Positions 1 through 64,000 of a DNA stretch of 64,000 bases are shown piece by piece. Every line of letters begins with the position of its first letter. The first letter of the stretch is position 1. The notes below the pieces were generated by a model, which ran no database searches, was not told the origin of the DNA, and saw only the letters and a program-made list of their open reading frames with translations. Source of the DNA: a bacterium (lineage in GTDB: Bacteria; Armatimonadota; UBA5829). Where the stretch lies: the NCBI GenBank assembly GCA_021371935.1, contig JAJFVF010000013.1:1-64000 (forward strand). Reading direction: 5' to 3'. Position numbers and translations under genes: made by a program.

Positions 1-41
1 TAATCCATTGGTCCAGGGTTCGAGTCCCTGATCGTCCACCA
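1..41 (+). tRNA. 3' part of a tRNA, identity not readable
   Basis: The window opens inside a tRNA. The T arm is visible (stem 14-18 with 26-30, loop TTCGAGT), followed by the 3' acceptor strand 31-37, a discriminator A and an encoded CCA (39-41). The acceptor strand predicts a 5' end beginning GGACGAT. The anticodon lies outside the window, so no amino acid is assigned. Confidence 0.85.
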
Positions 42-46
42 CTCAC

Positions 47-130
47 GGGCGAGTGGTGGAATGGCAGACACGCTAGATTTAGGATCTAGTGCCGCAAGGC
101 GTAGGAGTTCAACTCTCCTCTCGCCCACCA
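47..130 (+). tRNA. tRNA-Leu (anticodon UAG)
   Basis: The acceptor stem gggcgag (47-53) pairs with ctcgccc (120-126). The anticodon stem ctaga/tctag encloses a loop with TAG at 80-82. A long variable arm of the class II type is present, the T loop reads TTCAACT, and CCA is encoded at 128-130. The long variable arm fits Leu. It begins five bases after the preceding tRNA. Confidence 0.95.
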
Positions 131-160
131 CAGCCGGTAAAATAGGATATGGATTAGCGT

Positions 161-235
161 GCGGGGGTGGTTCAGTGGTAGAACGCCACCTTGCCAAGGT
201 GGATGTCGCGGGTTCGAGTCCCGTCCCCCGCTCCA
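161..235 (+). tRNA. tRNA-Gly (anticodon GCC)
   Basis: The acceptor gcggggg (161-167) pairs with cccccgc (225-231). The anticodon stem ccacc/ggtgg carries the loop ttgccaa with GCC at 193-195. The D loop TTCAGTGGTAGAA is typical of glycine tRNAs. The discriminator is T232 and CCA is encoded at 233-235. Confidence 0.96.
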
Positions 236-254
236 GATTCAACAAAATGGGTAT

Positions 255-315
255 AGGATAGCGGACACTAAGCACGCATGTGCGGCGAGTGCCTAACGTC
301 CTGTATCCTTTTTTT
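255..315 (+). terminator. Rho-independent terminator of the tRNA cluster
   Basis: The arm aggatagcggac (255-266) pairs imperfectly with gtcctgtatcct (298-309), with a small inner hairpin between them, and runs straight into seven T residues. It lies 20 bases after tRNA-Gly and would end the tRNA transcript. Confidence 0.7.
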
Positions 316-323
316 GTGTGCAA

Positions 324-420
324 ATCTAGCCTGAATAATTCGCGAATACGAGTTATTCAGGCCATACAAAAAACACTCTGCAGCAAATTTCACGTTCATC
401 GTGAATAATGCTGGCTAGAT
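324..420. repeat. Two-hairpin palindromic repeat, copy A
   Basis: Hairpin one runs from tagcctgaataa to ttattcaggc (327-362). Hairpin two is cacgttcatcgtg with flanking A/T (about 388-410). The ends are perfect 8-base inverted repeats, atctagcc (324-331) and ggctagat (413-420). It is a diverged relative of the elements at 23382 and 49195. Its right end is immediately upstream of the trigger factor ribosome binding site. Confidence 0.75.
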
Positions 421-435
421 TGGAGAAGAACAGAC

Positions 436-1755
436 ATGTTGGTGAAGCAGGAGCAGAAAAGCCCTTGCGAGGTGGAACTGCATATCAAGGTTGATGCAGA
501 GAAAGTGGATGCAGCCGTTGACGATGCCTATGCCGAACTGGGCAAGGCGGCCAATATTCCCGGTTTTCGAAAAGGTAAGGCTCCCAGAGTCGTCTTGGAG
601 CGTGTGCTGGATCAAGAGAGAGTAAAAGACAGAGCGGCGGACAAGCTCCTCAAAAGCGCGTATATAGAGGCTCTGGAAGAGAGCAAGCTGGAACCGTATG
701 CTCTTGCCGACGTTGATATAATCAAATTCGAGCTTGGCGAGCCTCTTGAGTTCAAGGCTGTCGTGCCGCTTGAACCGAAAGTCGAATTGGGTGACTACAA
801 AGGCATCGACGTCGAGCGAAAAGTCGAGCCTGTGACCGATGAAGGCATCGAGGAGAATATTAAGGGTATTCTTGAGAGACATACTCAGTTTCCCGAAGTG
901 CATGAGCGGGAGGCGCGCGTCGGTGATGTTGTCCGTGTCGAGATGAAGGACGACAGCGATCCGAATGCCGAGATGAAGTCGAATGTGTTCGATATCGGAG
1001 ATGCTCTCCCGGAGTTCAACAATGGACTTGCGGGGATGAACCCGGATGATGAAAAAGTCATCGGCGTCACATATCCCGACGATTTTCAGGCAGAGGAACT
1101 GCGCGGCAAGACGATCCCCTGGCGGGTCAAGATGTGCGAGATTCACGAAAAGAAAGTGCCTGAACTGAGCGATGAGTGGGTCAAAGCGAATTTTGCGCCT
1201 GCGCCAAAAGAGGGTGAAGAGCCTGATTCCGAGCAGATCGACACAGTTGAAAAGTTTCGCGCCAAAATAAAATCCGCAATGCAGGAGTCTGAAGAGCACG
1301 CAGCGGACGCCGAAGTACGGAATAAGATAGTAGACAAGGTGATCGAGAACGCCAAGGCGGACTTTCCCGGCGTATTGGTAAGTGATAATGTGCAAAAGCA
1401 CATGGAAGAGCTTGCCAAGAATCTCAAAAAGCGCAATCTGACGATTGACGACTTTCTGAAATACAGGGATATCAAGTTCGAAGACTTGCAAAGCGAGTAT
1501 GAGGAGTCGGCGAAGAAAGAGCTAAAGAGCAGCATCGTTTTGGGTGAGATCGTTACAAAAGAGGATATAAAGATCGAGGACTCTGATGTCGAGGAAGCTC
1601 TTCAGGTCATGGCGGATGAAAACAGGGTTCCTGTAGAGACTATAAGGGCTTACGTAGACAAAACAAAGAGTATGCCGGACGTCCGAAATCGAATTCTGAC
1701 CAAAAAAGTTATAGACTTTCTGGTCAATGCTTCCAATATTAAAAACGTAGAATAG
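436..1755 (+). CDS. tig: Trigger factor, ribosome-bound chaperone
   Basis: At 439 residues it has the normal length for trigger factor, the chaperone that meets nascent chains at the ribosome exit tunnel. The N-terminal ribosome-binding domain carries the signature NIPGFRKGKAPR at about residues 40-51. A divergent FKBP-type peptidyl-prolyl isomerase domain follows at about 155-245, and the rest is the long helical chaperone arm. The ATG at 436 has GGAG ten bases upstream. The gene leads a tig-clpP-clpX-lon series, the common bacterial proteostasis arrangement. The stop is 18 bases before the clpP start, so the two are probably cotranscribed. Confidence 0.96.
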   Translation: MLVKQEQKSPCEVELHIKVDAEKVDAAVDDAYAELGKAANIPGFRKGKAPRVVLERVLDQERVKDRAADKLLKSAYIEALEESKLEPYALADVDIIKFELGEPLEFKAVVPLEPKVELGDYKGIDVERKVEPVTDEGIEENIKGILERHTQFPEVHEREARVGDVVRVEMKDDSDPNAEMKSNVFDIGDALPEFNNGLAGMNPDDEKVIGVTYPDDFQAEELRGKTIPWRVKMCEIHEKKVPELSDEWVKANFAPAPKEGEEPDSEQIDTVEKFRAKIKSAMQESEEHAADAEVRNKIVDKVIENAKADFPGVLVSDNVQKHMEELAKNLKKRNLTIDDFLKYRDIKFEDLQSEYEESAKKELKSSIVLGEIVTKEDIKIEDSDVEEALQVMADENRVPVETIRAYVDKTKSMPDVRNRILTKKVIDFLVNASNIKNVE

Positions 1756-1773
1756 TTGAAAGGAGTTCAACTA

Positions 1774-2358
1774 ATGGCGCTAGTACCGATGGTTGTGGAG
1801 CAGAGTGCGCGGGGCGAGCGCGCATATGATATTTATTCCAGGCTGTTGAAGGACAGGATTATTTTCATCGGCACCCCGATTGACGATGACATTGCCAACC
1901 TGGTAATGGCTCAGATGCTTTTCCTGCAGAAAGAGGACCCTGATCGGGATATAGAGCTTTATATCAACAGTCCCGGCGGCTCAGTGATTGCCGGATTGGC
2001 GATATATGATACAATGCAGATAATAAAGCCCGACGTTGCGACCATGTGCGTGGGGCACGCCATGAGTATGGCTGCGGTGCTGCTGGCCGGCGGCGCTAAG
2101 GGTAAGCGCCTTGCTCTGCCGAATTCGAGGATCATGATCCACCAGGGCAGCGCCGGTTTTCACGGCACGCCGTCCGATATAGACATTGTGGCTAAGGAAG
2201 TCCTGCGCTACAAATCACTGCTGGTCGATCTGCTGGCCAAACACTCCGGCCAGCCTCGCGATAAGGTCGAGAAAGACATTGACCGCGACTACTATATGTC
2301 ACCCGAAGAGGCTGAGGAATACGGCATAGTGGACAAAGTGCTCACGGCGTCGGAGTAG
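1774..2358 (+). CDS. clpP: ClpP serine protease subunit
   Basis: This is the proteolytic subunit that forms the tetradecameric barrel docked to ClpX. The product is 194 residues. The catalytic triad is visible as Ser98 in GHAMSMAA, His123 in MIHQGS and Asp172 in DRDYYMS. The serine motif has AMSMAA where many ClpPs have AASMGA, a mild variation. I chose the ATG at 1774 because AAAGGAG precedes it; an in-frame TTG at 1756 directly after the tig stop is less likely. clpX follows after a repeat-bearing gap of about 185 bases. Confidence 0.96.
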
Positions 2359-2392
2359 GGATTAGGAAATAGGAATCAGTTGATAGGTTCAG

Positions 2393-2433
2393 TTCGGGCT
2401 GGATATCCGATCCGGCCCGAAAGTGAACTCTGC
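2393..2433. repeat. GATATC-centred palindromic repeat, copy 1
   Basis: The near-perfect palindrome from ttcgggctgg to ccggcccgaa (2393-2421) is centred on GATATCCGATC and followed by agtgaactctgc. The same design recurs at 44823 and, as a tandem pair, at 56931-57018. The rest of the clpP-clpX gap (2359-2540) is AT-rich, low-complexity sequence of the aactcataattcaaaactc type with no gene. Confidence 0.7.
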
Positions 2434-2542
2434 GATTTTTTATCGCTGACAAGCTTTATATTTGGTGAGCGAACACACAACTCACAATCCATAATTCAAA
2501 ACTCATTTAACCCGCAACCGTTTTTTGTAGGGGGATACGAAT

Positions 2543-3808
2543 TTGGCCAGGATCGGATATGATCGCACCGGTGAGAGGTGCGCACTCTGCGGCAAGAGCC
2601 GCGATCAGGTTAAAAAGCTCCTCGTAGGTGTCTACGGTGGGATATGTATCGAATGTGTCGAGCTTTGCAACGACATCATAAGGGGCGAGGCCGGTCAGAG
2701 CGATGACTTTTCATCGATAGGCTCCGTGCCCAAACCCAAGGAAATTTATCGAATACTCAGTCAGTATGTGGTCGGTCAGGAAAAGGCGAAGAGGTCGCTG
2801 TCGGTGGCTGTGTACAACCACTTCAAGCGCATCAATTCCAACATGTCCGATGTCGAGCTTCAGAAGTCCAACATTATGCTCATCGGACCCACCGGCTCGG
2901 GCAAGACGCTGCTTGCGCAGACTCTGGCCAAGATTCTCAATGTTCCCTTTGCCATAGCGGACGCCACTTCTCTTACAGAGGCTGGTTATGTCGGCGAGGA
3001 TGTGGAGAATATTCTTCTCAAGCTCCTGCAGGCTGCGGACACCGGCGGCAGCATCCAGGACACCGTCAAAAACGCCCAGCGCGGCATTATATACATCGAC
3101 GAGATAGACAAGATCGCGCGCAAGTCCGACAACCCGTCGATCACGCGTGATGTCTCGGGTGAGGGTGTACAGCAGGCTCTGCTGAAGATCCTCGAGGGCA
3201 CTGTGGCGGCTGTTCCTCCGCAGGGCGGCAGGAAGCATCCACAGCAGGAATATGTCCATATCGACACCACCAATGTGCTCTTCATATGCGGCGGCGCTTT
3301 CGACGGTCTGGAAGATATCATTGGCCGCAGAATATCGGATAATTCGATGGGGTTCCGCGCGGAGGCCAAAAGCAAGGTCAAGAAAAATCCGGGCGAGATG
3401 TTCAAGCATGTGCTGCCCGAAGACCTCCTGAAGTTCGGGTTGATCCCTGAATTCATAGGCAGGCTTCCAGTGATGGCTACTCTGGATTCGCTCGATGAGG
3501 ATGCGCTGGTCAAGATTCTGACTCAGCCAAAGAATGCGCTTGTCAAGCAATACAAGAAGTTCTTTGAATACGACGGGGTCGACCTCGTCGTAACGGATGA
3601 CGCGCTGACTGCAATATCGAAAGAGGCGATGAAGCGCGGAATGGGAGCCAGAGCACTGCGCTCCATCATCGAAGAAGTGATGCTCAACATCATGTACGAG
3701 CTGCCTTCATGCCAGGACGTGAAGAAGTGCATTATTACCGAAGATACTATCGTCAACAAGAAGGAACCCACGCTCGTTACCCTGAGCGAGGTTAAGCAAG
3801 CGTCGTAG
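2543..3808 (+). CDS. clpX: ClpX ATPase, unfoldase of the ClpXP protease
   Basis: The 421-residue AAA+ unfoldase recognises tagged substrates and feeds them to ClpP. The N-terminal zinc-binding domain shows CALCGKS and CIECVELC. Walker A is GPTGSGKT, Walker B is [10 protein letters not shown], and [11 protein letters not shown] marks the sensor 2 region near the C terminus. The start is TTG at 2543 with GGGGG at 2530-2534; no better in-frame start gives the complete zinc finger. It is separated from lon by one base. Confidence 0.97.
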
Positions 3809-3809
3809 T

Positions 3810-6209
3810 ATGGCTTATTTGGATCATGACAGTCAGGAAGAAATTTCACATGCGCTGGATGGTCTGCAGTTGCCTCGCAAGCTGCCGAGAATACTCCCGG
3901 TGTTACCGGTCAGAGACAGCGTATACTTTCCGCATATGCTTTTTCCGCTCTTTCTGGGCAGGGAAAAGTCTATTCGCGCGCTCGATTATGCCCTCGAAAA
4001 GAACCGATATCTGCTGCTGGTAGCGCAGAAGGAGGTTTCTACGGAGGACCCGACACCCGACGATGTATACTGGGTGGGGACGGTCGTCGAGGTGATGCAG
4101 GTGCTGCGCGTGCCGGACGGTACGGTCCGTGCTACGCTCGAAGGTATCGACAGGGCGCAGATCACGAAGTTCGTTCACACCGACCCGTTCTTCAAGGCCA
4201 GGGTCCGCATACTCAGCAGCCCCGAAGTCACAGGGGCTAATGTGGAAGCGCTGATGCGCAGCGTGGTCACCGTTTTCGATCAGATCGTTCAGAATCAGGG
4301 CGGATATAACGGTCACCCGATCCCGCCTGAGCTGATGATGAATGTTGTCGGCATAGAGGAGCCGGGCAAGCTGGTCGATACGATCATCCCTCATCTGCCT
4401 ATAAAGACCGAGATCAAGCAGGATGTTCTGGAGACGGTCGACGTCATCGGGCGGCTGGAAAAGCTCAACACACTGCTGCAAAAAGAGATGGAGGTGCTGG
4501 ATATTCAGCGCAACATCCGCAGCCGTGTGGAAAAAGAGATGGGTGATATGCAGCGCGAGTATATACTCCGCGAGCAGCTCAAGGCGATCCAGCAGGAACT
4601 TGGTGACCGCGACGGGCATGCGAGTGAGGGCGATGATTATAAGACAAGGATCGCCGAAGCGAAGATGCCTGAAGAGGTCGAGTCCAAGGCTATGAAGGAA
4701 CTGGACCGGCTGGATAAGATGCCGTTTGCATCACCCGAGGGAGCCGTCATACGCAATTATCTCGATTGGCTGATTGCGCTGCCATGGGCACTGTGGTCGG
4801 AGGAATCGCTGGATATTGGTGGAGCCGAGAATGTGCTCAATGCCGATCATTTCGGTCTGGACAAGGTCAAGGAGCGAGTGCTTGAGTTCCTCGCCGTCCG
4901 CAAGTTGGCAAATGATATCAAAGGCCCGATCTTATGTTTTGTGGGACCCCCAGGTGTCGGCAAGACGAGTATAGGCAAGTCTATCGCGAAGTCGATGGGA
5001 CGCAAATTTTACAGGCTATCACTTGGCGGCGTGCGTGATGAGGCAGAGATTCGTGGACACAGGCGGACATATGTCGGTGCACTGCCCGGCAGAATAATCC
5101 AGGGTATCAGACAGGTTGGCGCGCGCAACCCGGTCTTCATGCTCGATGAGATCGACAAAATCGGCACGGACTTCAGGGGTGACCCGTCATCGGCTCTGCT
5201 GGAGGCTCTTGACCCCGAGCAGAACGATTCTTTCAGCGATCATTACCTGGAAGTGCCGTTCAATTTGCGTGATGTGATGTTCATCACGACCGCAAATGTG
5301 CTGGAGACGATCCCGCCCGCTCTTCGAGACAGGATGGAGATAATCAGGTTCTCCGGCTACATCGAGGACGAGAAGCTGGAGATTGCAAAGCGTTTTCTCC
5401 TGCCGAAGCAGATTAAAGAAAATGGCCTCACAAGCGATTTGCTCTCGATATATGAGCCTGCGCTGCGGCGGATAATACGCGAATATACTCGCGAAGCCGG
5501 AGTGCGCGGCTTGGAACGCAAGATCGGCACTATCTGTCGCAAAGTGGCCAAAGAAGTGGCGACGGGCAAGACTACCAAGACCACCGTCCGCGAAAAGGAT
5601 ATCAAGACCTATCTGGGCACGCAGAAGTATCACTTCGGCAGAGCGGAAGAAAAGGATGAAATCGCTGCGGTGACCGGCCTGGTATATACTGAGTTTGGCG
5701 GGGATGTCATCTCCATCGAGACCGTGTTGATGAAGTCCGAAAAGGGCAATCTCATCCTGACCGGTCAGTTGGGTGATGTGATGAAAGAGTCTGCTCAAGC
5801 TGCTCTGACATACGTTCGATCACGTGCAAGGACTCTGGGTATTGATGAGGAATTCAGCTCTCGCACTGATATTCACATCCATGTCCCGGAGGGAGCCGTG
5901 CCCAAAGACGGTCCGTCCGCAGGTGTCACTATCGCCACTGCGATTGCATCGGCTCTCACAAAGCGGCCTGTGCGCAGGGATGTTGCAATGACCGGTGAGA
6001 TCACTCTGCGTGGTCGTGTTTTGCCCATAGGCGGGGTCAAGGAGAAGGTGCTTGCGGCTCATAGAGCGGGCATAAGGACGGTTATCCTGCCCAGGGAAAA
6101 CGAAAATGACATCGAAGAGATACCATCGAATGTTCGAGACGAGATGACTTTCCATCTGGTCGATCATGCCGATGAGGTGTTGGATTTGGCTCTTCTTCAG
6201 AGCAAATAG
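3810..6209 (+). CDS. lon: Lon ATP-dependent protease
   Basis: The 799-residue protein has the full LonA layout: an N-terminal substrate-binding domain beginning around [13 protein letters not shown], a coiled-coil segment around residues 225-260, an AAA+ domain with Walker A GPPGVGKT near residue 380 and Walker [12 protein letters not shown], and a C-terminal Ser-Lys protease domain with PKDGPSAGV (Ser near 702) and [10 protein letters not shown] (Lys near 745). It degrades misfolded and regulatory cytoplasmic proteins. The ATG lies one base after the clpX stop, so translation is probably coupled. A strong terminator follows. Confidence 0.97.
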
Positions 6210-6234
6210 ACAAAAGAACCTACATGTAAAAGTA

Positions 6235-6272
6235 ATGCCCCGCCCACAATATGAGCGGGGCATCGTTTTTTA
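6235..6272 (+). terminator. Terminator after lon
   Basis: The stem atgccccgc (6235-6243) pairs exactly with gcggggcat (6255-6263), followed by a run of six T residues. It closes the tig-clp-lon transcript. The converging gene at 6289 on the minus strand begins its stop codon just beyond. Confidence 0.9.
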
Positions 6273-6288
6273 GTCTATCCATACCTGA

Positions 6289-7032
6289 TTAAGGGCAGGT
6301 AGGACAAGGCGTAGGACATGTCGGACAAGTTGCCGGCGGACATGTCGTAGGACATGTCGGACATGTTGCCGGTGGACAGCATGGTCCTGCACCAGTGGAC
6401 GACGGGCATACCGGACATACTTCACCATATCTCGACAGCCAGTTTTGTAAAGCGACAATTTCCTTGGATGTCGAGTTCACAACAATCCTTGCCTGATCAC
6501 GAAGTCCCGGCATAGTCGCCTTGGAGAGAGCAAGCTGTGCCGCCGCTCTGTTTTGCTCCAGCAGTCCGATCATTGTCTTGACGTATGGAACGTTATAATC
6601 AGCACCGCAGCACTGCTTCAGACTGTCCATGACACACTGTATCCTGTTATAGTCCGCGGTCAGGGTGCACATTCCCTGTTTTTGTGCCCAGTAAGCCAGT
6701 TTCTGGCTTTGCTTAGTCTGTTCATAACGTATCTTGCCCGACAAGTCTCTGATAGCCTTGTTTGTGGACAACTGTATTCCTTGAGTGGCAAGCGCAGCGA
6801 TGTCACTGTGCTGTTGATACATCAGGCGCATAAAGGCCTGGTCGAAGTCACAGCCGCACAAATCCGCAAGTTCTGGACAAGGTCCTGCACCTATACTCGC
6901 AGGCTCGGCAGGACATGTCAGACATGGTGCTGGACATGTCGGGCACGCCGGCTCGCATCCACATTCCGCAAACAGCGTAGTTGGAACGGCTGCAAACATC
7001 AACGCCAGCAACGTGATGCCTAGGTATCTCAT
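6289..7032 (-). CDS. Secreted Cys-Pro-rich protein with two DUF305-like helical units (paralogue 1)
   Basis: The 247-residue product starts with a signal peptide (MRYLGITLLALMFAAVPTTLFA), so it is exported. A short Cys-Pro cluster (CPTCPAPCLTCPAEP) follows. The middle has two helical units: the first around FMRLMYQQHSDIAALATQG, the second around TMIGLLEQNRAAAQLAL. Each ends in an Ala/Glu helix and a YW or NWL element, like the DUF305 ferritin-like fold. Only one histidine of the family's HH pair remains in unit one and none in unit two. The C terminus is a CPTCP/CPPAT repeat tail. The cysteine density suggests metal binding or disulfide cross-linking; function is unknown. It is a tandem paralogue of the next gene. 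Confidence 0.7.
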   Translation of the reverse strand: MRYLGITLLALMFAAVPTTLFAECGCEPACPTCPAPCLTCPAEPASIGAGPCPELADLCGCDFDQAFMRLMYQQHSDIAALATQGIQLSTNKAIRDLSGKIRYEQTKQSQKLAYWAQKQGMCTLTADYNRIQCVMDSLKQCCGADYNVPYVKTMIGLLEQNRAAAQLALSKATMPGLRDQARIVVNSTSKEIVALQNWLSRYGEVCPVCPSSTGAGPCCPPATCPTCPTTCPPATCPTCPTPCPTCP

Positions 7033-7147
7033 TTTTCACTGCCTCCTGTTGTTTTCTATATGCCCCGGTATCTTTGTTCCCTCTCATGCCAATCAACAAA
7101 CGGTCTGATAATATGCAATTGAAACATAGATTGTTTACCGAGTATGC

Positions 7148-7179
7148 ATAACGCCCCGGAGATTTTCCGGGGCGTTATA
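7148..7179 (-). terminator. Hairpin downstream of the second Cys-Pro gene
   Basis: The stem taacgccccgga pairs with tccggggcgtta around a short loop. It lies 24 bases beyond the stop of the minus-strand gene ending at 7203. No long T run follows on the minus strand, so it may act as a transcript-end or RNA-stability hairpin. Confidence 0.55.
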
Positions 7180-7202
7180 AAATGTCAAAATCCCACAGGC
7201 CA

Positions 7203-7928
7203 TTATGGGCATGGCTTGGGACATGGAGTCGGACAAGGCGTAGGACACGGTGTCGGACATGGAGTTGGGCAGGTTGTCGAAGGACAAACCTTGTCGCCTA
7301 TCCATTTGACGAGCGTGCTAATTTCTTTTTGAGTAGCAGCAAGTGAGCATGACGCCGCATCCCTGAGTTCCTTTGTCGGTGACTGCGCCACAGCCATTTG
7401 GTCCGCGTCACGCTGCTGTGAGAGCAGCATCGAGAGTGTTCTTGCGTATTCAGCATTGAAATTACAGTCATCGCACTTGGGCAGAGTATTCACAATCGCC
7501 TGCACCTTTGAATAGTCGACCGGCAGCGGGCAGATATTGCATGTTCTTGCCCAAGCAGCCAGTTTTTCGTTCATCACGGTCTGCTCTTTACGAATAGTCG
7601 TGGACAAGTCCTTCAGACACCTGTCGGTCGTCTGTTCAATGCCTTGAGTTGTGAATGCGCTGATCGTCGTATGCAGTTGATACATAGTCTGCATGTAGGT
7701 CTTGTCGAAGTCCGCACCGCATAGTCCCTGCAGATTTGCTGCCGGCCCGGAGCCCAGCGCAGAAGCAACTGCCTTTGTTGCCGCTGGGCATCCCGAAATA
7801 CATGACGGACAAGTCGGGCATTCCGGTTTGCACGGCTGCGTCGTCGACGGACAACATGTTTGTGCGGACAGTGCCGCAGCTGCGAAAACGATGGCGAGAG
7901 CGAACATAATTATGTACACGTGTCGCAT
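7203..7928 (-). CDS. Secreted Cys-Pro-rich protein with two DUF305-like helical units (paralogue 2)
   Basis: The 241-residue product has the same plan as the gene at 6289: a signal peptide ending near LSAQ, an N-terminal Cys-Pro cluster (CKPECPTCPSC), two helical units (FDKTYMQTMYQLHTTISAFTTQG and ARTLSMLLSQQRDADQMA) and a C-terminal tail. Here the tail is a regular four-residue repeat, CPTP, used four or more times. The repeat is visible in DNA as iterated ggacatggcgt-like units. One histidine of the DUF305 HH motif is kept in unit one. The two genes clearly arose by duplication and then diverged, most in the repeat tail. No known function. Confidence 0.7.
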   Translation of the reverse strand: MRHVYIIMFALAIVFAAAALSAQTCCPSTTQPCKPECPTCPSCISGCPAATKAVASALGSGPAANLQGLCGADFDKTYMQTMYQLHTTISAFTTQGIEQTTDRCLKDLSTTIRKEQTVMNEKLAAWARTCNICPLPVDYSKVQAIVNTLPKCDDCNFNAEYARTLSMLLSQQRDADQMAVAQSPTKELRDAASCSLAATQKEISTLVKWIGDKVCPSTTCPTPCPTPCPTPCPTPCPKPCP

Positions 7929-8097
7929 ACTATACCTCCCAAAGTCAGTAGTTTGCGTAACCCATAATTACCCGTCACGTATAAACAACAAACCGTCAAT
8001 TAACGTGCAGGCAATAATTGATCGTCCGAGAAATTTCTGCACCGGTGCTTCTATGCTGATTTCCGACTCAGCAGAAGCCTTAACTTTCCTATTGTGA

Positions 8098-8125
8098 CAG
8101 GAGGGCGAGCCTCCCGCCGAGCCGG
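8098..8125. repeat. GGAGGGCGA palindromic repeat, copy 1
   Basis: The sequence starting ggagggcgagcctcccgcc and ending gagccgg matches the element at 17715, with partial similarity near 36754. The remaining upstream gap (7929-8097) holds no gene and probably the promoter of the minus-strand paralogue. Confidence 0.6.
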
Positions 8126-8143
8126 ATTATTAATTGCCGGAGG

Positions 8144-8173
8144 TTGACAGCCCACAGGCTTGATCCCTATAAT
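8144..8173 (+). promoter_or_regulatory. Sigma-70-type promoter for the 8206 operon
   Basis: TTGACA (8144-8149) and TATAAT (8168-8173) are separated by 18 bases. The predicted start is near 8180, giving a leader of about 26 bases before the ATG at 8206. Confidence 0.75.
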
Positions 8174-8205
8174 TTGCGTGGCTGCAAAGTGCCAGGAGGC
8201 AAAAG

Positions 8206-8445
8206 ATGGGTCCGGTAAAGAATCAATCGCTCTCGGAGCGTCGGAAGAGAAGGAAGGCGATTATTGCATGGACACTTGCCGTGGCGCTGTGGGCAGTCTT
8301 CGCGGTCAAAGAGAGCGAAACCAAACCAAAACTGCCAAAAGCGGATGCATCTGTTATGAGCATCGTATTGAAGCATCTGGATCACGAGTCGCATAATCCA
8401 CTTTTCGGCAATACCAATATCAGTGTGAGCAAAGATGATAAATAA
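8206..8445 (+). CDS. Small single-pass membrane protein upstream of an RseB-like gene
   Basis: The 79-residue protein has a very basic cytoplasmic N terminus (SERRKRRK), one membrane segment at about residues 19-34 and a short polar extracytoplasmic tail. The ATG at 8206 follows AGGAGG seven bases upstream, so the start is secure. Its last 11 bases overlap the start of the RseB-like gene, implying translational coupling. In size and topology it could play the part of a minimal membrane partner for that protein, by analogy with RseA-RseB. It has no recognisable sigma-binding domain, so that role is only a guess. Confidence 0.6.
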   Translation: MGPVKNQSLSERRKRRKAIIAWTLAVALWAVFAVKESETKPKLPKADASVMSIVLKHLDHESHNPLFGNTNISVSKDDK

Positions 8446-9190
8446 GCTCAAAATACCACTGATTGCGATTGCAGTGCTCGCGCTCGGCATAATAATCTAT
8501 CCTAAGCCTCCGCATGTAAATGGCAGTGCACTGCTGCGAAAGGTTCTTCGCGCACAGCAAAAAGTATGTTACGGGGCTTTACAGGAGCATACCACGGTAA
8601 TACTCGACAGAAAAATCCGTTCCACAATATACACCAAGAACGACTTCTACGAAATAACGAAGTCCACTGATATCGAGCCTTTAATATTACGCAACTATAT
8701 ACCGCTGGTCGAAGGACAGGACCGAATAGCAGGGCGAGAGACATGGATTCTGCGGCTGAAGCCGCGCGTCAAACAAATGCCCTGGAAGCAGATATGGGTG
8801 GACAAACACAAATATGTTATCCTTGCGTCTCGTGATTGGACAGCATACAATGTGGTCAAACGCTCCATGAAGACCGTCTCGATTTCATTTGAAGGCGGAT
8901 CTTTACGCAAGATAAAGTCCGGGAAAAACAGACCGACCTCGAAGTGTGATATCCCCAAACCATCATATATCCCGCATGGCTTTGTGCCGGTTAGTGCCGA
9001 CAAAGACACTATGGTCTACTCCGATGGTCTCTATTCGATCAGCATAACCAGATCGAATAAGTTCACTCCGCAAAAGAAAGTAGCGCTCGACTGTGGCCAG
9101 GGACTAATATTCTCCACAGGTCGATATACGGTTGTTGCCGACCTGCCTGCAGACAAGATCGAGCGAATCGCCCATTCGATAGCCCCATAG
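8435..9190 (+). CDS. RseB/MucB-like envelope sensor protein
   Basis: The 251-residue protein has an N-terminal membrane anchor or uncleaved signal (residues 5-22). The body resembles the LolA-like N-terminal fold of RseB: early helix around LLRKVLRAQQKV, then strands including RETWILRLKPR and QIWVDKHKYVILAS. The C-terminal region has IPHGFVPVS and YSDGLYSISI, close to the LP-GF and DGL-SVSVF motifs of RseB/MucB proteins, which bind anti-sigma factors or lipid signals in the periplasm. No sigma factor or full RseA lies beside it here. The assignment rests on motif pattern only. Confidence 0.6.
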   Translation: MINKLKIPLIAIAVLALGIIIYPKPPHVNGSALLRKVLRAQQKVCYGALQEHTTVILDRKIRSTIYTKNDFYEITKSTDIEPLILRNYIPLVEGQDRIAGRETWILRLKPRVKQMPWKQIWVDKHKYVILASRDWTAYNVVKRSMKTVSISFEGGSLRKIKSGKNRPTSKCDIPKPSYIPHGFVPVSADKDTMVYSDGLYSISITRSNKFTPQKKVALDCGQGLIFSTGRYTVVADLPADKIERIAHSIAP

Positions 9191-9292
9191 TCATACTGTT
9201 TCACGCCTCCCGCCTTGGGGAAAGAACAAATGTGATGCTAAATTCTAACCTCTTACTTCTTACCTCTAACTTCTAGAACGGGGGTGCGCGGC

Positions 9293-9523
9293 GTGACATT
9301 ACAAGACGAAGTGCTTGCCGGGCTTGTCAACAATGCGATAAACCAGGACAAACGCCTTGCGGGTCAGACGATAGCTGTACGCGTGGCGAATGGTGATGTC
9401 TTCCTAAAGGGTATAGTCGATTCTGAGGAAGACAGAAATCTCGCCCAACTGGTAGCTGCAGGCGTGGCGGGAGCACGGCAAATTTTTGTCGAAGAACTTA
9501 GAGTCAGAGAGGCAGAGACATGA
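9293..9523 (+). CDS. Single BON-domain protein
   Basis: The 77-residue protein is essentially one BON domain: a helix (DEVLAGLVNNAINQD), a strand pair (IAVRVANGDVFLKGIVDS), a second helix and the end strand ARQIFVEELRV. BON domains bind phospholipid or other hydrophobic ligands and often occur in envelope proteins, but no signal peptide is present here. I prefer the GTG at 9293, eight bases after GGGGG; a GTG at 9284 is possible. Its stop overlaps the ATG of the GH94 gene in an ATGA arrangement, so the two are cotranslated, an unusual pairing. Confidence 0.7.
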   Translation: MTLQDEVLAGLVNNAINQDKRLAGQTIAVRVANGDVFLKGIVDSEEDRNLAQLVAAGVAGARQIFVEELRVREAET

Positions 9524-11961
9524 GCTGCGGATATTTCTCGGAAGATGGCGGGGAGTATATCATCACCCGCCCTGATACGCCGCGCCCATGGGCGAATTAC
9601 CTGACCAACGGCCGCTACTGCGCCATATGTTCGCAGACAGGCGGCGGGCATTCATTTTTCGAGACATCGGGTTATAACCGCGTAACTCGCGAGCTTCCAC
9701 AGACAGTCGTCCTGCAGGACAGACCCGGTAGATATATTTATCTGCGCGACGCCGAGACAGGTGAATACTGGAGCGCAAACTGGCAGCCGATATGTGACGA
9801 CACGTCAAATTTCGAGGCACGTCACGGCATCGGCTATACGCAAATCATAAGGTCCGCCAATGGCATCGAGAGCAGCATCACATACTACGTGCCTCCGAGG
9901 GACGATGTCGAAGTCTGGATGGTGTCGCTCAAGAATATTTCAGGGAAGAAGCGCGAAATCCAGGCGTTTCCTTATGTGAAGTGGGACCTTGCAAATTATC
10001 TCTTTAATGCCACGGAGGCCAATTTCTCCGCATTGTTTAATGAATCGAGCGTAGAGGACGGCACAATATTTGTCAGCAGCCGCTATTGGAACATAACTCT
10101 CGGCACAACGGGCAACCCCAATGCCAGGTGGGACAAGTGGGCATTCATGACGTCGAGTGCGCCTGTTGAGGCTCATGACTGCTTTGAAGAAGAGTTCATG
10201 GGCATGTATCGTGACTATTCAAATCCTCAGGCGATAGAGGAGGGGCAGCTCCGCAACAGCCAGGGTCAGGGCAGGGATATAATGGCTGCGCTGCAGCACA
10301 GATTTGTTCTTGAGCCTGGTGAGGAGGCGCGTTTTAACGTGCTTGTCGGCGTGGTCTTTCATAAAGAGGCGGCCTGGAGCCTGAGAGACAGATATAACGA
10401 GTGGGAAGAAGCCGAACGCGGGCTTGTCGAAGTAAATCGATATTGGGAGGGCTATCTCGGCAGGACAAATGCCGAGACTCCCAGCCGCGAATTCAACCTG
10501 TCGTTTAATATCTGGAACAAGTATCAGTCCTGGGTGACCTCGCGTTGGACCAGGATGGACTCATATTACTTGGGCGGCGGCTCGATTATCGGATTTCGAG
10601 ATAGTTGGCAGGATATGCTTGCCGTCCTTCCAAATGATCTCGCCTGGGCACGTGAGCACGTTATCTATATGCTGGAGCACCAGTTCCCTGACGGCAGCAC
10701 CCTGCACAACTGGGACCCATTGACAAATATCGGCTCAAAGACCGGCCATTCGGACGATCCGATGTGGCTGGTGCTCGGTGTGGTGGAGTATCTGAAGGAG
10801 TCGGGCGATCTGATGTTTCTGGATGAGGCCGTCAAATACTATGACAGTGGGTCGGAAACAGTCCGCATGCATGTTTTGAGAGCCATCGATTATACGCTCG
10901 ATCACATGAGCGAACGCGGAATTCCACTCATCATGGCAGCCGACTGGAACGACGGCCTGGACTATGTCGGCAGGCAGGGACGCGGTGAAAGCGCCATGGT
11001 TGCGGGTCACCTGGCATGGATGCTGCGCGAAGTGGCGGCGCTGATGTGGTTTGTGGGCAGCGATGCGCAGGCTCAGAAATATGTGGAAGAACGCGACAGA
11101 CTCGTAAGGAATATAAATCTGCATCTCTGGGATGGGCAGTGGTATATCAGGGGGACCCGTGATGACGGTGAGGCGTTCGGTTCATCGCGAAATATCGAGG
11201 GTCGTATATATCTAAATGCTCAGTCCTGGATGATTATGGGGACCGCCACATCCAAAAACCGTGCCATTCGATGCATGAACTCTGTGAAGGACCATCTGAA
11301 CACGCCATATGGTCCGGCATTGTTCCTTCCGGCATACCGTGAGCCGGACCCCAAACTGGGGATAATTACCAGGTTCGCCCCCGGTACGAAAGAGAACGGC
11401 ACAATCTTTTGTCATCCGGTTGCCTGGGCGATAATGGCTGAGTGTATTTTAGGCAGAGGCGACCAGGCGTATGAATATTGGAAAGAGGTTTCGTTCGTTC
11501 ATCGCGGTGAGCAGGACCAGGACACATATAAAGCCGATCCATACGTATATTGCGAATATATTCACGGTCCCGATTCAAAATATTATGGTCAGGGTGAGTT
11601 CAGTTGGACGACGGGCACCGCAGCCTGGATGTGGAAAGTCGCTCTGGACTGGATACTGGGCGTGCGTGCGGAGATACGGGGTCTGCTGATCGATCCATGC
11701 ATACCATCAGAGTGGGATTCATATAAGGTAGTCCGGCGTTTCAGGCGTGCAACTTATGAAGTCACGGTCGAAAACCCGGAACACGTATCGCATGGTGTAA
11801 AGGAGATATATGTCGACGGAATGAGCCACGACTCATACCTGCTGCCTGTATTTCCAGGCGGCGAGACTCATCAAATACGGGTTGTGATGGGTGAGCCGAC
11901 TGTGAAGATAGAGATGACGGCTGAGATAGTGTCGGAAGAGATCAGCATGTCAACTGACTAA
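9520..11961 (+). CDS. GH94-family phosphorylase-type enzyme (cellobiose/chitobiose phosphorylase-like)
   Basis: The 813-residue protein has the GH94 layout: an N-terminal beta-sandwich (to about residue 285), a linker, an (alpha/alpha)6 barrel (about 320-740) and a C-terminal beta cap. The hallmark GFRDSWQDMLAV and the catalytic acid in AADWNDG (Asp near 478) are present, as is the phosphate-binding-side HPVAWAI region. GH94 enzymes use phosphate to split beta-linked glucosides such as cellobiose, laminaribiose or chitobiose, releasing a sugar 1-phosphate. The substrate cannot be fixed from sequence alone. There is no signal peptide, so it is cytoplasmic. It converges with the mgtC-like gene, with a four-base overlap at the 3' ends. 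Confidence 0.88.
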   Translation: MSCGYFSEDGGEYIITRPDTPRPWANYLTNGRYCAICSQTGGGHSFFETSGYNRVTRELPQTVVLQDRPGRYIYLRDAETGEYWSANWQPICDDTSNFEARHGIGYTQIIRSANGIESSITYYVPPRDDVEVWMVSLKNISGKKREIQAFPYVKWDLANYLFNATEANFSALFNESSVEDGTIFVSSRYWNITLGTTGNPNARWDKWAFMTSSAPVEAHDCFEEEFMGMYRDYSNPQAIEEGQLRNSQGQGRDIMAALQHRFVLEPGEEARFNVLVGVVFHKEAAWSLRDRYNEWEEAERGLVEVNRYWEGYLGRTNAETPSREFNLSFNIWNKYQSWVTSRWTRMDSYYLGGGSIIGFRDSWQDMLAVLPNDLAWAREHVIYMLEHQFPDGSTLHNWDPLTNIGSKTGHSDDPMWLVLGVVEYLKESGDLMFLDEAVKYYDSGSETVRMHVLRAIDYTLDHMSERGIPLIMAADWNDGLDYVGRQGRGESAMVAGHLAWMLREVAALMWFVGSDAQAQKYVEERDRLVRNINLHLWDGQWYIRGTRDDGEAFGSSRNIEGRIYLNAQSWMIMGTATSKNRAIRCMNSVKDHLNTPYGPALFLPAYREPDPKLGIITRFAPGTKENGTIFCHPVAWAIMAECILGRGDQAYEYWKEVSFVHRGEQDQDTYKADPYVYCEYIHGPDSKYYGQGEFSWTTGTAAWMWKVALDWILGVRAEIRGLLIDPCIPSEWDSYKVVRRFRRATYEVTVENPEHVSHGVKEIYVDGMSHDSYLLPVFPGGETHQIRVVMGEPTVKIEMTAEIVSEEISMSTD

Positions 11962-12620
11962 TCCCATCTGTAATTGACTATGTTTTGTACTGCGGCAATG
12001 TCATGATTGAACGATTCTTCGTCGAACCCTGTTGGTATGCGCAGCCGAAACGTAAATGTATATCCCGAGCCGTCTGCATCGTCTTCGCGATTGAGCATGC
12101 GCACTCGCAGACAGTGTTTTGAAAGCACCGACAGGATATCACATATATCTTCCTGTACACTTGAGGTGTTGATTGTCAGTGACCGCTCATCCTTGTGCGG
12201 TGTCATCATCTTTTCGAGATGTGCCACCAGACTGAGCACGACGAATGACATAATCCCAGCAATAGCTGCGAGATAGAGCATTTTGCCGCCGATCCCGGTT
12301 GCAACGCCGATTGCGGCGACGGTCCATATACTGGCTGCCGTAGTCAGACCTCTGATGACACTACCTTGATGGATAATTGTCCCGGCTCCCAGAAAACCGA
12401 CACCGGTGACGATCTGCGCGGTCACACGTGCGGGGTCATAAATCTTTCCTGCAATTTGGTATGACGCGAGTGTAAAGAGTGTGGAGCCGAAGCAGACCAG
12501 TATATGCGTGCGCAGTCCTGCCGGGCGTCCATGGGTTTCGCGCTCCATTCCGATCATAGCGCCGAACAGGATGGACAGCATTAGCCTGCTGGTCATATCC
12601 CAAAGTGACAGATCGTACAA
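11958..12620 (-). CDS. MgtC/SapB family membrane protein
   Basis: The 220-residue protein has four or five membrane segments in its first 145 residues and the family signature IGMERETHGRPAGLRTHILVC, followed by GVGFLGAGTI and GLTTAASIW. The C-terminal ACT-like cytoplasmic domain is present. MgtC proteins affect adaptation to low magnesium and F1Fo ATPase in pathogens; for environmental members the role is unknown. The start is TTG at 12620 with GAGGGG upstream. The 186-base gap toward proS has an AT-rich stretch with TATATATAAT that could be its promoter; I saw no Mg2+ riboswitch there. Confidence 0.88.
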   Translation of the reverse strand: MYDLSLWDMTSRLMLSILFGAMIGMERETHGRPAGLRTHILVCFGSTLFTLASYQIAGKIYDPARVTAQIVTGVGFLGAGTIIHQGSVIRGLTTAASIWTVAAIGVATGIGGKMLYLAAIAGIMSFVVLSLVAHLEKMMTPHKDERSLTINTSSVQEDICDILSVLSKHCLRVRMLNREDDADGSGYTFTFRLRIPTGFDEESFNHDIAAVQNIVNYRWD

Positions 12621-12806
12621 ATTAGCCCCTCTTTTCGCAGATTGTGTATCATATGCTATACAAACAGCACTACTGCTATTATATATATACTGGCAAGCAT
12701 AAGCTCAAGTTCCAGCATATTGCCAAAAATCCATGCAATTTGATGGAGTGATTGGCGAGAATCACCGAATTGGTCTATTTCAGCATGTCAACAACATCTA
12801 CGAATC

Positions 12807-14552
12807 TTACCCTTTGACTACAGCTTTCTGCGCTTTCTCTTCCAATTTCTGGTAGAGAGCGGCACGCATTTCCAATATCTTGGCTGTGGCGTCATCGAGT
12901 GAGACTTCTTCCTTATTTTTGGTCGATCTGAGACTGATCTCCACCTTGCCTTCTGATGCAAGTCGACCCGCAACAACCTGGATGGATGCTCCCATCAGGT
13001 CGGCGTCTTTGAATTTTACTCCAGGTCGTTCGTCACGTTCGTCCAGAAGCACATCCACACCGTTTTCCTGAAGTTCCTCATACAACCGTGTCGCCGCATT
13101 GCACTGGTCTTCATCATCCGAATTGAGCAGGATCACGACCACCTCGAATGGCGCCACACTGATCGGCCAGATGATGCCGTCCTTATCGTTGTGAGCCTCG
13201 GGAATAGCTGCCAGCATCCGGCTCACTCCCATCCCGTAGCAGCCCATGATAAATGACTTCTCTTTGCCGTCGTCATCCAGGAATTTCGCGTCCATTACAT
13301 CGGAATATCGTGTGCCGAGCTTGAATATATGCCCGACTTCCATCCCGCGTTCAGCCCTGAGTGTTCCATTGCACTTGGGACATGGATCGCCTTTAGTCGC
13401 AATACGGATATCGGCGTATTGCGTCACGTCGAAATCTCTGCCGAGGTTGACATTGACGTAGTGCGCATCCGTCTTGTTTGCGCCCACCACGAAATTCGCC
13501 ATGCCCTCGACCTCACAGTCGGCGATAATCTTGACTCCCTTAAGCCCCACAGGTCCGGCGAACCCGACTTCCGCGCCGGTAAGCTCCATAATGGTCTCAG
13601 GGTCGGCCATCTCAACGGATTTCGCACCCAGAGCTATCCGCAGCTTAGGTTCATTGATTTCCTTGTCACCTCGCACGAGAGCCGCTATGATCTCGCCGTC
13701 GGCCCTGTATATGAGGGTTTTGACCAGCTTTTTGGGCGATTTCTTGAGGAATGAGGTCACCTGGTCTATCGTGCGAGCATTTGGCGTGTCGACCAGTTCA
13801 AGAGCCAGCATCTCATCATCGGATTTCTTAACAGGCCGCTCGCCGATCTCGCACTTTTCGGCATTTGCGCCGTATCCGCACGACTCACAGATAAGGATCG
13901 TGTCCTCACCAGCTTCACAGATTACCATATATTCCTGGCTATCCTTGCCGCCTATTGCTCCCGAGTCGGCCTCGACCACAGCAGCATTCAATCCGCATCT
14001 CGCGAAAATTCGTGAGAACGCGACATACATCTTGTCGTACGCGAGGTCCAGATCTTTCCAACATCGGTCGAAACTGTATGAGTCGAGCATGATAAACTCA
14101 CGGCCACGCACGACTCCGCCTCTCGGCCTTGGTTCGTCACGCCCTTTGGTCTGTATCTGATAGAGATTGAGAGGCAGTTCGCGGTAGCTGCGAACATCGC
14201 GCCGCACGATATCGGTTATCACTTCCTCATGCGTAAAGCCTATCGAGTAATCTCGTGCGTTTCTGTCCTTGAACCTAAAGAGCACGTCCAGGTCCCATCT
14301 TTCACCCTCCTGATACAGCTCAGCAGGCACCATTGTGGGCATAAGCAGTTCCTGCGCACCCTGTTCGTCCATCTCTTCGCGCACGATCTTCTCGATCTTT
14401 TTTATGACCCTGTAGCCCAGCGGCAGATAGTCGTATATCCCAGCCGCCACATTGCGTATAAACCCGCCGCGCAGCAGCAGCCTGTGGCTTGTCATTTGAG
14501 CCTCGGCAGGGACCTCTCTTAAAGTTGGAAAGAACAAATTTGATGCTCGCAT
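12807..14552 (-). CDS. proS: Prolyl-tRNA synthetase, bacterial type with editing domain
   Basis: The 581-residue class II synthetase charges tRNA-Pro. Motif 2 region IGFTHEEVITDIV and motif 3 FIMGCYGMGVSRMLAAI are visible. The bacterial-type editing insertion (about residues 230-390) that clears Ala-tRNA-Pro is present. The C-terminal anticodon-binding domain includes DERDERPGVKFKDADLMG. It lies at the downstream end of the long minus-strand translation and isoprenoid gene series. A 116-base repeat-rich gap separates it from the GNAT gene, so it may be cotranscribed or have its own promoter. Confidence 0.97.
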   Translation of the reverse strand: MRASNLFFPTLREVPAEAQMTSHRLLLRGGFIRNVAAGIYDYLPLGYRVIKKIEKIVREEMDEQGAQELLMPTMVPAELYQEGERWDLDVLFRFKDRNARDYSIGFTHEEVITDIVRRDVRSYRELPLNLYQIQTKGRDEPRPRGGVVRGREFIMLDSYSFDRCWKDLDLAYDKMYVAFSRIFARCGLNAAVVEADSGAIGGKDSQEYMVICEAGEDTILICESCGYGANAEKCEIGERPVKKSDDEMLALELVDTPNARTIDQVTSFLKKSPKKLVKTLIYRADGEIIAALVRGDKEINEPKLRIALGAKSVEMADPETIMELTGAEVGFAGPVGLKGVKIIADCEVEGMANFVVGANKTDAHYVNVNLGRDFDVTQYADIRIATKGDPCPKCNGTLRAERGMEVGHIFKLGTRYSDVMDAKFLDDDGKEKSFIMGCYGMGVSRMLAAIPEAHNDKDGIIWPISVAPFEVVVILLNSDDEDQCNAATRLYEELQENGVDVLLDERDERPGVKFKDADLMGASIQVVAGRLASEGKVEISLRSTKNKEEVSLDDATAKILEMRAALYQKLEEKAQKAVVKG

Positions 14553-14569
14553 ATATACCTCGGTCGATT

Positions 14570-14612
14570 AAGTCAAAAAGTTAGAAAGTTAGAAAGTCAA
14601 AAAGTTTGAAAG
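14570..14612. repeat. Short tandem heptamer-like repeats
   Basis: Iterations of ttagaaag and tcaaaaag (agttagaaagttagaaag, then agtcaaaaagtttgaaag) sit just upstream of proS. Similar simple arrays appear at 9244, 16160, 30040 and 44623. Nearby 14645-14680 has aactcaaaattcataatt, like the clpP-clpX gap. Confidence 0.6.
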
Positions 14613-14668
14613 CTGCCTGAGTCGTCCAATCAGTTGCAGTAACTGATCAATGTCAAACAACTCAAAAT

Positions 14669-15121
14669 TCATAATTGAATAGCGACCGCTTCTTCGCCGC
14701 AGTCAGGGAATTTCGGGCAGTTGATGCAGTCCGACCATATCTTATGCGGCAGTGCGCCCTTATCAATATGTGAAAACCCCATCTTTTCAAAGAAACCCGG
14801 CACATACGTAAGTGCAAATATCTTCGGCACACCCATCTGTTTTGCATCATCCAGACACGCCTGAACCAGCATCCTGCCGTAACCTTTGCCCTGAACACCC
14901 GGCTCCACAGCAAGTGAACGAACCTCAGCAAGGTCTGCCCATGTGATGTGCAGTGCGCAGCAGCCCAATAAACGCTTGTCGTCATCCTCCATAACCACAA
15001 AATCACGAATATTTTCGTAGATGGCGTTGAGTGAACGCGGCAGCATTTCGCTTTTGTCCGCGAACTGGTTTATAAGCCTCTGCAGTTCTGCTACATCCGA
15101 GACCGTTGCTCTTCTAATCAA
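14669..15121 (-). CDS. GNAT N-acetyltransferase, short ArgA-like
   Basis: The 150-residue GNAT protein opens with IRRATVSDVAEL. The acetyl-CoA-binding loop is VQGKGYGR, followed by FFEKMGF. The tail LPHKIWSDCINCPKFPDCGEEAVA with its Cys cluster is characteristic of single-domain N-acetylglutamate synthase-type proteins that start arginine synthesis. I chose TTG at 15121, one base after the ispG stop, because upstream codons lie in ispG and lack a ribosome site of their own; GGAG in the ispG end serves this start. No other arginine genes are in the window, so the substrate remains an inference. Confidence 0.8.
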   Translation of the reverse strand: MIRRATVSDVAELQRLINQFADKSEMLPRSLNAIYENIRDFVVMEDDDKRLLGCCALHITWADLAEVRSLAVEPGVQGKGYGRMLVQACLDDAKQMGVPKIFALTYVPGFFEKMGFSHIDKGALPHKIWSDCINCPKFPDCGEEAVAIQL

Positions 15122-15122
15122 T

Positions 15123-16193
15123 TTAGAGTTTCTCCACTTCCTTGATAAGCTCATCCACGAGCCTTTCTTCGGGCACACTCCGAAGCATTTCGCCCTTAGC
15201 AAAGAGCACACCGGCGCCTCTGCCTCCGGCGATCCCTACATCTGCCAGCGATGCCTCACCCGGACCATTCACTATACACCCCATAACCGCCACTGTTATA
15301 GGTTTTGACGGCGGATTTGCTTCCAGACGCTGCCTAACTTTGTCGGCGATATCGGTCAAATCTATAGCGCATCGACCACACGTCGGGCATGAGATGATAG
15401 TAAAAGGCTTTCTCCTAAGTCTAAGACTGTTTAAGATTTCATAGCCAACTTTAACTTCTTCGACCGGGTCACCCGTCAGCGATACACGTATCGTATCACC
15501 GATTCCTTCAGCAAGCAGCGCCCCGATTCCTACCGAGCTTCGTATCGTGCCCTCCCATGCGAGGCCGGCTTCGGTCACGCCCAGATGGAGCGGATAATCA
15601 CAGCGCTCACTTGCCAACTCGTATGCATGGATCATCATAGGTACGTCGAATGCCTTCAGCGAGAGCACAATATCTTCAAAGCCAAGCTTTTCCAGGACCC
15701 TGACTTCGTCCAGGCCGCTTTCGACGAGTGCTTCAGGTGTGGGCACGCCATAGCGTTTTCGGTCGATTGAACCGGCATTTACACCTATTCTGATCGGGAC
15801 GCCGCGTTCCTTTGCCGCTTTCGCGACAGCCTCAACACGGTCTGTCGAGCCGATATTGCCTGGGTTGATTCGCAGCTTGTCCACACCTGCGTCCAGGCTT
15901 GCAAGAGCGAGTTTGTAGTCGAAGTGGATGTCGGCAACCAGTGGGATCGAGATTGCCTGTTTGATCCTGCTCAAAGCCTTAGCGGCCTCGATATTCGGCA
16001 CGGCGACACGTATTATATCGCATCCAACCACCTCGAGGCGCTTGATCTGAGCCACTGTCGCATCCACGTCGGCAGTCGGCGTGTTGGTCATAGATTGGAC
16101 GGATACAGGCGCATCGCCGCCTATCTCAACACTGCCGACCTTAACATTCCGCGTCAGCCTTCTCTGCTCTCCACTCTCCACTCTCTTCTCCAC
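15123..16193 (-). CDS. ispG: IspG, HMBPP synthase of the MEP isoprenoid pathway
   Basis: The 356-residue Fe-S enzyme converts methylerythritol cyclodiphosphate to HMBPP, the penultimate step of isoprenoid precursor synthesis. The TIM-barrel start SVQSMTNTPTADV and the three cluster cysteines, two in CPTCGRCAIDL and one in GCIVNGPGEA, are intact. It is the short bacterial form. The annotated GTG start at 16193 gives an odd leader (EKRVESGEQRR) encoded by tandem ggagagt repeats, so the true start may be a few codons downstream. It sits between rseP (one-base gap) and the GNAT gene, and dxr of the same pathway is two genes upstream. Confidence 0.96.
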   Translation of the reverse strand: MEKRVESGEQRRLTRNVKVGSVEIGGDAPVSVQSMTNTPTADVDATVAQIKRLEVVGCDIIRVAVPNIEAAKALSRIKQAISIPLVADIHFDYKLALASLDAGVDKLRINPGNIGSTDRVEAVAKAAKERGVPIRIGVNAGSIDRKRYGVPTPEALVESGLDEVRVLEKLGFEDIVLSLKAFDVPMMIHAYELASERCDYPLHLGVTEAGLAWEGTIRSSVGIGALLAEGIGDTIRVSLTGDPVEEVKVGYEILNSLRLRRKPFTIISCPTCGRCAIDLTDIADKVRQRLEANPPSKPITVAVMGCIVNGPGEASLADVGIAGGRGAGVLFAKGEMLRSVPEERLVDELIKEVEKL

Positions 16194-16194
16194 T

Positions 16195-17493
16195 CTATTG
16201 CGGCACCAGCCCCTGGGATATCTTGAACAAGTCCGACCATATCACGGTCACGAATATCGCGCCGAGTATGAATATGCCGACCATTGTGACCGTCTGCATC
16301 TGCTCCCGGGTCAGGCGCTTACGCCGAACAGCCTCGATTGCCAGTATAACCAGATGGCCGCCGTCCACCACGGGTATCGGGACCAGGTTTATGACCGCAA
16401 GGCTCATACTCAAAAGCCCCAGCAGTCGAAATATAGAGTATGTGCCGAGCGCAACGGATGACTGTGTGATTTTTGCGATCATCAGCGGACCGCCGATGTT
16501 CTCAGCTATCTTCTTGCTGCCGAGCGAAACGACGATTTCGACAACCACATCCTTGGTGAGTATCAAACCCTTGGTTGCCGATTCGATAAACCCAGCCTTT
16601 TTAAGGGTTTGTTCAGGCATAAATCCGAGCAGGCCGATGGCCATGAACTTTTCAGTTTTTGGGGTCGGTTTTGCAGTCAGTGTAATTGTCTTCCCGCCTC
16701 TGTCGATCTCGAGTTTTACCTGTCTATCACCGATTTGCTTTATTGCTGCAGCGAAATCAGTCCCGCTGTTGATCTTTTTGCCATTTATGGAGACGATCTT
16801 ATCTTTTTCCTGAAGGCCAGCCTTTTGAGCGCTCGATTTATCGGCAATCTCTTCGACGACCCCACGCTTACCATCTGGAAATGACCATACGGCATTCATA
16901 TAGATTATCGTCCATCTGGGAACCGCCGTTTTTGTGAATTTTTCGCCATTTCGCGCGATCATCAAGCTCAGCTTCTTGCCCGGGCTGTTGTGGATCAGCT
17001 TGGTCATATCCTTTCCGTTCTTGACTGTCTTGCCGTCTATTGAGATGATCCGGTCACCTGTGCGTATGCCTGCCTTAGCAGCCACGGATAGTGGGGTGAC
17101 CATAGCGACCCGATTATCCGTAGTGCCGGTCGAAAAGCCCCAGAACATGCCCATCGTCACGAACACGAGCACGGCGAGCACGAAACTGGCGAATGGCCCT
17201 GCAAAGATCACCAGCGCCCGTTTCCATATAGCCTGTGCCTGAAACCCATCAGATATATCTTCCTCGCCGGGCTCCATGCCTGCAAGTTTTACAAACCCGC
17301 CGAGTGGAAATGGATGGATCGTATATTCCGTGGCGCCACGCTTGAATAGCGTGATCAACTTTGGACCGAATCCGAACGCGAATTCGTCCACGCGAATTCC
17401 AACGAGCCGGGCAGCAGTAAAGTGTCCCAGCTCATGGAACATCACCAATATTGCAAACAACAAAACCAGTGCTACAGCCGTTTCAATAAACAA
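16195..17493 (-). CDS. rseP: RseP/S2P-type intramembrane metalloprotease
   Basis: The protein is about 432 residues and belongs to peptidase family M50B. The zinc site HELGH lies in the first membrane helix, and the second catalytic motif appears as PIPVVDGGHL near the C terminus. Two PDZ-like domains lie between (around GIRTGDRIISIDGK and GLQEKDKIVSINGK). Such proteases cut membrane-bound regulators or remnant signal peptides. I prefer TTG at 17493, which has GGAG six bases upstream, over an in-frame TTG at 17505. The position after dxr is conserved in many bacteria. Confidence 0.93.
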   Translation of the reverse strand: MFIETAVALVLLFAILVMFHELGHFTAARLVGIRVDEFAFGFGPKLITLFKRGATEYTIHPFPLGGFVKLAGMEPGEEDISDGFQAQAIWKRALVIFAGPFASFVLAVLVFVTMGMFWGFSTGTTDNRVAMVTPLSVAAKAGIRTGDRIISIDGKTVKNGKDMTKLIHNSPGKKLSLMIARNGEKFTKTAVPRWTIIYMNAVWSFPDGKRGVVEEIADKSSAQKAGLQEKDKIVSINGKKINSGTDFAAAIKQIGDRQVKLEIDRGGKTITLTAKPTPKTEKFMAIGLLGFMPEQTLKKAGFIESATKGLILTKDVVVEIVVSLGSKKIAENIGGPLMIAKITQSSVALGTYSIFRLLGLLSMSLAVINLVPIPVVDGGHLVILAIEAVRRKRLTREQMQTVTMVGIFILGAIFVTVIWSDLFKISQGLVPQ

Positions 17494-17510
17494 ACCCCGC
17501 TCCAATCTAG

Positions 17511-17630
17511 TATTTAGTAATGCGTATTGATTATTTGTCTATGTGTTTGTTGAGCTGCCGACCCTTCTCCCACTCTTGGGGGAGAGGGTGCTCCCGAATT
17601 GATATTTAGTAATGTGTATTGATTATTTGT
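17511..17630. repeat. 28-base direct repeats flanking a hairpin in the rseP-dxr gap
   Basis: The direct repeats beginning tatttagtaatg are at 17511-17538 and 17603-17630 and differ at one base. Between them is the hairpin acccttctccc/gggggagagggt (17561-17589). The 335-base gap 17494-17828 holds only repeats: this pair, an element at 17715 and one at 17769. Confidence 0.7.
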
Positions 17631-17714
17631 GCTGCCTTTAAAAGACAAAATTCAGTTTTACGTGTGCTAATATGGCTCGGTGGAAACCTCGCCATCCACA
17701 TGATGTCTATTATT

Positions 17715-17741
17715 GGGAGGGCGAAGCTCCTGCTGAGCCGG
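17715..17741. repeat. GGAGGGCGA palindromic repeat, copy 2
   Basis: The sequence beginning ggagggcgaagctcctg and ending tgagccgg matches the copy at 8098 at most positions. Confidence 0.6.
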
Positions 17742-17768
17742 AAATTTCCGAATAACTGAACTCTTTCC

Positions 17769-17812
17769 AGTCATTCCATGGAGGAACGACAAGGAATCTG
17801 CTTTTTTTCGAT
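17769..17812. repeat. GTCATTCC-type repeat, short copy
   Basis: agtcattccatggaggaac followed by gacaaggaatctgct is closely related to the start of the 53207 element and to 57068. It ends in a T run. Confidence 0.6.
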
Positions 17813-17828
17813 GCGCACAACTCAGCGC

Positions 17829-18992
17829 CTAGACAAATTCGGCAACCTTGTGCCTTGTCTCTCCATCCACTTCATATATCTCTTCAAGTGACGGCGAGGG
17901 TTTTGACTTATGTCTTTCCATCGCTCTGCGAACCACCTTCGCAATATCCAGGAAGCCAATCCTGCCATTCAGGAACATGTCCACCGCCACCTCATCGGCA
18001 GCATTCATTACAACAGCCAGCGTGCCGCCCACTTTTGCGGCCTTCATCGCCAGCCCAAGACATTCGAACTTGTCCATATCGACTTCGCCAAAGCTCAGTG
18101 TTCCTGCTTTCAAAATATCAAGTTTCGGCAGCTTCGAGTCGACCCGCTGCGGATAGAGCAGGGCATACTGGATCGGCAGCCTCATATCCGGCAGACCGAG
18201 CTGCGCAATTGTCGATCCATCGCAAAACCGGACCATCGAGTGCACAATGCTTGTCGGATGTATCACGACCTCAACCCTGTCCGCCTCAACGCCAAAGAGC
18301 CACTTCGCCTCGATAATTTCGAGACCCTTATTCATCAGCGTGGCCGAGTCGACAGTCACCTTCTTGCCCATCTTCCATGTCGGATGGGCGAGAGCCTGTT
18401 CGGCAGTCACGTCGGCCAACTCGGATTTTGGCTTATCCCTGAAAGCTCCGCCTGAAGCGGTCAGATATATCTTTTCAATACTATTGCGGTCCTCGCCGTT
18501 GAGGCACTGGAAAATAGCCGAGTGCTCACTGTCTATGGGCAGCAAAGCCACACCTTTGCGCGATGCAGCCTCCATGACCAGATGACCTGCCGCCACCAAT
18601 ACCTCTTTGCTCGCCAGAGCCACATCCTTACCCGCCTCGATAGCCTTGAGGGTGGGGGAAAGCCCCGGCGTGCCCGCGACCGATACTACTATTTTATCAG
18701 TTTCATCCTCCACGGCAAGCTCATCGAATCCGTTCTTGCCGGTGTAGACCCTGATCCCACAACTACTTAGGGTCGATTCGACCTTATCTTTCGCCTGACC
18801 GTCTCCAATGCAGACCGCTTTGGGCATGAACTCCAATGCCTGCGAGATAAGCAGGTCGGCATTATTCTGCGCGCCGAGGCCGACGATGCGGACCCTTTGA
18901 TGACCCAGCCGCTTGACTACATCCAAAACCTGTGTTCCTATAGACCCGGTCGAACCCAATATTGAAATACGCACAGGCCGTGACTCACTCAT
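17829..18992 (-). CDS. dxr: 1-deoxy-D-xylulose 5-phosphate reductoisomerase
   Basis: The 387-residue enzyme makes MEP from DXP using NADPH, the committed step of the MEP pathway. The N-terminal Rossmann motif is ILGSTGSIGTQVLDV. The metal and substrate site is LLPIDSEHSAIFQCL, followed by LTASGGAFRD and HPTWKMGKKVTVDSATLMNKGLE-type sequence. The ATG overlaps the uppS stop by four bases, so translation is coupled. cdsA, which usually sits between uppS and dxr, is missing here. Confidence 0.97.
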   Translation of the reverse strand: MSESRPVRISILGSTGSIGTQVLDVVKRLGHQRVRIVGLGAQNNADLLISQALEFMPKAVCIGDGQAKDKVESTLSSCGIRVYTGKNGFDELAVEDETDKIVVSVAGTPGLSPTLKAIEAGKDVALASKEVLVAAGHLVMEAASRKGVALLPIDSEHSAIFQCLNGEDRNSIEKIYLTASGGAFRDKPKSELADVTAEQALAHPTWKMGKKVTVDSATLMNKGLEIIEAKWLFGVEADRVEVVIHPTSIVHSMVRFCDGSTIAQLGLPDMRLPIQYALLYPQRVDSKLPKLDILKAGTLSFGEVDMDKFECLGLAMKAAKVGGTLAVVMNAADEVAVDMFLNGRIGFLDIAKVVRRAMERHKSKPSPSLEEIYEVDGETRHKVAEFV

Positions 18993-19744
18993 TTGTGATC
19001 TCCACTCTCGTCAACCACTTTGCCAAATTTACGCGTGCGCCCTTGATAGCTCTTGATCGCATCATATAGATCGTCTTTAGAGAAATCAGGCCAGAGAGTG
19101 TCTGTGACAAATAGCTCGGAGTATGCAGTCTCCCAAAGCAGGAAATTGCTTACACGCATCTCACCGGCAGTGCGGATCATAAGGTCCGGCTCGGGCAGTT
19201 CAGGGTGATACATAAGGCCGGTAAGCGTCTTCTCATCTATATCATCCGCGGCAATCTTACCCTCGGAAACCATAGCCGCGGCCTTTTTCACTGCATCCAC
19301 TATTTCATTTCGACCGCCATAGTTGACCGCGATGTTAAGTATGATACGGTCGTTGTTTTTTGTCTCCTCATAATCCTCGTTGAACTGTTTCTGCAGTTCC
19401 TTCGGCAGCTCATGAAAGCGTCCGCTTGTGATAATTCGGACATTTTCTTTCTTCATGTAGTTCAGCTCGGCTTTTGCTGCATAACGAATCAGCTTCATCA
19501 GCCCGCTGACTTCATCAGCAGGCCGCTTCCAGTTTTCGGACGAGAACGCATATGCCGTAATGACCTTTACGCCGAAGTCAGCCGCATTGATTACGAAGTT
19601 TTTCAGTGATTTATATCCGCGTCGATGTCCTTCAAGGCGCGGCAGACCCCTGCGTCTGGCCCATCTGCCGTTTCCGTCCATTATCACAGCGATGTGCTTG
19701 GGTATTCTCTCCGGGTCCAAGTCTGTATAAGATTTGCGGCTCAA
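18989..19744 (-). CDS. uppS: Undecaprenyl diphosphate synthase
   Basis: The 251-residue cis-prenyltransferase makes the C55 lipid carrier for cell-wall synthesis. The signature HIAVIMDGNGRWA lies near the N terminus, with RxxGH-type RLEGHRRGY and the C-terminal PEPDLMIRTAGEMRVSNFLLWE. I chose TTG at 19744 (GGAG ten bases upstream). The open frame extends 49 codons further, but those codons run through the intergenic hairpin repeats at 19821-19888 and do not resemble UppS. It follows frr after a 211-base repeat-rich gap. Confidence 0.95.
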   Translation of the reverse strand: MSRKSYTDLDPERIPKHIAVIMDGNGRWARRRGLPRLEGHRRGYKSLKNFVINAADFGVKVITAYAFSSENWKRPADEVSGLMKLIRYAAKAELNYMKKENVRIITSGRFHELPKELQKQFNEDYEETKNNDRIILNIAVNYGGRNEIVDAVKKAAAMVSEGKIAADDIDEKTLTGLMYHPELPEPDLMIRTAGEMRVSNFLLWETAYSELFVTDTLWPDFSKDDLYDAIKSYQGRTRKFGKVVDESGDHK

Positions 19745-19820
19745 ATTATTCGTGCTCCATATATCGCCTGCAAACAGCCTAATCACCAATATAAAAGCAG
19801 GTATCCATTGAAAACCAGAT

Positions 19821-19888
19821 CGTCCGGGGTATTCTTGCCCCGGACGTAAATTTTGAATAAACAAGTCGGGGGCAGGAATACCCCCGAC
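19821..19888. repeat. Paired CGGGGGTATTC hairpins, copy 1
   Basis: Hairpin one is cgtccgggg/ccccggacg (19821-19846) with loop tattcttg. Hairpin two is gtcggggg/cccccgac (19865-19888) with loop caggaata, the same loop word in inverted orientation. The related pair is at 57244-57294. Confidence 0.7.
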
Positions 19889-19955
19889 CATCCTATATTT
19901 GATCTATGTTGTCCCAGACCGCCCGAGACATTTCTATCCTGGATGTTAAATGGGG

Positions 19956-20513
19956 TTATACCTCTTTGAGTTCAGCCTCTTTTGCTGCCGTGTGTTTGTC
20001 TATATCGACAATAAATTTATCTGTGAGCTTTTGTATTTTTTCCTGCTCACGCTTCATCTCATCCTCGGATATCTCCGATTTCTTTTCCTGTGCCTTGAGA
20101 TGTTCATTTGCGTCACGGCGTATATTGCGTACCGCAATCTTGTGATCCTCCGACTTCTTATGAAGCTGCTTGATGAGGTCCTTACGTCTCTCTTCAGTCA
20201 GATATGGAATGTTGAGCCTTATCACCTGACCATCACTCTGCGGCGTTATTCCGATATCCGAACTCTGGATCGCCTTGGATATCGCGTCGATACTGTTGCG
20301 GTCCCATGGTGAGATCAGCAATTGCCTGGGCTCGGGAACCGAGATTCCGGCCAATTGATTGATGGGTGTAGGTGTGCCGTAATAATCTACTTTGATCCCT
20401 TCGAGCAGCATCGGATTGGCTCTGCCGGTCCTTATGGTGGCAAAGTCATGATCGGCGGCTTCTACCGCCTTTTGCATGCGCCTTTCGGCTTCCTGAATTA
20501 CTTCTGCAGTCAA
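19956..20513 (-). CDS. frr: Ribosome recycling factor
   Basis: The 185-residue protein splits post-termination ribosomes together with [24 protein letters not shown], the [14 protein letters not shown] region and the long C-terminal helix are all typical. The start is TTG, overlapping the pyrH stop in a TTGA arrangement. Gene order pyrH-frr is widely conserved. Confidence 0.97.
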
Positions 20514-21256
20514 GAGTCCTTCCCTCCCCTTACGAGTGTGCCGATTGTTTCACCACGCGCGGCTCTTGCGATGTTGCCGGGCGTGGTTATGTCGAATACG
20601 ACTATGGGTAAGTTGTTCTCCATACACAGAGTGAAAGCAGTCAGATCCATAATGCCCAGGTTTCGGCTGATCGCGTCCATATAGCTGATCTCATCGAATT
20701 TGACTGCGTCTTTGTCTTTATGCGGATCGCTTGTGTAGACTCCATCGACGTTCGTTGCTTTGAGCACGGCATCGGCCTTGATTTCGAGCGCACGAAGGGA
20801 TGCGGCAGTGTCGGTGGTAAAGAACGGATTGCCCGTGCCTGCCGCCAGAATCACCACTCTTCCCTTTTCGAGATGCCTGATCGCTCGTCTGAGAATAAAC
20901 GGTTCAGCCACTTCAGCCATTTTGATTGCCGACTGAACTCGTGTATGTACTCCCATCTTCTCGAGTGCATCCTGCAGCGCCAGCGAGTTGATGACCGTTC
21001 CGAGCATGCCCATATAATCAGCGGTTGCCCGGTCCATGCCCTTATTTGATGCCGATCCGCCGCGGATAATGTTACCCGCGCCGATCACGACGGCTATCTC
21101 TACTCCGGACTCTCTAGCTTCCTTGATGCCCAGAGCGATGGACTCGATTGTGTCGGGGCAGAGTCCAAGTTTTTGTGAACCTGAAAACGCCTGTCCCGAC
21201 AGCTTGAGCAGGACTCGGTTCCATTTTCGGTCTATGCTCGATTTAGAGTCAGTCAC
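20510..21256 (-). CDS. pyrH: UMP kinase
   Basis: The 248-residue amino acid kinase family protein phosphorylates UMP to [26 protein letters not shown] and [14 protein letters not shown] are the expected motifs. I chose GTG at 21256, which overlaps the tsf stop by eight bases and has GGAG nine bases upstream; a TTG at 21271 is the alternative. It supplies UDP for nucleotides and UDP-sugar precursors. Confidence 0.96.
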
Positions 21257-22118
21257 CGGATGTTTCTCCAACGCGGTATCTTACGTATCCAGCTATCTTT
21301 ATGTCTTCGCCGGTTGTTTTTGCGGCGGCCTTGACCAGGTCCTCGATGGTCTGATCCTCATCCTTAATGAAAGGCTGCTCCAACAGGCACACGCGGGAAT
21401 AGAACTCTTTCATCCGCCCATCGATGATCCTGTCGATAATTTTCTCAGGCTTGCCTTCTTTGATCGCCCACTGTCTATGAACGTCTCGTTCTTTGTCGAT
21501 AGCATCGGCAGCAATGTCATCGCGCTTCATATAGTCCGGGTTTGCCCAGGCTATGTGCATAGCGATATCCTTTGCAAGACTCAGTGATGTATCGGAGACT
21601 GCTGCTCCTTTAAGTTCGACAAGCACCCCGATCTGATCGCCCATATGCACATAAGAGCCGATCACACCATCGGTTGCAAGGCGCACGAACCTGTTCACCG
21701 CCAGTTTTTCGCCGATCTTGCCCATAAGCTCGTTGACCAGGTCTTTGACGGGTCTGCCGTCCTTGAATGGTGTGTCGAGCATCGCATCTAGGTTGGCTAT
21801 ATCGCCGGACTCTGCTACGAATTTCGCAAGTCCCTTGGCCAGTTCGACGAATTCGGGTGTCTTGGCGACGAATGTAGTCTCACAGTTTACCTCGACCATC
21901 GCTCCGGCTTTATTATCACCCGTGACAAAGCAGCCTATCAGACCCTCCGAAGCGCTCTTTGTCTCGCGTTTGGCTGCGACTGCGATGCCCTTTTCGCGAA
22001 GCAGAGTGACTGCCTTTTCGTAATCACCGTTTGTTTCGGTGAGCGCTTTTTTGCAGTCCATCATGCCCGCGCCGGTCTGTTCTCTCAGTTTCTTAACCAT
22101 ATCGGCAGTAATTGCCAT
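21249..22118 (-). CDS. tsf: Elongation factor Ts
   Basis: The 289-residue nucleotide exchange factor for EF-Tu has the N-terminal UBA-like segment ([19 protein letters not shown]). The core includes [18 protein letters not shown] and [11 protein letters not shown]. The protein is full length. It lies 61 bases downstream of rpsB, the near-universal rpsB-tsf order. Confidence 0.98.
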
Positions 22119-22179
22119 GTTTCACTCTCCAAGTATATATACAATGCTCCACCGCAAATGCGATTGAGCAGATAATCGG

Positions 22180-23022
22180 TTATTCTACCTTATCTTCTGT
22201 CTGGGTGTCTTCAGCGCCTTCTGCGCCGATAAAGACTTCCTCTTCAGCCTCCGGTTTTTCTTCTTCGCCTTCTTCTGAGGTCTCTTCACCCTCGCCCTCT
22301 GCTTCGGCTGCTGCTTCCTCGACCTCTTCAGCCTCTTCGGCTGCAGGCTTGACTTCCACGATAGCCTCGGCGAGTTTGCTCGAAATGAGCTTGATAGCGC
22401 GGATTGCGTCATCGTTGCCGGGGATCACATAGTCGACTTCATCCGGGTCGCAGTTGGTGTCGACTATTGCGACGACCGGGATGTCGAGTTTGCGAGCTTC
22501 CAGAAGGGCAATTCTCTCCTTCTTGAGGTCCACGATATATATAGCGCCCGGCAGTTGGGGCATATCTTTGATTCCACCCAGGAACCTCTCGAGTTTATCT
22601 CTCTGCTCACGGAGCTTGGCAGCTTCTTTCTTGGTAAGCTGCTCGAAGATTCCGTCGGCTTCCATCTTTTCGAGTTCTCTGAGCCTTGCGATGCGGGTCT
22701 GTATGGTACGATAGTTGGTGAGCATTCCGCCCAGCCATCTCTGGTTCACATAATACATCCCACACTGCTTTGCAGCCGTCTCCACTGCTTCCTGTGCCTG
22801 CTTCTTTGTCCCCACGAAGAGTATCGTTTTGCCTTCTGCGGCGACATCCTGGATAAACTTTCGTGCGTCTTCAAAGAGCTTGAGGGTTTGGTGAAGATCG
22901 ATGATGTAGATTCCGTTGCGTCCCCCATAGATATATCTCTTCATCTTGGGGTTCCATCTGTGAGTGCGGTGACCGAAGTGAACGCCGGCTTCCAGCAGTT
23001 CCTTCATTGAAATCGATGCCAA
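22180..23022 (-). CDS. rpsB: Ribosomal protein S2 with a long acidic C-terminal tail
   Basis: The 280-residue small-subunit protein has typical S2 motifs: [17 protein letters not shown] near the start, [13 protein letters not shown], and [21 protein letters not shown]. After about residue 225 it continues as a tail of some 55 residues made mostly of Glu and Ala, which standard S2 proteins lack. The start is TTG at 23022 with AGGAGG upstream. It heads the minus-strand series that runs to proS. Confidence 0.97.
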
Positions 23023-23136
23023 AACTGTATCCTCCTAAGGTTAATCTTCCCGCTTCATCATTCCAGGGCGTAATTCCGCATGTGCAGGAACACCAACGTC
23101 CATAGTCTGAAACGGTGTGTTTTGCCAAACTTGAAA

Positions 23137-23166
23137 ATCATACCATAAATGAGCGATTGTCGTCAA
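23137..23166 (-). promoter_or_regulatory. Promoter of the rpsB operon
   Basis: On the minus strand TTGACG (23166-23161) and TATGAT (23142-23137) are 18 bases apart. The leader to the rpsB start would be about 105 bases. I did not recognise a known S2 leader structure. Confidence 0.65.
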
Positions 23167-23268
23167 TAAAAGAATTGGCACAAAGTTGAAGTGAAGAGGT
23201 CTAGCATAATCATATTGCGATGTATGTTCGTGCGTAGAAACCTGAACAATTTCCATGCGCCAGCTTTC

Positions 23269-23297
23269 TTGACACGGCCTCAGCCTTGCCTTATAAT
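23269..23297 (+). promoter_or_regulatory. Consensus promoter of hppA
   Basis: TTGACA (23269-23274) and TATAAT (23292-23297) are an exact consensus pair with a 17-base spacer. Transcription should start near 23304, giving an unusually long leader of about 185 bases. Confidence 0.85.
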
Positions 23298-23302
23298 CTT
23301 GT

Positions 23303-23370
23303 GGGATACGGGGTTGTATCCAGTTGCAAGAGACGCCGCAGGTCTCGCAGCAGTAATGTGAGAAGCGGCA
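23303..23370 (+). other. Structured leader of hppA
   Basis: Two hairpins can be read: ggatac/gtatcc (from 23304) and gagac/gtctc (about 23330-23346). An alternative pairing of gccgc with gcggc could span the second. It lies between the promoter and the repeat at 23382. I could not match it to a known riboswitch class. Confidence 0.4.
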
Positions 23371-23381
23371 TTTTGTTTGCC

Positions 23382-23457
23382 TAGCCCGAATTATGCGGGA
23401 AGCGCATAATACGGGTCTCCGAGAGCGTTATTCACGTTCTTCGTGAATAATGTGGGC
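23382..23457. repeat. Two-hairpin palindromic repeat, copy B
   Basis: Hairpin one runs from tagcccgaattatgcg to cgcataatacggg, the spacer is tctccgagagc, and hairpin two is gttattcacg/cgtgaataat. It matches the reverse complement of the element at 49195-49271 at nearly every position, including the spacer. It lies in the hppA leader. Confidence 0.85.
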
Positions 23458-23489
23458 AATAAGTACTTTTCAAAGGGGGAAGTCAAAAC

Positions 23490-25952
23490 ATGCACTGCGA
23501 GTCCAAGACTCATAGCAGGCTTGGCAGAATGTTTATCGGGCTCGTCTCGATGGTTCTGCTGGGCATAGTGCTACCGTCCGCGGCATTCGCCAGCGAAGCA
23601 ATCACGCTTCCGAAATTCGAGGAACTGTCCATTATGTGGCCCTCAGTTTTGGCGGTATTTGTCTGCGCGGTTATCGGTCTGTTGTTTGGGTTGATGTGGT
23701 TTAGAGCCATCAACAAGGAAGATCCGGGATCAAAGGGTATGGTCGGTGTAGCCAAGGCTGTTCAGGAAGGCGCACTGGCATATCTAAAAAAGCAAGTAGC
23801 CACGATGTCCGTCTTCGTGATTATCATTGCTATCGGCCTGATATTCCTATATAAGAATGTTGAGGGATTCGGCGGCACTGACCGCGTCTTCCATGTCATT
23901 CCTATCTATGTTGGTGTGAGCTTTGCGTTTATTCTCGGCGTGGCCGCATCGTATCTTGCGGGATTCATCGGTATGATGATGGCCGTGCGCGCAAATGTTC
24001 GCGTTGCCAATGCCGCTCTTTCGAGTTTCAAGCATGCGCTTTATGTGGCGTTCCGCGCGGGCGGCGTCTCCGGTATGGCGACAGTCGGTCTAGGTCTGAT
24101 GGGTGCTTGTGCTGTCTTCTACCTCTTCGGCAATGAGTCGATGAAGGTCCTTATTGGATTCGGTTTTGGTGGATGTCTTGCCGCCCTCTTTATGAGGATC
24201 GGCGGTGGTATATATACAAAGGCTGCTGACGTGGGCGCCGACCTTGTAGGCAAGGTCGAACAGAGTATTCCTGAGGACGATCCTCGAAATGCCGCCACTA
24301 TCGCCGATAACGTCGGTGACAACGTCGGCGACTGCGCCGGTATGGCTGCCGATATCTTCGAGAGCTATGAAGTCACTCTCGTTGCCGCGATTATTCTCGG
24401 CGCCGCCGCATCGACCACACTCGGTCTTGGTGCTGCCGGTCTGGCGCTGGTTGTCTACCCGCTTCTCATCAGAGCTTGGGGTGTGGTTGCGTCGATCATC
24501 GGCATCTACAGTGTCAAGGGTTCTGATGATATGGATATGAACCCGATGGTGCCTATCAACAAGGGATTTATAATCGCATCGATTTTTGCGACGATTGGTT
24601 TCTTTGGCCTCAGCTACTACGTTTTTGAGATGAAGGTCCCGGTTGCCGGTTTCGAGTGGTGGAGATTTGCTCTTGCGAACCTCAGTGGTATCATCCTGTC
24701 CGTGATCATCGACAAGATGACCGAGCACTTCACTGCAATCGACGGCAAACCTGTCACCGAGTGCGCCAAGTCTGCAAAGACCGGTCCGGCTACGATCATA
24801 CTTTCCGGTTTTGCTTCCGGTCTTGAGTCGAGTGTCTGGGGAATAGTCGCGATTTGTCTCGCAATCCTTGCCAGCGTGCTGCTCTTCAAGGGCGACGCTG
24901 CGATGGCTGCCTACGGAATCGCACTTTCCGGTCTTGGACTCCTGACCACCACAGGCTTCATGCTTGCGATGGACACATATGGCCCGATCTCCGATAACGC
25001 CAACGGCATCTTCGAGATGTCCGGTGCTTTGAAGGACGAGGGTGAGGACTCCAACGCCGAAAAGATCGTTGCCAAGCTCGACGCGGTGGGCAACACGACC
25101 AAGGCTCTCACCAAGGGTCTGGCTATCGCAACCGCTGTTATTGCGGCTACGGCTTTATTTAGATCATTTATGGCTGACGCCGGTCTGCTGAATGTTGGTA
25201 TCCGCATCGACATCACAAACGTCTTTATCGGTCTGCTGATCGGCGGCGCGGTGCCGTTCCTGTTCAGTTCATTCGCCATCAATGCGGTAACCCGTGCGGC
25301 ATTCGACCTGGTGCAGGAAGTCCGCAGACAGTTCCGTGAGATCGTGGGTATTATGGACTATGATCCACGAAGCGGTTCCGACAAGGGCAAGCCTGACTAC
25401 CAGAAGTGCGTTGCTATCTCCACTTCTGCTGCTCAGAAAGAGCTGATGAGTCCTGCAGTTTTGGCTGTCAGCGCGCCGATCTTGGTCGGTTTCGGCCTGG
25501 GTTTTGGTGATATGAACGGTGCTGCGGCTCTCGGTGGATTCCTTGCAGGAACAATCGTCACAGGTCAGTTGATGGCGGTTCTCCTTTCCAACGCGGGTGG
25601 TCTCTGGGACAACGCTAAGAAGAAGATCGAAGATGGTATGTTCGGCGGCAAGGGCACACCCGAGCACAAGGCTGCTGTCGTCGGCGACACGGTCGGCGAT
25701 CCGTTCAAGGATACTGCCGGTCCGGCTCTCAACCCGATGATAAAGGTTATGAACCTGGTCGCGGTGCTGCTGGCTCCGATTGTCATACAGCCGATGTCGA
25801 ATGCAGTGCGTGCAACGATTACGATAGTTGCGCTGCTCGCTCTGACTGGTGCGACACTCTGGAGCAAGCGCGGCGGACTTGATGTGGATACGAATGAACC
25901 ATCAAACCCTAGTTCAACACCCGATGACGAACGCGAGACGGTAACAGTCTAA
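23490..25952 (+). CDS. hppA: Membrane H+-translocating pyrophosphatase, K+-independent type
   Basis: The 820-residue, roughly 16-helix pump uses pyrophosphate hydrolysis to export protons. The PPi/Mg site appears as DVGADLVGKVEQSIPEDDPR, with NVGDNVGDCAGMAAD following, and the C-terminal acidic motif is GDTVGDPFKDTAGPALNP. The determinant GNTTKA has lysine near residue 538, where K+-dependent enzymes have alanine, so K+ independence is expected. A signal-like N-terminal extension ending near AFAS precedes the core. It has its own promoter and terminator and is monocistronic. It can remove PPi made by the nearby biosynthetic genes while conserving energy. Confidence 0.97.
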   Translation: MHCESKTHSRLGRMFIGLVSMVLLGIVLPSAAFASEAITLPKFEELSIMWPSVLAVFVCAVIGLLFGLMWFRAINKEDPGSKGMVGVAKAVQEGALAYLKKQVATMSVFVIIIAIGLIFLYKNVEGFGGTDRVFHVIPIYVGVSFAFILGVAASYLAGFIGMMMAVRANVRVANAALSSFKHALYVAFRAGGVSGMATVGLGLMGACAVFYLFGNESMKVLIGFGFGGCLAALFMRIGGGIYTKAADVGADLVGKVEQSIPEDDPRNAATIADNVGDNVGDCAGMAADIFESYEVTLVAAIILGAAASTTLGLGAAGLALVVYPLLIRAWGVVASIIGIYSVKGSDDMDMNPMVPINKGFIIASIFATIGFFGLSYYVFEMKVPVAGFEWWRFALANLSGIILSVIIDKMTEHFTAIDGKPVTECAKSAKTGPATIILSGFASGLESSVWGIVAICLAILASVLLFKGDAAMAAYGIALSGLGLLTTTGFMLAMDTYGPISDNANGIFEMSGALKDEGEDSNAEKIVAKLDAVGNTTKALTKGLAIATAVIAATALFRSFMADAGLLNVGIRIDITNVFIGLLIGGAVPFLFSSFAINAVTRAAFDLVQEVRRQFREIVGIMDYDPRSGSDKGKPDYQKCVAISTSAAQKELMSPAVLAVSAPILVGFGLGFGDMNGAAALGGFLAGTIVTGQLMAVLLSNAGGLWDNAKKKIEDGMFGGKGTPEHKAAVVGDTVGDPFKDTAGPALNPMIKVMNLVAVLLAPIVIQPMSNAVRATITIVALLALTGATLWSKRGGLDVDTNEPSNPSSTPDDERETVTV

Positions 25953-25980
25953 GCACTTATCGGGTGATATAGAACACACA

Positions 25981-26012
25981 AAGGCGGGGGATATTTCTCC
26001 CGCCTTCTTTAT
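25981..26012 (+). terminator. Terminator after hppA
   Basis: The stem aaggcggg (25981-25988) pairs with cccgcctt (25999-26006), followed by a T-rich tract. Confidence 0.85.
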
Positions 26013-26116
26013 TGTACTATTTATGGTGGCGCTCTTTGCGAAACTGCTTCCCCTGCCGGGAGGATTGTGGTACAATGACGCTGGTTTCAGGAGTACATTT
26101 ATAGAAAGGCCGACAC

Positions 26117-26899
26117 GTGATCCCACTTGCCGACGACAACCCGACACGAACCAGACCATACGTGGTCTATGTTCTGATATTGCTTAACATACTGGTCTAT
26201 TTATATGATCGCATGGGGGCTATAGGTCAGTTCGGCAGACTTTATGATTGGTCATTGATCCCCAGTTTTTTGATGACCGGTGCGCCAGTGACAAAGGAGA
26301 TAGGTGTCATCTCCGACGGCATGCAGAGGGTGATCGATATAACATACACCGGGCTTCATCCCAGGTGGCTCACGATTTTCAGCTCAATGTTTATGCACGG
26401 CAGCCTGGTACATATTGGCGGCAACATGCTCTATCTGTGGATATTCGGTAACAATATCGAGGACAGCCTGGGGCATGGACGGTTCATTTTCTTTTATCTG
26501 GTATGCGGCTTGGCTGCGGCAGTCGGGCAAGTAATTCTTAATATCAGCTCCACAGTGCCGATGGTCGGCGCAAGCGGAGCCATTGCCGGTGTATTGGGCG
26601 CTTACCTGATACTCTATCCTCGACAGGACATCAGAACACTGGTATTTCTGGGCTTCTTCTGGACATTTATCGAAGTGCCGGCTCTTTTCGTGCTTGGAGT
26701 ATGGTTTGCCACACAGCTATTTGGCCTTGCCGGAAGCGGCGGAATGGTTGGCGGCGGTGTAGCATATGGAGCGCATGTCGGCGGTTTTATTGCCGGAGTC
26801 ATATTGATAATCATCTTTGGTGGGCGCAGGCTCAAAGGTCCGAGGCGCTATTGTCGACGCCAGTCGACATACGATTATGCCTCGCGCAGATGGGAGTAG
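26117..26899 (+). CDS. Rhomboid-family intramembrane serine protease
   Basis: The 260-residue protein has six or more membrane segments. The catalytic serine motif is GASGAIAGVLGAYL and the catalytic histidine is in AYGAHVGGFIAGV. The conserved N-terminal loop HGSLVHIGGNMLYLWIFGNN is also present. Such enzymes cleave substrates inside the membrane. The start is GTG at 26117 with an AGAAAGG site. The DUF5693 gene follows after nine bases, so it may be cotranscribed with the csaB pair. Confidence 0.9.
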   Translation: MIPLADDNPTRTRPYVVYVLILLNILVYLYDRMGAIGQFGRLYDWSLIPSFLMTGAPVTKEIGVISDGMQRVIDITYTGLHPRWLTIFSSMFMHGSLVHIGGNMLYLWIFGNNIEDSLGHGRFIFFYLVCGLAAAVGQVILNISSTVPMVGASGAIAGVLGAYLILYPRQDIRTLVFLGFFWTFIEVPALFVLGVWFATQLFGLAGSGGMVGGGVAYGAHVGGFIAGVILIIIFGGRRLKGPRRYCRRQSTYDYASRRWE

Positions 26900-26908
26900 G
26901 GTGCCGTA

Positions 26909-28804
26909 TTGAAAAGACAGGTTATCGCAGTATTGCTGCTTATCGTCGGGCTTGCGGCGGCATGCTTTGTCGCCGGAAGCAGAGCGCGTTTGGAATCCCG
27001 GAATAAAGCTGTCGAACTTGTTCTTGATTATGGAGAGATTCAGGAACTTGCAGCCGCCTCGGGAATATCTGCAAAAGAAGCAGCAACCAGATTCAAGCAG
27101 GCCGGAGCCACAAGCGTCGCCATAGATGAGCAGACCATGGCCGATGCCATCGATTCCAGATTGGTTGTGCCATACAGTGACCGGCATTTCGCGGTTGCAG
27201 GAGGGCAGGCCGAGCGTATTATCCCGCACCTGAAAATGGCTCTGCCGAGGATTGCCGACCGCATCATAAGCACCCCGGTTGATGACGGTTCAGGCAAGTC
27301 GTTTACATATCTGACGCTGGATGCCTCGGTTCCTATGGAATATCTCGAACAGATCCCCATCGGTCTCGATGAGGATGCCATAAAGACCGTGCGCGACGCT
27401 GGTCTGATGCCCGTTGCCAGGCTCGTCAACTATACTGGCGCGACTCCTGACGCGGTAAATGCAATTCTTGCGGATGTCAGGCAAAGCGGCATCAAGACTG
27501 TGATATTTTCAGGCGACCAGGTCCTCGGGTTCAAAGGATCAGTCAAGGAAACCGCCAAAGCATTTCAACACAACAACCTCTACTTCGGGCGAGTCGAGTT
27601 TTCCAAGCAAAAAGGAGAAGAGAGGCTGGCATATAACCTGCCTGCAAACCTGATCGAAGTCCACAGCATCACTCAAAACGAGATGCCGACCATGGACCAG
27701 CCGAGCATTGTCGAACGGTTCCAGAAAGCTGTTCGAGAACGAGGCGTAAGGATGGTTTATGTGCGCATGTATGACACATCTTCGAGCGCCATTGTCTCAA
27801 ACAATGCAAAATATGTGAATGCAATTGCACGCGGCATTCGCAGAGACGGATATACCCTGAAGTCTGCGCATGCGACGGGTGAACTCGCGATACCCAGACA
27901 GGTGCGCATGGTTGTGGGGGTCGGCGTAGCGGCGGGAGCGATACTGCTGTTACTTTCGGTATTTAACCTTTCTGCAGCGGCGGCCTGGGTCTGGTCGATA
28001 ATATTGATTGCCGGTTGTGCGGGTCTGGCAGGGGTTGGAGACACGGGTCAGAAGGCTGTGGCGCTGCTTGCGGCACTGGTGTTTCCGGTGTTGGCGGCCA
28101 TTAATGCCGTTAATGGATCGCCGGACTCGCCAAAGACTATGCCAATGCCGTATTTGCGGACTCTCGGGCGTTTTGCCGGGGCTGTCATCACGACTGCTGC
28201 GGGTGGAATGCTCATTGTGGGGCTGCTCAGCGAACGCGATTTCATGCTTCGGATCAATCAGTTTGCCGGTGTCAAACTCGCTCATCTGCTGCCGGTGCTG
28301 GTGCTTGCGCTGGTCTTTGCATCTCGCATTGCCTGGGTGAGGGGCACATGGAGCGCTCAGAAAGAAAAGTTTATCCGCACGATTAAGGAAGTGTCGTCGA
28401 ACCCGATGTTGATCTGGCAGGTCGGACTTATGGCCGTGCTTTTGGTCATCGTTGGTATTATGGTCGCAAGGTCGGGCAACGATGCCGGAATGGGGGTCAG
28501 CCCGCTTGAGCTGAAGTTCAGAGCCGTTCTGGACAAGGTCCTCTACGTCCGCCCTCGAACGAAAGAGTTCCTGATCGGCTATCCTGCTGTGATTCTCGGC
28601 ATTGCCTTTGCGCTCAAAGGGCGCAGGGCTTGGGCTGCGCCGCTTATCGTGATCGGCTCCATCGGCCTTATTTCAGCGCTCAACACGTTCTGCCATATCC
28701 ATACGCCAATCGTTCTGAGCCTGATAAGAGTGCTCAACGGTGCCGTTGTCGGCGGACTGATTGGTCTTATTCTCTGCCGGGTCTTTCGTGAACAGGCTGC
28801 ATGA
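26909..28804 (+). CDS. DUF5693 multi-pass membrane protein, partner of CsaB
   Basis: The 631-residue protein has an N-terminal membrane anchor, a soluble extracytoplasmic region to about residue 330, then about ten membrane helices. The soluble region (LELDYGE-type start, SGISAKEAATRFKQAGATSVAIDE) matches DUF5693, a family nearly always encoded next to csaB. It is thought to take part in making or moving the pyruvylated cell-wall polymer; the biochemical role is not known. The start is TTG at 26909. The stop is one base before the csaB ATG. Confidence 0.8.
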   Translation: MKRQVIAVLLLIVGLAAACFVAGSRARLESRNKAVELVLDYGEIQELAAASGISAKEAATRFKQAGATSVAIDEQTMADAIDSRLVVPYSDRHFAVAGGQAERIIPHLKMALPRIADRIISTPVDDGSGKSFTYLTLDASVPMEYLEQIPIGLDEDAIKTVRDAGLMPVARLVNYTGATPDAVNAILADVRQSGIKTVIFSGDQVLGFKGSVKETAKAFQHNNLYFGRVEFSKQKGEERLAYNLPANLIEVHSITQNEMPTMDQPSIVERFQKAVRERGVRMVYVRMYDTSSSAIVSNNAKYVNAIARGIRRDGYTLKSAHATGELAIPRQVRMVVGVGVAAGAILLLLSVFNLSAAAAWVWSIILIAGCAGLAGVGDTGQKAVALLAALVFPVLAAINAVNGSPDSPKTMPMPYLRTLGRFAGAVITTAAGGMLIVGLLSERDFMLRINQFAGVKLAHLLPVLVLALVFASRIAWVRGTWSAQKEKFIRTIKEVSSNPMLIWQVGLMAVLLVIVGIMVARSGNDAGMGVSPLELKFRAVLDKVLYVRPRTKEFLIGYPAVILGIAFALKGRRAWAAPLIVIGSIGLISALNTFCHIHTPIVLSLIRVLNGAVVGGLIGLILCRVFREQAA

Positions 28805-28805
28805 T

Positions 28806-29879
28806 ATGTCCAAGAGGATCGTAATCTCAGGCTATTACGGGTTCGGCAACACGGGCGATGAGGCGGTGCTGGACGGCATGCTGGCAGCGTTTCGCAATCT
28901 TGGTCTGGATGTCGAGATCACGGTGCTCTCTGCCGATCCTACCCGCACGATTGCCGAGCATCCGGGTGTGATATCCATGCACAGATACAGCCCTGGCGCG
29001 GTAATAAATGCGATCCGCAGAGCTGATCTGGTCATCAGCGGCGGCGGCAGCCTGATCCAGGATGTTACCAGCGCAAGGTCGGCGCAATATTATCTGTATG
29101 TACTCAGACTGGCGCAGTTTCTCAGACGGCCTACGATGGTATATGCGCAGGGCATCGGACCACTGGACAGACCCAACATCCGTCGGTATGCAGCTCGCAT
29201 TCTAAACAAAACGAAGCTGATTACCGTGCGCGACAGCGATTCCAGAACGCTTCTGGAGTCCATGGGTGTAAGCATCCCGCCGGTGCATGTGACAAGCGAC
29301 CCATCTTTTTTGGTGGAACCCGATCTGGAGGCCGCGAACGATCTGTTGGATAAACACGGCCTGCAGAGCAGGGCGCTCATGGGTGTGTCACTGAGGCCAT
29401 GGATTACCAATGACTGGCTGCATGCAGCAATAGACGGCATATCATCTGCGTGCGAGGAGCTTGATGTCACTGCTGTGGTGATCCCTATGCAGGAATCAGA
29501 GGACATGGAGGTAGGTACAAAGCTCTCAAAAGGCGTGATGGTTGGATGTGGAGGAAATCCGCGAACCATTAAGGCTGTAATTGCCGGGTGCGGCCTGATG
29601 GTGGGGATGCGGCTCCACTCATTGATATTTGCGGCTGATGTGGGTGTCGCATGTGTCCCTATAGCGTATGACCCGAAGATCACAGCATTCGCAAGCTCAA
29701 TAGGGCGGGGGCCGGGTATGGATGTGAACTCGCCTGATGCCGGCAAATTAAGGGATGCGATTGTTACTGCATGGCATGAACGCGAGGCGCTGGGTGTGAG
29801 TGTTGGTGAGCATGCCAAACATATGCGCGAAATGGCGCTTGAGTCAGGGAAGATGGCTGCAGGGCTTCTGGAACAATAG
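28806..29879 (+). CDS. csaB: CsaB polysaccharide pyruvyl transferase
   Basis: The 357-residue protein begins with ISGYYGFGNTGDEAVLDGML, diagnostic of the family, and contains GGGSLIQDVTS, YAQGIGPL and the C-terminal GMRLHSLIFA. CsaB adds pyruvate ketals to secondary cell-wall polysaccharide, which then anchors proteins with SLH domains. I chose ATG at 28806; earlier in-frame codons lie inside the DUF5693 gene. In a diderm with Lpt proteins this suggests SLH-type tethering of the outer membrane or S-layer. Confidence 0.93.
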   Translation: MSKRIVISGYYGFGNTGDEAVLDGMLAAFRNLGLDVEITVLSADPTRTIAEHPGVISMHRYSPGAVINAIRRADLVISGGGSLIQDVTSARSAQYYLYVLRLAQFLRRPTMVYAQGIGPLDRPNIRRYAARILNKTKLITVRDSDSRTLLESMGVSIPPVHVTSDPSFLVEPDLEAANDLLDKHGLQSRALMGVSLRPWITNDWLHAAIDGISSACEELDVTAVVIPMQESEDMEVGTKLSKGVMVGCGGNPRTIKAVIAGCGLMVGMRLHSLIFAADVGVACVPIAYDPKITAFASSIGRGPGMDVNSPDAGKLRDAIVTAWHEREALGVSVGEHAKHMREMALESGKMAAGLLEQ

Positions 29880-29940
29880 CTCTTAAAACACGGTCAAAGA
29901 CATAGGCACAGTAGGGGTCTTGCGTGATTATGACTGCTAC

Positions 29941-29969
29941 TTGCTTGCAAAGTCATTGTCGAGTATAAT
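29941..29969 (+). promoter_or_regulatory. Promoter and leader of the lipoprotein gene
   Basis: TTGCTT (29941-29946) and TATAAT (29964-29969) have a 17-base spacer. A small hairpin gtttcgt/acgaaac follows at 29982-30001, and three cactttc-like heptamers at about 30040-30060. Confidence 0.6.
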
Positions 29970-30084
29970 TTACGAGGTCTTGTTTCGTGAAGTGACGAAA
30001 CGCCTCAATATTGCGCTGACTGCTGGACGGCGGGTCTGGACTTTCCACTTTCCACTTTCGGCTGTTTTCGAGGAGAGGTCGTTA

Positions 30085-30945
30085 ATGAAAAGATTCTTCA
30101 TATTGGTCGTGATCGCAGGATTGATCGCTGTAATATCCGGCTGCGGCGGTGGGGGAGGCGGAAGTTCCTCATCCGGCACTACCACTCTTGGCGACAGCAT
30201 TATTACAGGCAAAGTGGTAAGCACAAAGTCCGGTTCGCCGGGTGTGGCTGATGTCATTGTAAGACTTGGCACAACCACTCTGACAGCAACGACCGACTCG
30301 GATGGCAATTTCCAACTGGACATTGGTTCCAGTTCAGCAGGGGTTCCGGCATATCTTCAGATTGACCCGAGCGGCGCAGGCACCGGCTATTCAAAAAGCT
30401 ACACTGTGAAATATAGGAATCAGACATTCCTTTCGAATAATATCACCATTCCTGCGACCGTGCGTAATGGTAGTGTCAGTGATCTTGGTACATTCACAAT
30501 AACTTATGTAGACGGCGAGGATATGCCTCCGGTGCCGTTTACCAGCAAAAACACGGTACTTACCGGAAGAATAGTGAGTTCTTCGACTGCTGCCGGTATA
30601 TCAGGTGTGAAGGTCAGCTTTGGGACACCTTCCTATACGGCAACGACAGGCGCTAAGGGTTACTTTGAGATTGACCTTGGGCTGGAGGCGGCGGTTGATG
30701 TGCTGCTGCCTGGGAGCCACATCTTCTCGATTGATACAAGCAATGCAGGATCTGATTATCCGACCAGCCTGCTGGTGTCATACAGCGGTTCATCGACATT
30801 GTCTCAGAGTTCAATCCCTGTCCCGGACAGTATATATAACAATACGTCCACCGATTTTGGCGTCATAACGGTCATCACAAGTTCCAGTTCGAGTGATGAT
30901 GACGATGATGACGATGATGATCCTCCTATACCACCGGCATTTTAA
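30085..30945 (+). CDS. Lipoprotein with two carboxypeptidase-regulatory-like domains
   Basis: The 286-residue product has a lipoprotein signal with the lipobox ISGC at residues 20-23, followed by a Gly/Ser linker. Two repeats of about 110 residues each start with the ITGKVVS or LTGRIVS strand, continue with GVADVIVRLG or GVKVSFG and the GNFQLDIG or GYFEIDLG turn, and end in LGTFTITYVD or FGVITVITS. This is the pattern of CarboxypepD_reg-like beta-sandwich domains. The C terminus carries a run of nine aspartates before PPIPPAF, possibly binding calcium. The ATG at 30085 has GAGGAGAGG upstream. Confidence 0.8.
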   Translation: MKRFFILVVIAGLIAVISGCGGGGGGSSSSGTTTLGDSIITGKVVSTKSGSPGVADVIVRLGTTTLTATTDSDGNFQLDIGSSSAGVPAYLQIDPSGAGTGYSKSYTVKYRNQTFLSNNITIPATVRNGSVSDLGTFTITYVDGEDMPPVPFTSKNTVLTGRIVSSSTAAGISGVKVSFGTPSYTATTGAKGYFEIDLGLEAAVDVLLPGSHIFSIDTSNAGSDYPTSLLVSYSGSSTLSQSSIPVPDSIYNNTSTDFGVITVITSSSSSDDDDDDDDDPPIPPAF

Positions 30946-30958
30946 TTTTGAAGAAGTC

Positions 30959-30990
30959 CTCCCTCCTGCTTAGGCCGGAGGGAGTTTTTT
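30959..30990 (+). terminator. Terminator hairpin that also holds the lptC ribosome site
   Basis: The stem ctccctcc (30959-30966) pairs with ggagggag (30977-30984), followed by six T. The 3' arm is also the only Shine-Dalgarno sequence for the ATG at 30995. Confidence 0.8.
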
Positions 30991-30994
30991 GCAT

Positions 30995-31573
30995 ATGGGA
31001 CGTATAGCACACAAACGAATAGCCGCGATTACTGTGGTAATACTTGCTTTATTGGCATGGGCTTTTAGGCACTATGCGCCATATTCGCGGCAAAATATAG
31101 TCAGGCAGCCTCCCGCTGTTGTCCTGGAAATGGAGGATGTCAGCCTTGTCGGACTTGGGCATGACGGAAAGCTGTGGAGTGCCAAAGCAAAAAAAGTAGA
31201 GATCGGTCAGAACCGTTCCATAGCAAAGCTGCGCGAGATCGACAGCGGCAGGATATATGACGGCTCAAAAGTCGTGCTCAAGGCAAAAGCAGGCAAGGCT
31301 GTTTATAACGCTTCCAGCAGGGACCTGGCTCTTAGCAGGGGTGTGGAGATACTCGGAACGGATGGCCAGAGAGTGGCCGGAGAGGGTTTTGTATGGAACT
31401 CCGCGGCATCCTCGCTGCGTAGCATGGGAGGAGTCAGCTTTCAGACTGATAGGTGCAAAGCTTCGGTCGACAGGTTGGCTGTTGACATGAAAAGCAAAGA
31501 GCTGAAGATGTGGAACGTTAATGTGAAGATAAAGCTCAATGGCACTCAGAACAATCCTCTGGAGGCGCAATAG
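30995..31573 (+). CDS. lptC: LptC-like LPS transport protein
   Basis: The 192-residue protein has an N-terminal membrane anchor (about residues 9-25) and an OstA/LptC-type beta-jellyroll (VVLEMEDVSLVGLGHDGKLW, LSRGVEILGTDGQRV). LptC bridges the LptBFG transporter and LptA in the periplasm. I chose ATG at 30995; a TTG two codons earlier is possible. The LptA-like gene begins one base after its stop. Together they imply an outer membrane carrying LPS-type lipid. The family is poorly conserved, so the name is by architecture and context. Confidence 0.75.
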   Translation: MGRIAHKRIAAITVVILALLAWAFRHYAPYSRQNIVRQPPAVVLEMEDVSLVGLGHDGKLWSAKAKKVEIGQNRSIAKLREIDSGRIYDGSKVVLKAKAGKAVYNASSRDLALSRGVEILGTDGQRVAGEGFVWNSAASSLRSMGGVSFQTDRCKASVDRLAVDMKSKELKMWNVNVKIKLNGTQNNPLEAQ

Positions 31574-31574
31574 T

Positions 31575-32321
31575 ATGCGTGTTAAGTGGCTTGCGATCAT
31601 AATAATTGCGGCAATTGTGGCTGCGGCAGTTGTTTCGGTTGCTGCTCAGGATACAAAAAAGCCTAAGGCAAATTCAGGAAAGTATGAGGAAATGTCATAT
31701 CGCGCGGATGCCAGTGTTGCAAAATGGGGTGGTGTGAATACTGCTCTTTTGAGCGGCAATGTAAAATTCGTCCATGTAGACACCACACTCACATCAGATA
31801 AAGTCCTTTTTGACCAAAAAGCAAACACAGCCGACTCTCCGGGTCCCATCAAAATCACCGATCCAGAATGCGATATTACCGGAAAAAAGGGTTTTGCGGA
31901 CTTCAACAAGAGGCTGGGCATCATCGAGGGTGATGTGGTGATGCTCCTGAAGCCGAAACTGACACCCGAAGAGCAAAAGTCGCGCCAGGACAAAGGCAGC
32001 CAGGATATGAAATCCAAACTCAAAGAACCGACCACGATATCATGCCCCAAGCTCGAATATCAGTATAAGAAAAAGGTTGCAACGGGCACCGGTGGTGTCT
32101 ACTTCAAGCAGGAGAAGAGGGCGGCTAGCGCGGATAAGGCGATATATGATGTCAAGGCCGAGAAGCTCACGCTCATCGGGCATGTAAAGGCCGTAGACGA
32201 GAACGGCCAGACGTTTGAGACGCTGGATCGGGTAACTTTTACACTCAAAAAGGGTGAAGAGAAGATGGAAGGCACCAACGTCAGCGGCTCCATAAAGATC
32301 GACATGGATGAGGAAGAATGA
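31575..32321 (+). CDS. lptA: LptA/OstA-like periplasmic protein
   Basis: The 248-residue protein has a signal peptide ending near VAAQ, then repeated beta strands of the OstA type (VNTALLSGNVKFVHVDTTLTSDKVLFD, LEYQYKKKVATGTGGVYFKQEKRAASADKAIYD split across the fold, LTLIGHVKAV). LptA subunits form the bridge that carries LPS across the periplasm. A Lys/Gln-rich insertion at about residues 130-155 is unusual. The ATG at 31575 follows GGAGG in the lptC end. Assignment is by fold pattern and the lptC neighbour. Confidence 0.75.
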   Translation: MRVKWLAIIIIAAIVAAAVVSVAAQDTKKPKANSGKYEEMSYRADASVAKWGGVNTALLSGNVKFVHVDTTLTSDKVLFDQKANTADSPGPIKITDPECDITGKKGFADFNKRLGIIEGDVVMLLKPKLTPEEQKSRQDKGSQDMKSKLKEPTTISCPKLEYQYKKKVATGTGGVYFKQEKRAASADKAIYDVKAEKLTLIGHVKAVDENGQTFETLDRVTFTLKKGEEKMEGTNVSGSIKIDMDEEE

Positions 32322-32401
32322 CGCGCATCAGTCAAGTTTTGTCATGATGACCCTGGGGTAACCCTTCACCGGATGTTGTATACGATGGAGGGCTTCACTC
32401 A

Positions 32402-32875
32402 ATGGTCACGCACAAAGACAGGCAGATTGAGGAACAAGTCACTGTTACACTGAGGAACGATTCGCGTATCGACCTGAGCGAGATAAGTGTGCATGTCGAT
32501 GATGGGGTGGTATATCTGACCGGCACTGTCGACAGCGCAGCCGAAAAAAAAGCCGCATGGGAAGATTTGCAGGCCGCCACAGGTATAGATCGGGTCGTCG
32601 ACGAGCTTGTGATTCGCAATTATATTGACCGCAGCGATGAAGAGCTGCGACACTCCGTCAAGCAGTTCCTAATCCGCGATATTGACGTGGATGCCAACCC
32701 GATAGATGTCGAGGCAAGAGACGGTGTTGTGACGCTGAAGGGCAGGGTGGCATCGTATGCGCAGAAAGTGGAGGCCGAGTGCGTGGCATGGTGGATACCG
32801 GGCGTCACCGATGTGATCAGCCATCTGGAGGTGGACGGCATCTTCGACCCATTGGCTGAGGAAACGGACTATTAG
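32402..32875 (+). CDS. Double BON-domain protein
   Basis: The 157-residue protein has two BON units. The first is QVTVTLRNDSRIDLSEISV to DRVVDELVI; the second is RHSVKQFLIRDIDVDANP to VTDVISHLEV. Each has the central glycine in VYLTGTVDS or VTLKGRVAS. No signal peptide is seen. BON domains bind lipid or other hydrophobic ligands; the partner here is unknown. It precedes marC by 13 bases and is a relative of the single-BON protein at 9293. Confidence 0.8.
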   Translation: MVTHKDRQIEEQVTVTLRNDSRIDLSEISVHVDDGVVYLTGTVDSAAEKKAAWEDLQAATGIDRVVDELVIRNYIDRSDEELRHSVKQFLIRDIDVDANPIDVEARDGVVTLKGRVASYAQKVEAECVAWWIPGVTDVISHLEVDGIFDPLAEETDY

Positions 32876-32888
32876 TCACGCACCTTAT

Positions 32889-33488
32889 ATGGATTTCCAA
32901 TCATTTATAACTGAGTTGGGGACACTTGCGGTTGCGTTTATCATAGTGCTCGACCCACTGGGAGCACTGCCTATCCTGGTGAGCCTGGATTCTTGCCTGA
33001 GCACAAAGGAGAGGCGCGGCCTTACATACCGAGTAATAATCGGAGCCACCATTTTGCTCCTGGTGTTCATTTTTACCGGCACGTTTATGTTGTCCCTGTT
33101 CAATATCACACTCGATGACATGCGCATCGGCGGCGGTCTACTGCTGGTAATTATAGCTATCAATCTTGTAGTTCATGGCAGAGTCAGCTCAGACCAGTCC
33201 GAGGAATATCGCGCCGCAATTGTGCCGTTGATATCGCCGCTTTTGATAGGTCCGGGTGCAATTACCGTGGCAGTCGTTCTGGCAACGATCCATGGAGTCT
33301 GGATAACGAGCATAGCCGCGCTCATTGCCATGTTCATATGCCTGATTACTTTTATGGCTACTGGCGTCATTCATCGTGTTATAGGTGATTCCGGGACCGC
33401 TCTGGTAAGCCGACTTATGGGTGTATTGATAGTGACGATCGGTGTAAGCTACATCAGAATCGGGGTCCTGCACTTAATAAACAGATAG
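32889..33488 (+). CDS. MarC/YhcE-family membrane protein
   Basis: The 199-residue protein has six membrane helices and the family motifs FIIVLDPLGALPILVSL and LISPLLIGPGAIT. Members were once linked to antibiotic resistance, but the function is not established. It lies in a probable two-gene unit with the double-BON gene. Confidence 0.88.
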   Translation: MDFQSFITELGTLAVAFIIVLDPLGALPILVSLDSCLSTKERRGLTYRVIIGATILLLVFIFTGTFMLSLFNITLDDMRIGGGLLLVIIAINLVVHGRVSSDQSEEYRAAIVPLISPLLIGPGAITVAVVLATIHGVWITSIAALIAMFICLITFMATGVIHRVIGDSGTALVSRLMGVLIVTIGVSYIRIGVLHLINR

Positions 33489-33531
33489 GTTTTAGATATG
33501 CGATAATGAAGGTCACAGTGCGCGACAACTG

Positions 33532-33560
33532 TTGACATTGCCCGATAATATTGTTATCAT
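33532..33560 (+). promoter_or_regulatory. Promoter of the histidine kinase gene
   Basis: TTGACA (33532-33537) and TATCAT (33555-33560) are separated by 17 bases, 45 bases upstream of the kinase start. Confidence 0.7.
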
Positions 33561-33604
33561 TTTGAATAAAGGCTGAGAGTCAATGTAATATGAGGGCATA
33601 GTAG

Positions 33605-35584
33605 TTGGTAAGGACTTTAGATCAACAATACTCTCCTGATAATCCTCTTTGTGATCCAGAAAATGTACGGATCACAGATCTTCTGCAGCAAGACCAGGCA
33701 ATGGAAATTGTAAATGCTTTTCGTATGGACGGATTGTCGGAAGCCGCCATATTTGTCAGTCAAGACTCCAACTTATATACGCTTGACGATCTTTACGGTC
33801 TTGATGAACCAGCCGGTCTGGCGTGTGTAGCCCCACTTGCAAAACAGTCAATTGAGACCGGTAAAGTTCAACATTGTAGCAATGAAGACGGCATGATGGC
33901 TGTAGCATATCCCGTATGGCTCCGCTATCGTGGAAAATCTTATCTAAAGGGATGCCTTGCTGGTTCTCCGCCAAAGCCTGTGACTCGAAACATGTTAAAA
34001 TCATGCGGCTATATTATGGGGATAGTTGCAGATTCACTCACGGAGAAAATTTCCGCAGCATTCCTGTCGGACATCGTGAACAGGGATCGTCGTGAACTTG
34101 AAGAAAGACTTAAAATAGTTGACAATACCATTGTGGATGTGATAAACAGCGTATCGGCTGCGTTCGTGCTTATCAGCAGTGATATGACGGTTGCCTGGCA
34201 CAACAATATGCTGAGCAAAATGTGTGGTCATGCAAATATTGTCGGCAAAGTCTGTCACAAAGAGATTTGGTCCAGCAACAATATATGTGCCGGCTGTATG
34301 GTTAAACAGACGCTTGAGACCGGCAAGCCACAATCAGGAAACATTCGCGTCGGTTCAGCCTCAAGAGGAACTCATTATTATAAAGTTGCGACTGCGCCTG
34401 TTTTCAATGAATCCGGTGAGGTTAAATACGTGCTTGAGCTTGTTCAAGATATCACGGAGGCATGGGAGACTGAGTCCGAGCTTGCGCGCTATAAACGTCT
34501 TGTCAATAATTCAGATGATTTGATGTTCATATGCAATGGAAAGCTGGAGATATTGGCTGCAAACCACAAATTTTTGGAATGCACCCAGTACAAGGAACGA
34601 GAGATTACTGGTATGAGTGTATTCAGCATATCTCCGCAGCATGAACTTGAAAGGACGCTCAAGACCTCGGATACACTTCGCACCACCGGCATGATGATGA
34701 ATTTTGGGCAAATTTTGAAAAAGGACGGCAGCATCATACCGGTTCAGATGTTTTTTACGTACGACAGCAAAGCCGACATCTATGAGGCTGTGCTCAAGGA
34801 TATGTCAGAGCGAATGCGTCTTGAACAGGAAATACGCACAAGGTCCGAGGAACTGCAGGCACAAAATTCAAAGGCAATGGCAGCGATTGAGGAGAAGAAT
34901 CGTTTCTTCCGCAATGTCTCGCATGAGCTGAGGACCCCTCTGACATCCATCATAGGTTTTGCGGAACTGCTTTTGGAAGACACTCAGGAGCCATTGTCCG
35001 AGCGTCAAAAGGCTCAATTAGGCAGGGTTGTGGGCAATTCGCACAAGCTCCTGGCGATGGTCAATGACCTATTAGACTTAAGCAGGCTCGATGCAGGAAG
35101 AATGCGTCTGGAGTGTGGAAATGTCAATGTCGAGGAGATGCTGGGTCAGATCGTCTGTAATATGATGCCTCTTGCTCAAAATAAAAAATTGAGTGTCAGC
35201 GTAAGCATCCCCAAAAAGCTGCCCGTCATTATAACAGATGAGCAAAAGCTGGGGCAGATCGTGGTAAACCTGCTTTCCAACGCCATTAAATTTACTCAAA
35301 GCGGCGGTGTTACTATCAAAGCCGTCAAAAACGCTAAGTTCATATCCATTTCGGTAAGCGATACAGGTGTCGGCATTCCTGAGGGCGAGTTGGAAGAAAT
35401 ATTTATGGAATTCAGCCGTGGAAGCGCGAGTAATGTTGGCACAGGCTTAGGCCTTGCTATAGCAAGACGGCTTGCCGGATTCCTGGGCGGGGAAATAAGC
35501 GTAAGCAGCAAAGTTGGCGTGGGATCGACGTTCATGCTCAAAATGCCTATTATGCAAAAAAAAGACTCGCGCTGTGCGGTATAA
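33605..35584 (+). CDS. Cytoplasmic PocR-like/PAS/PAS sensor histidine kinase
   Basis: The 659-residue protein has no membrane segment. The N-terminal 135 residues resemble a PocR-type ligand domain (cysteines at ACVAP, HCSNEDG and GCLAG). A PAS domain (about 170-285) carries a C-x11-C-x2-C pattern in VCHKEIW and ICAGCMV. A second PAS spans about 290-410. The HisKA box is VSHELRTP (His near 440). The HATPase has VNLLSNAIKFT, DTGVGIPEG and GTGLGLAIARR. No response regulator is adjacent, so its partner is elsewhere. The Cys-bearing sensor parts suggest redox or metal sensing; this is inference. The start is TTG with GAGGG upstream. Confidence 0.85.
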   Translation: MVRTLDQQYSPDNPLCDPENVRITDLLQQDQAMEIVNAFRMDGLSEAAIFVSQDSNLYTLDDLYGLDEPAGLACVAPLAKQSIETGKVQHCSNEDGMMAVAYPVWLRYRGKSYLKGCLAGSPPKPVTRNMLKSCGYIMGIVADSLTEKISAAFLSDIVNRDRRELEERLKIVDNTIVDVINSVSAAFVLISSDMTVAWHNNMLSKMCGHANIVGKVCHKEIWSSNNICAGCMVKQTLETGKPQSGNIRVGSASRGTHYYKVATAPVFNESGEVKYVLELVQDITEAWETESELARYKRLVNNSDDLMFICNGKLEILAANHKFLECTQYKEREITGMSVFSISPQHELERTLKTSDTLRTTGMMMNFGQILKKDGSIIPVQMFFTYDSKADIYEAVLKDMSERMRLEQEIRTRSEELQAQNSKAMAAIEEKNRFFRNVSHELRTPLTSIIGFAELLLEDTQEPLSERQKAQLGRVVGNSHKLLAMVNDLLDLSRLDAGRMRLECGNVNVEEMLGQIVCNMMPLAQNKKLSVSVSIPKKLPVIITDEQKLGQIVVNLLSNAIKFTQSGGVTIKAVKNAKFISISVSDTGVGIPEGELEEIFMEFSRGSASNVGTGLGLAIARRLAGFLGGEISVSSKVGVGSTFMLKMPIMQKKDSRCAV

Positions 35585-35591
35585 TCTGAAT

Positions 35592-36656
35592 ATGCAGTGT
35601 ATTGATGATATAAATGCGCGCTGTATTGACCTGCCGCTAAAAGAGACATTTGAGACCTCACAACGCACAGCCACGTCTTCGCCTGTTGTCATTGTGGAGT
35701 TGATATCGGGCGGCACGACTGGTTACGGAGAGGCTACACCCGTTCGATATGTGACCGGCGAGGACATCACGAGCGTAATCAACGATATCTCTGCGGCTGC
35801 AAGTGCGCTTCGTGGAGCAAGGCTGAACGAGTATAGGCTTTCATCGAAGAAACTTGCCGAAGTGCTGCCGTATGGAAGATCTGCCAGAGCCGGGATCGAA
35901 ATGGCAATTTTTGATGCGTTTTGCAAGAGTCTCGGCATACCCTTATATGCGTATCTGGGCGGCGCGCCTTTGAGGATCGAGACGGACGTCACCATACCAA
36001 TCTGCAGTCCCGAGCATGCCCGCGAAAAGGCTATTGAAATGGCCGGCATAGGTTTCAGGCAGTTTAAGATCAAGGTCGGCAAGCGCGAAGACGAAGACAT
36101 TGCACGGGTGAAAGCGATTGCCGAGGGCGCGCCTGGGTGCAGGTTCATAATAGACGCCAACCAGGGCTTTACTCCTGCGAGAGCGGTTGAGTTTATAGAC
36201 GAACTGCTTGGTCAGGGTCTAAATATCAGAGCATTCGAGCAGCCCGTGGATGCAGCCGACCTGGATGGGATGCGCCTCGTTACGGAGAGATCCAGCGTGC
36301 CTGTATTTGCCGATGAGTCTGCTCAAAGTCCGTCTGATGTGATCGATATCATACACTACGGAGCTGCAAAGGGCGTAAATGTCAAGATTCAGAAGTCCGG
36401 CATGGTGGGAGCGCTGGAGATCAAGTCGATATGCCGTGCAGCGAAGCTGGGGCTGATGTTCGGCTGTATGCTCGAATCCAAGATAGGCCAGTCGGCGGCA
36501 TGCCACATAGGCTGTGGAACAAATGCATTTACAGTCTTTGACCTGGACTCCGATATGCTGATCGCCGATCAGCCTGTAAAGGGTGGGGCTGCAAGACGAG
36601 GACCTATTCTCAAAGTGTCAGACAGGCCGGGGCTTGGTTGCGAGATTATGTGTTGA
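35592..36656 (+). CDS. Dipeptide epimerase-like enolase superfamily enzyme
   Basis: The 354-residue protein belongs to the muconate-lactonizing subgroup. The catalytic lysine motif is QFKIKVGKR; the metal ligands lie in IIDANQGF, AFEQPVD and FADESAQS; and the second lysine is in VNVKIQKSGMVG. This pattern fits L-Ala-D/L-Glu epimerases, which recycle murein peptides. I chose ATG at 35592, eight bases after the kinase stop; upstream codons lie in the kinase gene. The exact dipeptide substrate is not certain. Confidence 0.85.
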   Translation: MQCIDDINARCIDLPLKETFETSQRTATSSPVVIVELISGGTTGYGEATPVRYVTGEDITSVINDISAAASALRGARLNEYRLSSKKLAEVLPYGRSARAGIEMAIFDAFCKSLGIPLYAYLGGAPLRIETDVTIPICSPEHAREKAIEMAGIGFRQFKIKVGKREDEDIARVKAIAEGAPGCRFIIDANQGFTPARAVEFIDELLGQGLNIRAFEQPVDAADLDGMRLVTERSSVPVFADESAQSPSDVIDIIHYGAAKGVNVKIQKSGMVGALEIKSICRAAKLGLMFGCMLESKIGQSAACHIGCGTNAFTVFDLDSDMLIADQPVKGGAARRGPILKVSDRPGLGCEIMC

Positions 36657-36672
36657 AAATAGAAGATGCTGC

Positions 36673-36708
36673 TAGCCCGGATTATGCATTATCCGTATAA
36701 TCCGGGGC
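36673..36708. repeat. Half copy (C) of the two-hairpin repeat
   Basis: tagcccggattatgcattat followed by ccgtataatccgggg matches hairpin one of copies B and D; hairpin two is absent. It lies between convergent genes and may also serve as a transcript-end hairpin. Confidence 0.7.
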
Positions 36709-36798
36709 TTCCTAAAGCAGCTTCGTATTGTTAATGCCCGGCGTACCGAGAGTGCGGATTCCCGCCGAGCCATATTCATCCTCCAGACGTTGAAGGTC

Positions 36799-38598
36799 TC
36801 ACACTTTTATATTGCTTATACTGTCCTCAAGACCACCAGGTCTGTTTCGCAGCAGCCATACCTTGCGGTGTTCGTCCTTAATCTTTTCGCCCTCTGCATC
36901 GAATCCGCTCGGCTTTGGTCCTCCCAGTCGCCATTTTCCTGCTTTTGTGGATAGGTGCATAATATTGAAGAGGAACTTAAGCTCTTGGCGCACCAGATCG
37001 GCGTCGCACGAAGTCATCTTCTCGCCTGCAAGGTTCTTCTCAATGTCCTTGAGGAAGCCTTCGAGCACATCAAAGTCTTCCGATTTGATGTGTTTGAGCA
37101 GCGGATCGTTTTCTTTATCCCTGAACAGCACAATCCATGGGATTGCGCAATTAAAAGCACGCTTCCTAAATACCATATACGCATTACCGAGGTCATAGAA
37201 TGCCTTGCCGGACTTGAGCGTCATATCGCCGAATGCATGGATCGAGAGGTTTTGGGCAATTGTCTTTTTCATATCGGGTTTTGAGTTCCATGAAGCCATT
37301 GCCCCGGCCATAAACCCGAGATACTCGACCGAGTTCGGGTTCCAGTGGCCGTTGTCGCCCCAACTGGTGTTTAACATGCCCACGGCTCCGTTTGCGAATC
37401 CATTTTTGGCTGCGTTTGCGATGTTGCCTATGGCGTTGTCGGTCCTGCCGGTAAGTGTGCTCCAGGCCGACGTGCCAGGACAGACATAGAAAGGTATGCC
37501 GGAGTCGGCGAATTTGGCCGAGTTTTCTGCGAACGGGTGCTTTGCTTCATATCCCCATTCCAGCGCGACAATATCATTGGGCAGTTCGGGTATCAGTTCG
37601 GGGTGGCGGATTATGATATCACCCCAGAACTGCATGGTGCGACCGCGCTCGGTGACCAGCTTATAGATATCCATCAAGAAATCGAGATAGACTCTGTCGG
37701 CACCGCGTTCTTTGCAGAGTTTTTTGCTGCGGCCAAAGCCGAGGTCGACGGTCTCATCGCAGCCGACATTGAAACTGCAGCTTGTAAAGTGTGGGAGCAG
37801 TTCGTCATATAGACCGGCCAAGAAAGGCAGGCTCTTTTTGCTCGCCGGGCTGATGCTGTATGGTTCATCCATGTATCCCCAGTCCGTCATTCCGCCGTGG
37901 GGCAGTTCGGCCATAGGGCGGTATTTGTCATGCGTGAGCCATCTGCGGAGGTGGCCGAAGGAGTTCTGATTGGGAACGAGTTCGATGAACCTTTCGCGGC
38001 AGTAGGCGTCGAGCTGGAGTATCTGCTCACCGGTCATCGGACATGCATGCTCCCAGACACTCGGGTGAGCGAGGTATGCGAATGTGTGCTCGGTGTATAA
38101 CTGAAACTGGTTGATCTTCCAGTCCGCAAGCAGGTCTACCAGATGATATAGGGTCTCCATTGTTGGGACCTTGTCCCTGCTGATGTCGAGCATGACGCCG
38201 CGCTCGGCCATATCCGGCCAGTCTGATATGGCCAGACACGGCAGTTTTTTGCCTGACTGCCGGGCAATCTGCTTAAGAGTGCATGCGCCGTAGAAAGCGC
38301 CCGCGGGAGTGGAAGAAGTGATCTCGATCATATCGGGTTTGATGACCAACTTGTAGCCGTCGACAGGAATGCCAGATGTCTCGTCTACGATAAATTGCAG
38401 CCCGACAGAGCCTTTGGGCGCGAGTGGGCTCGCCGTGACTTCCAGATCAAAGCCTGTCTGCTTTGCAGCAGGCATGAGACAACTGGGTTCGTCAGAGACG
38501 AACTGAATGTATTTTTTACCTGTGGGATCGAATTCGCCTTGTCGCACAGAGAGCTTTTTCGGCACCGGCGCGAGGTAGAGTGTCGAGTCTTGAGTCAT
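36799..38598 (-). CDS. GH20 beta-N-acetylhexosaminidase-type enzyme
   Basis: The 599-residue protein has an N-terminal GH20b-like domain ending around residue 120 (AGAFYGACTLKQI) and a TIM barrel with RGVMLDISRDKVPT at its start. The substrate-assisted catalytic Asp-Glu pair is in NVGCDETVD (Asp281-Glu282). Such enzymes release terminal GlcNAc or GalNAc, for example from chitin or murein fragments. No signal peptide is seen, so a cytoplasmic role in breakdown of imported sugars is likely. I chose the second ATG (38598), which has AGGGG four bases upstream. It is the last gene of the sugar operon. Confidence 0.88.
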   Translation of the reverse strand: MTQDSTLYLAPVPKKLSVRQGEFDPTGKKYIQFVSDEPSCLMPAAKQTGFDLEVTASPLAPKGSVGLQFIVDETSGIPVDGYKLVIKPDMIEITSSTPAGAFYGACTLKQIARQSGKKLPCLAISDWPDMAERGVMLDISRDKVPTMETLYHLVDLLADWKINQFQLYTEHTFAYLAHPSVWEHACPMTGEQILQLDAYCRERFIELVPNQNSFGHLRRWLTHDKYRPMAELPHGGMTDWGYMDEPYSISPASKKSLPFLAGLYDELLPHFTSCSFNVGCDETVDLGFGRSKKLCKERGADRVYLDFLMDIYKLVTERGRTMQFWGDIIIRHPELIPELPNDIVALEWGYEAKHPFAENSAKFADSGIPFYVCPGTSAWSTLTGRTDNAIGNIANAAKNGFANGAVGMLNTSWGDNGHWNPNSVEYLGFMAGAMASWNSKPDMKKTIAQNLSIHAFGDMTLKSGKAFYDLGNAYMVFRKRAFNCAIPWIVLFRDKENDPLLKHIKSEDFDVLEGFLKDIEKNLAGEKMTSCDADLVRQELKFLFNIMHLSTKAGKWRLGGPKPSGFDAEGEKIKDEHRKVWLLRNRPGGLEDSISNIKV

Positions 38599-38654
38599 TT
38601 TTCCCCTCATAATATATGAAAATGCAATGCCGCGAAAACGGCATATTGTTCAGT

Positions 38655-39407
38655 TTACTCCATGTGCATTATCGAGTCAATAAAATCCGTGCTCTTTAGA
38701 TCATGTTCGAGTCGATATCGAATATGCCACCTCAGAACATTTGAAAGGTCACGCAGAGCGCCCTTGGGAAACTTGAAGCTCTTGAGCATTTGTGGCTCGG
38801 CGTTCTTCAGCGCCTGCGCATATGAGACGATTGCTCCGGGGACCCATATCGCGTCATTTGGAGCCATGCCGCAATGCGCGCAGACTATGCCTCCCAGCGC
38901 CGGACTGAACGCGACCCGCTCGCGTCCGATCTTCTTGCCGCACCTAAGACACGCCTCGAAATGAGGCTCATACCCCAGTATGGCGAGTGAGTGAATTTCA
39001 AAATATCGAGCGGTGATCTCGGGATTCGCGCCGCTCTCCAGAATATACATTGCGCTCAGCAGAGTGTCGAAGAGGTCCGGGTTGGGCTGCCGCTCGTCCA
39101 CGAAGCTGTTTGTCAGTTCCATCATGTAGACCGCATATGCGATCCCCTCGATAGACCGCTTCACGTTTGGAAAAGACTCTCTTATCTCCGCCTGTGTGAG
39201 CACATCCAGGTCACGGCCGGTCGACAAAAACATCTTTGCATATGTGAACGGCTCACTGACTCCAGCCAGTTTGCTGCCCGCGCGCCTTGCGCCCTTTGCC
39301 ACAGCCGAGAGCTTGCCCTGCTCGCGGGCGTATACGGTGAGGATTCGATCCTTCTCGCCCAGGTCGATCCTACGCAGGACTATTGCGCTGGCTGAGTATG
39401 TTCTCAT
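38655..39407 (-). CDS. recO: RecO DNA repair protein
   Basis: The 250-residue recombination mediator has the N-terminal OB-fold (SASAIVLRRIDLGEKDRILTVY-type start) and a four-Cys zinc site (CLRCGK and CAHCG, residues about 155-185). It loads RecA in the RecF pathway. It lies three bases after the GH106-like gene and 56 bases before GH20, so it is embedded in a carbohydrate operon. Confidence 0.93.
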   Translation of the reverse strand: MRTYSASAIVLRRIDLGEKDRILTVYAREQGKLSAVAKGARRAGSKLAGVSEPFTYAKMFLSTGRDLDVLTQAEIRESFPNVKRSIEGIAYAVYMMELTNSFVDERQPNPDLFDTLLSAMYILESGANPEITARYFEIHSLAILGYEPHFEACLRCGKKIGRERVAFSPALGGIVCAHCGMAPNDAIWVPGAIVSYAQALKNAEPQMLKSFKFPKGALRDLSNVLRWHIRYRLEHDLKSTDFIDSIMHME

Positions 39408-39410
39408 GAC

Positions 39411-42281
39411 CTATTCAAACCCCGACAAATCCGGCATATGCTGCAGACCCAACGCACGAGGGTTGCCCTGGATCAGGTTGGCCATATTGTTTCTGACCTT
39501 TATCTCGAGGTTGTTTGGCCCGACATGCGCAAATTTCGAGATATCCAGCGTATACGGCTCCCACAACCTTTTGCCGACCGATTTTCCGTTGACGATGACT
39601 TCCGCCGAATCACGCACGTCATGCAGGTTGAGTATAAGCGACGGATAATCTTTATCAAGCTCGAATGACGCCTTATATATTATCGTGCCGGAGTAGAACG
39701 GGTAGTCCATTTCGAGTCTGAACGGGTTTACCTCACCCGTCGGATTGATTACGATGTCTTTGCCTGCTATATGCACGCTGAAATTGCCGACCAGCCGCAG
39801 TGGTTCGCTGAGCTTTGTAGGCGATATGATCTTAAAGTTATTCTCACCTGTGCGGAGCATGCTGCCGACATCAGCATGTATGTCCATAAAGTCGGTCAGG
39901 AAACTGTCGGCAGAGCCATGGCAGCACTCAGTGAACTCGACACGCTTGTCGTTGACGTATACCTCGCAGTTTGCAAAGTCCTTATCCACTATCATCTCGA
40001 TACCTTCAGTCGGGCAGTTTATTTCGACCTTTGCCTCATACGTCCCGGCATACTGACTAAAGTCGGGCGCATCGGCTACCCAGTTCACAGGTATATACCT
40101 CGGGTCAGTGCGCACATCAATCTCCATTGGTTCCGACCCGTCGCCCTTGCCCTGATATCCAAAATGATAGATCGAAGCGACATTATAAGTAACCTCGACA
40201 TGCAGGTCCTTTATTTCTACCGGCACAGGTTCTTTCGACAGATTCGGCCTGGGCTTGGCGTCCGGCATGCCGCTTACGATGAAATATGACTGGTTCGGCT
40301 GGAAACGTAGTTCCATCTGGGTCTTCGGTCCGGCTTTTTTGCCCTCGATCTTCGTGTATTCGCCGGTCTCCTGATCATATATTGCGGCGTCGGGATAGTC
40401 CTTGAGCATAGCCATCACTTTGCGGTGTTTCTCGGACCTGTTGAGCAGGAATGTGATCTTATGGCCGTCTTTTTCGCGTCGATAGGCCATAATATCGTCC
40501 GCTCCGCCGCCTGTTATCTGCACGTCGTCGTTAAGCTGTTTGCGCAGGATCTCAACATATGAGACCAGTTCTTCCGAGCGCACGAAGCTCGCGCCGCCCG
40601 TGGCGTTGGGCAGGTTCTGAGGCTGAGGCTCCATTGCTGTGTGGAAGAATGTGGTGTTCACGCCCGAGGCTGCTATCTTCCTGAGTAGAGTCGCTTCATC
40701 CGGGCGCATATACGGCGAGGACGGCACGATCAGCACCTCATATTCCTCGTCAGCCAGCTTCATCCTGCCGTTTTCAATGTCGGCATGTGATATGGCCTTG
40801 AAGTCGAGCAGGTCGAAGTCGATCTGGTTCTTTATCAGCTCCAGGCACAGCGAGTTCAGGAAGTTATCGATCTGCAGGAAACTGGGTGTCGCAGCATCAG
40901 TCTGATAGCTGGACCATAAGCCGCTCAGCGGATACATCACCGCCACCTTGCATATATGTCTGCCGCCGCAGAGCATCTTCTCCAAGTTGCGCAGATAGCC
41001 GGTGTAATAGTCGAAGTCGTCCCAGTGAGGCGACTGATAGAAAAAGCTGGGCGGTGACTCCCGCTTGCATGTGGACGAGATGGTGTGAAAGATCGCATGC
41101 GGGACCATCAGATTGATGCCCAGGGCGTATTGCCAATCCGTGACGCGCTTTAGGTTGGTGAATGTGGTGTCCCAGTCCATGATGCCGAAGCTCTCGCTCA
41201 TGCACCGCGCTTTGCCGGATATATGAGCCTCGGACGAGCATATCTTGTGGCCGATGATCGAATTATACCAGTTGCCAAGGGTCTGCTTGGTCAGATGATC
41301 GACACCGGGGATGTCCTCATTGCGCATAGTGTCGAACATATTGCCCTGAAAGCGTATCTGGTAGCGCAGAGGCTCTTCGTTGTTGTTGTGACCCGTATAA
41401 ACCACGCCGTGCTCGCGGCACCAGCCGCCCAAATTGGCATGATACCTCTGGTTGAACAGGAAACCCGCATGGTCCCAGTAATCCGCCCTGAACGCTGTTC
41501 CCTCACGTCCGGCGTAGAAGAGATATGGGATCATCTGAGCCGGGCTATATCCGAACCGTGATTCAAACGTCTCGAAGTAATCGTGAGTATACGGCAGATT
41601 CCAGTCATCATAACCCACACTGACCCAGTAGATCGACGGCTCGTCAGTGAAAATCGCGCGTATAGTCTTGCCGAACTCGTTACCGAATCGCTTGAAATAC
41701 TCGTCATATGTAACTGTCTTGAAGCAATTTACCGCCGCATATGAGAGAGTGTCTACATAGAACGGGTCATATTCGAGAGTGCAGTTGAATATAGTCCAGT
41801 CGCCGGTGAGAGCCTTGACGGCGGCGATATCGGCGAGCAGTCGGGTCTTTGTGACATTACCGCCTTCTATATTTGCCGCCAACATATAAAGTCCAGGCTC
41901 GAAAGTGTCGATATCCAGCTCGTAGATCGGCTTTGCATCCACATGCAGATACTTGCTGCGATAGTCGGGGTCATGCTGCTGGACGGTCATCCCGGCGGTG
42001 CCGCTCGGCCAGTTGAACTCGTCATAGATCCACACATGCATATCGCGCTTTTTAGCCTCACGCACGCATAATCCGAAGAGGTCGAACCATTCATCCGAAA
42101 GATACTCGCACTGCAACCCGTAGCGTGGATGCACGATGACCTCATCAATGCCTTTTTCATGCATCATATCGAACTCACGAACGATGTGCCATTCGTCCAT
42201 TCGGCCATTTAAGAACCAGAAAGGCACCGGCGAGGATATTTCCCTGCTCATATTGTTAAGTTTTTCAGAATTCAAATTCAT
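39411..42281 (-). CDS. GH106-like glycosidase (alpha-L-rhamnosidase type)
   Basis: The 956-residue protein opens with PFWFLNGRMDEW, IDEVIVHPRYGLQCEYLSDEW and MHVWIYDEFNWPSGTAG, the pattern of GH106-type proteins annotated as alpha-L-rhamnosidases. A TIM-barrel region continues to about 430 with IFTDEPSIYW as a likely acidic active-site segment. A central Rossmann-like section and C-terminal galactose-binding beta-sandwich domains (to 956) follow. There is no signal peptide. The start at 42281 has only a weak ribosome site. Exact substrate unknown. Confidence 0.75.
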   Translation of the reverse strand: MNLNSEKLNNMSREISSPVPFWFLNGRMDEWHIVREFDMMHEKGIDEVIVHPRYGLQCEYLSDEWFDLFGLCVREAKKRDMHVWIYDEFNWPSGTAGMTVQQHDPDYRSKYLHVDAKPIYELDIDTFEPGLYMLAANIEGGNVTKTRLLADIAAVKALTGDWTIFNCTLEYDPFYVDTLSYAAVNCFKTVTYDEYFKRFGNEFGKTIRAIFTDEPSIYWVSVGYDDWNLPYTHDYFETFESRFGYSPAQMIPYLFYAGREGTAFRADYWDHAGFLFNQRYHANLGGWCREHGVVYTGHNNNEEPLRYQIRFQGNMFDTMRNEDIPGVDHLTKQTLGNWYNSIIGHKICSSEAHISGKARCMSESFGIMDWDTTFTNLKRVTDWQYALGINLMVPHAIFHTISSTCKRESPPSFFYQSPHWDDFDYYTGYLRNLEKMLCGGRHICKVAVMYPLSGLWSSYQTDAATPSFLQIDNFLNSLCLELIKNQIDFDLLDFKAISHADIENGRMKLADEEYEVLIVPSSPYMRPDEATLLRKIAASGVNTTFFHTAMEPQPQNLPNATGGASFVRSEELVSYVEILRKQLNDDVQITGGGADDIMAYRREKDGHKITFLLNRSEKHRKVMAMLKDYPDAAIYDQETGEYTKIEGKKAGPKTQMELRFQPNQSYFIVSGMPDAKPRPNLSKEPVPVEIKDLHVEVTYNVASIYHFGYQGKGDGSEPMEIDVRTDPRYIPVNWVADAPDFSQYAGTYEAKVEINCPTEGIEMIVDKDFANCEVYVNDKRVEFTECCHGSADSFLTDFMDIHADVGSMLRTGENNFKIISPTKLSEPLRLVGNFSVHIAGKDIVINPTGEVNPFRLEMDYPFYSGTIIYKASFELDKDYPSLILNLHDVRDSAEVIVNGKSVGKRLWEPYTLDISKFAHVGPNNLEIKVRNNMANLIQGNPRALGLQHMPDLSGFE

Positions 42282-42310
42282 TCACCACTTGATGTTAATC
42301 ATATATGCCG

Positions 42311-42988
42311 CTAAATCGCTTTTGCCAGGTACAATTGGTAGTTCAGGCTTGTATTCACAAAACCGCCCTGTTGCCGTATATCATTCAAAGCCTGCTCACG
42401 CATCTCGGACTTTGCCTCCTTACCCATGAGAGCATAAGTCGATGTAGATTCCATGGTCTTGATATACGATTCGCAATCAAGGGTCGACTCCATATGATAC
42501 TTGAAGACTTGAGGGTGTTGAAACATGCCAGAGTAAGCGATATCGGATTCCCATGGCTCATTGTCATGACCATACCAGAACAGCGCGAGATACCCGCCAT
42601 TTTTCAACAATTGGCGGCACTTACGATATCTGATATCTGGCTCAAGCCAGTTAAAAGCCTGTGCACTGAAGATGAGATCGAATTTCATATCACCGGCAGG
42701 TATCCACTCTTCAAAAGAAGCTATATCAATGCTTACTTTAGGATAGCATGAGCATTTCTGAGTCAAAATGCCAGCCAGGTTCATACCTGGTTCGATACAA
42801 TGAATCTGAAAGCCCCTTTTTGCAAGTAAAGTTGTCGCCTTGCCGGTGCCTGCACCGATTTCCAGCAGCCGATCATCCGTAGTGAGTTGAGCTTTATCGA
42901 TGAGGTCATCTATGAGCTGTTCCGGATACGAAGGCCGGTTTTCCTCATAAACCTGAGCTACTTCATCCCAAGGATTTCTTTTACCCAT
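42311..42988 (-). CDS. Class I SAM-dependent methyltransferase
   Basis: The 225-residue protein has motif I LLEIGAGTGKAT, the acidic loop CIEPGMN and motif IV FDLIFSAQAFNWL. The early WDEVAQVYEENRPSYP is typical of a family of small-molecule methyltransferases of unknown substrate. I chose the ATG giving MGKRNPWDE; earlier codons overlap the DUF4432 gene. It lies seven bases after DUF4432 in the sugar operon. Confidence 0.82.
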   Translation of the reverse strand: MGKRNPWDEVAQVYEENRPSYPEQLIDDLIDKAQLTTDDRLLEIGAGTGKATTLLAKRGFQIHCIEPGMNLAGILTQKCSCYPKVSIDIASFEEWIPAGDMKFDLIFSAQAFNWLEPDIRYRKCRQLLKNGGYLALFWYGHDNEPWESDIAYSGMFQHPQVFKYHMESTLDCESYIKTMESTSTYALMGKEAKSEMREQALNDIRQQGGFVNTSLNYQLYLAKAI

Positions 42989-42995
42989 TGTTGAA

Positions 42996-44087
42996 CTAAG
43001 AGCCTTTGATCTGTGATACGCTATCTTCAAACTCCGCAACTTCGTCCGCATCGGCAAGCACGCCTATCTCGATATGATATTCGCGTGACTCGCCGGGCTT
43101 CAAAAACTGCAGAGTGCCGCGCTCGCGCTCCTTTGCCCGGCCTTCCACCAGGCAGTTCGCCGGTTCCATCCCCACCACATATTCCTGTGTTCCATTCATC
43201 TTCCACTCGATGAAATTCGGCAGTTCGCTTTTGTTATACCGCACATAAAACCCGAACACATCGCCTGCGGGCATGTTCTTGTTGATCAGCGCAGCCTGCA
43301 CCCAACCGTCCGGGTCGGCTGCCATCTCGTGATAATAGCATCGCTCGACAAAGCCTGCCGTTGGAGCATCCATTCTATAGAAATGCTCCTCATCGACCTC
43401 AGCGTCAGTATCGCGGGGCGCTGCATGAAGTGTGGGTGAGATAAACAGAGAACCCTCGTCGAGCGCCGGAAAACCGCCGTTTATGTGATACAGAATCATG
43501 TGCGGGGTCCTTCGCGGACCCTCGTTTGTGACGATATCATGGATCGACAGTTTGCTCTCGCCAAGCAGTGCCGACACTTTGCGCCTGAGCGTCACGTTTT
43601 CGCCAAACACGCGTGACTCGCGAACCTTGCCAATAGCCCACATCTTGTATTCGTCCCCATACCACTCGCCGTCCACATAGACATTCGAGGCGGGAGTGTT
43701 GGCTATGCGCCCATGTATGCCGAGGCTTTCGCCCATATCTTCGCATGGCGAGCCAAGATATGTCAGCCCGCATGTCGCGACAAGTCCGCCTGGAAATGAC
43801 CTGAGCCATCCGAGTCCAGGTTCTTCATAGAGCGCCGGGGTGAGTTCACCAGCCGCTGTTCGCCATGAAAGCGGCCTGCCGTTATGTTCAGCTATGGTGA
43901 TATCCATGCCTCTGCCCGGCACCACCGTAAAGTTCAGCCCACTGCCTGTGCGAAACTCGACAGCCTCGACACCCTTATGCGGACCGTCATCGAACATGAT
44001 CTTTCTGGCTCCGCCGACCTGGGATATGTCGCCGACTCTATCGAGCAGTTCCTGCCTGGCATATTTCCTGCCCCAAAGTATAGGCAT
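42996..44087 (-). CDS. DUF4432 aldose-1-epimerase-like protein
   Basis: The 363-residue beta-sandwich protein resembles galactose mutarotases: VVPGRGMDITIAEHNGRPLSW, LTYLGSPCEDMGESLGIHGRIAN and MILYHINGGFPALDEGS. DUF4432 members are found with sugar-catabolic genes and probably isomerise or bind sugars. The ATG at 44087 has GGAGGTGAG just upstream, which decides against the GTG at 44102. It is the first gene of the minus-strand sugar operon. Confidence 0.85.
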   Translation of the reverse strand: MPILWGRKYARQELLDRVGDISQVGGARKIMFDDGPHKGVEAVEFRTGSGLNFTVVPGRGMDITIAEHNGRPLSWRTAAGELTPALYEEPGLGWLRSFPGGLVATCGLTYLGSPCEDMGESLGIHGRIANTPASNVYVDGEWYGDEYKMWAIGKVRESRVFGENVTLRRKVSALLGESKLSIHDIVTNEGPRRTPHMILYHINGGFPALDEGSLFISPTLHAAPRDTDAEVDEEHFYRMDAPTAGFVERCYYHEMAADPDGWVQAALINKNMPAGDVFGFYVRYNKSELPNFIEWKMNGTQEYVVGMEPANCLVEGRAKERERGTLQFLKPGESREYHIEIGVLADADEVAEFEDSVSQIKGS

Positions 44088-44249
44088 ACGCCTCACCTCC
44101 ACTAAATGGCTAATTAGCGATCATAGCGCCACACTCCTACCCAAGCAGGCCTGTTTCGTGTAAAATATAAATGTGTGTATTTACCAAAATGCTGCACTTT
44201 CATATATATAGAAGAATCGGGCATTGATTTCCGGGGAGGACTTATCTTA

Positions 44250-44621
44250 ATGGATGACTTTTTAGATAGCCTGAAATATGACTCAAACGGCTTGGTCGCC
44301 GCAGTGGTGCAGGACTATGAGAACAACGACGTACTCATGGTCGGCTATATGAACCGCGAAGCAGTGAAGGCCACACTCACCACCGGCAGGACCACATTCT
44401 GGAGCCGGTCAAGGCAGAAGTTCTGGATAAAGGGCGAGACATCCGGCAATATCCAGGCCGTTAAAAATGTTTATGTTGACTGCGATAAAGACTGCCTGCT
44501 CGTCAAGGTCGATCAGAAGGGCGCAGCATGCCATGAAGGCTATCGGAGCTGCTTTTTCAGGGAAGTCGATTCGGATGGCAAAGAAGAAATAATCAGCGAG
44601 AAGCTGATGGAATCGTATTAA
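44250..44621 (+). CDS. hisI: Phosphoribosyl-AMP cyclohydrolase
   Basis: The 123-residue enzyme carries out step three of histidine synthesis. [31 protein letters not shown] and [27 protein letters not shown]-type zinc and substrate residues are present. It is the single-domain HisI without the HisE part. The ATG at 44250 has GGGGAGG upstream. No other his genes are adjacent. Confidence 0.95.
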
Positions 44622-44700
44622 GACAGGAAATAGGTAACAGGAAATAGGAAATAGATAACAGGTGCTTAAGGTTGGAGAATAATGCTGAGTGTCCAACCAT

Positions 44701-44784
44701 GTCATTCCCGACTTGATCGGGAATCCAAAAGGCTGCACCACAATATAGCTTAAGTGCCTGGATTTCCGCATTCGCGGAAATGAC
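44701..44784. repeat. GTCATTCCCG inverted-repeat element
   Basis: gtcattcccg ... cgggaatcc (44701-44725) and ggatttccgc ... gcggaaatgac (44759-44784) form two hairpins, with gtcatt and aatgac at the ends. The left part of the hisI-rlmN gap (44622-44700) holds aggaaatagg-type tandem words and no gene. Confidence 0.65.
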
Positions 44785-44822
44785 AAAACGCAAAGGTTTG
44801 TTTGTTGTTTCGGTGTTCGGTG

Positions 44823-44862
44823 TTCGGGTGCGATATCCGATCGCACCCGAAAGAGAATTTTA
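44823..44862. repeat. GATATC-centred palindromic repeat, copy 2
   Basis: ttcgggtgcg/cgcacccgaa around GATATCCGAT, followed by agagaattttac, like copies at 2393 and 56975. It ends 33 bases before rlmN. Confidence 0.75.
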
Positions 44863-44894
44863 CTCGCTATCTCCTCAGGTATACTACAAACACT

Positions 44895-45905
44895 ATGGAA
44901 CTATTCGGACGTGACAGAGCCGAGCTGGAGTCATATTGCAAACAGCTCGGCCATCCTACTTTCAGGGGCAGGCAGCTTACGGACTGGCTCTATAAAAAGG
45001 GCATTCGCACTTTTGACGAGATGACCAATCTGCCCGCAGCCCTGCGCGAACAGTTATCAGGTTCATGCACGATCTATCGCTCACATATACTGCGCCGGTC
45101 GAAGTCGTCCGACGGAACCACAAAGTTTTTGCTGGAACTCGCTGACGGTGAGACGATAGAGACAGTCCTACTGCCTTATGCGGATCGCCTGAGCGTGTGT
45201 GTGTCGAGCCAGGTCGGCTGTTCGGCGGGCTGCATGTTCTGCGCCACAGCCATGTGTGGGCTTATCAGAAACCTCACAGCCGGTGAAATTGTCGACCAGG
45301 TGCTCACACTGCAGGAGCAGGCCGCATCGAGGGTGACGCATGTCGTTTTCATGGGCATGGGCGAGCCGCTTATGAATATGCAAAATGTGCTCAGGGCTGT
45401 CCATCTGCTCAATGACGAGGTTGGGATATCCATGCGCAGACTCACCATATCCACTGTCGGTATCACGCCTGTCATCAGGAAACTTGCCGGGATGGACCTT
45501 CAACTCACACTTGCAATCTCACTGCATGCTCCCGATGATGATCTGCGCCAGAGTCTGATTCCACTGGCAAAAAAGTTTCCACTGCGTGACCTGATCGAAT
45601 CATGCAGGCAATATGTTGACCGAACCAGCCGCAGGATCACATTTGAATATCTGCTGATATCCGGCGTAAACGACAGCCCGTCGCATGCGGAAAGACTTGC
45701 AACTCTGCTCAAGGGGATGCTCTGTCATGTGAACCTGATCCCATATAATGAAGTCCCCGGCAAGCCATATAAAAAGCCGTCAAAGAAGTCGATTGCCGCG
45801 TTTCGTGAGGTGCTCGACAATAATGGCATCGACGTCACGCAGCGCATGGAGCGTGGGCATTCAGTGTCGGCCGCATGCGGCCAACTCCGTCGTTCCACAT
45901 TATAA
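44895..45905 (+). CDS. rlmN: RlmN radical SAM methyltransferase
   Basis: The 336-residue enzyme methylates C2 of adenosine in 23S rRNA (A2503) and some tRNAs. The radical SAM motif is CSAGCMFCATA. The reactive cysteines include the one in HSVSAACGQL near the C terminus. Other motifs are GMGEPLMN and SLHAPDD. I chose ATG at 44895 (MELFGRDRAEL); earlier codons run through the intergenic repeat. Confidence 0.96.
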   Translation: MELFGRDRAELESYCKQLGHPTFRGRQLTDWLYKKGIRTFDEMTNLPAALREQLSGSCTIYRSHILRRSKSSDGTTKFLLELADGETIETVLLPYADRLSVCVSSQVGCSAGCMFCATAMCGLIRNLTAGEIVDQVLTLQEQAASRVTHVVFMGMGEPLMNMQNVLRAVHLLNDEVGISMRRLTISTVGITPVIRKLAGMDLQLTLAISLHAPDDDLRQSLIPLAKKFPLRDLIESCRQYVDRTSRRITFEYLLISGVNDSPSHAERLATLLKGMLCHVNLIPYNEVPGKPYKKPSKKSIAAFREVLDNNGIDVTQRMERGHSVSAACGQLRRSTL

Positions 45906-45916
45906 AGCCGGATGAG

Positions 45917-46180
45917 CTATGCTGCCCGGCCGGCTGCAAGTTTTCTGATGTCAGCAGCGTCCCTGTCGGCTATGTTGCGAGACTGAGCATGTTCGAGATT
46001 GCGAGAGATGTAACGCAGCAGACAGCCCGGTGAACACAGGTCAAGGTCTATATTCGAGCAGAATAGCTCCTTATTCGATCCTGCATATCTGATTTCGATG
46101 CTCGACATTACAAGCCATGAGTCACCGTTAGTGGTCTGTTTCCCGCATTCCTCACACACTTTTACAGTGCGTATCGACAT
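45917..46180 (-). CDS. Small protein with zinc-ribbon-like cysteines
   Basis: The 87-residue protein has CEECGKQT near the N terminus and LDLCSPGCLLRY in the middle, a two-CxxC layout that could bind zinc, followed by a helical tail. The ATG at 46180 is chosen because AAAGGTGGG precedes it; the upstream GTG overlaps that site. I do not recognise a family. It converges with rlmN, eleven bases apart. Confidence 0.6.
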   Translation of the reverse strand: MSIRTVKVCEECGKQTTNGDSWLVMSSIEIRYAGSNKELFCSNIDLDLCSPGCLLRYISRNLEHAQSRNIADRDAADIRKLAAGRAA

Positions 46181-46336
46181 ATTTATGCCCACCTTTCAAT
46201 AAGCGCTAGCTCTATAATACCCATAAAGAATCGCACTAATCTTATTTTCTAAAAACCCGGTAATATAGTCGATAAAACCATCCTATGGTACGAATCTGGC
46301 ATACATATCACGGGGCATGACAGGCAGGAGGGAAAT

Positions 46337-48193
46337 TTGCGCATATCACATATGCTCGTGTCGATTATGCTGCTGTCTGTGTCATCTCCGGTTTCGGCGT
46401 CTACCGCAACACCATTCAAATTCTTTACAAAGGGCAAGAATGTGCTGGTGTGGCAGCGCTTCGGTGACTGGTTGATGATTACCGAGGACCTCGCCGCCGG
46501 GCGAGTCTGTTATTACTACAGCTCCACCACACGCACAAAGCTCAACCTCAAAGAAGCCATGACTGGTGAATGGATTCCGCTCGGATCGGCAATCAAGTGG
46601 CTGGCATATGTCGATCATATCGATGGTCTCGATAGGCTGGTCTCGCATGATGTAGACAGTCAGGTCTGGCATATCACGAAATCAAGCACCTTGAACCAAG
46701 TGGGCTGCGGTATGGTGGGCAATATATGCTATTTTGGCGAATATCGAGATGATGCTATCAACGGCATTACACCGGTTGACCTCTATACCGTGGATGTAAG
46801 CAGTGGTGAGATATTGCTGATGTGCGCAAGCGACACCCAAAAGAGCCAGTTTGCACACGATGGCAATCTGCTGGTCTATAAGGCTCAATATCCGTCGGGG
46901 ATCACCGGTATATGCGGCAGATATTTCGGAGGCACGGGCGAGTTTTTGATCCGGCAGTGCGATGCATACGAGCCTTCGGTATGCGCCGACATGGTCGCTT
47001 GGGCGCAGCAGTCGGGCGATGATTGGCTGATTATGGGTATGGACTTATCTACCGGCGAGGTTAGGCAGGTCGCCCTCACTTCGGCTGACGACCCGCATCC
47101 CGAGGCAGGTCGCAACACAATATTCTGGCAAGATGCGCGCAATTACTCATCGACCGGGATCGATATATACGGCTATGACTGGCAGAGCGGTGAAGAGTTT
47201 GTGGTGACAAATGCAACCGGCGATCAATATAACCTGCGTGTGTGCGATGACCTGGTGACCTGGGTGTCCGGTCTGACCAACTATCAGATATTCTGGGGAG
47301 CTTGGCTGAAGCCGGCTGAAGAGATAAGTGACCTCAGAGCTGAGAGAATAAACGGCACAGATATAGATCTGGCATGGACTGCCATAGGCACGACCTCCAA
47401 CCCTGTGACATCATATGAGGTGCGTATTTCTGACCAGGCTGCAATTACCGATGATAACTGGGACCAGGCATCATCGGCATGCACTGTGGCGACCAGTGCC
47501 GACCCGGGCGCGGAGGTTAATGCCTCCTTCAGCGTTACTGAATATGGCGTGTATTATGCCGCCGTCAGAGCGGAGTTCACGACCGGTGAGCATTCGTCCG
47601 TATCTAATTGTATAATGCTGGCTGCATCAGCCGGTTCGGCCGATGTCCTAAAGTATCAACAGGGCGCATATATAGGATTTTCCGGCACCGTGACTGGCGT
47701 AAGCCCGGATAACAGCTTCTATCTTCAACATGACGGCGGTGTGCTCTGCGTGCGTGTTGTCCCGGCTGCGGGGCAGTCGAGCGCAGCGGTTGGCGAGATT
47801 GTCACAGCAACCGGCATTCTGGGACAGGACGAACGATATTATGGACCCGTGATATGGCGCGCAGCTATTACGGGGCAGACAAGCGGCGGCAGTGTGCGCA
47901 GGTTTGCTATGAGCAACAAGTCGCTTGGCGGATGCAATGCGGATTTGACCGGCGCATCCAACATTTGGCTGCCCGTGAGGGTCTGGGGCAGGGTATCCGG
48001 GCTGTCTGCGAGCAGCGGCTGTTCGTTTGTGATATCGGACGGCTCACTGGCTGGTGGAGTGCAGGTGGTCTCTCCATTCGCGGCGCCGTCGGATTTGGCG
48101 GATGGAGCGATGGTGTGCGTGAATGGAATTTGCACGGTATCTCGCTTGGACGGCCGCATAGTGGAGGTTGTGCAGGAAGAATCGACCAAATGA
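46337..48193 (+). CDS. Secreted beta-propeller/FN3 protein with C-terminal OB-like module
   Basis: The 618-residue product has a signal peptide ending near VSAS. A TolB-like propeller follows to about residue 325 (repeats with DVDSQVWHIT, NLLVYKAQYP and NTIFWQDARNYSSTGIDIYGYD). A fibronectin type III-like domain spans about 330-430. The last 190 residues form two OB-like units: SGTVTGVSPDNSFYLQ to ATGILG, then NKSLGGC to VVEVVQE. This last module also ends the giant protein at 49295. The start is TTG at 46337, directly after AGGAGGG. Function unknown; probably a cell-surface or secreted binding protein. Confidence 0.75.
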   Translation: MRISHMLVSIMLLSVSSPVSASTATPFKFFTKGKNVLVWQRFGDWLMITEDLAAGRVCYYYSSTTRTKLNLKEAMTGEWIPLGSAIKWLAYVDHIDGLDRLVSHDVDSQVWHITKSSTLNQVGCGMVGNICYFGEYRDDAINGITPVDLYTVDVSSGEILLMCASDTQKSQFAHDGNLLVYKAQYPSGITGICGRYFGGTGEFLIRQCDAYEPSVCADMVAWAQQSGDDWLIMGMDLSTGEVRQVALTSADDPHPEAGRNTIFWQDARNYSSTGIDIYGYDWQSGEEFVVTNATGDQYNLRVCDDLVTWVSGLTNYQIFWGAWLKPAEEISDLRAERINGTDIDLAWTAIGTTSNPVTSYEVRISDQAAITDDNWDQASSACTVATSADPGAEVNASFSVTEYGVYYAAVRAEFTTGEHSSVSNCIMLAASAGSADVLKYQQGAYIGFSGTVTGVSPDNSFYLQHDGGVLCVRVVPAAGQSSAAVGEIVTATGILGQDERYYGPVIWRAAITGQTSGGSVRRFAMSNKSLGGCNADLTGASNIWLPVRVWGRVSGLSASSGCSFVISDGSLAGGVQVVSPFAAPSDLADGAMVCVNGICTVSRLDGRIVEVVQEESTK

Positions 48194-48203
48194 GAATCCC
48201 GGA

Positions 48204-48959
48204 CTAAAACGGCCACAGACTGAACTTTGGTTCGCTGCTGTTTTTGCCTATCTCGATCAGCTCCGGCACAGTCACGAAACGATAGCCTTTCTTCTTTAAT
48301 CCCTCTATTATCAGAGGCGTGGCTGCGACATCTTTCCACCTGCTGGGAAATGATCCGTCGTGCGCGAGTATTACGGTTCCCGGGCGAATATGTTGAATCA
48401 CACGCTTCGCCATCGCTTCAGGGGTCGGCGCGTCATGATGATCCGCACATACAGTCCAGAGCACGGTCCGATAGCCTTCTTCTTCGGCTATACTGAAGAC
48501 CATGCCATCGATCATACCGCGCGGCGGCCTGAACAAAAGCGCCCGCTTGCCAGTCATCTGCTCGATCACATCCTCGCATTTTTCGAGCTCTTTGATCACC
48601 TGGGCCTGAGTGTCAACTTCAATATTGTGAGGATGAGTATATGTGTGGTTCGCGATCACATCGCCCTGTTCGAGCACATCCTGAACGACATCGGGATATT
48701 TTTGCATGTCACTGCCGATCATAAAAAATGTGGCCTTCACGTTATACTTTTTCAAAATAGCCAGTATCTCGGGAGTATACTTAGGGTGAGGTCCATCATC
48801 ATATGTGAGCGCACAGACTTTCTCTTTTGTCGGGACACGATATATGACCTCACCACGCCACGACTGCGTGCGCACTTCTTTATGCGCGGTCGATATCACC
48901 AGAAGCACTATCAGAACAAGCTCGAAGACAGTGCGATATGTGCCGATATTCTTTTTCAT
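48204..48959 (-). CDS. NodB-type polysaccharide deacetylase
   Basis: The 251-residue protein has an N-terminal membrane anchor (about 9-25) and a carbohydrate esterase 4 domain. The motifs are TYDDGPHPKYT, NHTYTHPHN, FRPPRGMIDG and VILAHDGS. The metal His-His-Asp triad and the catalytic Asp are all kept. The target is probably murein or an exopolysaccharide. I chose ATG at 48959 with GAGGGG upstream. It converges on the propeller gene, ten bases apart. Confidence 0.92.
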   Translation of the reverse strand: MKKNIGTYRTVFELVLIVLLVISTAHKEVRTQSWRGEVIYRVPTKEKVCALTYDDGPHPKYTPEILAILKKYNVKATFFMIGSDMQKYPDVVQDVLEQGDVIANHTYTHPHNIEVDTQAQVIKELEKCEDVIEQMTGKRALLFRPPRGMIDGMVFSIAEEEGYRTVLWTVCADHHDAPTPEAMAKRVIQHIRPGTVILAHDGSFPSRWKDVAATPLIIEGLKKKGYRFVTVPELIEIGKNSSEPKFSLWPF

Positions 48960-49160
48960 TTGCCCCTCGTCATACAAATCAATTACGTCGACCGTATAGT
49001 ATAACACACCTATCACGCCGCATGACCATTTCGATGAAAACAATCCAGGGTTAAACGCACGAGTAACGAAAATACGAACAAACAGGTAGGTGACCGCCTT
49101 AAAGCCAAAATGGGGTAGGGATTCGGAGATCGTAGAAATATCTCTTCCTGAAAACATAGA

Positions 49161-49193
49161 AAAACGGCACGAGAAGCATCCTCGCGCCGTTTT
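49161..49193 (-). terminator. Bidirectional-type terminator after the giant beta-helix gene
   Basis: aaaacggcacgag (49161-49173) pairs with ctcgcgccgtttt (49181-49193) with a single G-T pair. It lies 100 bases beyond the gene's stop. The 335-base gap 48960-49294 otherwise holds repeat copy D and no gene. Confidence 0.7.
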
Positions 49194-49194
49194 A

Positions 49195-49271
49195 GTCTGC
49201 ATTATTCACGAGAAGCGTGAATAATGCTCTCGGAGACCCGGATTATGCGCTTCACGCATAAATCCGGGCTA
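49195..49271. repeat. Two-hairpin palindromic repeat, copy D
   Basis: attattcacg/cgtgaataat (hairpin two), spacer gctctcggaga, then cccggattatgcg/cgcataaatccggg (hairpin one). It is the reverse complement of copy B at 23382, nearly base for base. Confidence 0.85.
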
Positions 49272-49294
49272 GATCATTTACCCGCCGGAGGCTT

Positions 49295-52200
49295 TCACTG
49301 CGGGTAGTATGTCAGGTCCGATCTCGTTCTCGACCTGACAGCTCTGAGTGTCGAACCGCTGTCATTCGACACAATAGTCGATATCCCGGTCACGACAGCC
49401 GTCTTTCCGATCTCCGGGTCAAGCGCATCATCAGGCAGATACACCCTCACATCGTTTAGAGACCCATCATTTATCAACATATATGGGCGCGCCTCATTGA
49501 TGAACTCTTTCACCGTTCCCCATGTGGTTACCAGCAGCCCTATGTTGTTTAGCCCGCTTGCCGACTTCCACTGTTTTACGCTTTTGCCGTCGGGACCAGT
49601 AACAATCTCCCAGCCCCATACACCCGTTTGACCCTCGAATGAGCCGCCACCGAGCGCCGAATTGCTTATGCACAGCGGTTTGAGTTCTCCGGCCGCGGCT
49701 TTCAATAGAGTGACCTTCGGGTTCATGATCTCACGCTCTATGCCGGTGGTGGTCATCACTCCTTCGACTTTCACCATCTGACCCACACTGACAGTCGGCG
49801 AGTATGTCCGCACTTTAATTCCCGATATGCGGTCGAGTTCCTGCACATAGAACCCATCATCGAATACGGCAGTCACCACCACGCCGGAGACTTCCACGAG
49901 CACTCCATTACCGAGTTTCTTGGCTTCGCTGATGCTCACGGGCGGGTCTTCTTCCTGGAATGCACCCATATTCGGAGAGCCGTCAGCCGGATCACCCGCT
50001 CCAATAAGCGGCGAAGCAGCATCAAGCCTGTAATTGCAGGTGGACGGGTCCACAAACAGTGGATCGACCGCCAGGTTGGTCAATGGGCACTCTGGTATAG
50101 GAGATGCGCTGGTCGGGTCGGGAAGCCCGACGAACTGTGTTGCTGAGTTATTATAGAAGTCAGTATATGTGATATAGCACCATGGATCGGTCATTACCGG
50201 CTGGGTTCCAGTGGCGAATATCGCGCCGCCTCTTTGTGCTGCCACTGCATGTGCTGCCGTATTGAATGCGACTATGGAGTTTCTCAGCCTGAAGTTGGAA
50301 TCTGCGTCATATATTCCGCCTCCCTGGCCTGTCGCTCCATTAGCGGCATTGGAGACTATGGTGAGTTTGTTCATTGCGGCGTCGCAGCCATTGTCCAGAT
50401 ATATTCCGCCTCCTTTGCCGTTACCGGTACCGTCACCCAATGCAATATTTGGCATTATGGAACATCCGATCAGGCTCTCTACAATGATCGGAGCTGATTC
50501 ACGTGATGCAATCCCACCGCCGAAGAACGCTGTATTGTCCTCTATGCGCTCGGCGAATATAGTCGGCGCACCCTGTTCGGTATATATGCCGCCGCCATAA
50601 CCGGCATATGTGGCGACTCCGGTGGCTGTGTTGCCGTATATCGTGGTGTCTCCACTCAAGAGTGTTGCCGGAGGCGGAGTGATGCCGTCCCCTATGATCG
50701 CCGAGCTGTCATAGATGTATACTCCTCCGCCCAGAGCCGCTGTGTTTTCGTTGATTTGGCATGAAGATACATCAGCAAACTCTTTGTATATACTCACGCC
50801 TCCGCCCAGTTCGGCGTCACCATTTGTTACCGTAAATGCATCGAGCACACTGTGTGTGTTGTCATATGTAGTCTTGAGTGGCTCGGCAAGATATCTGTCC
50901 TGAGGCAGATGCGCTATTACAACAACGGAATCGAAGCCTCCACCATTAATCGTAGTCTGATTGGTGATCAGATCACGCAGCGGATACGGGCTTGGCACGT
51001 CAGTGGGTGAGACTGGAAAACCGGACCACCCGCCATATACAGCCACTCCATGCCAGATCATTATATTTTCATAGTAAGTCTGACCTGCCGGACCGCCTCG
51101 CACCCAGACAACGTAGTTCTGCGTCCAACCAGTCTGGTTATGACTGTCCGCCGCATCAATGGCTTCCTGTATTGTCTTGAATGCCGTGGCCCATGTTGTG
51201 CCGTCACCGCTGGATACGACAGTGCCGTCTACATAGTAAGCAAGAGGTGATGCTCCGGTCGAAAGTGGCGTATCGACATCTCCGATTCCATCCCCGTTGG
51301 AGTCGGTTTGAGTTGGGTTCGAGGTGGTCGGAGCATTATCGAATATGTCGGATATGCCGTCCGCATCCGTGTCCGGAAGGTTGAACACAAGTGGCTGCGG
51401 ATCGACGATATCCGCACCACCATCATTGTCGGTATCGTGAAATTCGTCAGCGCCTATGTCTATGGTCCCATTGATTATTCTGGTCTCGCCGTCAATGTCA
51501 TATGTGCCCGCTGCTGCAGTATTGTAGCCCGCATCCTTTGCCGGTGAACCGTATGTGATATGAAAGTCACCTGCGTATTTGTCGTAGTACTGCGGGTCTT
51601 TCATTATATTGAAGTCTTTATTGAGCGCTGGGTTAGTGCTATAGAATGGAAAGCTAAACCCGAATATATCGCCGCCCGCATTATGCCAGAGCAGGTTATA
51701 GTTGAAGTTGACTGTCATTCCTTCATTTACGACCGCCGTTCCCCGCGATTGGGAGATGATGTTGTTGAGAACAATGGCCGGTCCTGAACCGGAAAGGTAT
51801 ATAGCTGCGCCAAGACCATACGGCCGGTCAGTGTCAGTGACCAGACCGGCGTTGGGCGTAACAGAATTGCCGTAGAATGTATTGTTGATGATATTGGGAA
51901 TGCCGGGGTTCTCAAAAGCTATCGCACCGCCGTAGGATGTCTCAGTGTCACCCGCGCCATGAGCACCGCAGTCGTAGAATATGTTGTCCTTTATCTGCGC
52001 ATTTACGCCCTTAATATATATTGCACCTCCATAGGACTGACACATCGTAACATTGCCGACTCTTGAGTTGCAATAGGTAAATTTGGAACGCTGGACCGTG
52101 ACACTAGTGCCGCCTTCGGCATATATGGCACCGCCTTGCGTAATGCCCGGGTCTACTGTATATATCTGGGCATTATCTCCCCAGAAAATGCAATCCGCAA

Positions 52201-52837
52201 CTATGAGAGTAGCTCCATTTGTATAGATTGCGCCTCCATATGCTCCAGGGTTACCTGCCGAGTCTGCCGCAGATTCATTTGAGAACTCAGTATTGCTGAC
52301 CGACAAGTAACCGTCCTGTGCATAAATACCGGCACCGTAATGCGATGTAGTGTTATTGAATATACAGTTCGCCACTATCAGGCTGGTGCCGTCAGTCGTT
52401 TTTATTCCTCCGCCCAGCAGTGCAGCGCCATTTTCAATCGTGAAGCCGTCAATACGGTTCGTGCCGGATGTCGTAAAGATACTTGTTGTGGAGACAAGTG
52501 GTTGCACGACCGTCGGCGGGCTAAACACACGGTCATCGAGATTGAACGTTGCAGGGTCTTCCGTGCCGTCAAACCCTCCATAGATCAGCACACCTGTAGG
52601 AACTGTGATGTTCTCCACATATGCGGTTACCAAAACAGTATTTTTCTCGACCCACACTGTAAGGTCGGGCTGTGAAGCGGCGAGAGTGGCGCCCGCTTGG
52701 ATAGTACGTTTTGCCTGCGCCCAGCTTAAGCCCGTGTTTCCGTCATTGCCTGTTGTTGAGACGAAGACGACCGCAAAAGAGGGCGTCCAGCATAAGAGAA
52801 TCAGAGCTGAGAGAATAAGGCGTACATATGTTTTCAT
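49295..52837 (-). CDS. Giant secreted beta-helix protein with TSP3-like linker and OB-like tail
   Basis: The 1180-residue product has a signal peptide (to about residue 22). Two right-handed parallel beta-helix domains, about 25-465 and 540-985, are rich in GGGIY or YGGAIY turns and NNTA/N-ladder positions. Between them lies a thrombospondin type 3-like, calcium-binding Asp-rich stretch (DTDNDGGADIVDPQP and DTDADGISDIFDNAP). The last 190 residues form two OB-like units sharing SALGGG, GLNNIGLLVTTWGTV and INDGSLNDVRV with the protein at 46337. Each helix begins with VSTTGNDGNTGLSWAQAKRTIQ-type or GDGTTWATAFKTIQEAI sequence, so it looks like an internal duplication. Likely an adhesin or polysaccharide-binding surface protein. 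Confidence 0.8.
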   Translation of the reverse strand: MKTYVRLILSALILLCWTPSFAVVFVSTTGNDGNTGLSWAQAKRTIQAGATLAASQPDLTVWVEKNTVLVTAYVENITVPTGVLIYGGFDGTEDPATFNLDDRVFSPPTVVQPLVSTTSIFTTSGTNRIDGFTIENGAALLGGGIKTTDGTSLIVANCIFNNTTSHYGAGIYAQDGYLSVSNTEFSNESAADSAGNPGAYGGAIYTNGATLIVADCIFWGDNAQIYTVDPGITQGGAIYAEGGTSVTVQRSKFTYCNSRVGNVTMCQSYGGAIYIKGVNAQIKDNIFYDCGAHGAGDTETSYGGAIAFENPGIPNIINNTFYGNSVTPNAGLVTDTDRPYGLGAAIYLSGSGPAIVLNNIISQSRGTAVVNEGMTVNFNYNLLWHNAGGDIFGFSFPFYSTNPALNKDFNIMKDPQYYDKYAGDFHITYGSPAKDAGYNTAAAGTYDIDGETRIINGTIDIGADEFHDTDNDGGADIVDPQPLVFNLPDTDADGISDIFDNAPTTSNPTQTDSNGDGIGDVDTPLSTGASPLAYYVDGTVVSSGDGTTWATAFKTIQEAIDAADSHNQTGWTQNYVVWVRGGPAGQTYYENIMIWHGVAVYGGWSGFPVSPTDVPSPYPLRDLITNQTTINGGGFDSVVVIAHLPQDRYLAEPLKTTYDNTHSVLDAFTVTNGDAELGGGVSIYKEFADVSSCQINENTAALGGGVYIYDSSAIIGDGITPPPATLLSGDTTIYGNTATGVATYAGYGGGIYTEQGAPTIFAERIEDNTAFFGGGIASRESAPIIVESLIGCSIMPNIALGDGTGNGKGGGIYLDNGCDAAMNKLTIVSNAANGATGQGGGIYDADSNFRLRNSIVAFNTAAHAVAAQRGGAIFATGTQPVMTDPWCYITYTDFYNNSATQFVGLPDPTSASPIPECPLTNLAVDPLFVDPSTCNYRLDAASPLIGAGDPADGSPNMGAFQEEDPPVSISEAKKLGNGVLVEVSGVVVTAVFDDGFYVQELDRISGIKVRTYSPTVSVGQMVKVEGVMTTTGIEREIMNPKVTLLKAAAGELKPLCISNSALGGGSFEGQTGVWGWEIVTGPDGKSVKQWKSASGLNNIGLLVTTWGTVKEFINEARPYMLINDGSLNDVRVYLPDDALDPEIGKTAVVTGISTIVSNDSGSTLRAVRSRTRSDLTYYPQ

Positions 52838-53206
52838 CCTTTTCCTCCTCCAAAATTACCAATAAGCGGCCCAAAAACCGAAAACCAAGCCGCCTGCCGA
52901 CTGGTGACATGCCAAATGCTATGTATTGTGGCTTTATGTGCCTGCATTCTTGAGCAATTAGTGATTAGCAGGCATCTATATTGGTAACACCATACCCAGA
53001 ATGCTATGGTCAGATAAACATGATGTTTTGTTGTTGACACATAATGTGTGCTCGGTGTGCATTCTGTCATTTATAGCGCAGCATGTAGCACAGGGAATTT
53101 TGCCGATCATTGGTTCATCTTTACGCTTTTGGTTATCTGGTGCGATAAGCGAGTGGCGAGTATAGGGTGTAGGGCATGAACCGCTTGTGCTATGTGTTCG
53201 ATCCCA

Positions 53207-53359
53207 GTCATTCCGAGGAGGAACGACGAGGAATCTGCTGTGAACCATAGTATTTGTCAAACCTGATAAGTTTTCAAAAGCAGATTCCTCACTAATCCGA
53301 ATTGCAGCTACATCTTTACAAATAAAATTCTGCAATTCGGATTACAAGTTCGGAATGAC
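53207..53359. repeat. Nested inverted-repeat (MITE-like) element
   Basis: The ends gtcattccga (53207-53216) and tcggaatgac (53350-53359) are perfect 10-base inverted repeats. Inside are aatctgct/agcagatt, and aatccgaattgcag paired with ctgcaattcggatt (53294-53343). The 153-base whole folds into a long branched hairpin. It is the main feature of the 618-base gap 52838-53455; the left part of that gap shows no gene. Confidence 0.7.
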
Positions 53360-53390
53360 AGTGTACAAACACTCTTCATTCTATTGGCAG

Positions 53391-53420
53391 TTGACACTCC
53401 CACGCTTGTGCATCTATAAT
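53391..53420 (+). promoter_or_regulatory. Promoter of the hexapeptide acyltransferase gene
   Basis: TTGACA (53391-53396) and TATAAT (53415-53420), spacer 18, lie 36 bases upstream of the ATG. Confidence 0.75.
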
Positions 53421-53455
53421 TTCCCCAAGAGAGATGGATAGAAGAGGAGCTGGGA

Positions 53456-54190
53456 ATGCTTAAAGCACAGGACTTTTTCGATCTCGAAGATTTTGAGTTC
53501 AAATCGTTGTTTGATAACTGTGAGTATGTATGGGAAGCACTTTCGAGAGTCGGCAGGATAGCACTTGAACATATCATGAGCGTCGATGGCGACAACACGA
53601 TCCTCGGCAGGGTGATGAGCGGTGCATATGTGGACGATCGAAATGCTGTTGTGATAGGCGAGGGGACGGTGGTCGAGACCGGAGCTTTCGTACAGGGTCC
53701 GGCTATCATAGGTAAAAACTGCCAGATCCGCCATGGTGCCTATATTCGCGGCGACGTCATTATAGGAAACAACTGTATCGTGGGCCACGCATCCGAGTTG
53801 AAAAACGCGATTATGTTTGACTATTCGCAGTGCCCGCATTTTGCGTATGTCGGTGACAGCATCCTCGGCAAAAGGGTTAATCTGGGTGCCGGGACAGTGC
53901 TTTCCAACCTGCCCGTGGTAAGTGTAAAGGATATGGAGACCGGCAAACGACCTTCAATCAAGGTCGAAATAGATGGAAAAGTATATGATACCGGTTTGGC
54001 CAAGTTCGGAGCTATAATCGGCGACGGCACCCAGACGGGCTGTAATGTAGTGACGAACCCTGCCTGCCTGATAGGCAGAAACAACCTCATATATCCGAAT
54101 GTCTCACTCAAAAAAGGCTATTATCCTGAGGGCAAGATAATCAAGCTTCAGCAGGACTTGGTTATGGTTGACAGAGAGATGAAGTGCTGA
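53456..54190 (+). CDS. Left-handed beta-helix acyltransferase, GlmU C-terminal-like
   Basis: The 244-residue protein has a helical N terminus of about 45 residues and then hexapeptide repeats (AVVIGEGTVVETGAFVQGPAIIGKNC) forming a left-handed beta helix. HFAYVGDSILGKRVNLGAGTVLSN resembles the GlmU acetyltransferase site, and GDGTQTGCNVVTNPACLIG resembles its final coil. The nucleotidyltransferase half of GlmU is missing. It probably acetylates a sugar or sugar phosphate; the substrate is unknown. The ATG has GAGGAG upstream and its own promoter. Confidence 0.8.
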   Translation: MLKAQDFFDLEDFEFKSLFDNCEYVWEALSRVGRIALEHIMSVDGDNTILGRVMSGAYVDDRNAVVIGEGTVVETGAFVQGPAIIGKNCQIRHGAYIRGDVIIGNNCIVGHASELKNAIMFDYSQCPHFAYVGDSILGKRVNLGAGTVLSNLPVVSVKDMETGKRPSIKVEIDGKVYDTGLAKFGAIIGDGTQTGCNVVTNPACLIGRNNLIYPNVSLKKGYYPEGKIIKLQQDLVMVDREMKC

Positions 54191-54238
54191 GCAACTAGGA
54201 TGCCTTAGAGCATTGTTACAAGAAAAAGGGGTGCCACT

Positions 54239-55063
54239 GTGATTGCAACAAGAAGCAGGCTTTTCAAGTTATCGCAGCATCGATTGTGCCGTCGATTGAT
54301 ACTTGTTTCATTGCTTATACTGTTGCTTATGTTATTGGTAACTGTAAGCTTGTGTGAGAATGCAACTGCATCCCATGAATTGAGCAATAGCGAGGTAAGT
54401 TGTTGTGGATCAACCGGATCATCGCCAATTGCCCATCAGCCATTAGCTCTTGCGCGGTATAAAATTCTCATGCAAATAAACCGCCAATATGGAAAAGATG
54501 TCCGACCTTGGAACTCGTTATCGACGCGTGATGACGTTTTGTTTCCTCAAGGCCGAAGTGACAAAGTGTATACACTTGCCCAAGGTAATAAGCATACGAA
54601 AGACGGCTATCCAGCGGTTGAGCTCACATGCTACAAATCCAGAGGCAAAGGCATAAAACTAATATATTCTGTGAAACTGAAAATTGTCTACAAACCGCCG
54701 AGAGACAAGACTATTGTAAGGAACATGCTTGATTACATAAGTTTGCTTGGAAGCGTTGATGCGACTCCCAACTGGCGCCCTTTCAGCTACGTTGTACCAG
54801 GAAACATCAGCAAGACTACCAAAAGTGACTTGTCATTGAAGCAAGGTTTGGTCGTTTACTCGTGCAATACTGTTATGAGTGTGCTGTACGTGCAGTGTTT
54901 CAGTTCAAAGACAGCTACCTCGCTCAACCAACTTGAACTTGCGCAGAGTTTCGACGTTCCAACTGACGAGGTCGATAGTAAGCTTTCGCGGCAGGATGAA
55001 TGGTACAAGACATATGGCTTTCCCGTTGCTGCATGTGAGTTGACTACTAGAGGTGATAAGTAG
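54239..55063 (+). CDS. Hypothetical exported protein
   Basis: The 274-residue product has a basic N terminus and a very hydrophobic segment (about residues 19-40, ILVSLLILLLMLLVTVSL), so it is exported or anchored. The rest is polar with few motifs; a Cys pair (SCCGS) follows the membrane segment. The GTG start at 54239 has only a weak upstream site (AAAAAGGGG). I recognise no family. Its AT-rich codons differ from its neighbours, which may point to acquisition. The 179-base gap to pdxT shows nothing. Confidence 0.5.
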   Translation: MIATRSRLFKLSQHRLCRRLILVSLLILLLMLLVTVSLCENATASHELSNSEVSCCGSTGSSPIAHQPLALARYKILMQINRQYGKDVRPWNSLSTRDDVLFPQGRSDKVYTLAQGNKHTKDGYPAVELTCYKSRGKGIKLIYSVKLKIVYKPPRDKTIVRNMLDYISLLGSVDATPNWRPFSYVVPGNISKTTKSDLSLKQGLVVYSCNTVMSVLYVQCFSSKTATSLNQLELAQSFDVPTDEVDSKLSRQDEWYKTYGFPVAACELTTRGDK

Positions 55064-55242
55064 AAGTATTCAATAGTATTCTCCAGTGATATCGCCTGGA
55101 TCAACACTGCAAACTGACTAGTGTGAACGATACGATATGATCTTACGATGAAGACCGATACCCAGTGTCCTAAGCCACCGCACATCCCAATCTGTATATG
55201 ATCGCTTATCCTGTCCGGTGGTTTCGGCAGTGGACTTGGTGG

Positions 55243-55917
55243 CTATTGAGTAATTTGCATGGACGTAGCTGCTGCCGAAACAACACGAGTCATCTCGACA
55301 AAATACTCATGCACGCGGGTATCCGCAGTGAGTTCGGGGTGAAACGATATCGCCAGACAGTTGTCCTGGCGCACCATTACGGCCTCTCCTGATTCCAAAC
55401 ATGCCATCACCTGAGCATCGCCCGAGACCTTGGTTATCTGAGGAGCACGGATGAATATGGCACGCACCGCTCCGCCATCGAGGCATTTGATATTGAGGTC
55501 TGTCTCGAAGCTGTCTAACTGCCGACCATAGGCGTTACGGCGGACGGACGTGTCCATCAGACCCAGCCGATGCTGCTCGCTGCCCTCTATGTCTTTTGAA
55601 AGCAGGATCATTCCTGTGCACGTGCCGAACACTGTCATGCCGTCCGCAACACGCTGCCTGATAGCTTTATCCACACCATAGCGGTCCATAAGCTTGCCCA
55701 CAGTGGTGCTCTCGCCACCGGGGATAATCAGGCCGTCACACCAATTGGTGATCTCTTGAGCGGTGCGGACGATCTTAGTCTCGACACCATCGATCATCTG
55801 CAGCATTTCGAGGTGTTTTTGATAATCGCCCTGCAGCCCGAGCACGCCAATGCGCACCGGGCTGCAGTTATGTGAATCTTGATGAATGGTTTTACTGTCC
55901 AATACTACCGAGCACAT
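55243..55917 (-). CDS. pdxT: PdxT glutaminase subunit of PLP synthase
   Basis: The 224-residue class I glutaminase feeds ammonia to PdxS for pyridoxal 5'-phosphate synthesis. IGVLGLQGDYQKH, IIPGGESTTV, the nucleophile in FGTCTGMILL and SFHPELT are present. Usual PdxTs have GTCAGMI, so the Thr is a small change. The first 20 residues extend beyond the normal family start at VRIGVLG. The pdxS stop is three bases upstream. Confidence 0.95.
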   Translation of the reverse strand: MCSVVLDSKTIHQDSHNCSPVRIGVLGLQGDYQKHLEMLQMIDGVETKIVRTAQEITNWCDGLIIPGGESTTVGKLMDRYGVDKAIRQRVADGMTVFGTCTGMILLSKDIEGSEQHRLGLMDTSVRRNAYGRQLDSFETDLNIKCLDGGAVRAIFIRAPQITKVSGDAQVMACLESGEAVMVRQDNCLAISFHPELTADTRVHEYFVEMTRVVSAAATSMQITQ

Positions 55918-55920
55918 GAC

Positions 55921-56811
55921 TTACCAACCTCTGTTTGCCAGAAGGTCCTTCTCGTCGAGTTGTCGTATATCTATGCCCTCCATAGCCTTGCCCAGACCCT
56001 TGGATAGTTCGGCAATCAGTTTGAAGTCCATATAATGTGTGGTTGCGTCTACGATAGCCTTTGCGCGCGGCGCGGGGTCTTCTGACTTGAATATACCCGA
56101 TCCTACGAACACAGCCTCAGCTCCAAGCTGCATCATAAGTGATGCATCAGCCGGTGTTGCGATACCCCCTGCCGAGAAGTTTGGCACAGGGAGTTTGCCT
56201 GTTTTGTGAATCTCTACCACCAGGTCATACGGCGCGCCCAGGTTCTTTGCCTCGGCCATAAGCTCGTCTTCGCGCATATTCTGAATCTTGCGCATATGAG
56301 CGGTAACAGTGCGCATGTGGCGGACGGCTTCGACTATATTGCCGGATCCGGCCTCACCCTTGGTTCGGATCATGGCAGCGCCTTCGCCTATGCGCCTTAG
56401 GGCTTCACCGAGGTCTCTGCATCCGCATACGAACGGAACCTTGAACTGATGCTTGTCGATATGGAAAGACTCGTCGGCGGGTGTGAGAACTTCGCTCTCG
56501 TCGATATAGTCCACTCCCAGCGCTTCGAGCACTTGAGCCTCAGCGAAGTGGCCTATACGAGCCTTAGCCATCACCGGGATGGTGACTGCTTCCATGATTT
56601 CCTGTATCACGAGCGGGTCGGACATTCTGGCGACTCCGCCTTCTTTACGTATGTCGGCGGGGACACGCTCAAGAGCCATTACTGCAACTGCTCCTGCGTC
56701 CTCCGCGATTTTTGCCTGTTGGGCATTAGTGACGTCCATTATTACGCCACCCTTGAGCATTTCTGCCAGGCCGACTTTGGTCCGCCATGTGGATTTCTGC
56801 TGTTCACTCAT
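55921..56811 (-). CDS. pdxS: PdxS synthase subunit of PLP synthase
   Basis: The 296-residue TIM-barrel enzyme builds PLP from ribose 5-phosphate, glyceraldehyde 3-phosphate and ammonia. [44 protein letters not shown] and [17 protein letters not shown] carry the lysines and phosphate sites. The ATG at 56811 follows AAAGGTGAT. With pdxT it forms a two-gene operon. Confidence 0.98.
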
Positions 56812-56930
56812 CTGAGAATCACCTTTTTCTTTGTGGAGAATACACACATATTATAGCAGATGCTTTATCCTTGTGCCACCTGATCTGACAATTGGTTTGA
56901 TGGTTGGAGAGTTTGATAGTCAGAGTCCCG

Positions 56931-57018
56931 GATCATGTGTGATATCTGATCGTGTCTGAAATGCAAACCTGATGTTTGGGCGCGATATCTGATCGCGCTC
57001 GAAACAGAACTTTGCAAT
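56931..57018. repeat. GATATC palindromic repeats, tandem copies 3 and 4
   Basis: Two successive units occur: gatcatgtgtgatatctgat and onward (56931-56961), and tttgggcgcgatatctgatc with cgcgctcgaa and acagaactttgc (56975-57018). The second closely matches copies at 2393 and 44823; the first is more diverged. Confidence 0.7.
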
Positions 57019-57067
57019 ATTCAGATTGCGACAACCGTTTACAAAACCGAAAGACTTTCCAAATCAT

Positions 57068-57108
57068 GTCATTCTGAGCGAATGCGAAGAATCTGCTGTG
57101 AACCATAC
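57068..57108. repeat. GTCATTCC-type repeat
   Basis: gtcattctgagcgaatgcg then aagaatctgctgtgaaccat matches the left arm of the element at 53207, including the gtgaaccata extension. Confidence 0.65.
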
Positions 57109-57143
57109 GTTGATAGTTTGGAACCACTGAGTTGGTTCGTTTC

Positions 57144-57380
57144 GTGTTGGGCCGCCCCGGAAATCTTGAAACTCACCTGAACCGCAAACCGTCAACTGCC
57201 AACTGTGATTGGTCGTGTCAATTCTAGTGTGTAAAAGGTTGATGGTCGGGGGTATTCTTGCCCCCGACCCACATATACCGGGCATTCCTGCCCGCAAACA
57301 GTGTTTTCAGGGAGGTATTGAGGTTTTTCGGGATTTGAGGAGGAGTGCAGAATAGCCTATAGCCTAGAAAATGCGTGTTT
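57144..57380. repeat. Left copies of segments b and a, with hairpin pair between
   Basis: Segment b is 57144-57210 (gtgttgggccgccccggaaa through cctgaaccgcaaaccgtc). The hairpin pair is at 57244-57294 (ggtcggggg/cccccgacc and cgggca/tgcccg). Segment a is 57314-57380 (ggtattgaggtttttcggga through agaatagcct). Both segments recur at 59129-59254 in the order a then b. Confidence 0.65.
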
Positions 57381-57566
57381 GATGCATCGGCACCTATCCT
57401 GGTAATAATACCAGTTGTTCGCCGCCCCACGCTCATACGCCAAATTCCACTTGACAAATTCGCTGGAGGGGGGAGCATAATATTAGCAGATGCTTTTTTT
57501 GACCCAGACCAAAGCGGAGCAGCAGACGCCGCAAAGGTCACAACACGAAACATTGGAGGAGGAAAA

Positions 57567-58595
57567 ATGAAAAAGCTGTTTGCAGTGACAGCGGCGCTTG
57601 CACTGCTGGGCTTGGGTGTTGGCGCTCAGGCAATTATCATTGACACCGTTACTGTTGGCGATGCTGGTAACGCCGCTGACACTTGTGTGATGAGTGATGG
57701 GACAACTGGTTATGGTTCCGTATCCTACACCTACAATATCGGCAAGTATGAAGTCACCGCCGGGCAGTATACGGCATTTCTGAATGCTGTGGCTAAGACG
57801 GACACCAACACTTTGTATAACACGAACATGGCGAACACGAGTTACGGCAGCGGAATCAGCCGTAGCGGATCGTCGGGAAACTACACGTACACAGTGGACG
57901 CCGCGTTCACAAACCGCCCTGTGAACTATGTGAGCTTCTGGGATGCATGCCGATTCACCAACTGGCTGGGCAACGGCCAGAAGACGGGCGCACAGGATGC
58001 CACAACCACTGAAGATGGAGCATACACTCTTGACGGCTACACCGGAGATGATGGACATACTATTCAGCGCAATGCCGGTTGGACATGGGCCGTGACGAGT
58101 GAGGATGAGTGGTATAAGGCTGCTTACTACAAGGGAGGCAGCACAGACGCTGGTTATTGGTTGTATTCAACTCAGAGCAACACTGCCCCTGGCAGTGATA
58201 TGGCAGACCCATCAGGCAACAATGCCAACTACTATAATGGCTACGGCTCCTATCCGATAGATTCAGGCAAGTACACCACTGTTGTTGGTGAGTTTCAGAA
58301 CTCGGTAAGCGCGTATGGCACGTTCGACCAGGGCGGCAACTTGTGGGAGTGGAACGATACTTTGTATGATATTTCTCGCGGCCAGCGCGGTGGTTCGTGC
58401 TTCGATGGCACCGAAGGCGGAAACGGCCAGACGTTGCGGTCTACGAAACGCTGCTTCACCAATGCGAACTACGATTACCTTGAAATGGGGTTCCGTGTCT
58501 TCCAAGCATATTCATCTGTTCCTGAGCCCTCATCAATTATCGTCTTGCTTGGCGGTTTGACAGGACTTATCGGGTTGAGACGGCGTAAGGCATAG
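57567..58595 (+). CDS. SUMF1/FGE-domain protein with PEP-CTERM anchor
   Basis: The 342-residue product has a signal peptide ending in GAQA. A formylglycine-generating-enzyme-type domain spans about residues 25-310: NIGKYEVTAGQYTAFLNAV, RPVNYVSFWDACRFTNWLG, WAVTSEDEWYKAAYYKG, GNLWEWNDTLYD, RGGSC and GFRVFQ. The C terminus VPEPSSIIVLLGGLTGLIGLRRRKA-type tail (VPEP, hydrophobic run, RRRK) is a PEP-CTERM sorting signal for an exosortase, which is not in the window. The paired catalytic cysteines of true FGEs are not obvious, so it is probably not a sulfatase activator. The ATG at 57567 has GGAGGAGG upstream. Confidence 0.85.
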   Translation: MKKLFAVTAALALLGLGVGAQAIIIDTVTVGDAGNAADTCVMSDGTTGYGSVSYTYNIGKYEVTAGQYTAFLNAVAKTDTNTLYNTNMANTSYGSGISRSGSSGNYTYTVDAAFTNRPVNYVSFWDACRFTNWLGNGQKTGAQDATTTEDGAYTLDGYTGDDGHTIQRNAGWTWAVTSEDEWYKAAYYKGGSTDAGYWLYSTQSNTAPGSDMADPSGNNANYYNGYGSYPIDSGKYTTVVGEFQNSVSAYGTFDQGGNLWEWNDTLYDISRGQRGGSCFDGTEGGNGQTLRSTKRCFTNANYDYLEMGFRVFQAYSSVPEPSSIIVLLGGLTGLIGLRRRKA

Positions 58596-58628
58596 CCCTT
58601 AAGTTACCAGGAGGTAGAGTTATCTAAA

Positions 58629-58891
58629 ATGATAGAATCAAGATGTGGTTTGCAGTGCTCAAAATGTGACTTAGTAAAACAATGCGGATGCAAAGGATGC
58701 TTGGAATCAAATGGTCATCCTTTTCACGGAGATTGTCCGGTCGCCTTATGTTGCATAAAAAAAGCCATTCTCATTGCGGGGAATGCGAAAGTTTCCCATG
58801 TAAGCAGTTGAATGATTATGCTTATGATCCTGTTCACGGAGATAATGGCGTGCGTCTAGAGACTCTCCGTTCCTGGATGAAAGAATCTTAA
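58629..58891 (+). pseudogene. DUF3795-like small cysteine-rich protein, split by a frameshift
   Basis: The first frame gives MIESRCGLQCSKCDLVKQCG through CPVALCCIKK. The second frame continues HCGECESFPCKQLNDYAYD through ETLRSWMKES. Joined, they give about 87 residues with the CGL-CSKC, CxxC, HCGECxxxPC pattern of DUF3795. The break falls at seven A residues, 58757-58763, so it may be a real mutation, a sequence error or -1 ribosomal slippage. AGGAGG precedes the ATG. Confidence 0.7.
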
Positions 58892-59128
58892 AGCTCCAAG
58901 GCCTTCCTAACATCGAGGAGATGCTGGATATCTTAACTGTGCCTGAGTATTTTTAACAAAAAGTGAGAACTATCAATCCAATAGAAAAAGAAGTGAGGCG
59001 TCGCACCAGAACTATTATATGCTGCGGGAACGGCTAATTTCGTTGCTTCTGGCAGCAGTGAATAGCAGTCAACTCTGACACATATATCGAGCACCGCTGC
59101 CGAAGCCGCCTTATGCAATATGATGCTT

Positions 59129-59254
59129 CGGTATTTCGGGATTTGAGTAGCGCAGAATAGGCCTAAAACCCAGAAAATATGTGTTGGGCTGCTCCGTAAA
59201 TCCCAAAACCCACCTGAACCGCAAACCGTCTACTGCCAACACTGCCAACTATGA
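59129..59254. repeat. Right copies of segments a and b
   Basis: Segment a (cggtatttcgggatttgag through gcagaatagg) runs directly into segment b (gtgttgggctgctccgtaaa through cctgaaccgcaaaccgtc) at 59181. Left of the SUMF1 gene the same segments occur in the opposite order and separated by about 100 bases. Confidence 0.65.
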
Positions 59255-59260
59255 TGAAAC

Positions 59261-59289
59261 TTTACAATCACCGCACTCCACGTTATACT
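59261..59289 (+). promoter_or_regulatory. Promoter of ftsY
   Basis: TTTACA (59261-59266) and TATACT (59284-59289) with a 17-base spacer. A hairpin aagcggcgc/gcgccgctt (59297-59321) lies at the expected 5' end of the RNA, which may protect it. Confidence 0.65.
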
Positions 59290-59353
59290 TGACTAAAAGC
59301 GGCGCTGCGTATGCGCCGCTTCGATTACGTATATGGAGGATTGCGGCCGCGTT

Positions 59354-60235
59354 ATGCGTCTGTTCAAAGGTATATTCGGCAAAGTCGATCAACTGCTCAC
59401 CGGGCGGCGTCCGATCGACGATGAACTCTTCGACGAGCTTGAGGAACTGCTGATCCAGGCGGACTTGAGCATACACACCACCACAAAACTCGTAGATTCT
59501 CTCAGGGACATCACCAGAAAAGAGAGGCTCCGCGAGTCCGATGAGATCAGGGATCACCTCAAGTCACTGCTTGTGGCAATTTTAGCCGAAGGTGACGGGC
59601 AGGGGATAAGTGTTCCCGAGCACGTTCCGGCTGTGTATATGTTCGTCGGGGTCAACGGCGTCGGCAAGACCACTACCATTGCAAAACTCGCCAACAGGTT
59701 CAAGAACCATGGCAAGCGGGTAATACTCTCGGCGGCAGACACTTTCCGAGCCGCAGCTATAGACCAGCTCGAGATATGGGCGAACAGGATAGGCGTCGAG
59801 ATCATCAAACATCAGCCCGGTGCTGACCCCGGAGCGGTCGTTTTCGATTCTCTGCAGGCTGCGATTGCCCGCAGGGCAGATGTGGTAATAATCGATACTG
59901 CAGGCAGGCTTCACACAAAGACGAATCTGATGGAGGAGCTTAAGAAAGTCGGACGGATCGTGAACAAGACACTTGGACGCGATGCAGACGAAACACTGCT
60001 TGTTCTGGACGCCACGACCGGCCAGAATGCAGTCACTCAGGCGAGGGAGTTTATGAATATAGTCCCGCTTACGGGCATCGCGCTTGCCAAGATTGACGGC
60101 ACTGCCAAGGGCGGCATTGTGGTGACGATCAAGGATGAACTGGGTCTGCCGATCAAACTGGCAGGCTCCGGCGAGGGTCTCGATGACCTGGAGGACTTCG
60201 ATCCGCGAGGGTTTGTGGAGGCATTGTTTGAATAG
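59354..60235 (+). CDS. ftsY: FtsY, signal recognition particle receptor
   Basis: The 293-residue SRP GTPase targets ribosomes making membrane proteins. The N domain spans residues 1-85 and the G domain has GVNGVGKTTTIAKLA, DTFRAAAIDQLE, DTAGRLHTKTNLM, KIDGTAKGG and a C-terminal GLDDLEDFDPRGF. The acidic A domain is absent, as in many bacteria. I prefer ATG at 59354, 13 bases after GGAGG; ATG at 59333 is the alternative. The GT2 gene overlaps its end. Confidence 0.97.
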   Translation: MRLFKGIFGKVDQLLTGRRPIDDELFDELEELLIQADLSIHTTTKLVDSLRDITRKERLRESDEIRDHLKSLLVAILAEGDGQGISVPEHVPAVYMFVGVNGVGKTTTIAKLANRFKNHGKRVILSAADTFRAAAIDQLEIWANRIGVEIIKHQPGADPGAVVFDSLQAAIARRADVVIIDTAGRLHTKTNLMEELKKVGRIVNKTLGRDADETLLVLDATTGQNAVTQAREFMNIVPLTGIALAKIDGTAKGGIVVTIKDELGLPIKLAGSGEGLDDLEDFDPRGFVEALFE

Positions 60236-60950
60236 CGACAATGGTGATTCACACATTTGTATAAGTGTAATTGTTCCTGTATACAACGAGCAGACCAGGG
60301 TTACCGAATCGCTGGGCGAGATAAAATCATATCTGAACAGCAAGGATGAGTCATACGAGATTATTCTGGTCGATGACGGCAGCACTGACGGCACGCTCGA
60401 GATAGCGAGAAAGATAGGCAACGGTTCGACTCGGATTGTCAGCTATGAGCATAATATGGGCAAGGGCTATGCCGTTCGACAGGGCGTGTATGCTGCGCGC
60501 GGTGAGTATATAGCTTTCACTGATGTCGATCTGTCGGCTCCAATAGATCAGCTGTCGAAACTGTTTAGTGCGATTGAGGACAGCTATGACGTCGCGATAG
60601 GCTCGCGCGCAGTGAAGGGCGCGGAAATTCCAGTTCACCAACCTCTGTATCGTGAACTCGGGGGCAAAGCGCTCAACCTGGCTATACAAATGCTTGCAGT
60701 TCCAGGAATTAAAGACACTCAGTGTGGGTTCAAGCTGTTCAAAGGCGATGCCGCCCGTAAAATCTTCTCAAAATGCTTCATAAACGGCTGGGGGTTCGAT
60801 GTCGAGGTGCTCTTTCTCGCGCGGAAACTGGGCTATAAAACAGCCGAGATTCCTGTGAAATGGTCTCATATGGCAGGCTCCAAGCTCCATCCGTTCAGGG
60901 GTGCTCTCAGAGTGATTGCGGATGTAATTCGCATGCGCTTGAGAGGCTGA
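60228..60950 (+). CDS. GT2 glycosyltransferase, DPM1/ALG5-like
   Basis: The 240-residue protein has a GT-A fold: SVIVPVYNEQTRV, ILVDDGSTDGT, the metal-binding FTDVDLSAP and DTQCGFKLFKGDAARKIF. The last is typical of enzymes that transfer glucose or mannose to polyprenyl phosphate. There are no membrane helices. I chose TTG at 60228, eight bases inside ftsY, with GGAGG upstream, indicating coupling to ftsY. Confidence 0.88.
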   Translation: MNSDNGDSHICISVIVPVYNEQTRVTESLGEIKSYLNSKDESYEIILVDDGSTDGTLEIARKIGNGSTRIVSYEHNMGKGYAVRQGVYAARGEYIAFTDVDLSAPIDQLSKLFSAIEDSYDVAIGSRAVKGAEIPVHQPLYRELGGKALNLAIQMLAVPGIKDTQCGFKLFKGDAARKIFSKCFINGWGFDVEVLFLARKLGYKTAEIPVKWSHMAGSKLHPFRGALRVIADVIRMRLRG

Positions 60951-60968
60951 TTTTTCCTCATATCAGGG

Positions 60969-60997
60969 TTGACGTTTTCCTTGCAGTATGTTATAAG
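60969..60997 (+). promoter_or_regulatory. Promoter of the thioesterase/Fe-S operon
   Basis: TTGACG (60969-60974) and TATAAG (60992-60997) with a 17-base spacer, 30 bases before the first start. Confidence 0.7.
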
Positions 60998-61027
60998 TGT
61001 AATATACATATAGGTGGAGAATACAAT

Positions 61028-61453
61028 TTGGCGAGTTCCTGTAAAGTCGTGCTGACATGCACAAGTCACCGTCACTGTTTCGCCTGTGGTCCTGAGAACG
61101 AAGGCGGGCTGGGGCTTGTGTTCACAAAATACGATGATGGCCATGTGGGCGCTCAGTGTGTAATCAATGAGCGCTATCAGGGCTATCCGGGCATAGTGCA
61201 GGGCGGAATAGTGGCGACCATTCTGGACTGCGCGATGACCAACTGCCTGTTTGCTCATGGCGTCGAGGCAATGACGGTGCGCCTGAACGTGCAGTTTCAT
61301 GAGAACGTGTTTATAAATGAGAGCCTGACAGTCGAGGCCGCACTTATAAGTACGCGCGGTCGTGTCTATGAACTCGATGCGAGCATAACTCAGCGCGCAA
61401 AGGTGAGAGCCTCTGCGTCCGGGCGGTTCATGAGGTCACGCAGTGGCGTATAG
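61028..61453 (+). CDS. PaaI-like hotdog thioesterase
   Basis: The 141-residue hotdog protein has HCFACGPENEGGLGLVF, the active-site turn YPGIVQGGIVATILDCAMTN and the strand MTVRLNVQFHENV. Such enzymes hydrolyse acyl-CoA thioesters. I chose TTG at 61028 with GGAG nine bases upstream. It is the first gene of the Fe-S operon and overlaps the IscU-like gene by 11 bases. Why a thioesterase leads this operon is unclear. Confidence 0.82.
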   Translation: MASSCKVVLTCTSHRHCFACGPENEGGLGLVFTKYDDGHVGAQCVINERYQGYPGIVQGGIVATILDCAMTNCLFAHGVEAMTVRLNVQFHENVFINESLTVEAALISTRGRVYELDASITQRAKVRASASGRFMRSRSGV

Positions 61454-61823
61454 CGAGCAGGTCCTGGACCATTTCACAAATCCGCGTCATGTTGGCTTGG
61501 TCGATGGTGCGAGCGGTGTCGGTCTTATCGGCGACCCGGGCTGTGGCGATTTTATGTGTATCAGTATCAAAGTCGAGGATTGGACAATCGTCGACATAGG
61601 TTTTTTATGCAAGGGCTGTCCTGCAGCCATAGCCAGCGGCAGCGCCACCACTGAGATTGCATGTGGTATGCGGCTTGAAAAAGCTATGAGTCTTACTCCA
61701 GAGGACGTCTCGAACTATCTGGGTGGTCTGTCGGAGGAGAAGATGCACTGTTCAAATCTCGGCATCGATGCGCTGCGCTATGCCATGGCCGATCATCTCG
61801 GTCTTTTATCGGAGGAAAAATGA
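61443..61823 (+). CDS. IscU/NifU-like Fe-S scaffold protein
   Basis: The 126-residue protein keeps the three cluster-binding cysteines of IscU: GDPGCGDFM, LCKGCPAAIASGS and KMHCSNLGIDAL. SEQVLDHFTNPRHVG at the start is typical. Scaffolds of this type assemble [2Fe-2S] and [4Fe-4S] clusters; no cysteine desulfurase is next to it here. GTG start. Its end overlaps the NifX-like ATG by four bases. Confidence 0.9.
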   Translation: MAYSEQVLDHFTNPRHVGLVDGASGVGLIGDPGCGDFMCISIKVEDWTIVDIGFLCKGCPAAIASGSATTEIACGMRLEKAMSLTPEDVSNYLGGLSEEKMHCSNLGIDALRYAMADHLGLLSEEK

Positions 61824-62179
61824 AAATAGCAATATCAGCGATGCGACCTGATGTCGAAGCCAATGTGGACGAACGATTTGGCCGCGCCCACAGCTTCATG
61901 ATCTACGATTCGGATTCAGACTCATGGCAGTCCATCGAGAACAATCCGAACCTTAATGCAGTCCAGGGGGCAGGAATTCAGACTGCCCAGATGCTCGCGA
62001 ACAGCGGCGCGCAAGTTTTGCTGACCGGTCACTGCGGTCCGAAGGCATTCAGAGTGCTTGGTGCCGCAGGTATCAAAGTCTATACAGGCTGTTCTGGCAG
62101 TATATCACAGACACTGGCCGCATTTCAGAGTGGTGAGCTCAAGCCCGCCGAGAATGCGGACGTCCAGGGACACTGGTAA
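61820..62179 (+). CDS. NifX/NifB-type dinitrogenase cofactor-binding domain protein
   Basis: The 119-residue protein is a single Nitro_FeMo-Co domain: MKIAISAMRPDVEANVDERFGRAHSFMIYD, then GIQTAQMLANSGAQVLLTGHCGPKAF and GIKVYTGCSG. In organisms without nitrogenase such proteins occur with MinD-type ATPases and are thought to carry Fe-S units. Nothing else in the window suggests nitrogen fixation. Confidence 0.92.
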   Translation: MKIAISAMRPDVEANVDERFGRAHSFMIYDSDSDSWQSIENNPNLNAVQGAGIQTAQMLANSGAQVLLTGHCGPKAFRVLGAAGIKVYTGCSGSISQTLAAFQSGELKPAENADVQGHW

Positions 62180-62207
62180 TCGATTAGTTTCAGAAAGGAG
62201 TCATATC

Positions 62208-62402
62208 ATGCCAAGAGGAGACGGAACCGGACCTGCTGGAGGTCGAGGAAGAGGTCAAATGGGCGGCGGACGCGCATCTGCCGGACCGGGCGGCGATTGT
62301 GTATGCCCATCGTGCGGACATCGCGAGGCTCATGAGCGCGGCGTGCCATGCGTGGAGAAAACTTGCCCCAAGTGCGGCACAAAAATGGTCAGAGCACGCT
62401 GA
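62208..62402 (+). CDS. Small Gly-rich zinc-ribbon protein (DUF5320-like)
   Basis: The 64-residue protein begins MPRGDGTGPAGGRGRGQMGG, the pattern seen in DUF5320-type proteins that accompany NifX and MinD genes. The C-terminal part has CVCPSCGH and CPKCGTKM, a rubredoxin-like metal site. AAAGGAG lies before the ATG. It ends one base before the first MinD ATPase. Function not known. Confidence 0.8.
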   Translation: MPRGDGTGPAGGRGRGQMGGGRASAGPGGDCVCPSCGHREAHERGVPCVEKTCPKCGTKMVRAR

Positions 62403-62403
62403 T

Positions 62404-63261
62404 ATGATAATTGCGGTAGCCAGCGGCAAAGGCGGAACGGGAAAGACGACCGTCAGTACGAACCTTGCACTTGCTCTTTCGAGCACGCACCGGGTGCAGT
62501 ATCTCGACTGCGATGTTGAAGAGCCTAACGGGCACATTTTCCTGAAACCGCAGATCGAGTCGACCGCTGTAGTCACTACTCCCGTTCCGGTAATCGACGA
62601 GTCGAAATGCACGGTCTGCGGCAAGTGTAAGGACATATGCAGATATAATGCAATTGTGCTTCTCGGCAAGAGTGTGCTCACATTTCCCGAACTCTGTCAT
62701 GGCTGCGGAGGATGTTCGCTCGTATGTCCGACCGGCGCACTGATCGAGACTCAGCGTGAAATCGGGTTCATAGAGCAGGGCAGAGCGGGCGATATTATGT
62801 TTGTCAATGGAATGCTGAACATCGGCGAAGTGCTTTCACCTCTTGTGATAAAATATGTCAAGGAACGCATAGACGATGATTCGATCGCGATAATAGACGT
62901 GCCCCCCGGCACATCCTGCCCGGTGGTCGAAGCGGTGAAAGGCACAGATTATGTTGTGCTCGTTACCGAGCCGACTCCATTCGGTGTGAACGATCTCAAG
63001 CTGGCAGTGGATATGCTCAAGGCATTAAATTTGCCATTCGGAGTGGTTGTCAACAGAGCCGATGCGGGCGATGAGGCCGTTTTTGACTACTGCCGCGGCG
63101 AGTCGATAGAAATACTGATGAAAATCCCGGATGACAGGCGAATAGCGCAGGCATATTCGAGGGGCGAAATGGCTGTGTGCGCGGTTCCTGAGTGCCGGGC
63201 ACAATTCACGGATTTGGCTGCGGCCATAAAAGGAAAATTTGATGAGTATTGCGGAAACTGA
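62404..63261 (+). CDS. MinD-superfamily ATPase with inserted ferredoxin domain
   Basis: The 285-residue protein has the deviant Walker A SGKGGTGKTTVSTNLA and DCDVEEPNGH. A ferredoxin insert at about residues 62-110 contains CTVCGKCKDIC and CHGCGGCSLVCP, able to hold two [4Fe-4S] clusters. VPPGTSCPVVEA completes the ATPase fold. Such proteins are proposed Fe-S carriers. It overlaps the methyltransferase gene. Confidence 0.92.
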   Translation: MIIAVASGKGGTGKTTVSTNLALALSSTHRVQYLDCDVEEPNGHIFLKPQIESTAVVTTPVPVIDESKCTVCGKCKDICRYNAIVLLGKSVLTFPELCHGCGGCSLVCPTGALIETQREIGFIEQGRAGDIMFVNGMLNIGEVLSPLVIKYVKERIDDDSIAIIDVPPGTSCPVVEAVKGTDYVVLVTEPTPFGVNDLKLAVDMLKALNLPFGVVVNRADAGDEAVFDYCRGESIEILMKIPDDRRIAQAYSRGEMAVCAVPECRAQFTDLAAAIKGKFDEYCGN

Positions 63262-63844
63262 AAATGACAAGTATATAGCAGAGATGGGCTACAGCATACT
63301 CGGCGAGTATATGCAGGCTGTAAAGCTTGCCGCGTTCGATCCGAATGAGCAGGTTTTCGATGTTGCGACGGGTTCCGGTAGAATGGCCTCTACTCTTTCG
63401 CAGGCAGGCTATAATGTGCTTTCGGGCGACATAGACCCGGACGCCCTCGAAAGAGCAAAAGCCCGGCTTAAAGAAAGTGGGCTTGGCAGTGTGAAGTTTA
63501 TAGATCTGGACGCTTCCGATATGGCATACGATGGCGAGTTCGCCTCAGTAATGTGCGCAAATGCGATCCATCACTTTGCCGACCCGATCCTGGTGATATC
63601 CGAGATGGCCAAAGCCTGCGCCGACAGCGGCAAGCTGGTTATAATGGAGTTCAACACAAAAGGTTTCGAGGTCATGGAGATTCTGCATAAGGACCACGAC
63701 AAAGGCCTGCATGAGAGAAGCGCTATGGATTCGCAGGGGATCGAGTCTCAACTGAAATTGCACTTTGTGAATGTAGAGTGTCACAGTCTCACACTAAATA
63801 ACGTATGGATCGCGTCCGGCAAGAAGCCGGCTTCGGATAAATGA
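63242..63844 (+). CDS. Class I methyltransferase embedded between two MinD ATPases
   Basis: The 200-residue protein has motif I FDVATGSGRMA, the acidic GDIDPDALER and ANAIHHF. It belongs to the SAM-dependent class I fold; the substrate is unknown. It overlaps its neighbours on both sides (20 and 4 bases), so it belongs to the operon. Confidence 0.82.
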   Translation: MSIAETENDKYIAEMGYSILGEYMQAVKLAAFDPNEQVFDVATGSGRMASTLSQAGYNVLSGDIDPDALERAKARLKESGLGSVKFIDLDASDMAYDGEFASVMCANAIHHFADPILVISEMAKACADSGKLVIMEFNTKGFEVMEILHKDHDKGLHERSAMDSQGIESQLKLHFVNVECHSLTLNNVWIASGKKPASDK

Positions 63845-64000
63845 TAAAAGAAATCGTAGTAATAAGCGGCAAAGGCGGGACAGGCAAAACGAGCATCACC
63901 GCTGCATTTGCCACTCTTGCAAAAAATATAGTAGTTGCGGACTGTGATGTGGATGCCGCCGATTTGCACCTGGTGCTTTCGCCGCAAATCGAGCGCACCG
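63841..64000 (+). CDS. Second MinD-superfamily ATPase, cut by the window end
   Basis: The ATG at 63841 overlaps the methyltransferase stop (ATGA). The 53 visible residues begin MIKEIVVISGKGGTGKTSIT and continue to DCDVDAADLHLVL, matching the start of the ATPase at 62404. A ferredoxin insert, if any, lies beyond 64000. Confidence 0.88.
   Translation, partial: MIKEIVVISGKGGTGKTSITAAFATLAKNIVVADCDVDAADLHLVLSPQIERT

Follow-up and report, generated by a model that had tools for sequence, protein, structure and literature searches.

The DUF305 protein best studied in the literature consulted is CopM of Synechocystis, which carries two DUF305 units (PDB 5ffa, 5ffd, 5fej). As described in excerpts of PMC4335983, CopM is a periplasmic copper protein with a conserved HH motif, 8 His, 23 Met and no Cys. 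CopM peptides and copper are also treated in excerpts of PMC11836926; PMC4520260, which in its excerpted text concerns DUF3050, was set aside as a DUF305 source. Here we describe two genes of an Armatimonadota bacterium (UBA5829) whose products resemble CopM in their duplicated helical units, their predicted fold and probably their export, but differ from it in being Cys-rich with a single His each, where CopM has the HH motif, many His and Met and no Cys.

The two genes, a and b, lie in tandem in the window (the whole stretch of 64,000 nucleotides that was analysed) and are 42-43% identical. Their parts are as follows:

6289..7032, minus strand: gene a, an ORF of 247 aa for a putatively exported, CP-rich protein of DUF305 fold
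6967..7032, minus strand: probable signal peptide of gene a, residues 1-22 (by eye: basic start, hydrophobic stretch, A at 22)
6892..6966, minus strand: N-terminal Cys-Pro tract of gene a, residues 23-47 (Cys 24, 26, 30, 33, 37, 40)
6880..6891, minus strand: GAGP motif of gene a, residues 48-51 (from the alignment of relatives)
6424..6879, minus strand: four-helix core of gene a, residues 52-203 (AlphaFold and structural match to CopM)
6289..6423, minus strand: C-terminal Cys-Pro tail of gene a, residues 204-247, and stop (11 Cys; low pLDDT)
7203..7928, minus strand: gene b, an ORF of 241 aa for a second putatively exported, CP-rich protein of DUF305 fold
7863..7928, minus strand: probable signal peptide of gene b, residues 1-22 (by eye)
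7755..7862, minus strand: N-terminal Cys-rich tract of gene b, residues 23-58 (Cys 25, 26, 33, 37, 40, 43, 47)
7743..7754, minus strand: GSGP of gene b, residues 59-62, the counterpart of GAGP (from the sequence)
7290..7742, minus strand: four-helix core of gene b, residues 63-213 (AlphaFold and structural match to CopM)
7203..7289, minus strand: C-terminal CPTP-repeat tail of gene b, residues 214-241, and stop (7 Cys)

Both proteins passed the Pfam profiles DUF305 (PF03713; 57.5 bits for gene a and, barely, 28.5 for gene b) and DUF4142 (PF13628; 35.3 and 32.8 bits), each with a cut-off of 27, yet the conserved HH of DUF305 is degenerate in them: it reads QQH in gene a and QLH in gene b in the first unit and LL in both in the second. 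One of the four HH-motif His is thereby kept in each protein, His75 in gene a and His86 in gene b. The mature parts contain 24 Cys, 1 His and 6 Met (gene a) and 21 Cys, an odd number, 1 His and 5 Met (gene b), unlike the Met/His-rich, Cys-free composition of CopM, and the NCBIfam CopM model (NF049983) gave 31.8 and 12.3 bits, below its cut-off of 90. From an alignment of 20 relatives, AlphaFold predicted four helices packed as a bundle in either protein, with pLDDT exceeding 90 over most of the core and below 50 in most of both arms (residues 13-42 in gene a, whose core helices span 60-88, 92-118, 144-171 and 175-202). The best solved structural matches were CopM itself (Z 19.0 for gene a and 19.1 for gene b; rmsd 1.7 and 1.8 over 137 residues), with other solved DUF305 proteins at Z 18.0 and 17.9 (2qf9) and 17.9 and 17.5 (3bt5), and further ferritin-like structures at about Z 16-18. 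Genes a and b are a divergent lineage with the CopM fold, neither CopM nor a canonical DUF305 protein. Pfam and NCBIfam scans to E 10 gave no metallothionein match, short Cys-rich profiles being easily missed in this way, and an anti-phage role was dropped as PADLOC gave no match.

The first-pass annotation had described tandem duplicates that are exported and have Cys-Pro tracts on either side of degenerate DUF305 units, the units having lost most of their His and one tail being irregular, the other a regular CPTP repeat. This description stood throughout: both ORFs lie on the minus strand as given above, their starts look like signal peptides by eye, and the AlphaFold model of the middle region, which it had proposed as a check, is a confident four-helix bundle. 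Its view that the architecture fits no known family had to be given up, the core being a clear DUF305 homologue.

The Cys-Pro tracts far exceed what composition predicts. In 20,000 shuffles of the mature part of gene a, CP dipeptides averaged 2.56 (sd 1.44) and never exceeded 9, whereas the protein itself has 14; shuffling the residues of the mature part of gene b gave 2.22 on average (sd 1.34, at most 9), where 12 are observed. Their Cys fractions, 0.097 and 0.087, are the top two among the 55 ORFs in the window that reach 100 aa (median 0.0138); the third in this ranking is a candidate ORF at 60860-61453 (0.061). The irregular tail of gene a reads CPTCPTTCPPATCPTCPTPCPTCP, and CxxC spacings (CPTC, CPVC), which are also typical of metal ligands, occur several times in this protein. 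Synonymous codons for Cys, Pro and Thr are mixed in both tails, which argues that they are no fresh DNA repeat, and recent repeat expansion was rejected as their origin. Three close CP codon pairs, sought in the DNA irrespective of frame, were matched at 10 places in the genome, 7 of them within genes a and b; as the reversed control pattern gave 8, only this clustering is of note.

We then considered the relatives, in the 15 genomes of the host family (f1, including the window's own, G000) and in a phylum set of 291. With the alignment as query, the protein was present in 7 of the 15 family genomes and, at E 1e-6, in 29 of the 291, the matches outside the family being mostly weak. The CP form occurs in six family genomes: G000, G001, G003 and G004, which belong to one genus, G005 and G007. 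Relatives from three genera thus carry CP tracts, that of G005 being N-terminal only, and gene a has orthologues in G001, G003, G004 and G007. A search of DUF305 proteins for CP tails had been suggested in the first-pass annotation, which would have been contradicted by a missing DUF305 match together with relatives devoid of CP tails; the outcome was the opposite on both counts. As canonical comparison we used 13 DUF305 relatives from the phylum matches outside the family: 12 have HH twice, all have 0-2 Cys, and CP arms and GAGP are absent from all 13. Within the searches done, the CP form is therefore confined to six genomes of one family. G000 additionally holds a clade c, with a front CP tract only, and a clade d, with no CP. 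A scan of the whole collection with gene a returned two records, one labelled Armatimonadetes UBA5829; the proteins of these two records read identically to the G003 and G001 proteins. In a tree of 23 family rows and 4 of the 13 canonical sequences, 19 family rows grouped at 100/99 and the deep forks were weak; our reading of it by eye is that CP may have been gained once and lost in G002a.

Other features of these relatives were also recorded. GAGP precedes the core in nearly all of them, in several copies in G002a, G002e and G007e (L076, L065, L174). Four DUF305 relatives (L077:4836-5699, L076:3329-4729, L174:8313-9416 and L175:7850-8761) carry at the N terminus some 30 residues resembling 'IAVDxxxIYVxxGxxxxKxxK', a unit that recurs in some of them, and the G002b relative (L066:5668-6387) has a Gly-Tyr-rich C-terminal tail instead of a CP tail.

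The alignments of the family (A1, A2) cover 20 of its 23 rows, without G002e, G005e and G007e and with G003b cut before a run of N. G48, G50 and P51 of the gene a GAGP are conserved in at least 90% of the 20 rows. Core Cys sit at the helix caps: in gene a, 59/61 precede helix A or stand where it starts and 141/142 precede helix C; in gene b, 70 precedes helix A and 152/155 precede helix C. All 16 rows with at least five CP have a Cys before helix A, and 14 of them before both helices A and C; among the 7 rows with fewer than five CP, cap A has a Cys in 2, cap C in 1, and both in none. Between G000 and G004, 21 of 23 Cys columns are kept in gene a and 17 of 18 in gene b, the arms differing in length. 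In a ferritin-like topology, which we take to apply here, the N-terminal arm and cap A would lie at one pole and the C-terminal arm and cap C at the other, therefore a single molecule could form links at either end.

The flank on the lon side is made up as follows:

436..6209, plus strand: tig, clpP, clpX and lon (Pfam), the end of lon abutting the gene
6234..6264, minus strand: terminator-like hairpin that follows gene a in the gap before the convergent lon (14-pair stem; a pattern match only)

Beyond gene b, plus-strand genes start at 8206 and 8435; a perfect (12/12) match to a sigma-70-type promoter lies at 8144-8173, upstream of ORF 8206. This other flank encodes a GH94 enzyme, a BON protein and a weak MucB/RseB-like match that stays under its cut-off (21.5 against 22.3 bits), and it is conserved in G004 and G001. 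Genes a and b of G004 are separated by three ORFs, of which one has FecR and PD40 domains (L062:10839-15331). The gene adjoins lon in G000, G003, G004, G007 and G017 and lies 3.7 kb from it in G005. Beside the lon copy that matches best, no such gene occurs in eight genomes (G002, G010, G011, G015, G016, G018, G019, G020), and on the G001 contig the gene and lon are not neighbours; the conserved linkage is therefore suggestive at most as a functional clue. The G017 gene, from another family, encodes a canonical DUF305 protein in the same tig-clpP-clpX-lon order, and this protein aligns with those of genes a and b over the whole core. It differs from them in having HH in both units, no Cys, many Met and a DUF305 score of 121.9 bits; moreover its gene is on the strand of lon, and genes a and b are on the other strand, pointing towards it.

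If the Cys residues formed disulfides, an oxidising enzyme would be expected in the same genome. Indeed, VKOR, which according to the excerpted text of PMC12453122 can drive disulfide formation in the envelope, was found in G000; the match scores 94.8 bits and has a CxxC as well as a pair of Cys upstream. It scored above cut-off in all six CP genomes and in none of the nine other family genomes (Fisher p 0.0002, uncorrected for ancestry). The contrast rests on two within-genus comparisons, and shared descent could explain much of it. In genus g1, G002 has no VKOR, and two of its DUF305 relatives contain 2 Cys each; the longer third one, G002e, has 4 Cys and no CP; in genus g4, the CP protein and VKOR are both in G007 and neither is in G011. 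VKOR also occurs in G015, G016, G017 and G019, all without the CP protein, and is thus insufficient for its presence. A general loss of Cys from exported proteins in G002 was rejected as a trivial cause: their Cys fraction in a 302-kb sample of G000 (41 exported-like ORFs, the two window genes excluded) was no different from that in a 215-kb sample of G002 (26 ORFs; p 0.68), therefore the loss in G002 is not genome-wide. In the G000 sample, 26 exported-like proteins with Cys had odd counts and 9 even, with rough ORF starts; this is the reverse of what general disulfide pairing predicts and does not support general oxidation. COX1 was not found in five of the six CP genomes, and the habitat may therefore be reducing. 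The window's genome also encodes an exported-looking thioredoxin (L203:8384-9518), lying next to, or overlapping with, an open frame in which Cys pairs are numerous.

The first-pass annotation had proposed a metal-sequestering or a disulfide-linked role and made no choice; both are reasonable, and we favour disulfides over metal because of the co-occurrence with VKOR and the Cys at the helix caps. We tentatively suggest that a CopM-type core has been reused as a disulfide cross-linker of the cell envelope or extracellular matrix, a reading that could well be right though we stop short of expecting it. An ancestral DUF305 protein would have lost most of its copper ligands, the lineage would have acquired Cys where both repeat helices begin, and flexible Cys-Pro arms would have grown at both ends. 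The exported proteins could then use the ferritin-like four-helix core as a rigid rod that joins envelope or matrix partners through disulfides at each end, with VKOR supplying the oxidising power. What the computation shows is the homology, the predicted fold, the loss of copper ligands, the gain of Cys and CP and the co-occurrence with VKOR; export, the geometry of the poles, disulfide formation and cross-linking are inferred. The fuller version, in which the CopM fold became an envelope staple fastened by disulfides at its two ends and its Cys came and went together with VKOR, is possible but doubtful. Cys-rich proteins joined by disulfides are found in the Chlamydia envelope. Genes a and b may share this way of working; their own core is a DUF305 bundle, and the comparison, for which no homology was found, is one of mode. 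Several observations speak against disulfides: the odd Cys number of gene b, the CxxC spacings of gene a, the parity of exported Cys, the absence of COX1, the VKOR genomes without a CP protein, and clade c, which has no C-terminal arm. In addition, no envelope anchor was found in proteins a and b.

Some of these same points would fit thiolate metal binding, in which the arms and cap Cys would, outside the cytoplasm, bind soft metals such as Cu(I), Zn or Cd and the ancestral copper role would persist with Cys in place of His and Met. Homology to the copper-binding CopM (PMC4335983, in excerpt) and the CxxC spacings agree with this, as do the possibly reducing conditions suggested by the lack of COX1 and the odd Cys counts of the exported sample. 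However, no copper or metal gene is present among the Pfam-annotated neighbours, the CP proteins co-occur with VKOR, and the Cu(I) binders of the oxidising periplasm described in the excerpts of PMC4335983 share Met and His and no Cys; we consider metal binding unlikely. Alternatively, the Cys residues may cycle between thiol and disulfide as a redox buffer or oxidant sink that protects the envelope without fixed partners. The many Cys, their varying number among orthologues and the exported thioredoxin-like protein are in line with such a role, but Cys positions are closely kept in orthologues and the caps match in both repeats, which makes it improbable. Least probable of all is low-complexity drift of disordered arms of little function kept by gene duplication: the arms are predicted to be disordered, vary in length and have counterparts in other low-complexity ends such as the Gly-Tyr tail of G002b, but the mixed synonymous codons, the kept Cys columns and the occurrence of CP tracts in three genera (N-terminal only in G005) stand against it.

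Among the matches listed, literature searches on VKOR with cysteine-rich, on Armatimonadota with cysteine and on Cys-/Pro-rich envelope proteins gave nothing on this protein, and those on CPxCP or metallothionein gave no CPxCP. DUF305 with cysteine-rich gave only a paper which, going by its listing, concerns ice-binding proteins.

By its name, DUF305 remains a domain of unknown function. A lineage such as that of genes a and b, with the fold kept, most HH His dropped and Cys gained at both helix caps and in both arms, would show a non-copper use of this fold. The match with VKOR provides a prediction that can be tested in genomes already sequenced. If the disulfide reading is true, related genomes with and without VKOR would constitute a natural experiment in the conversion of a metal protein into a structural cross-linker.
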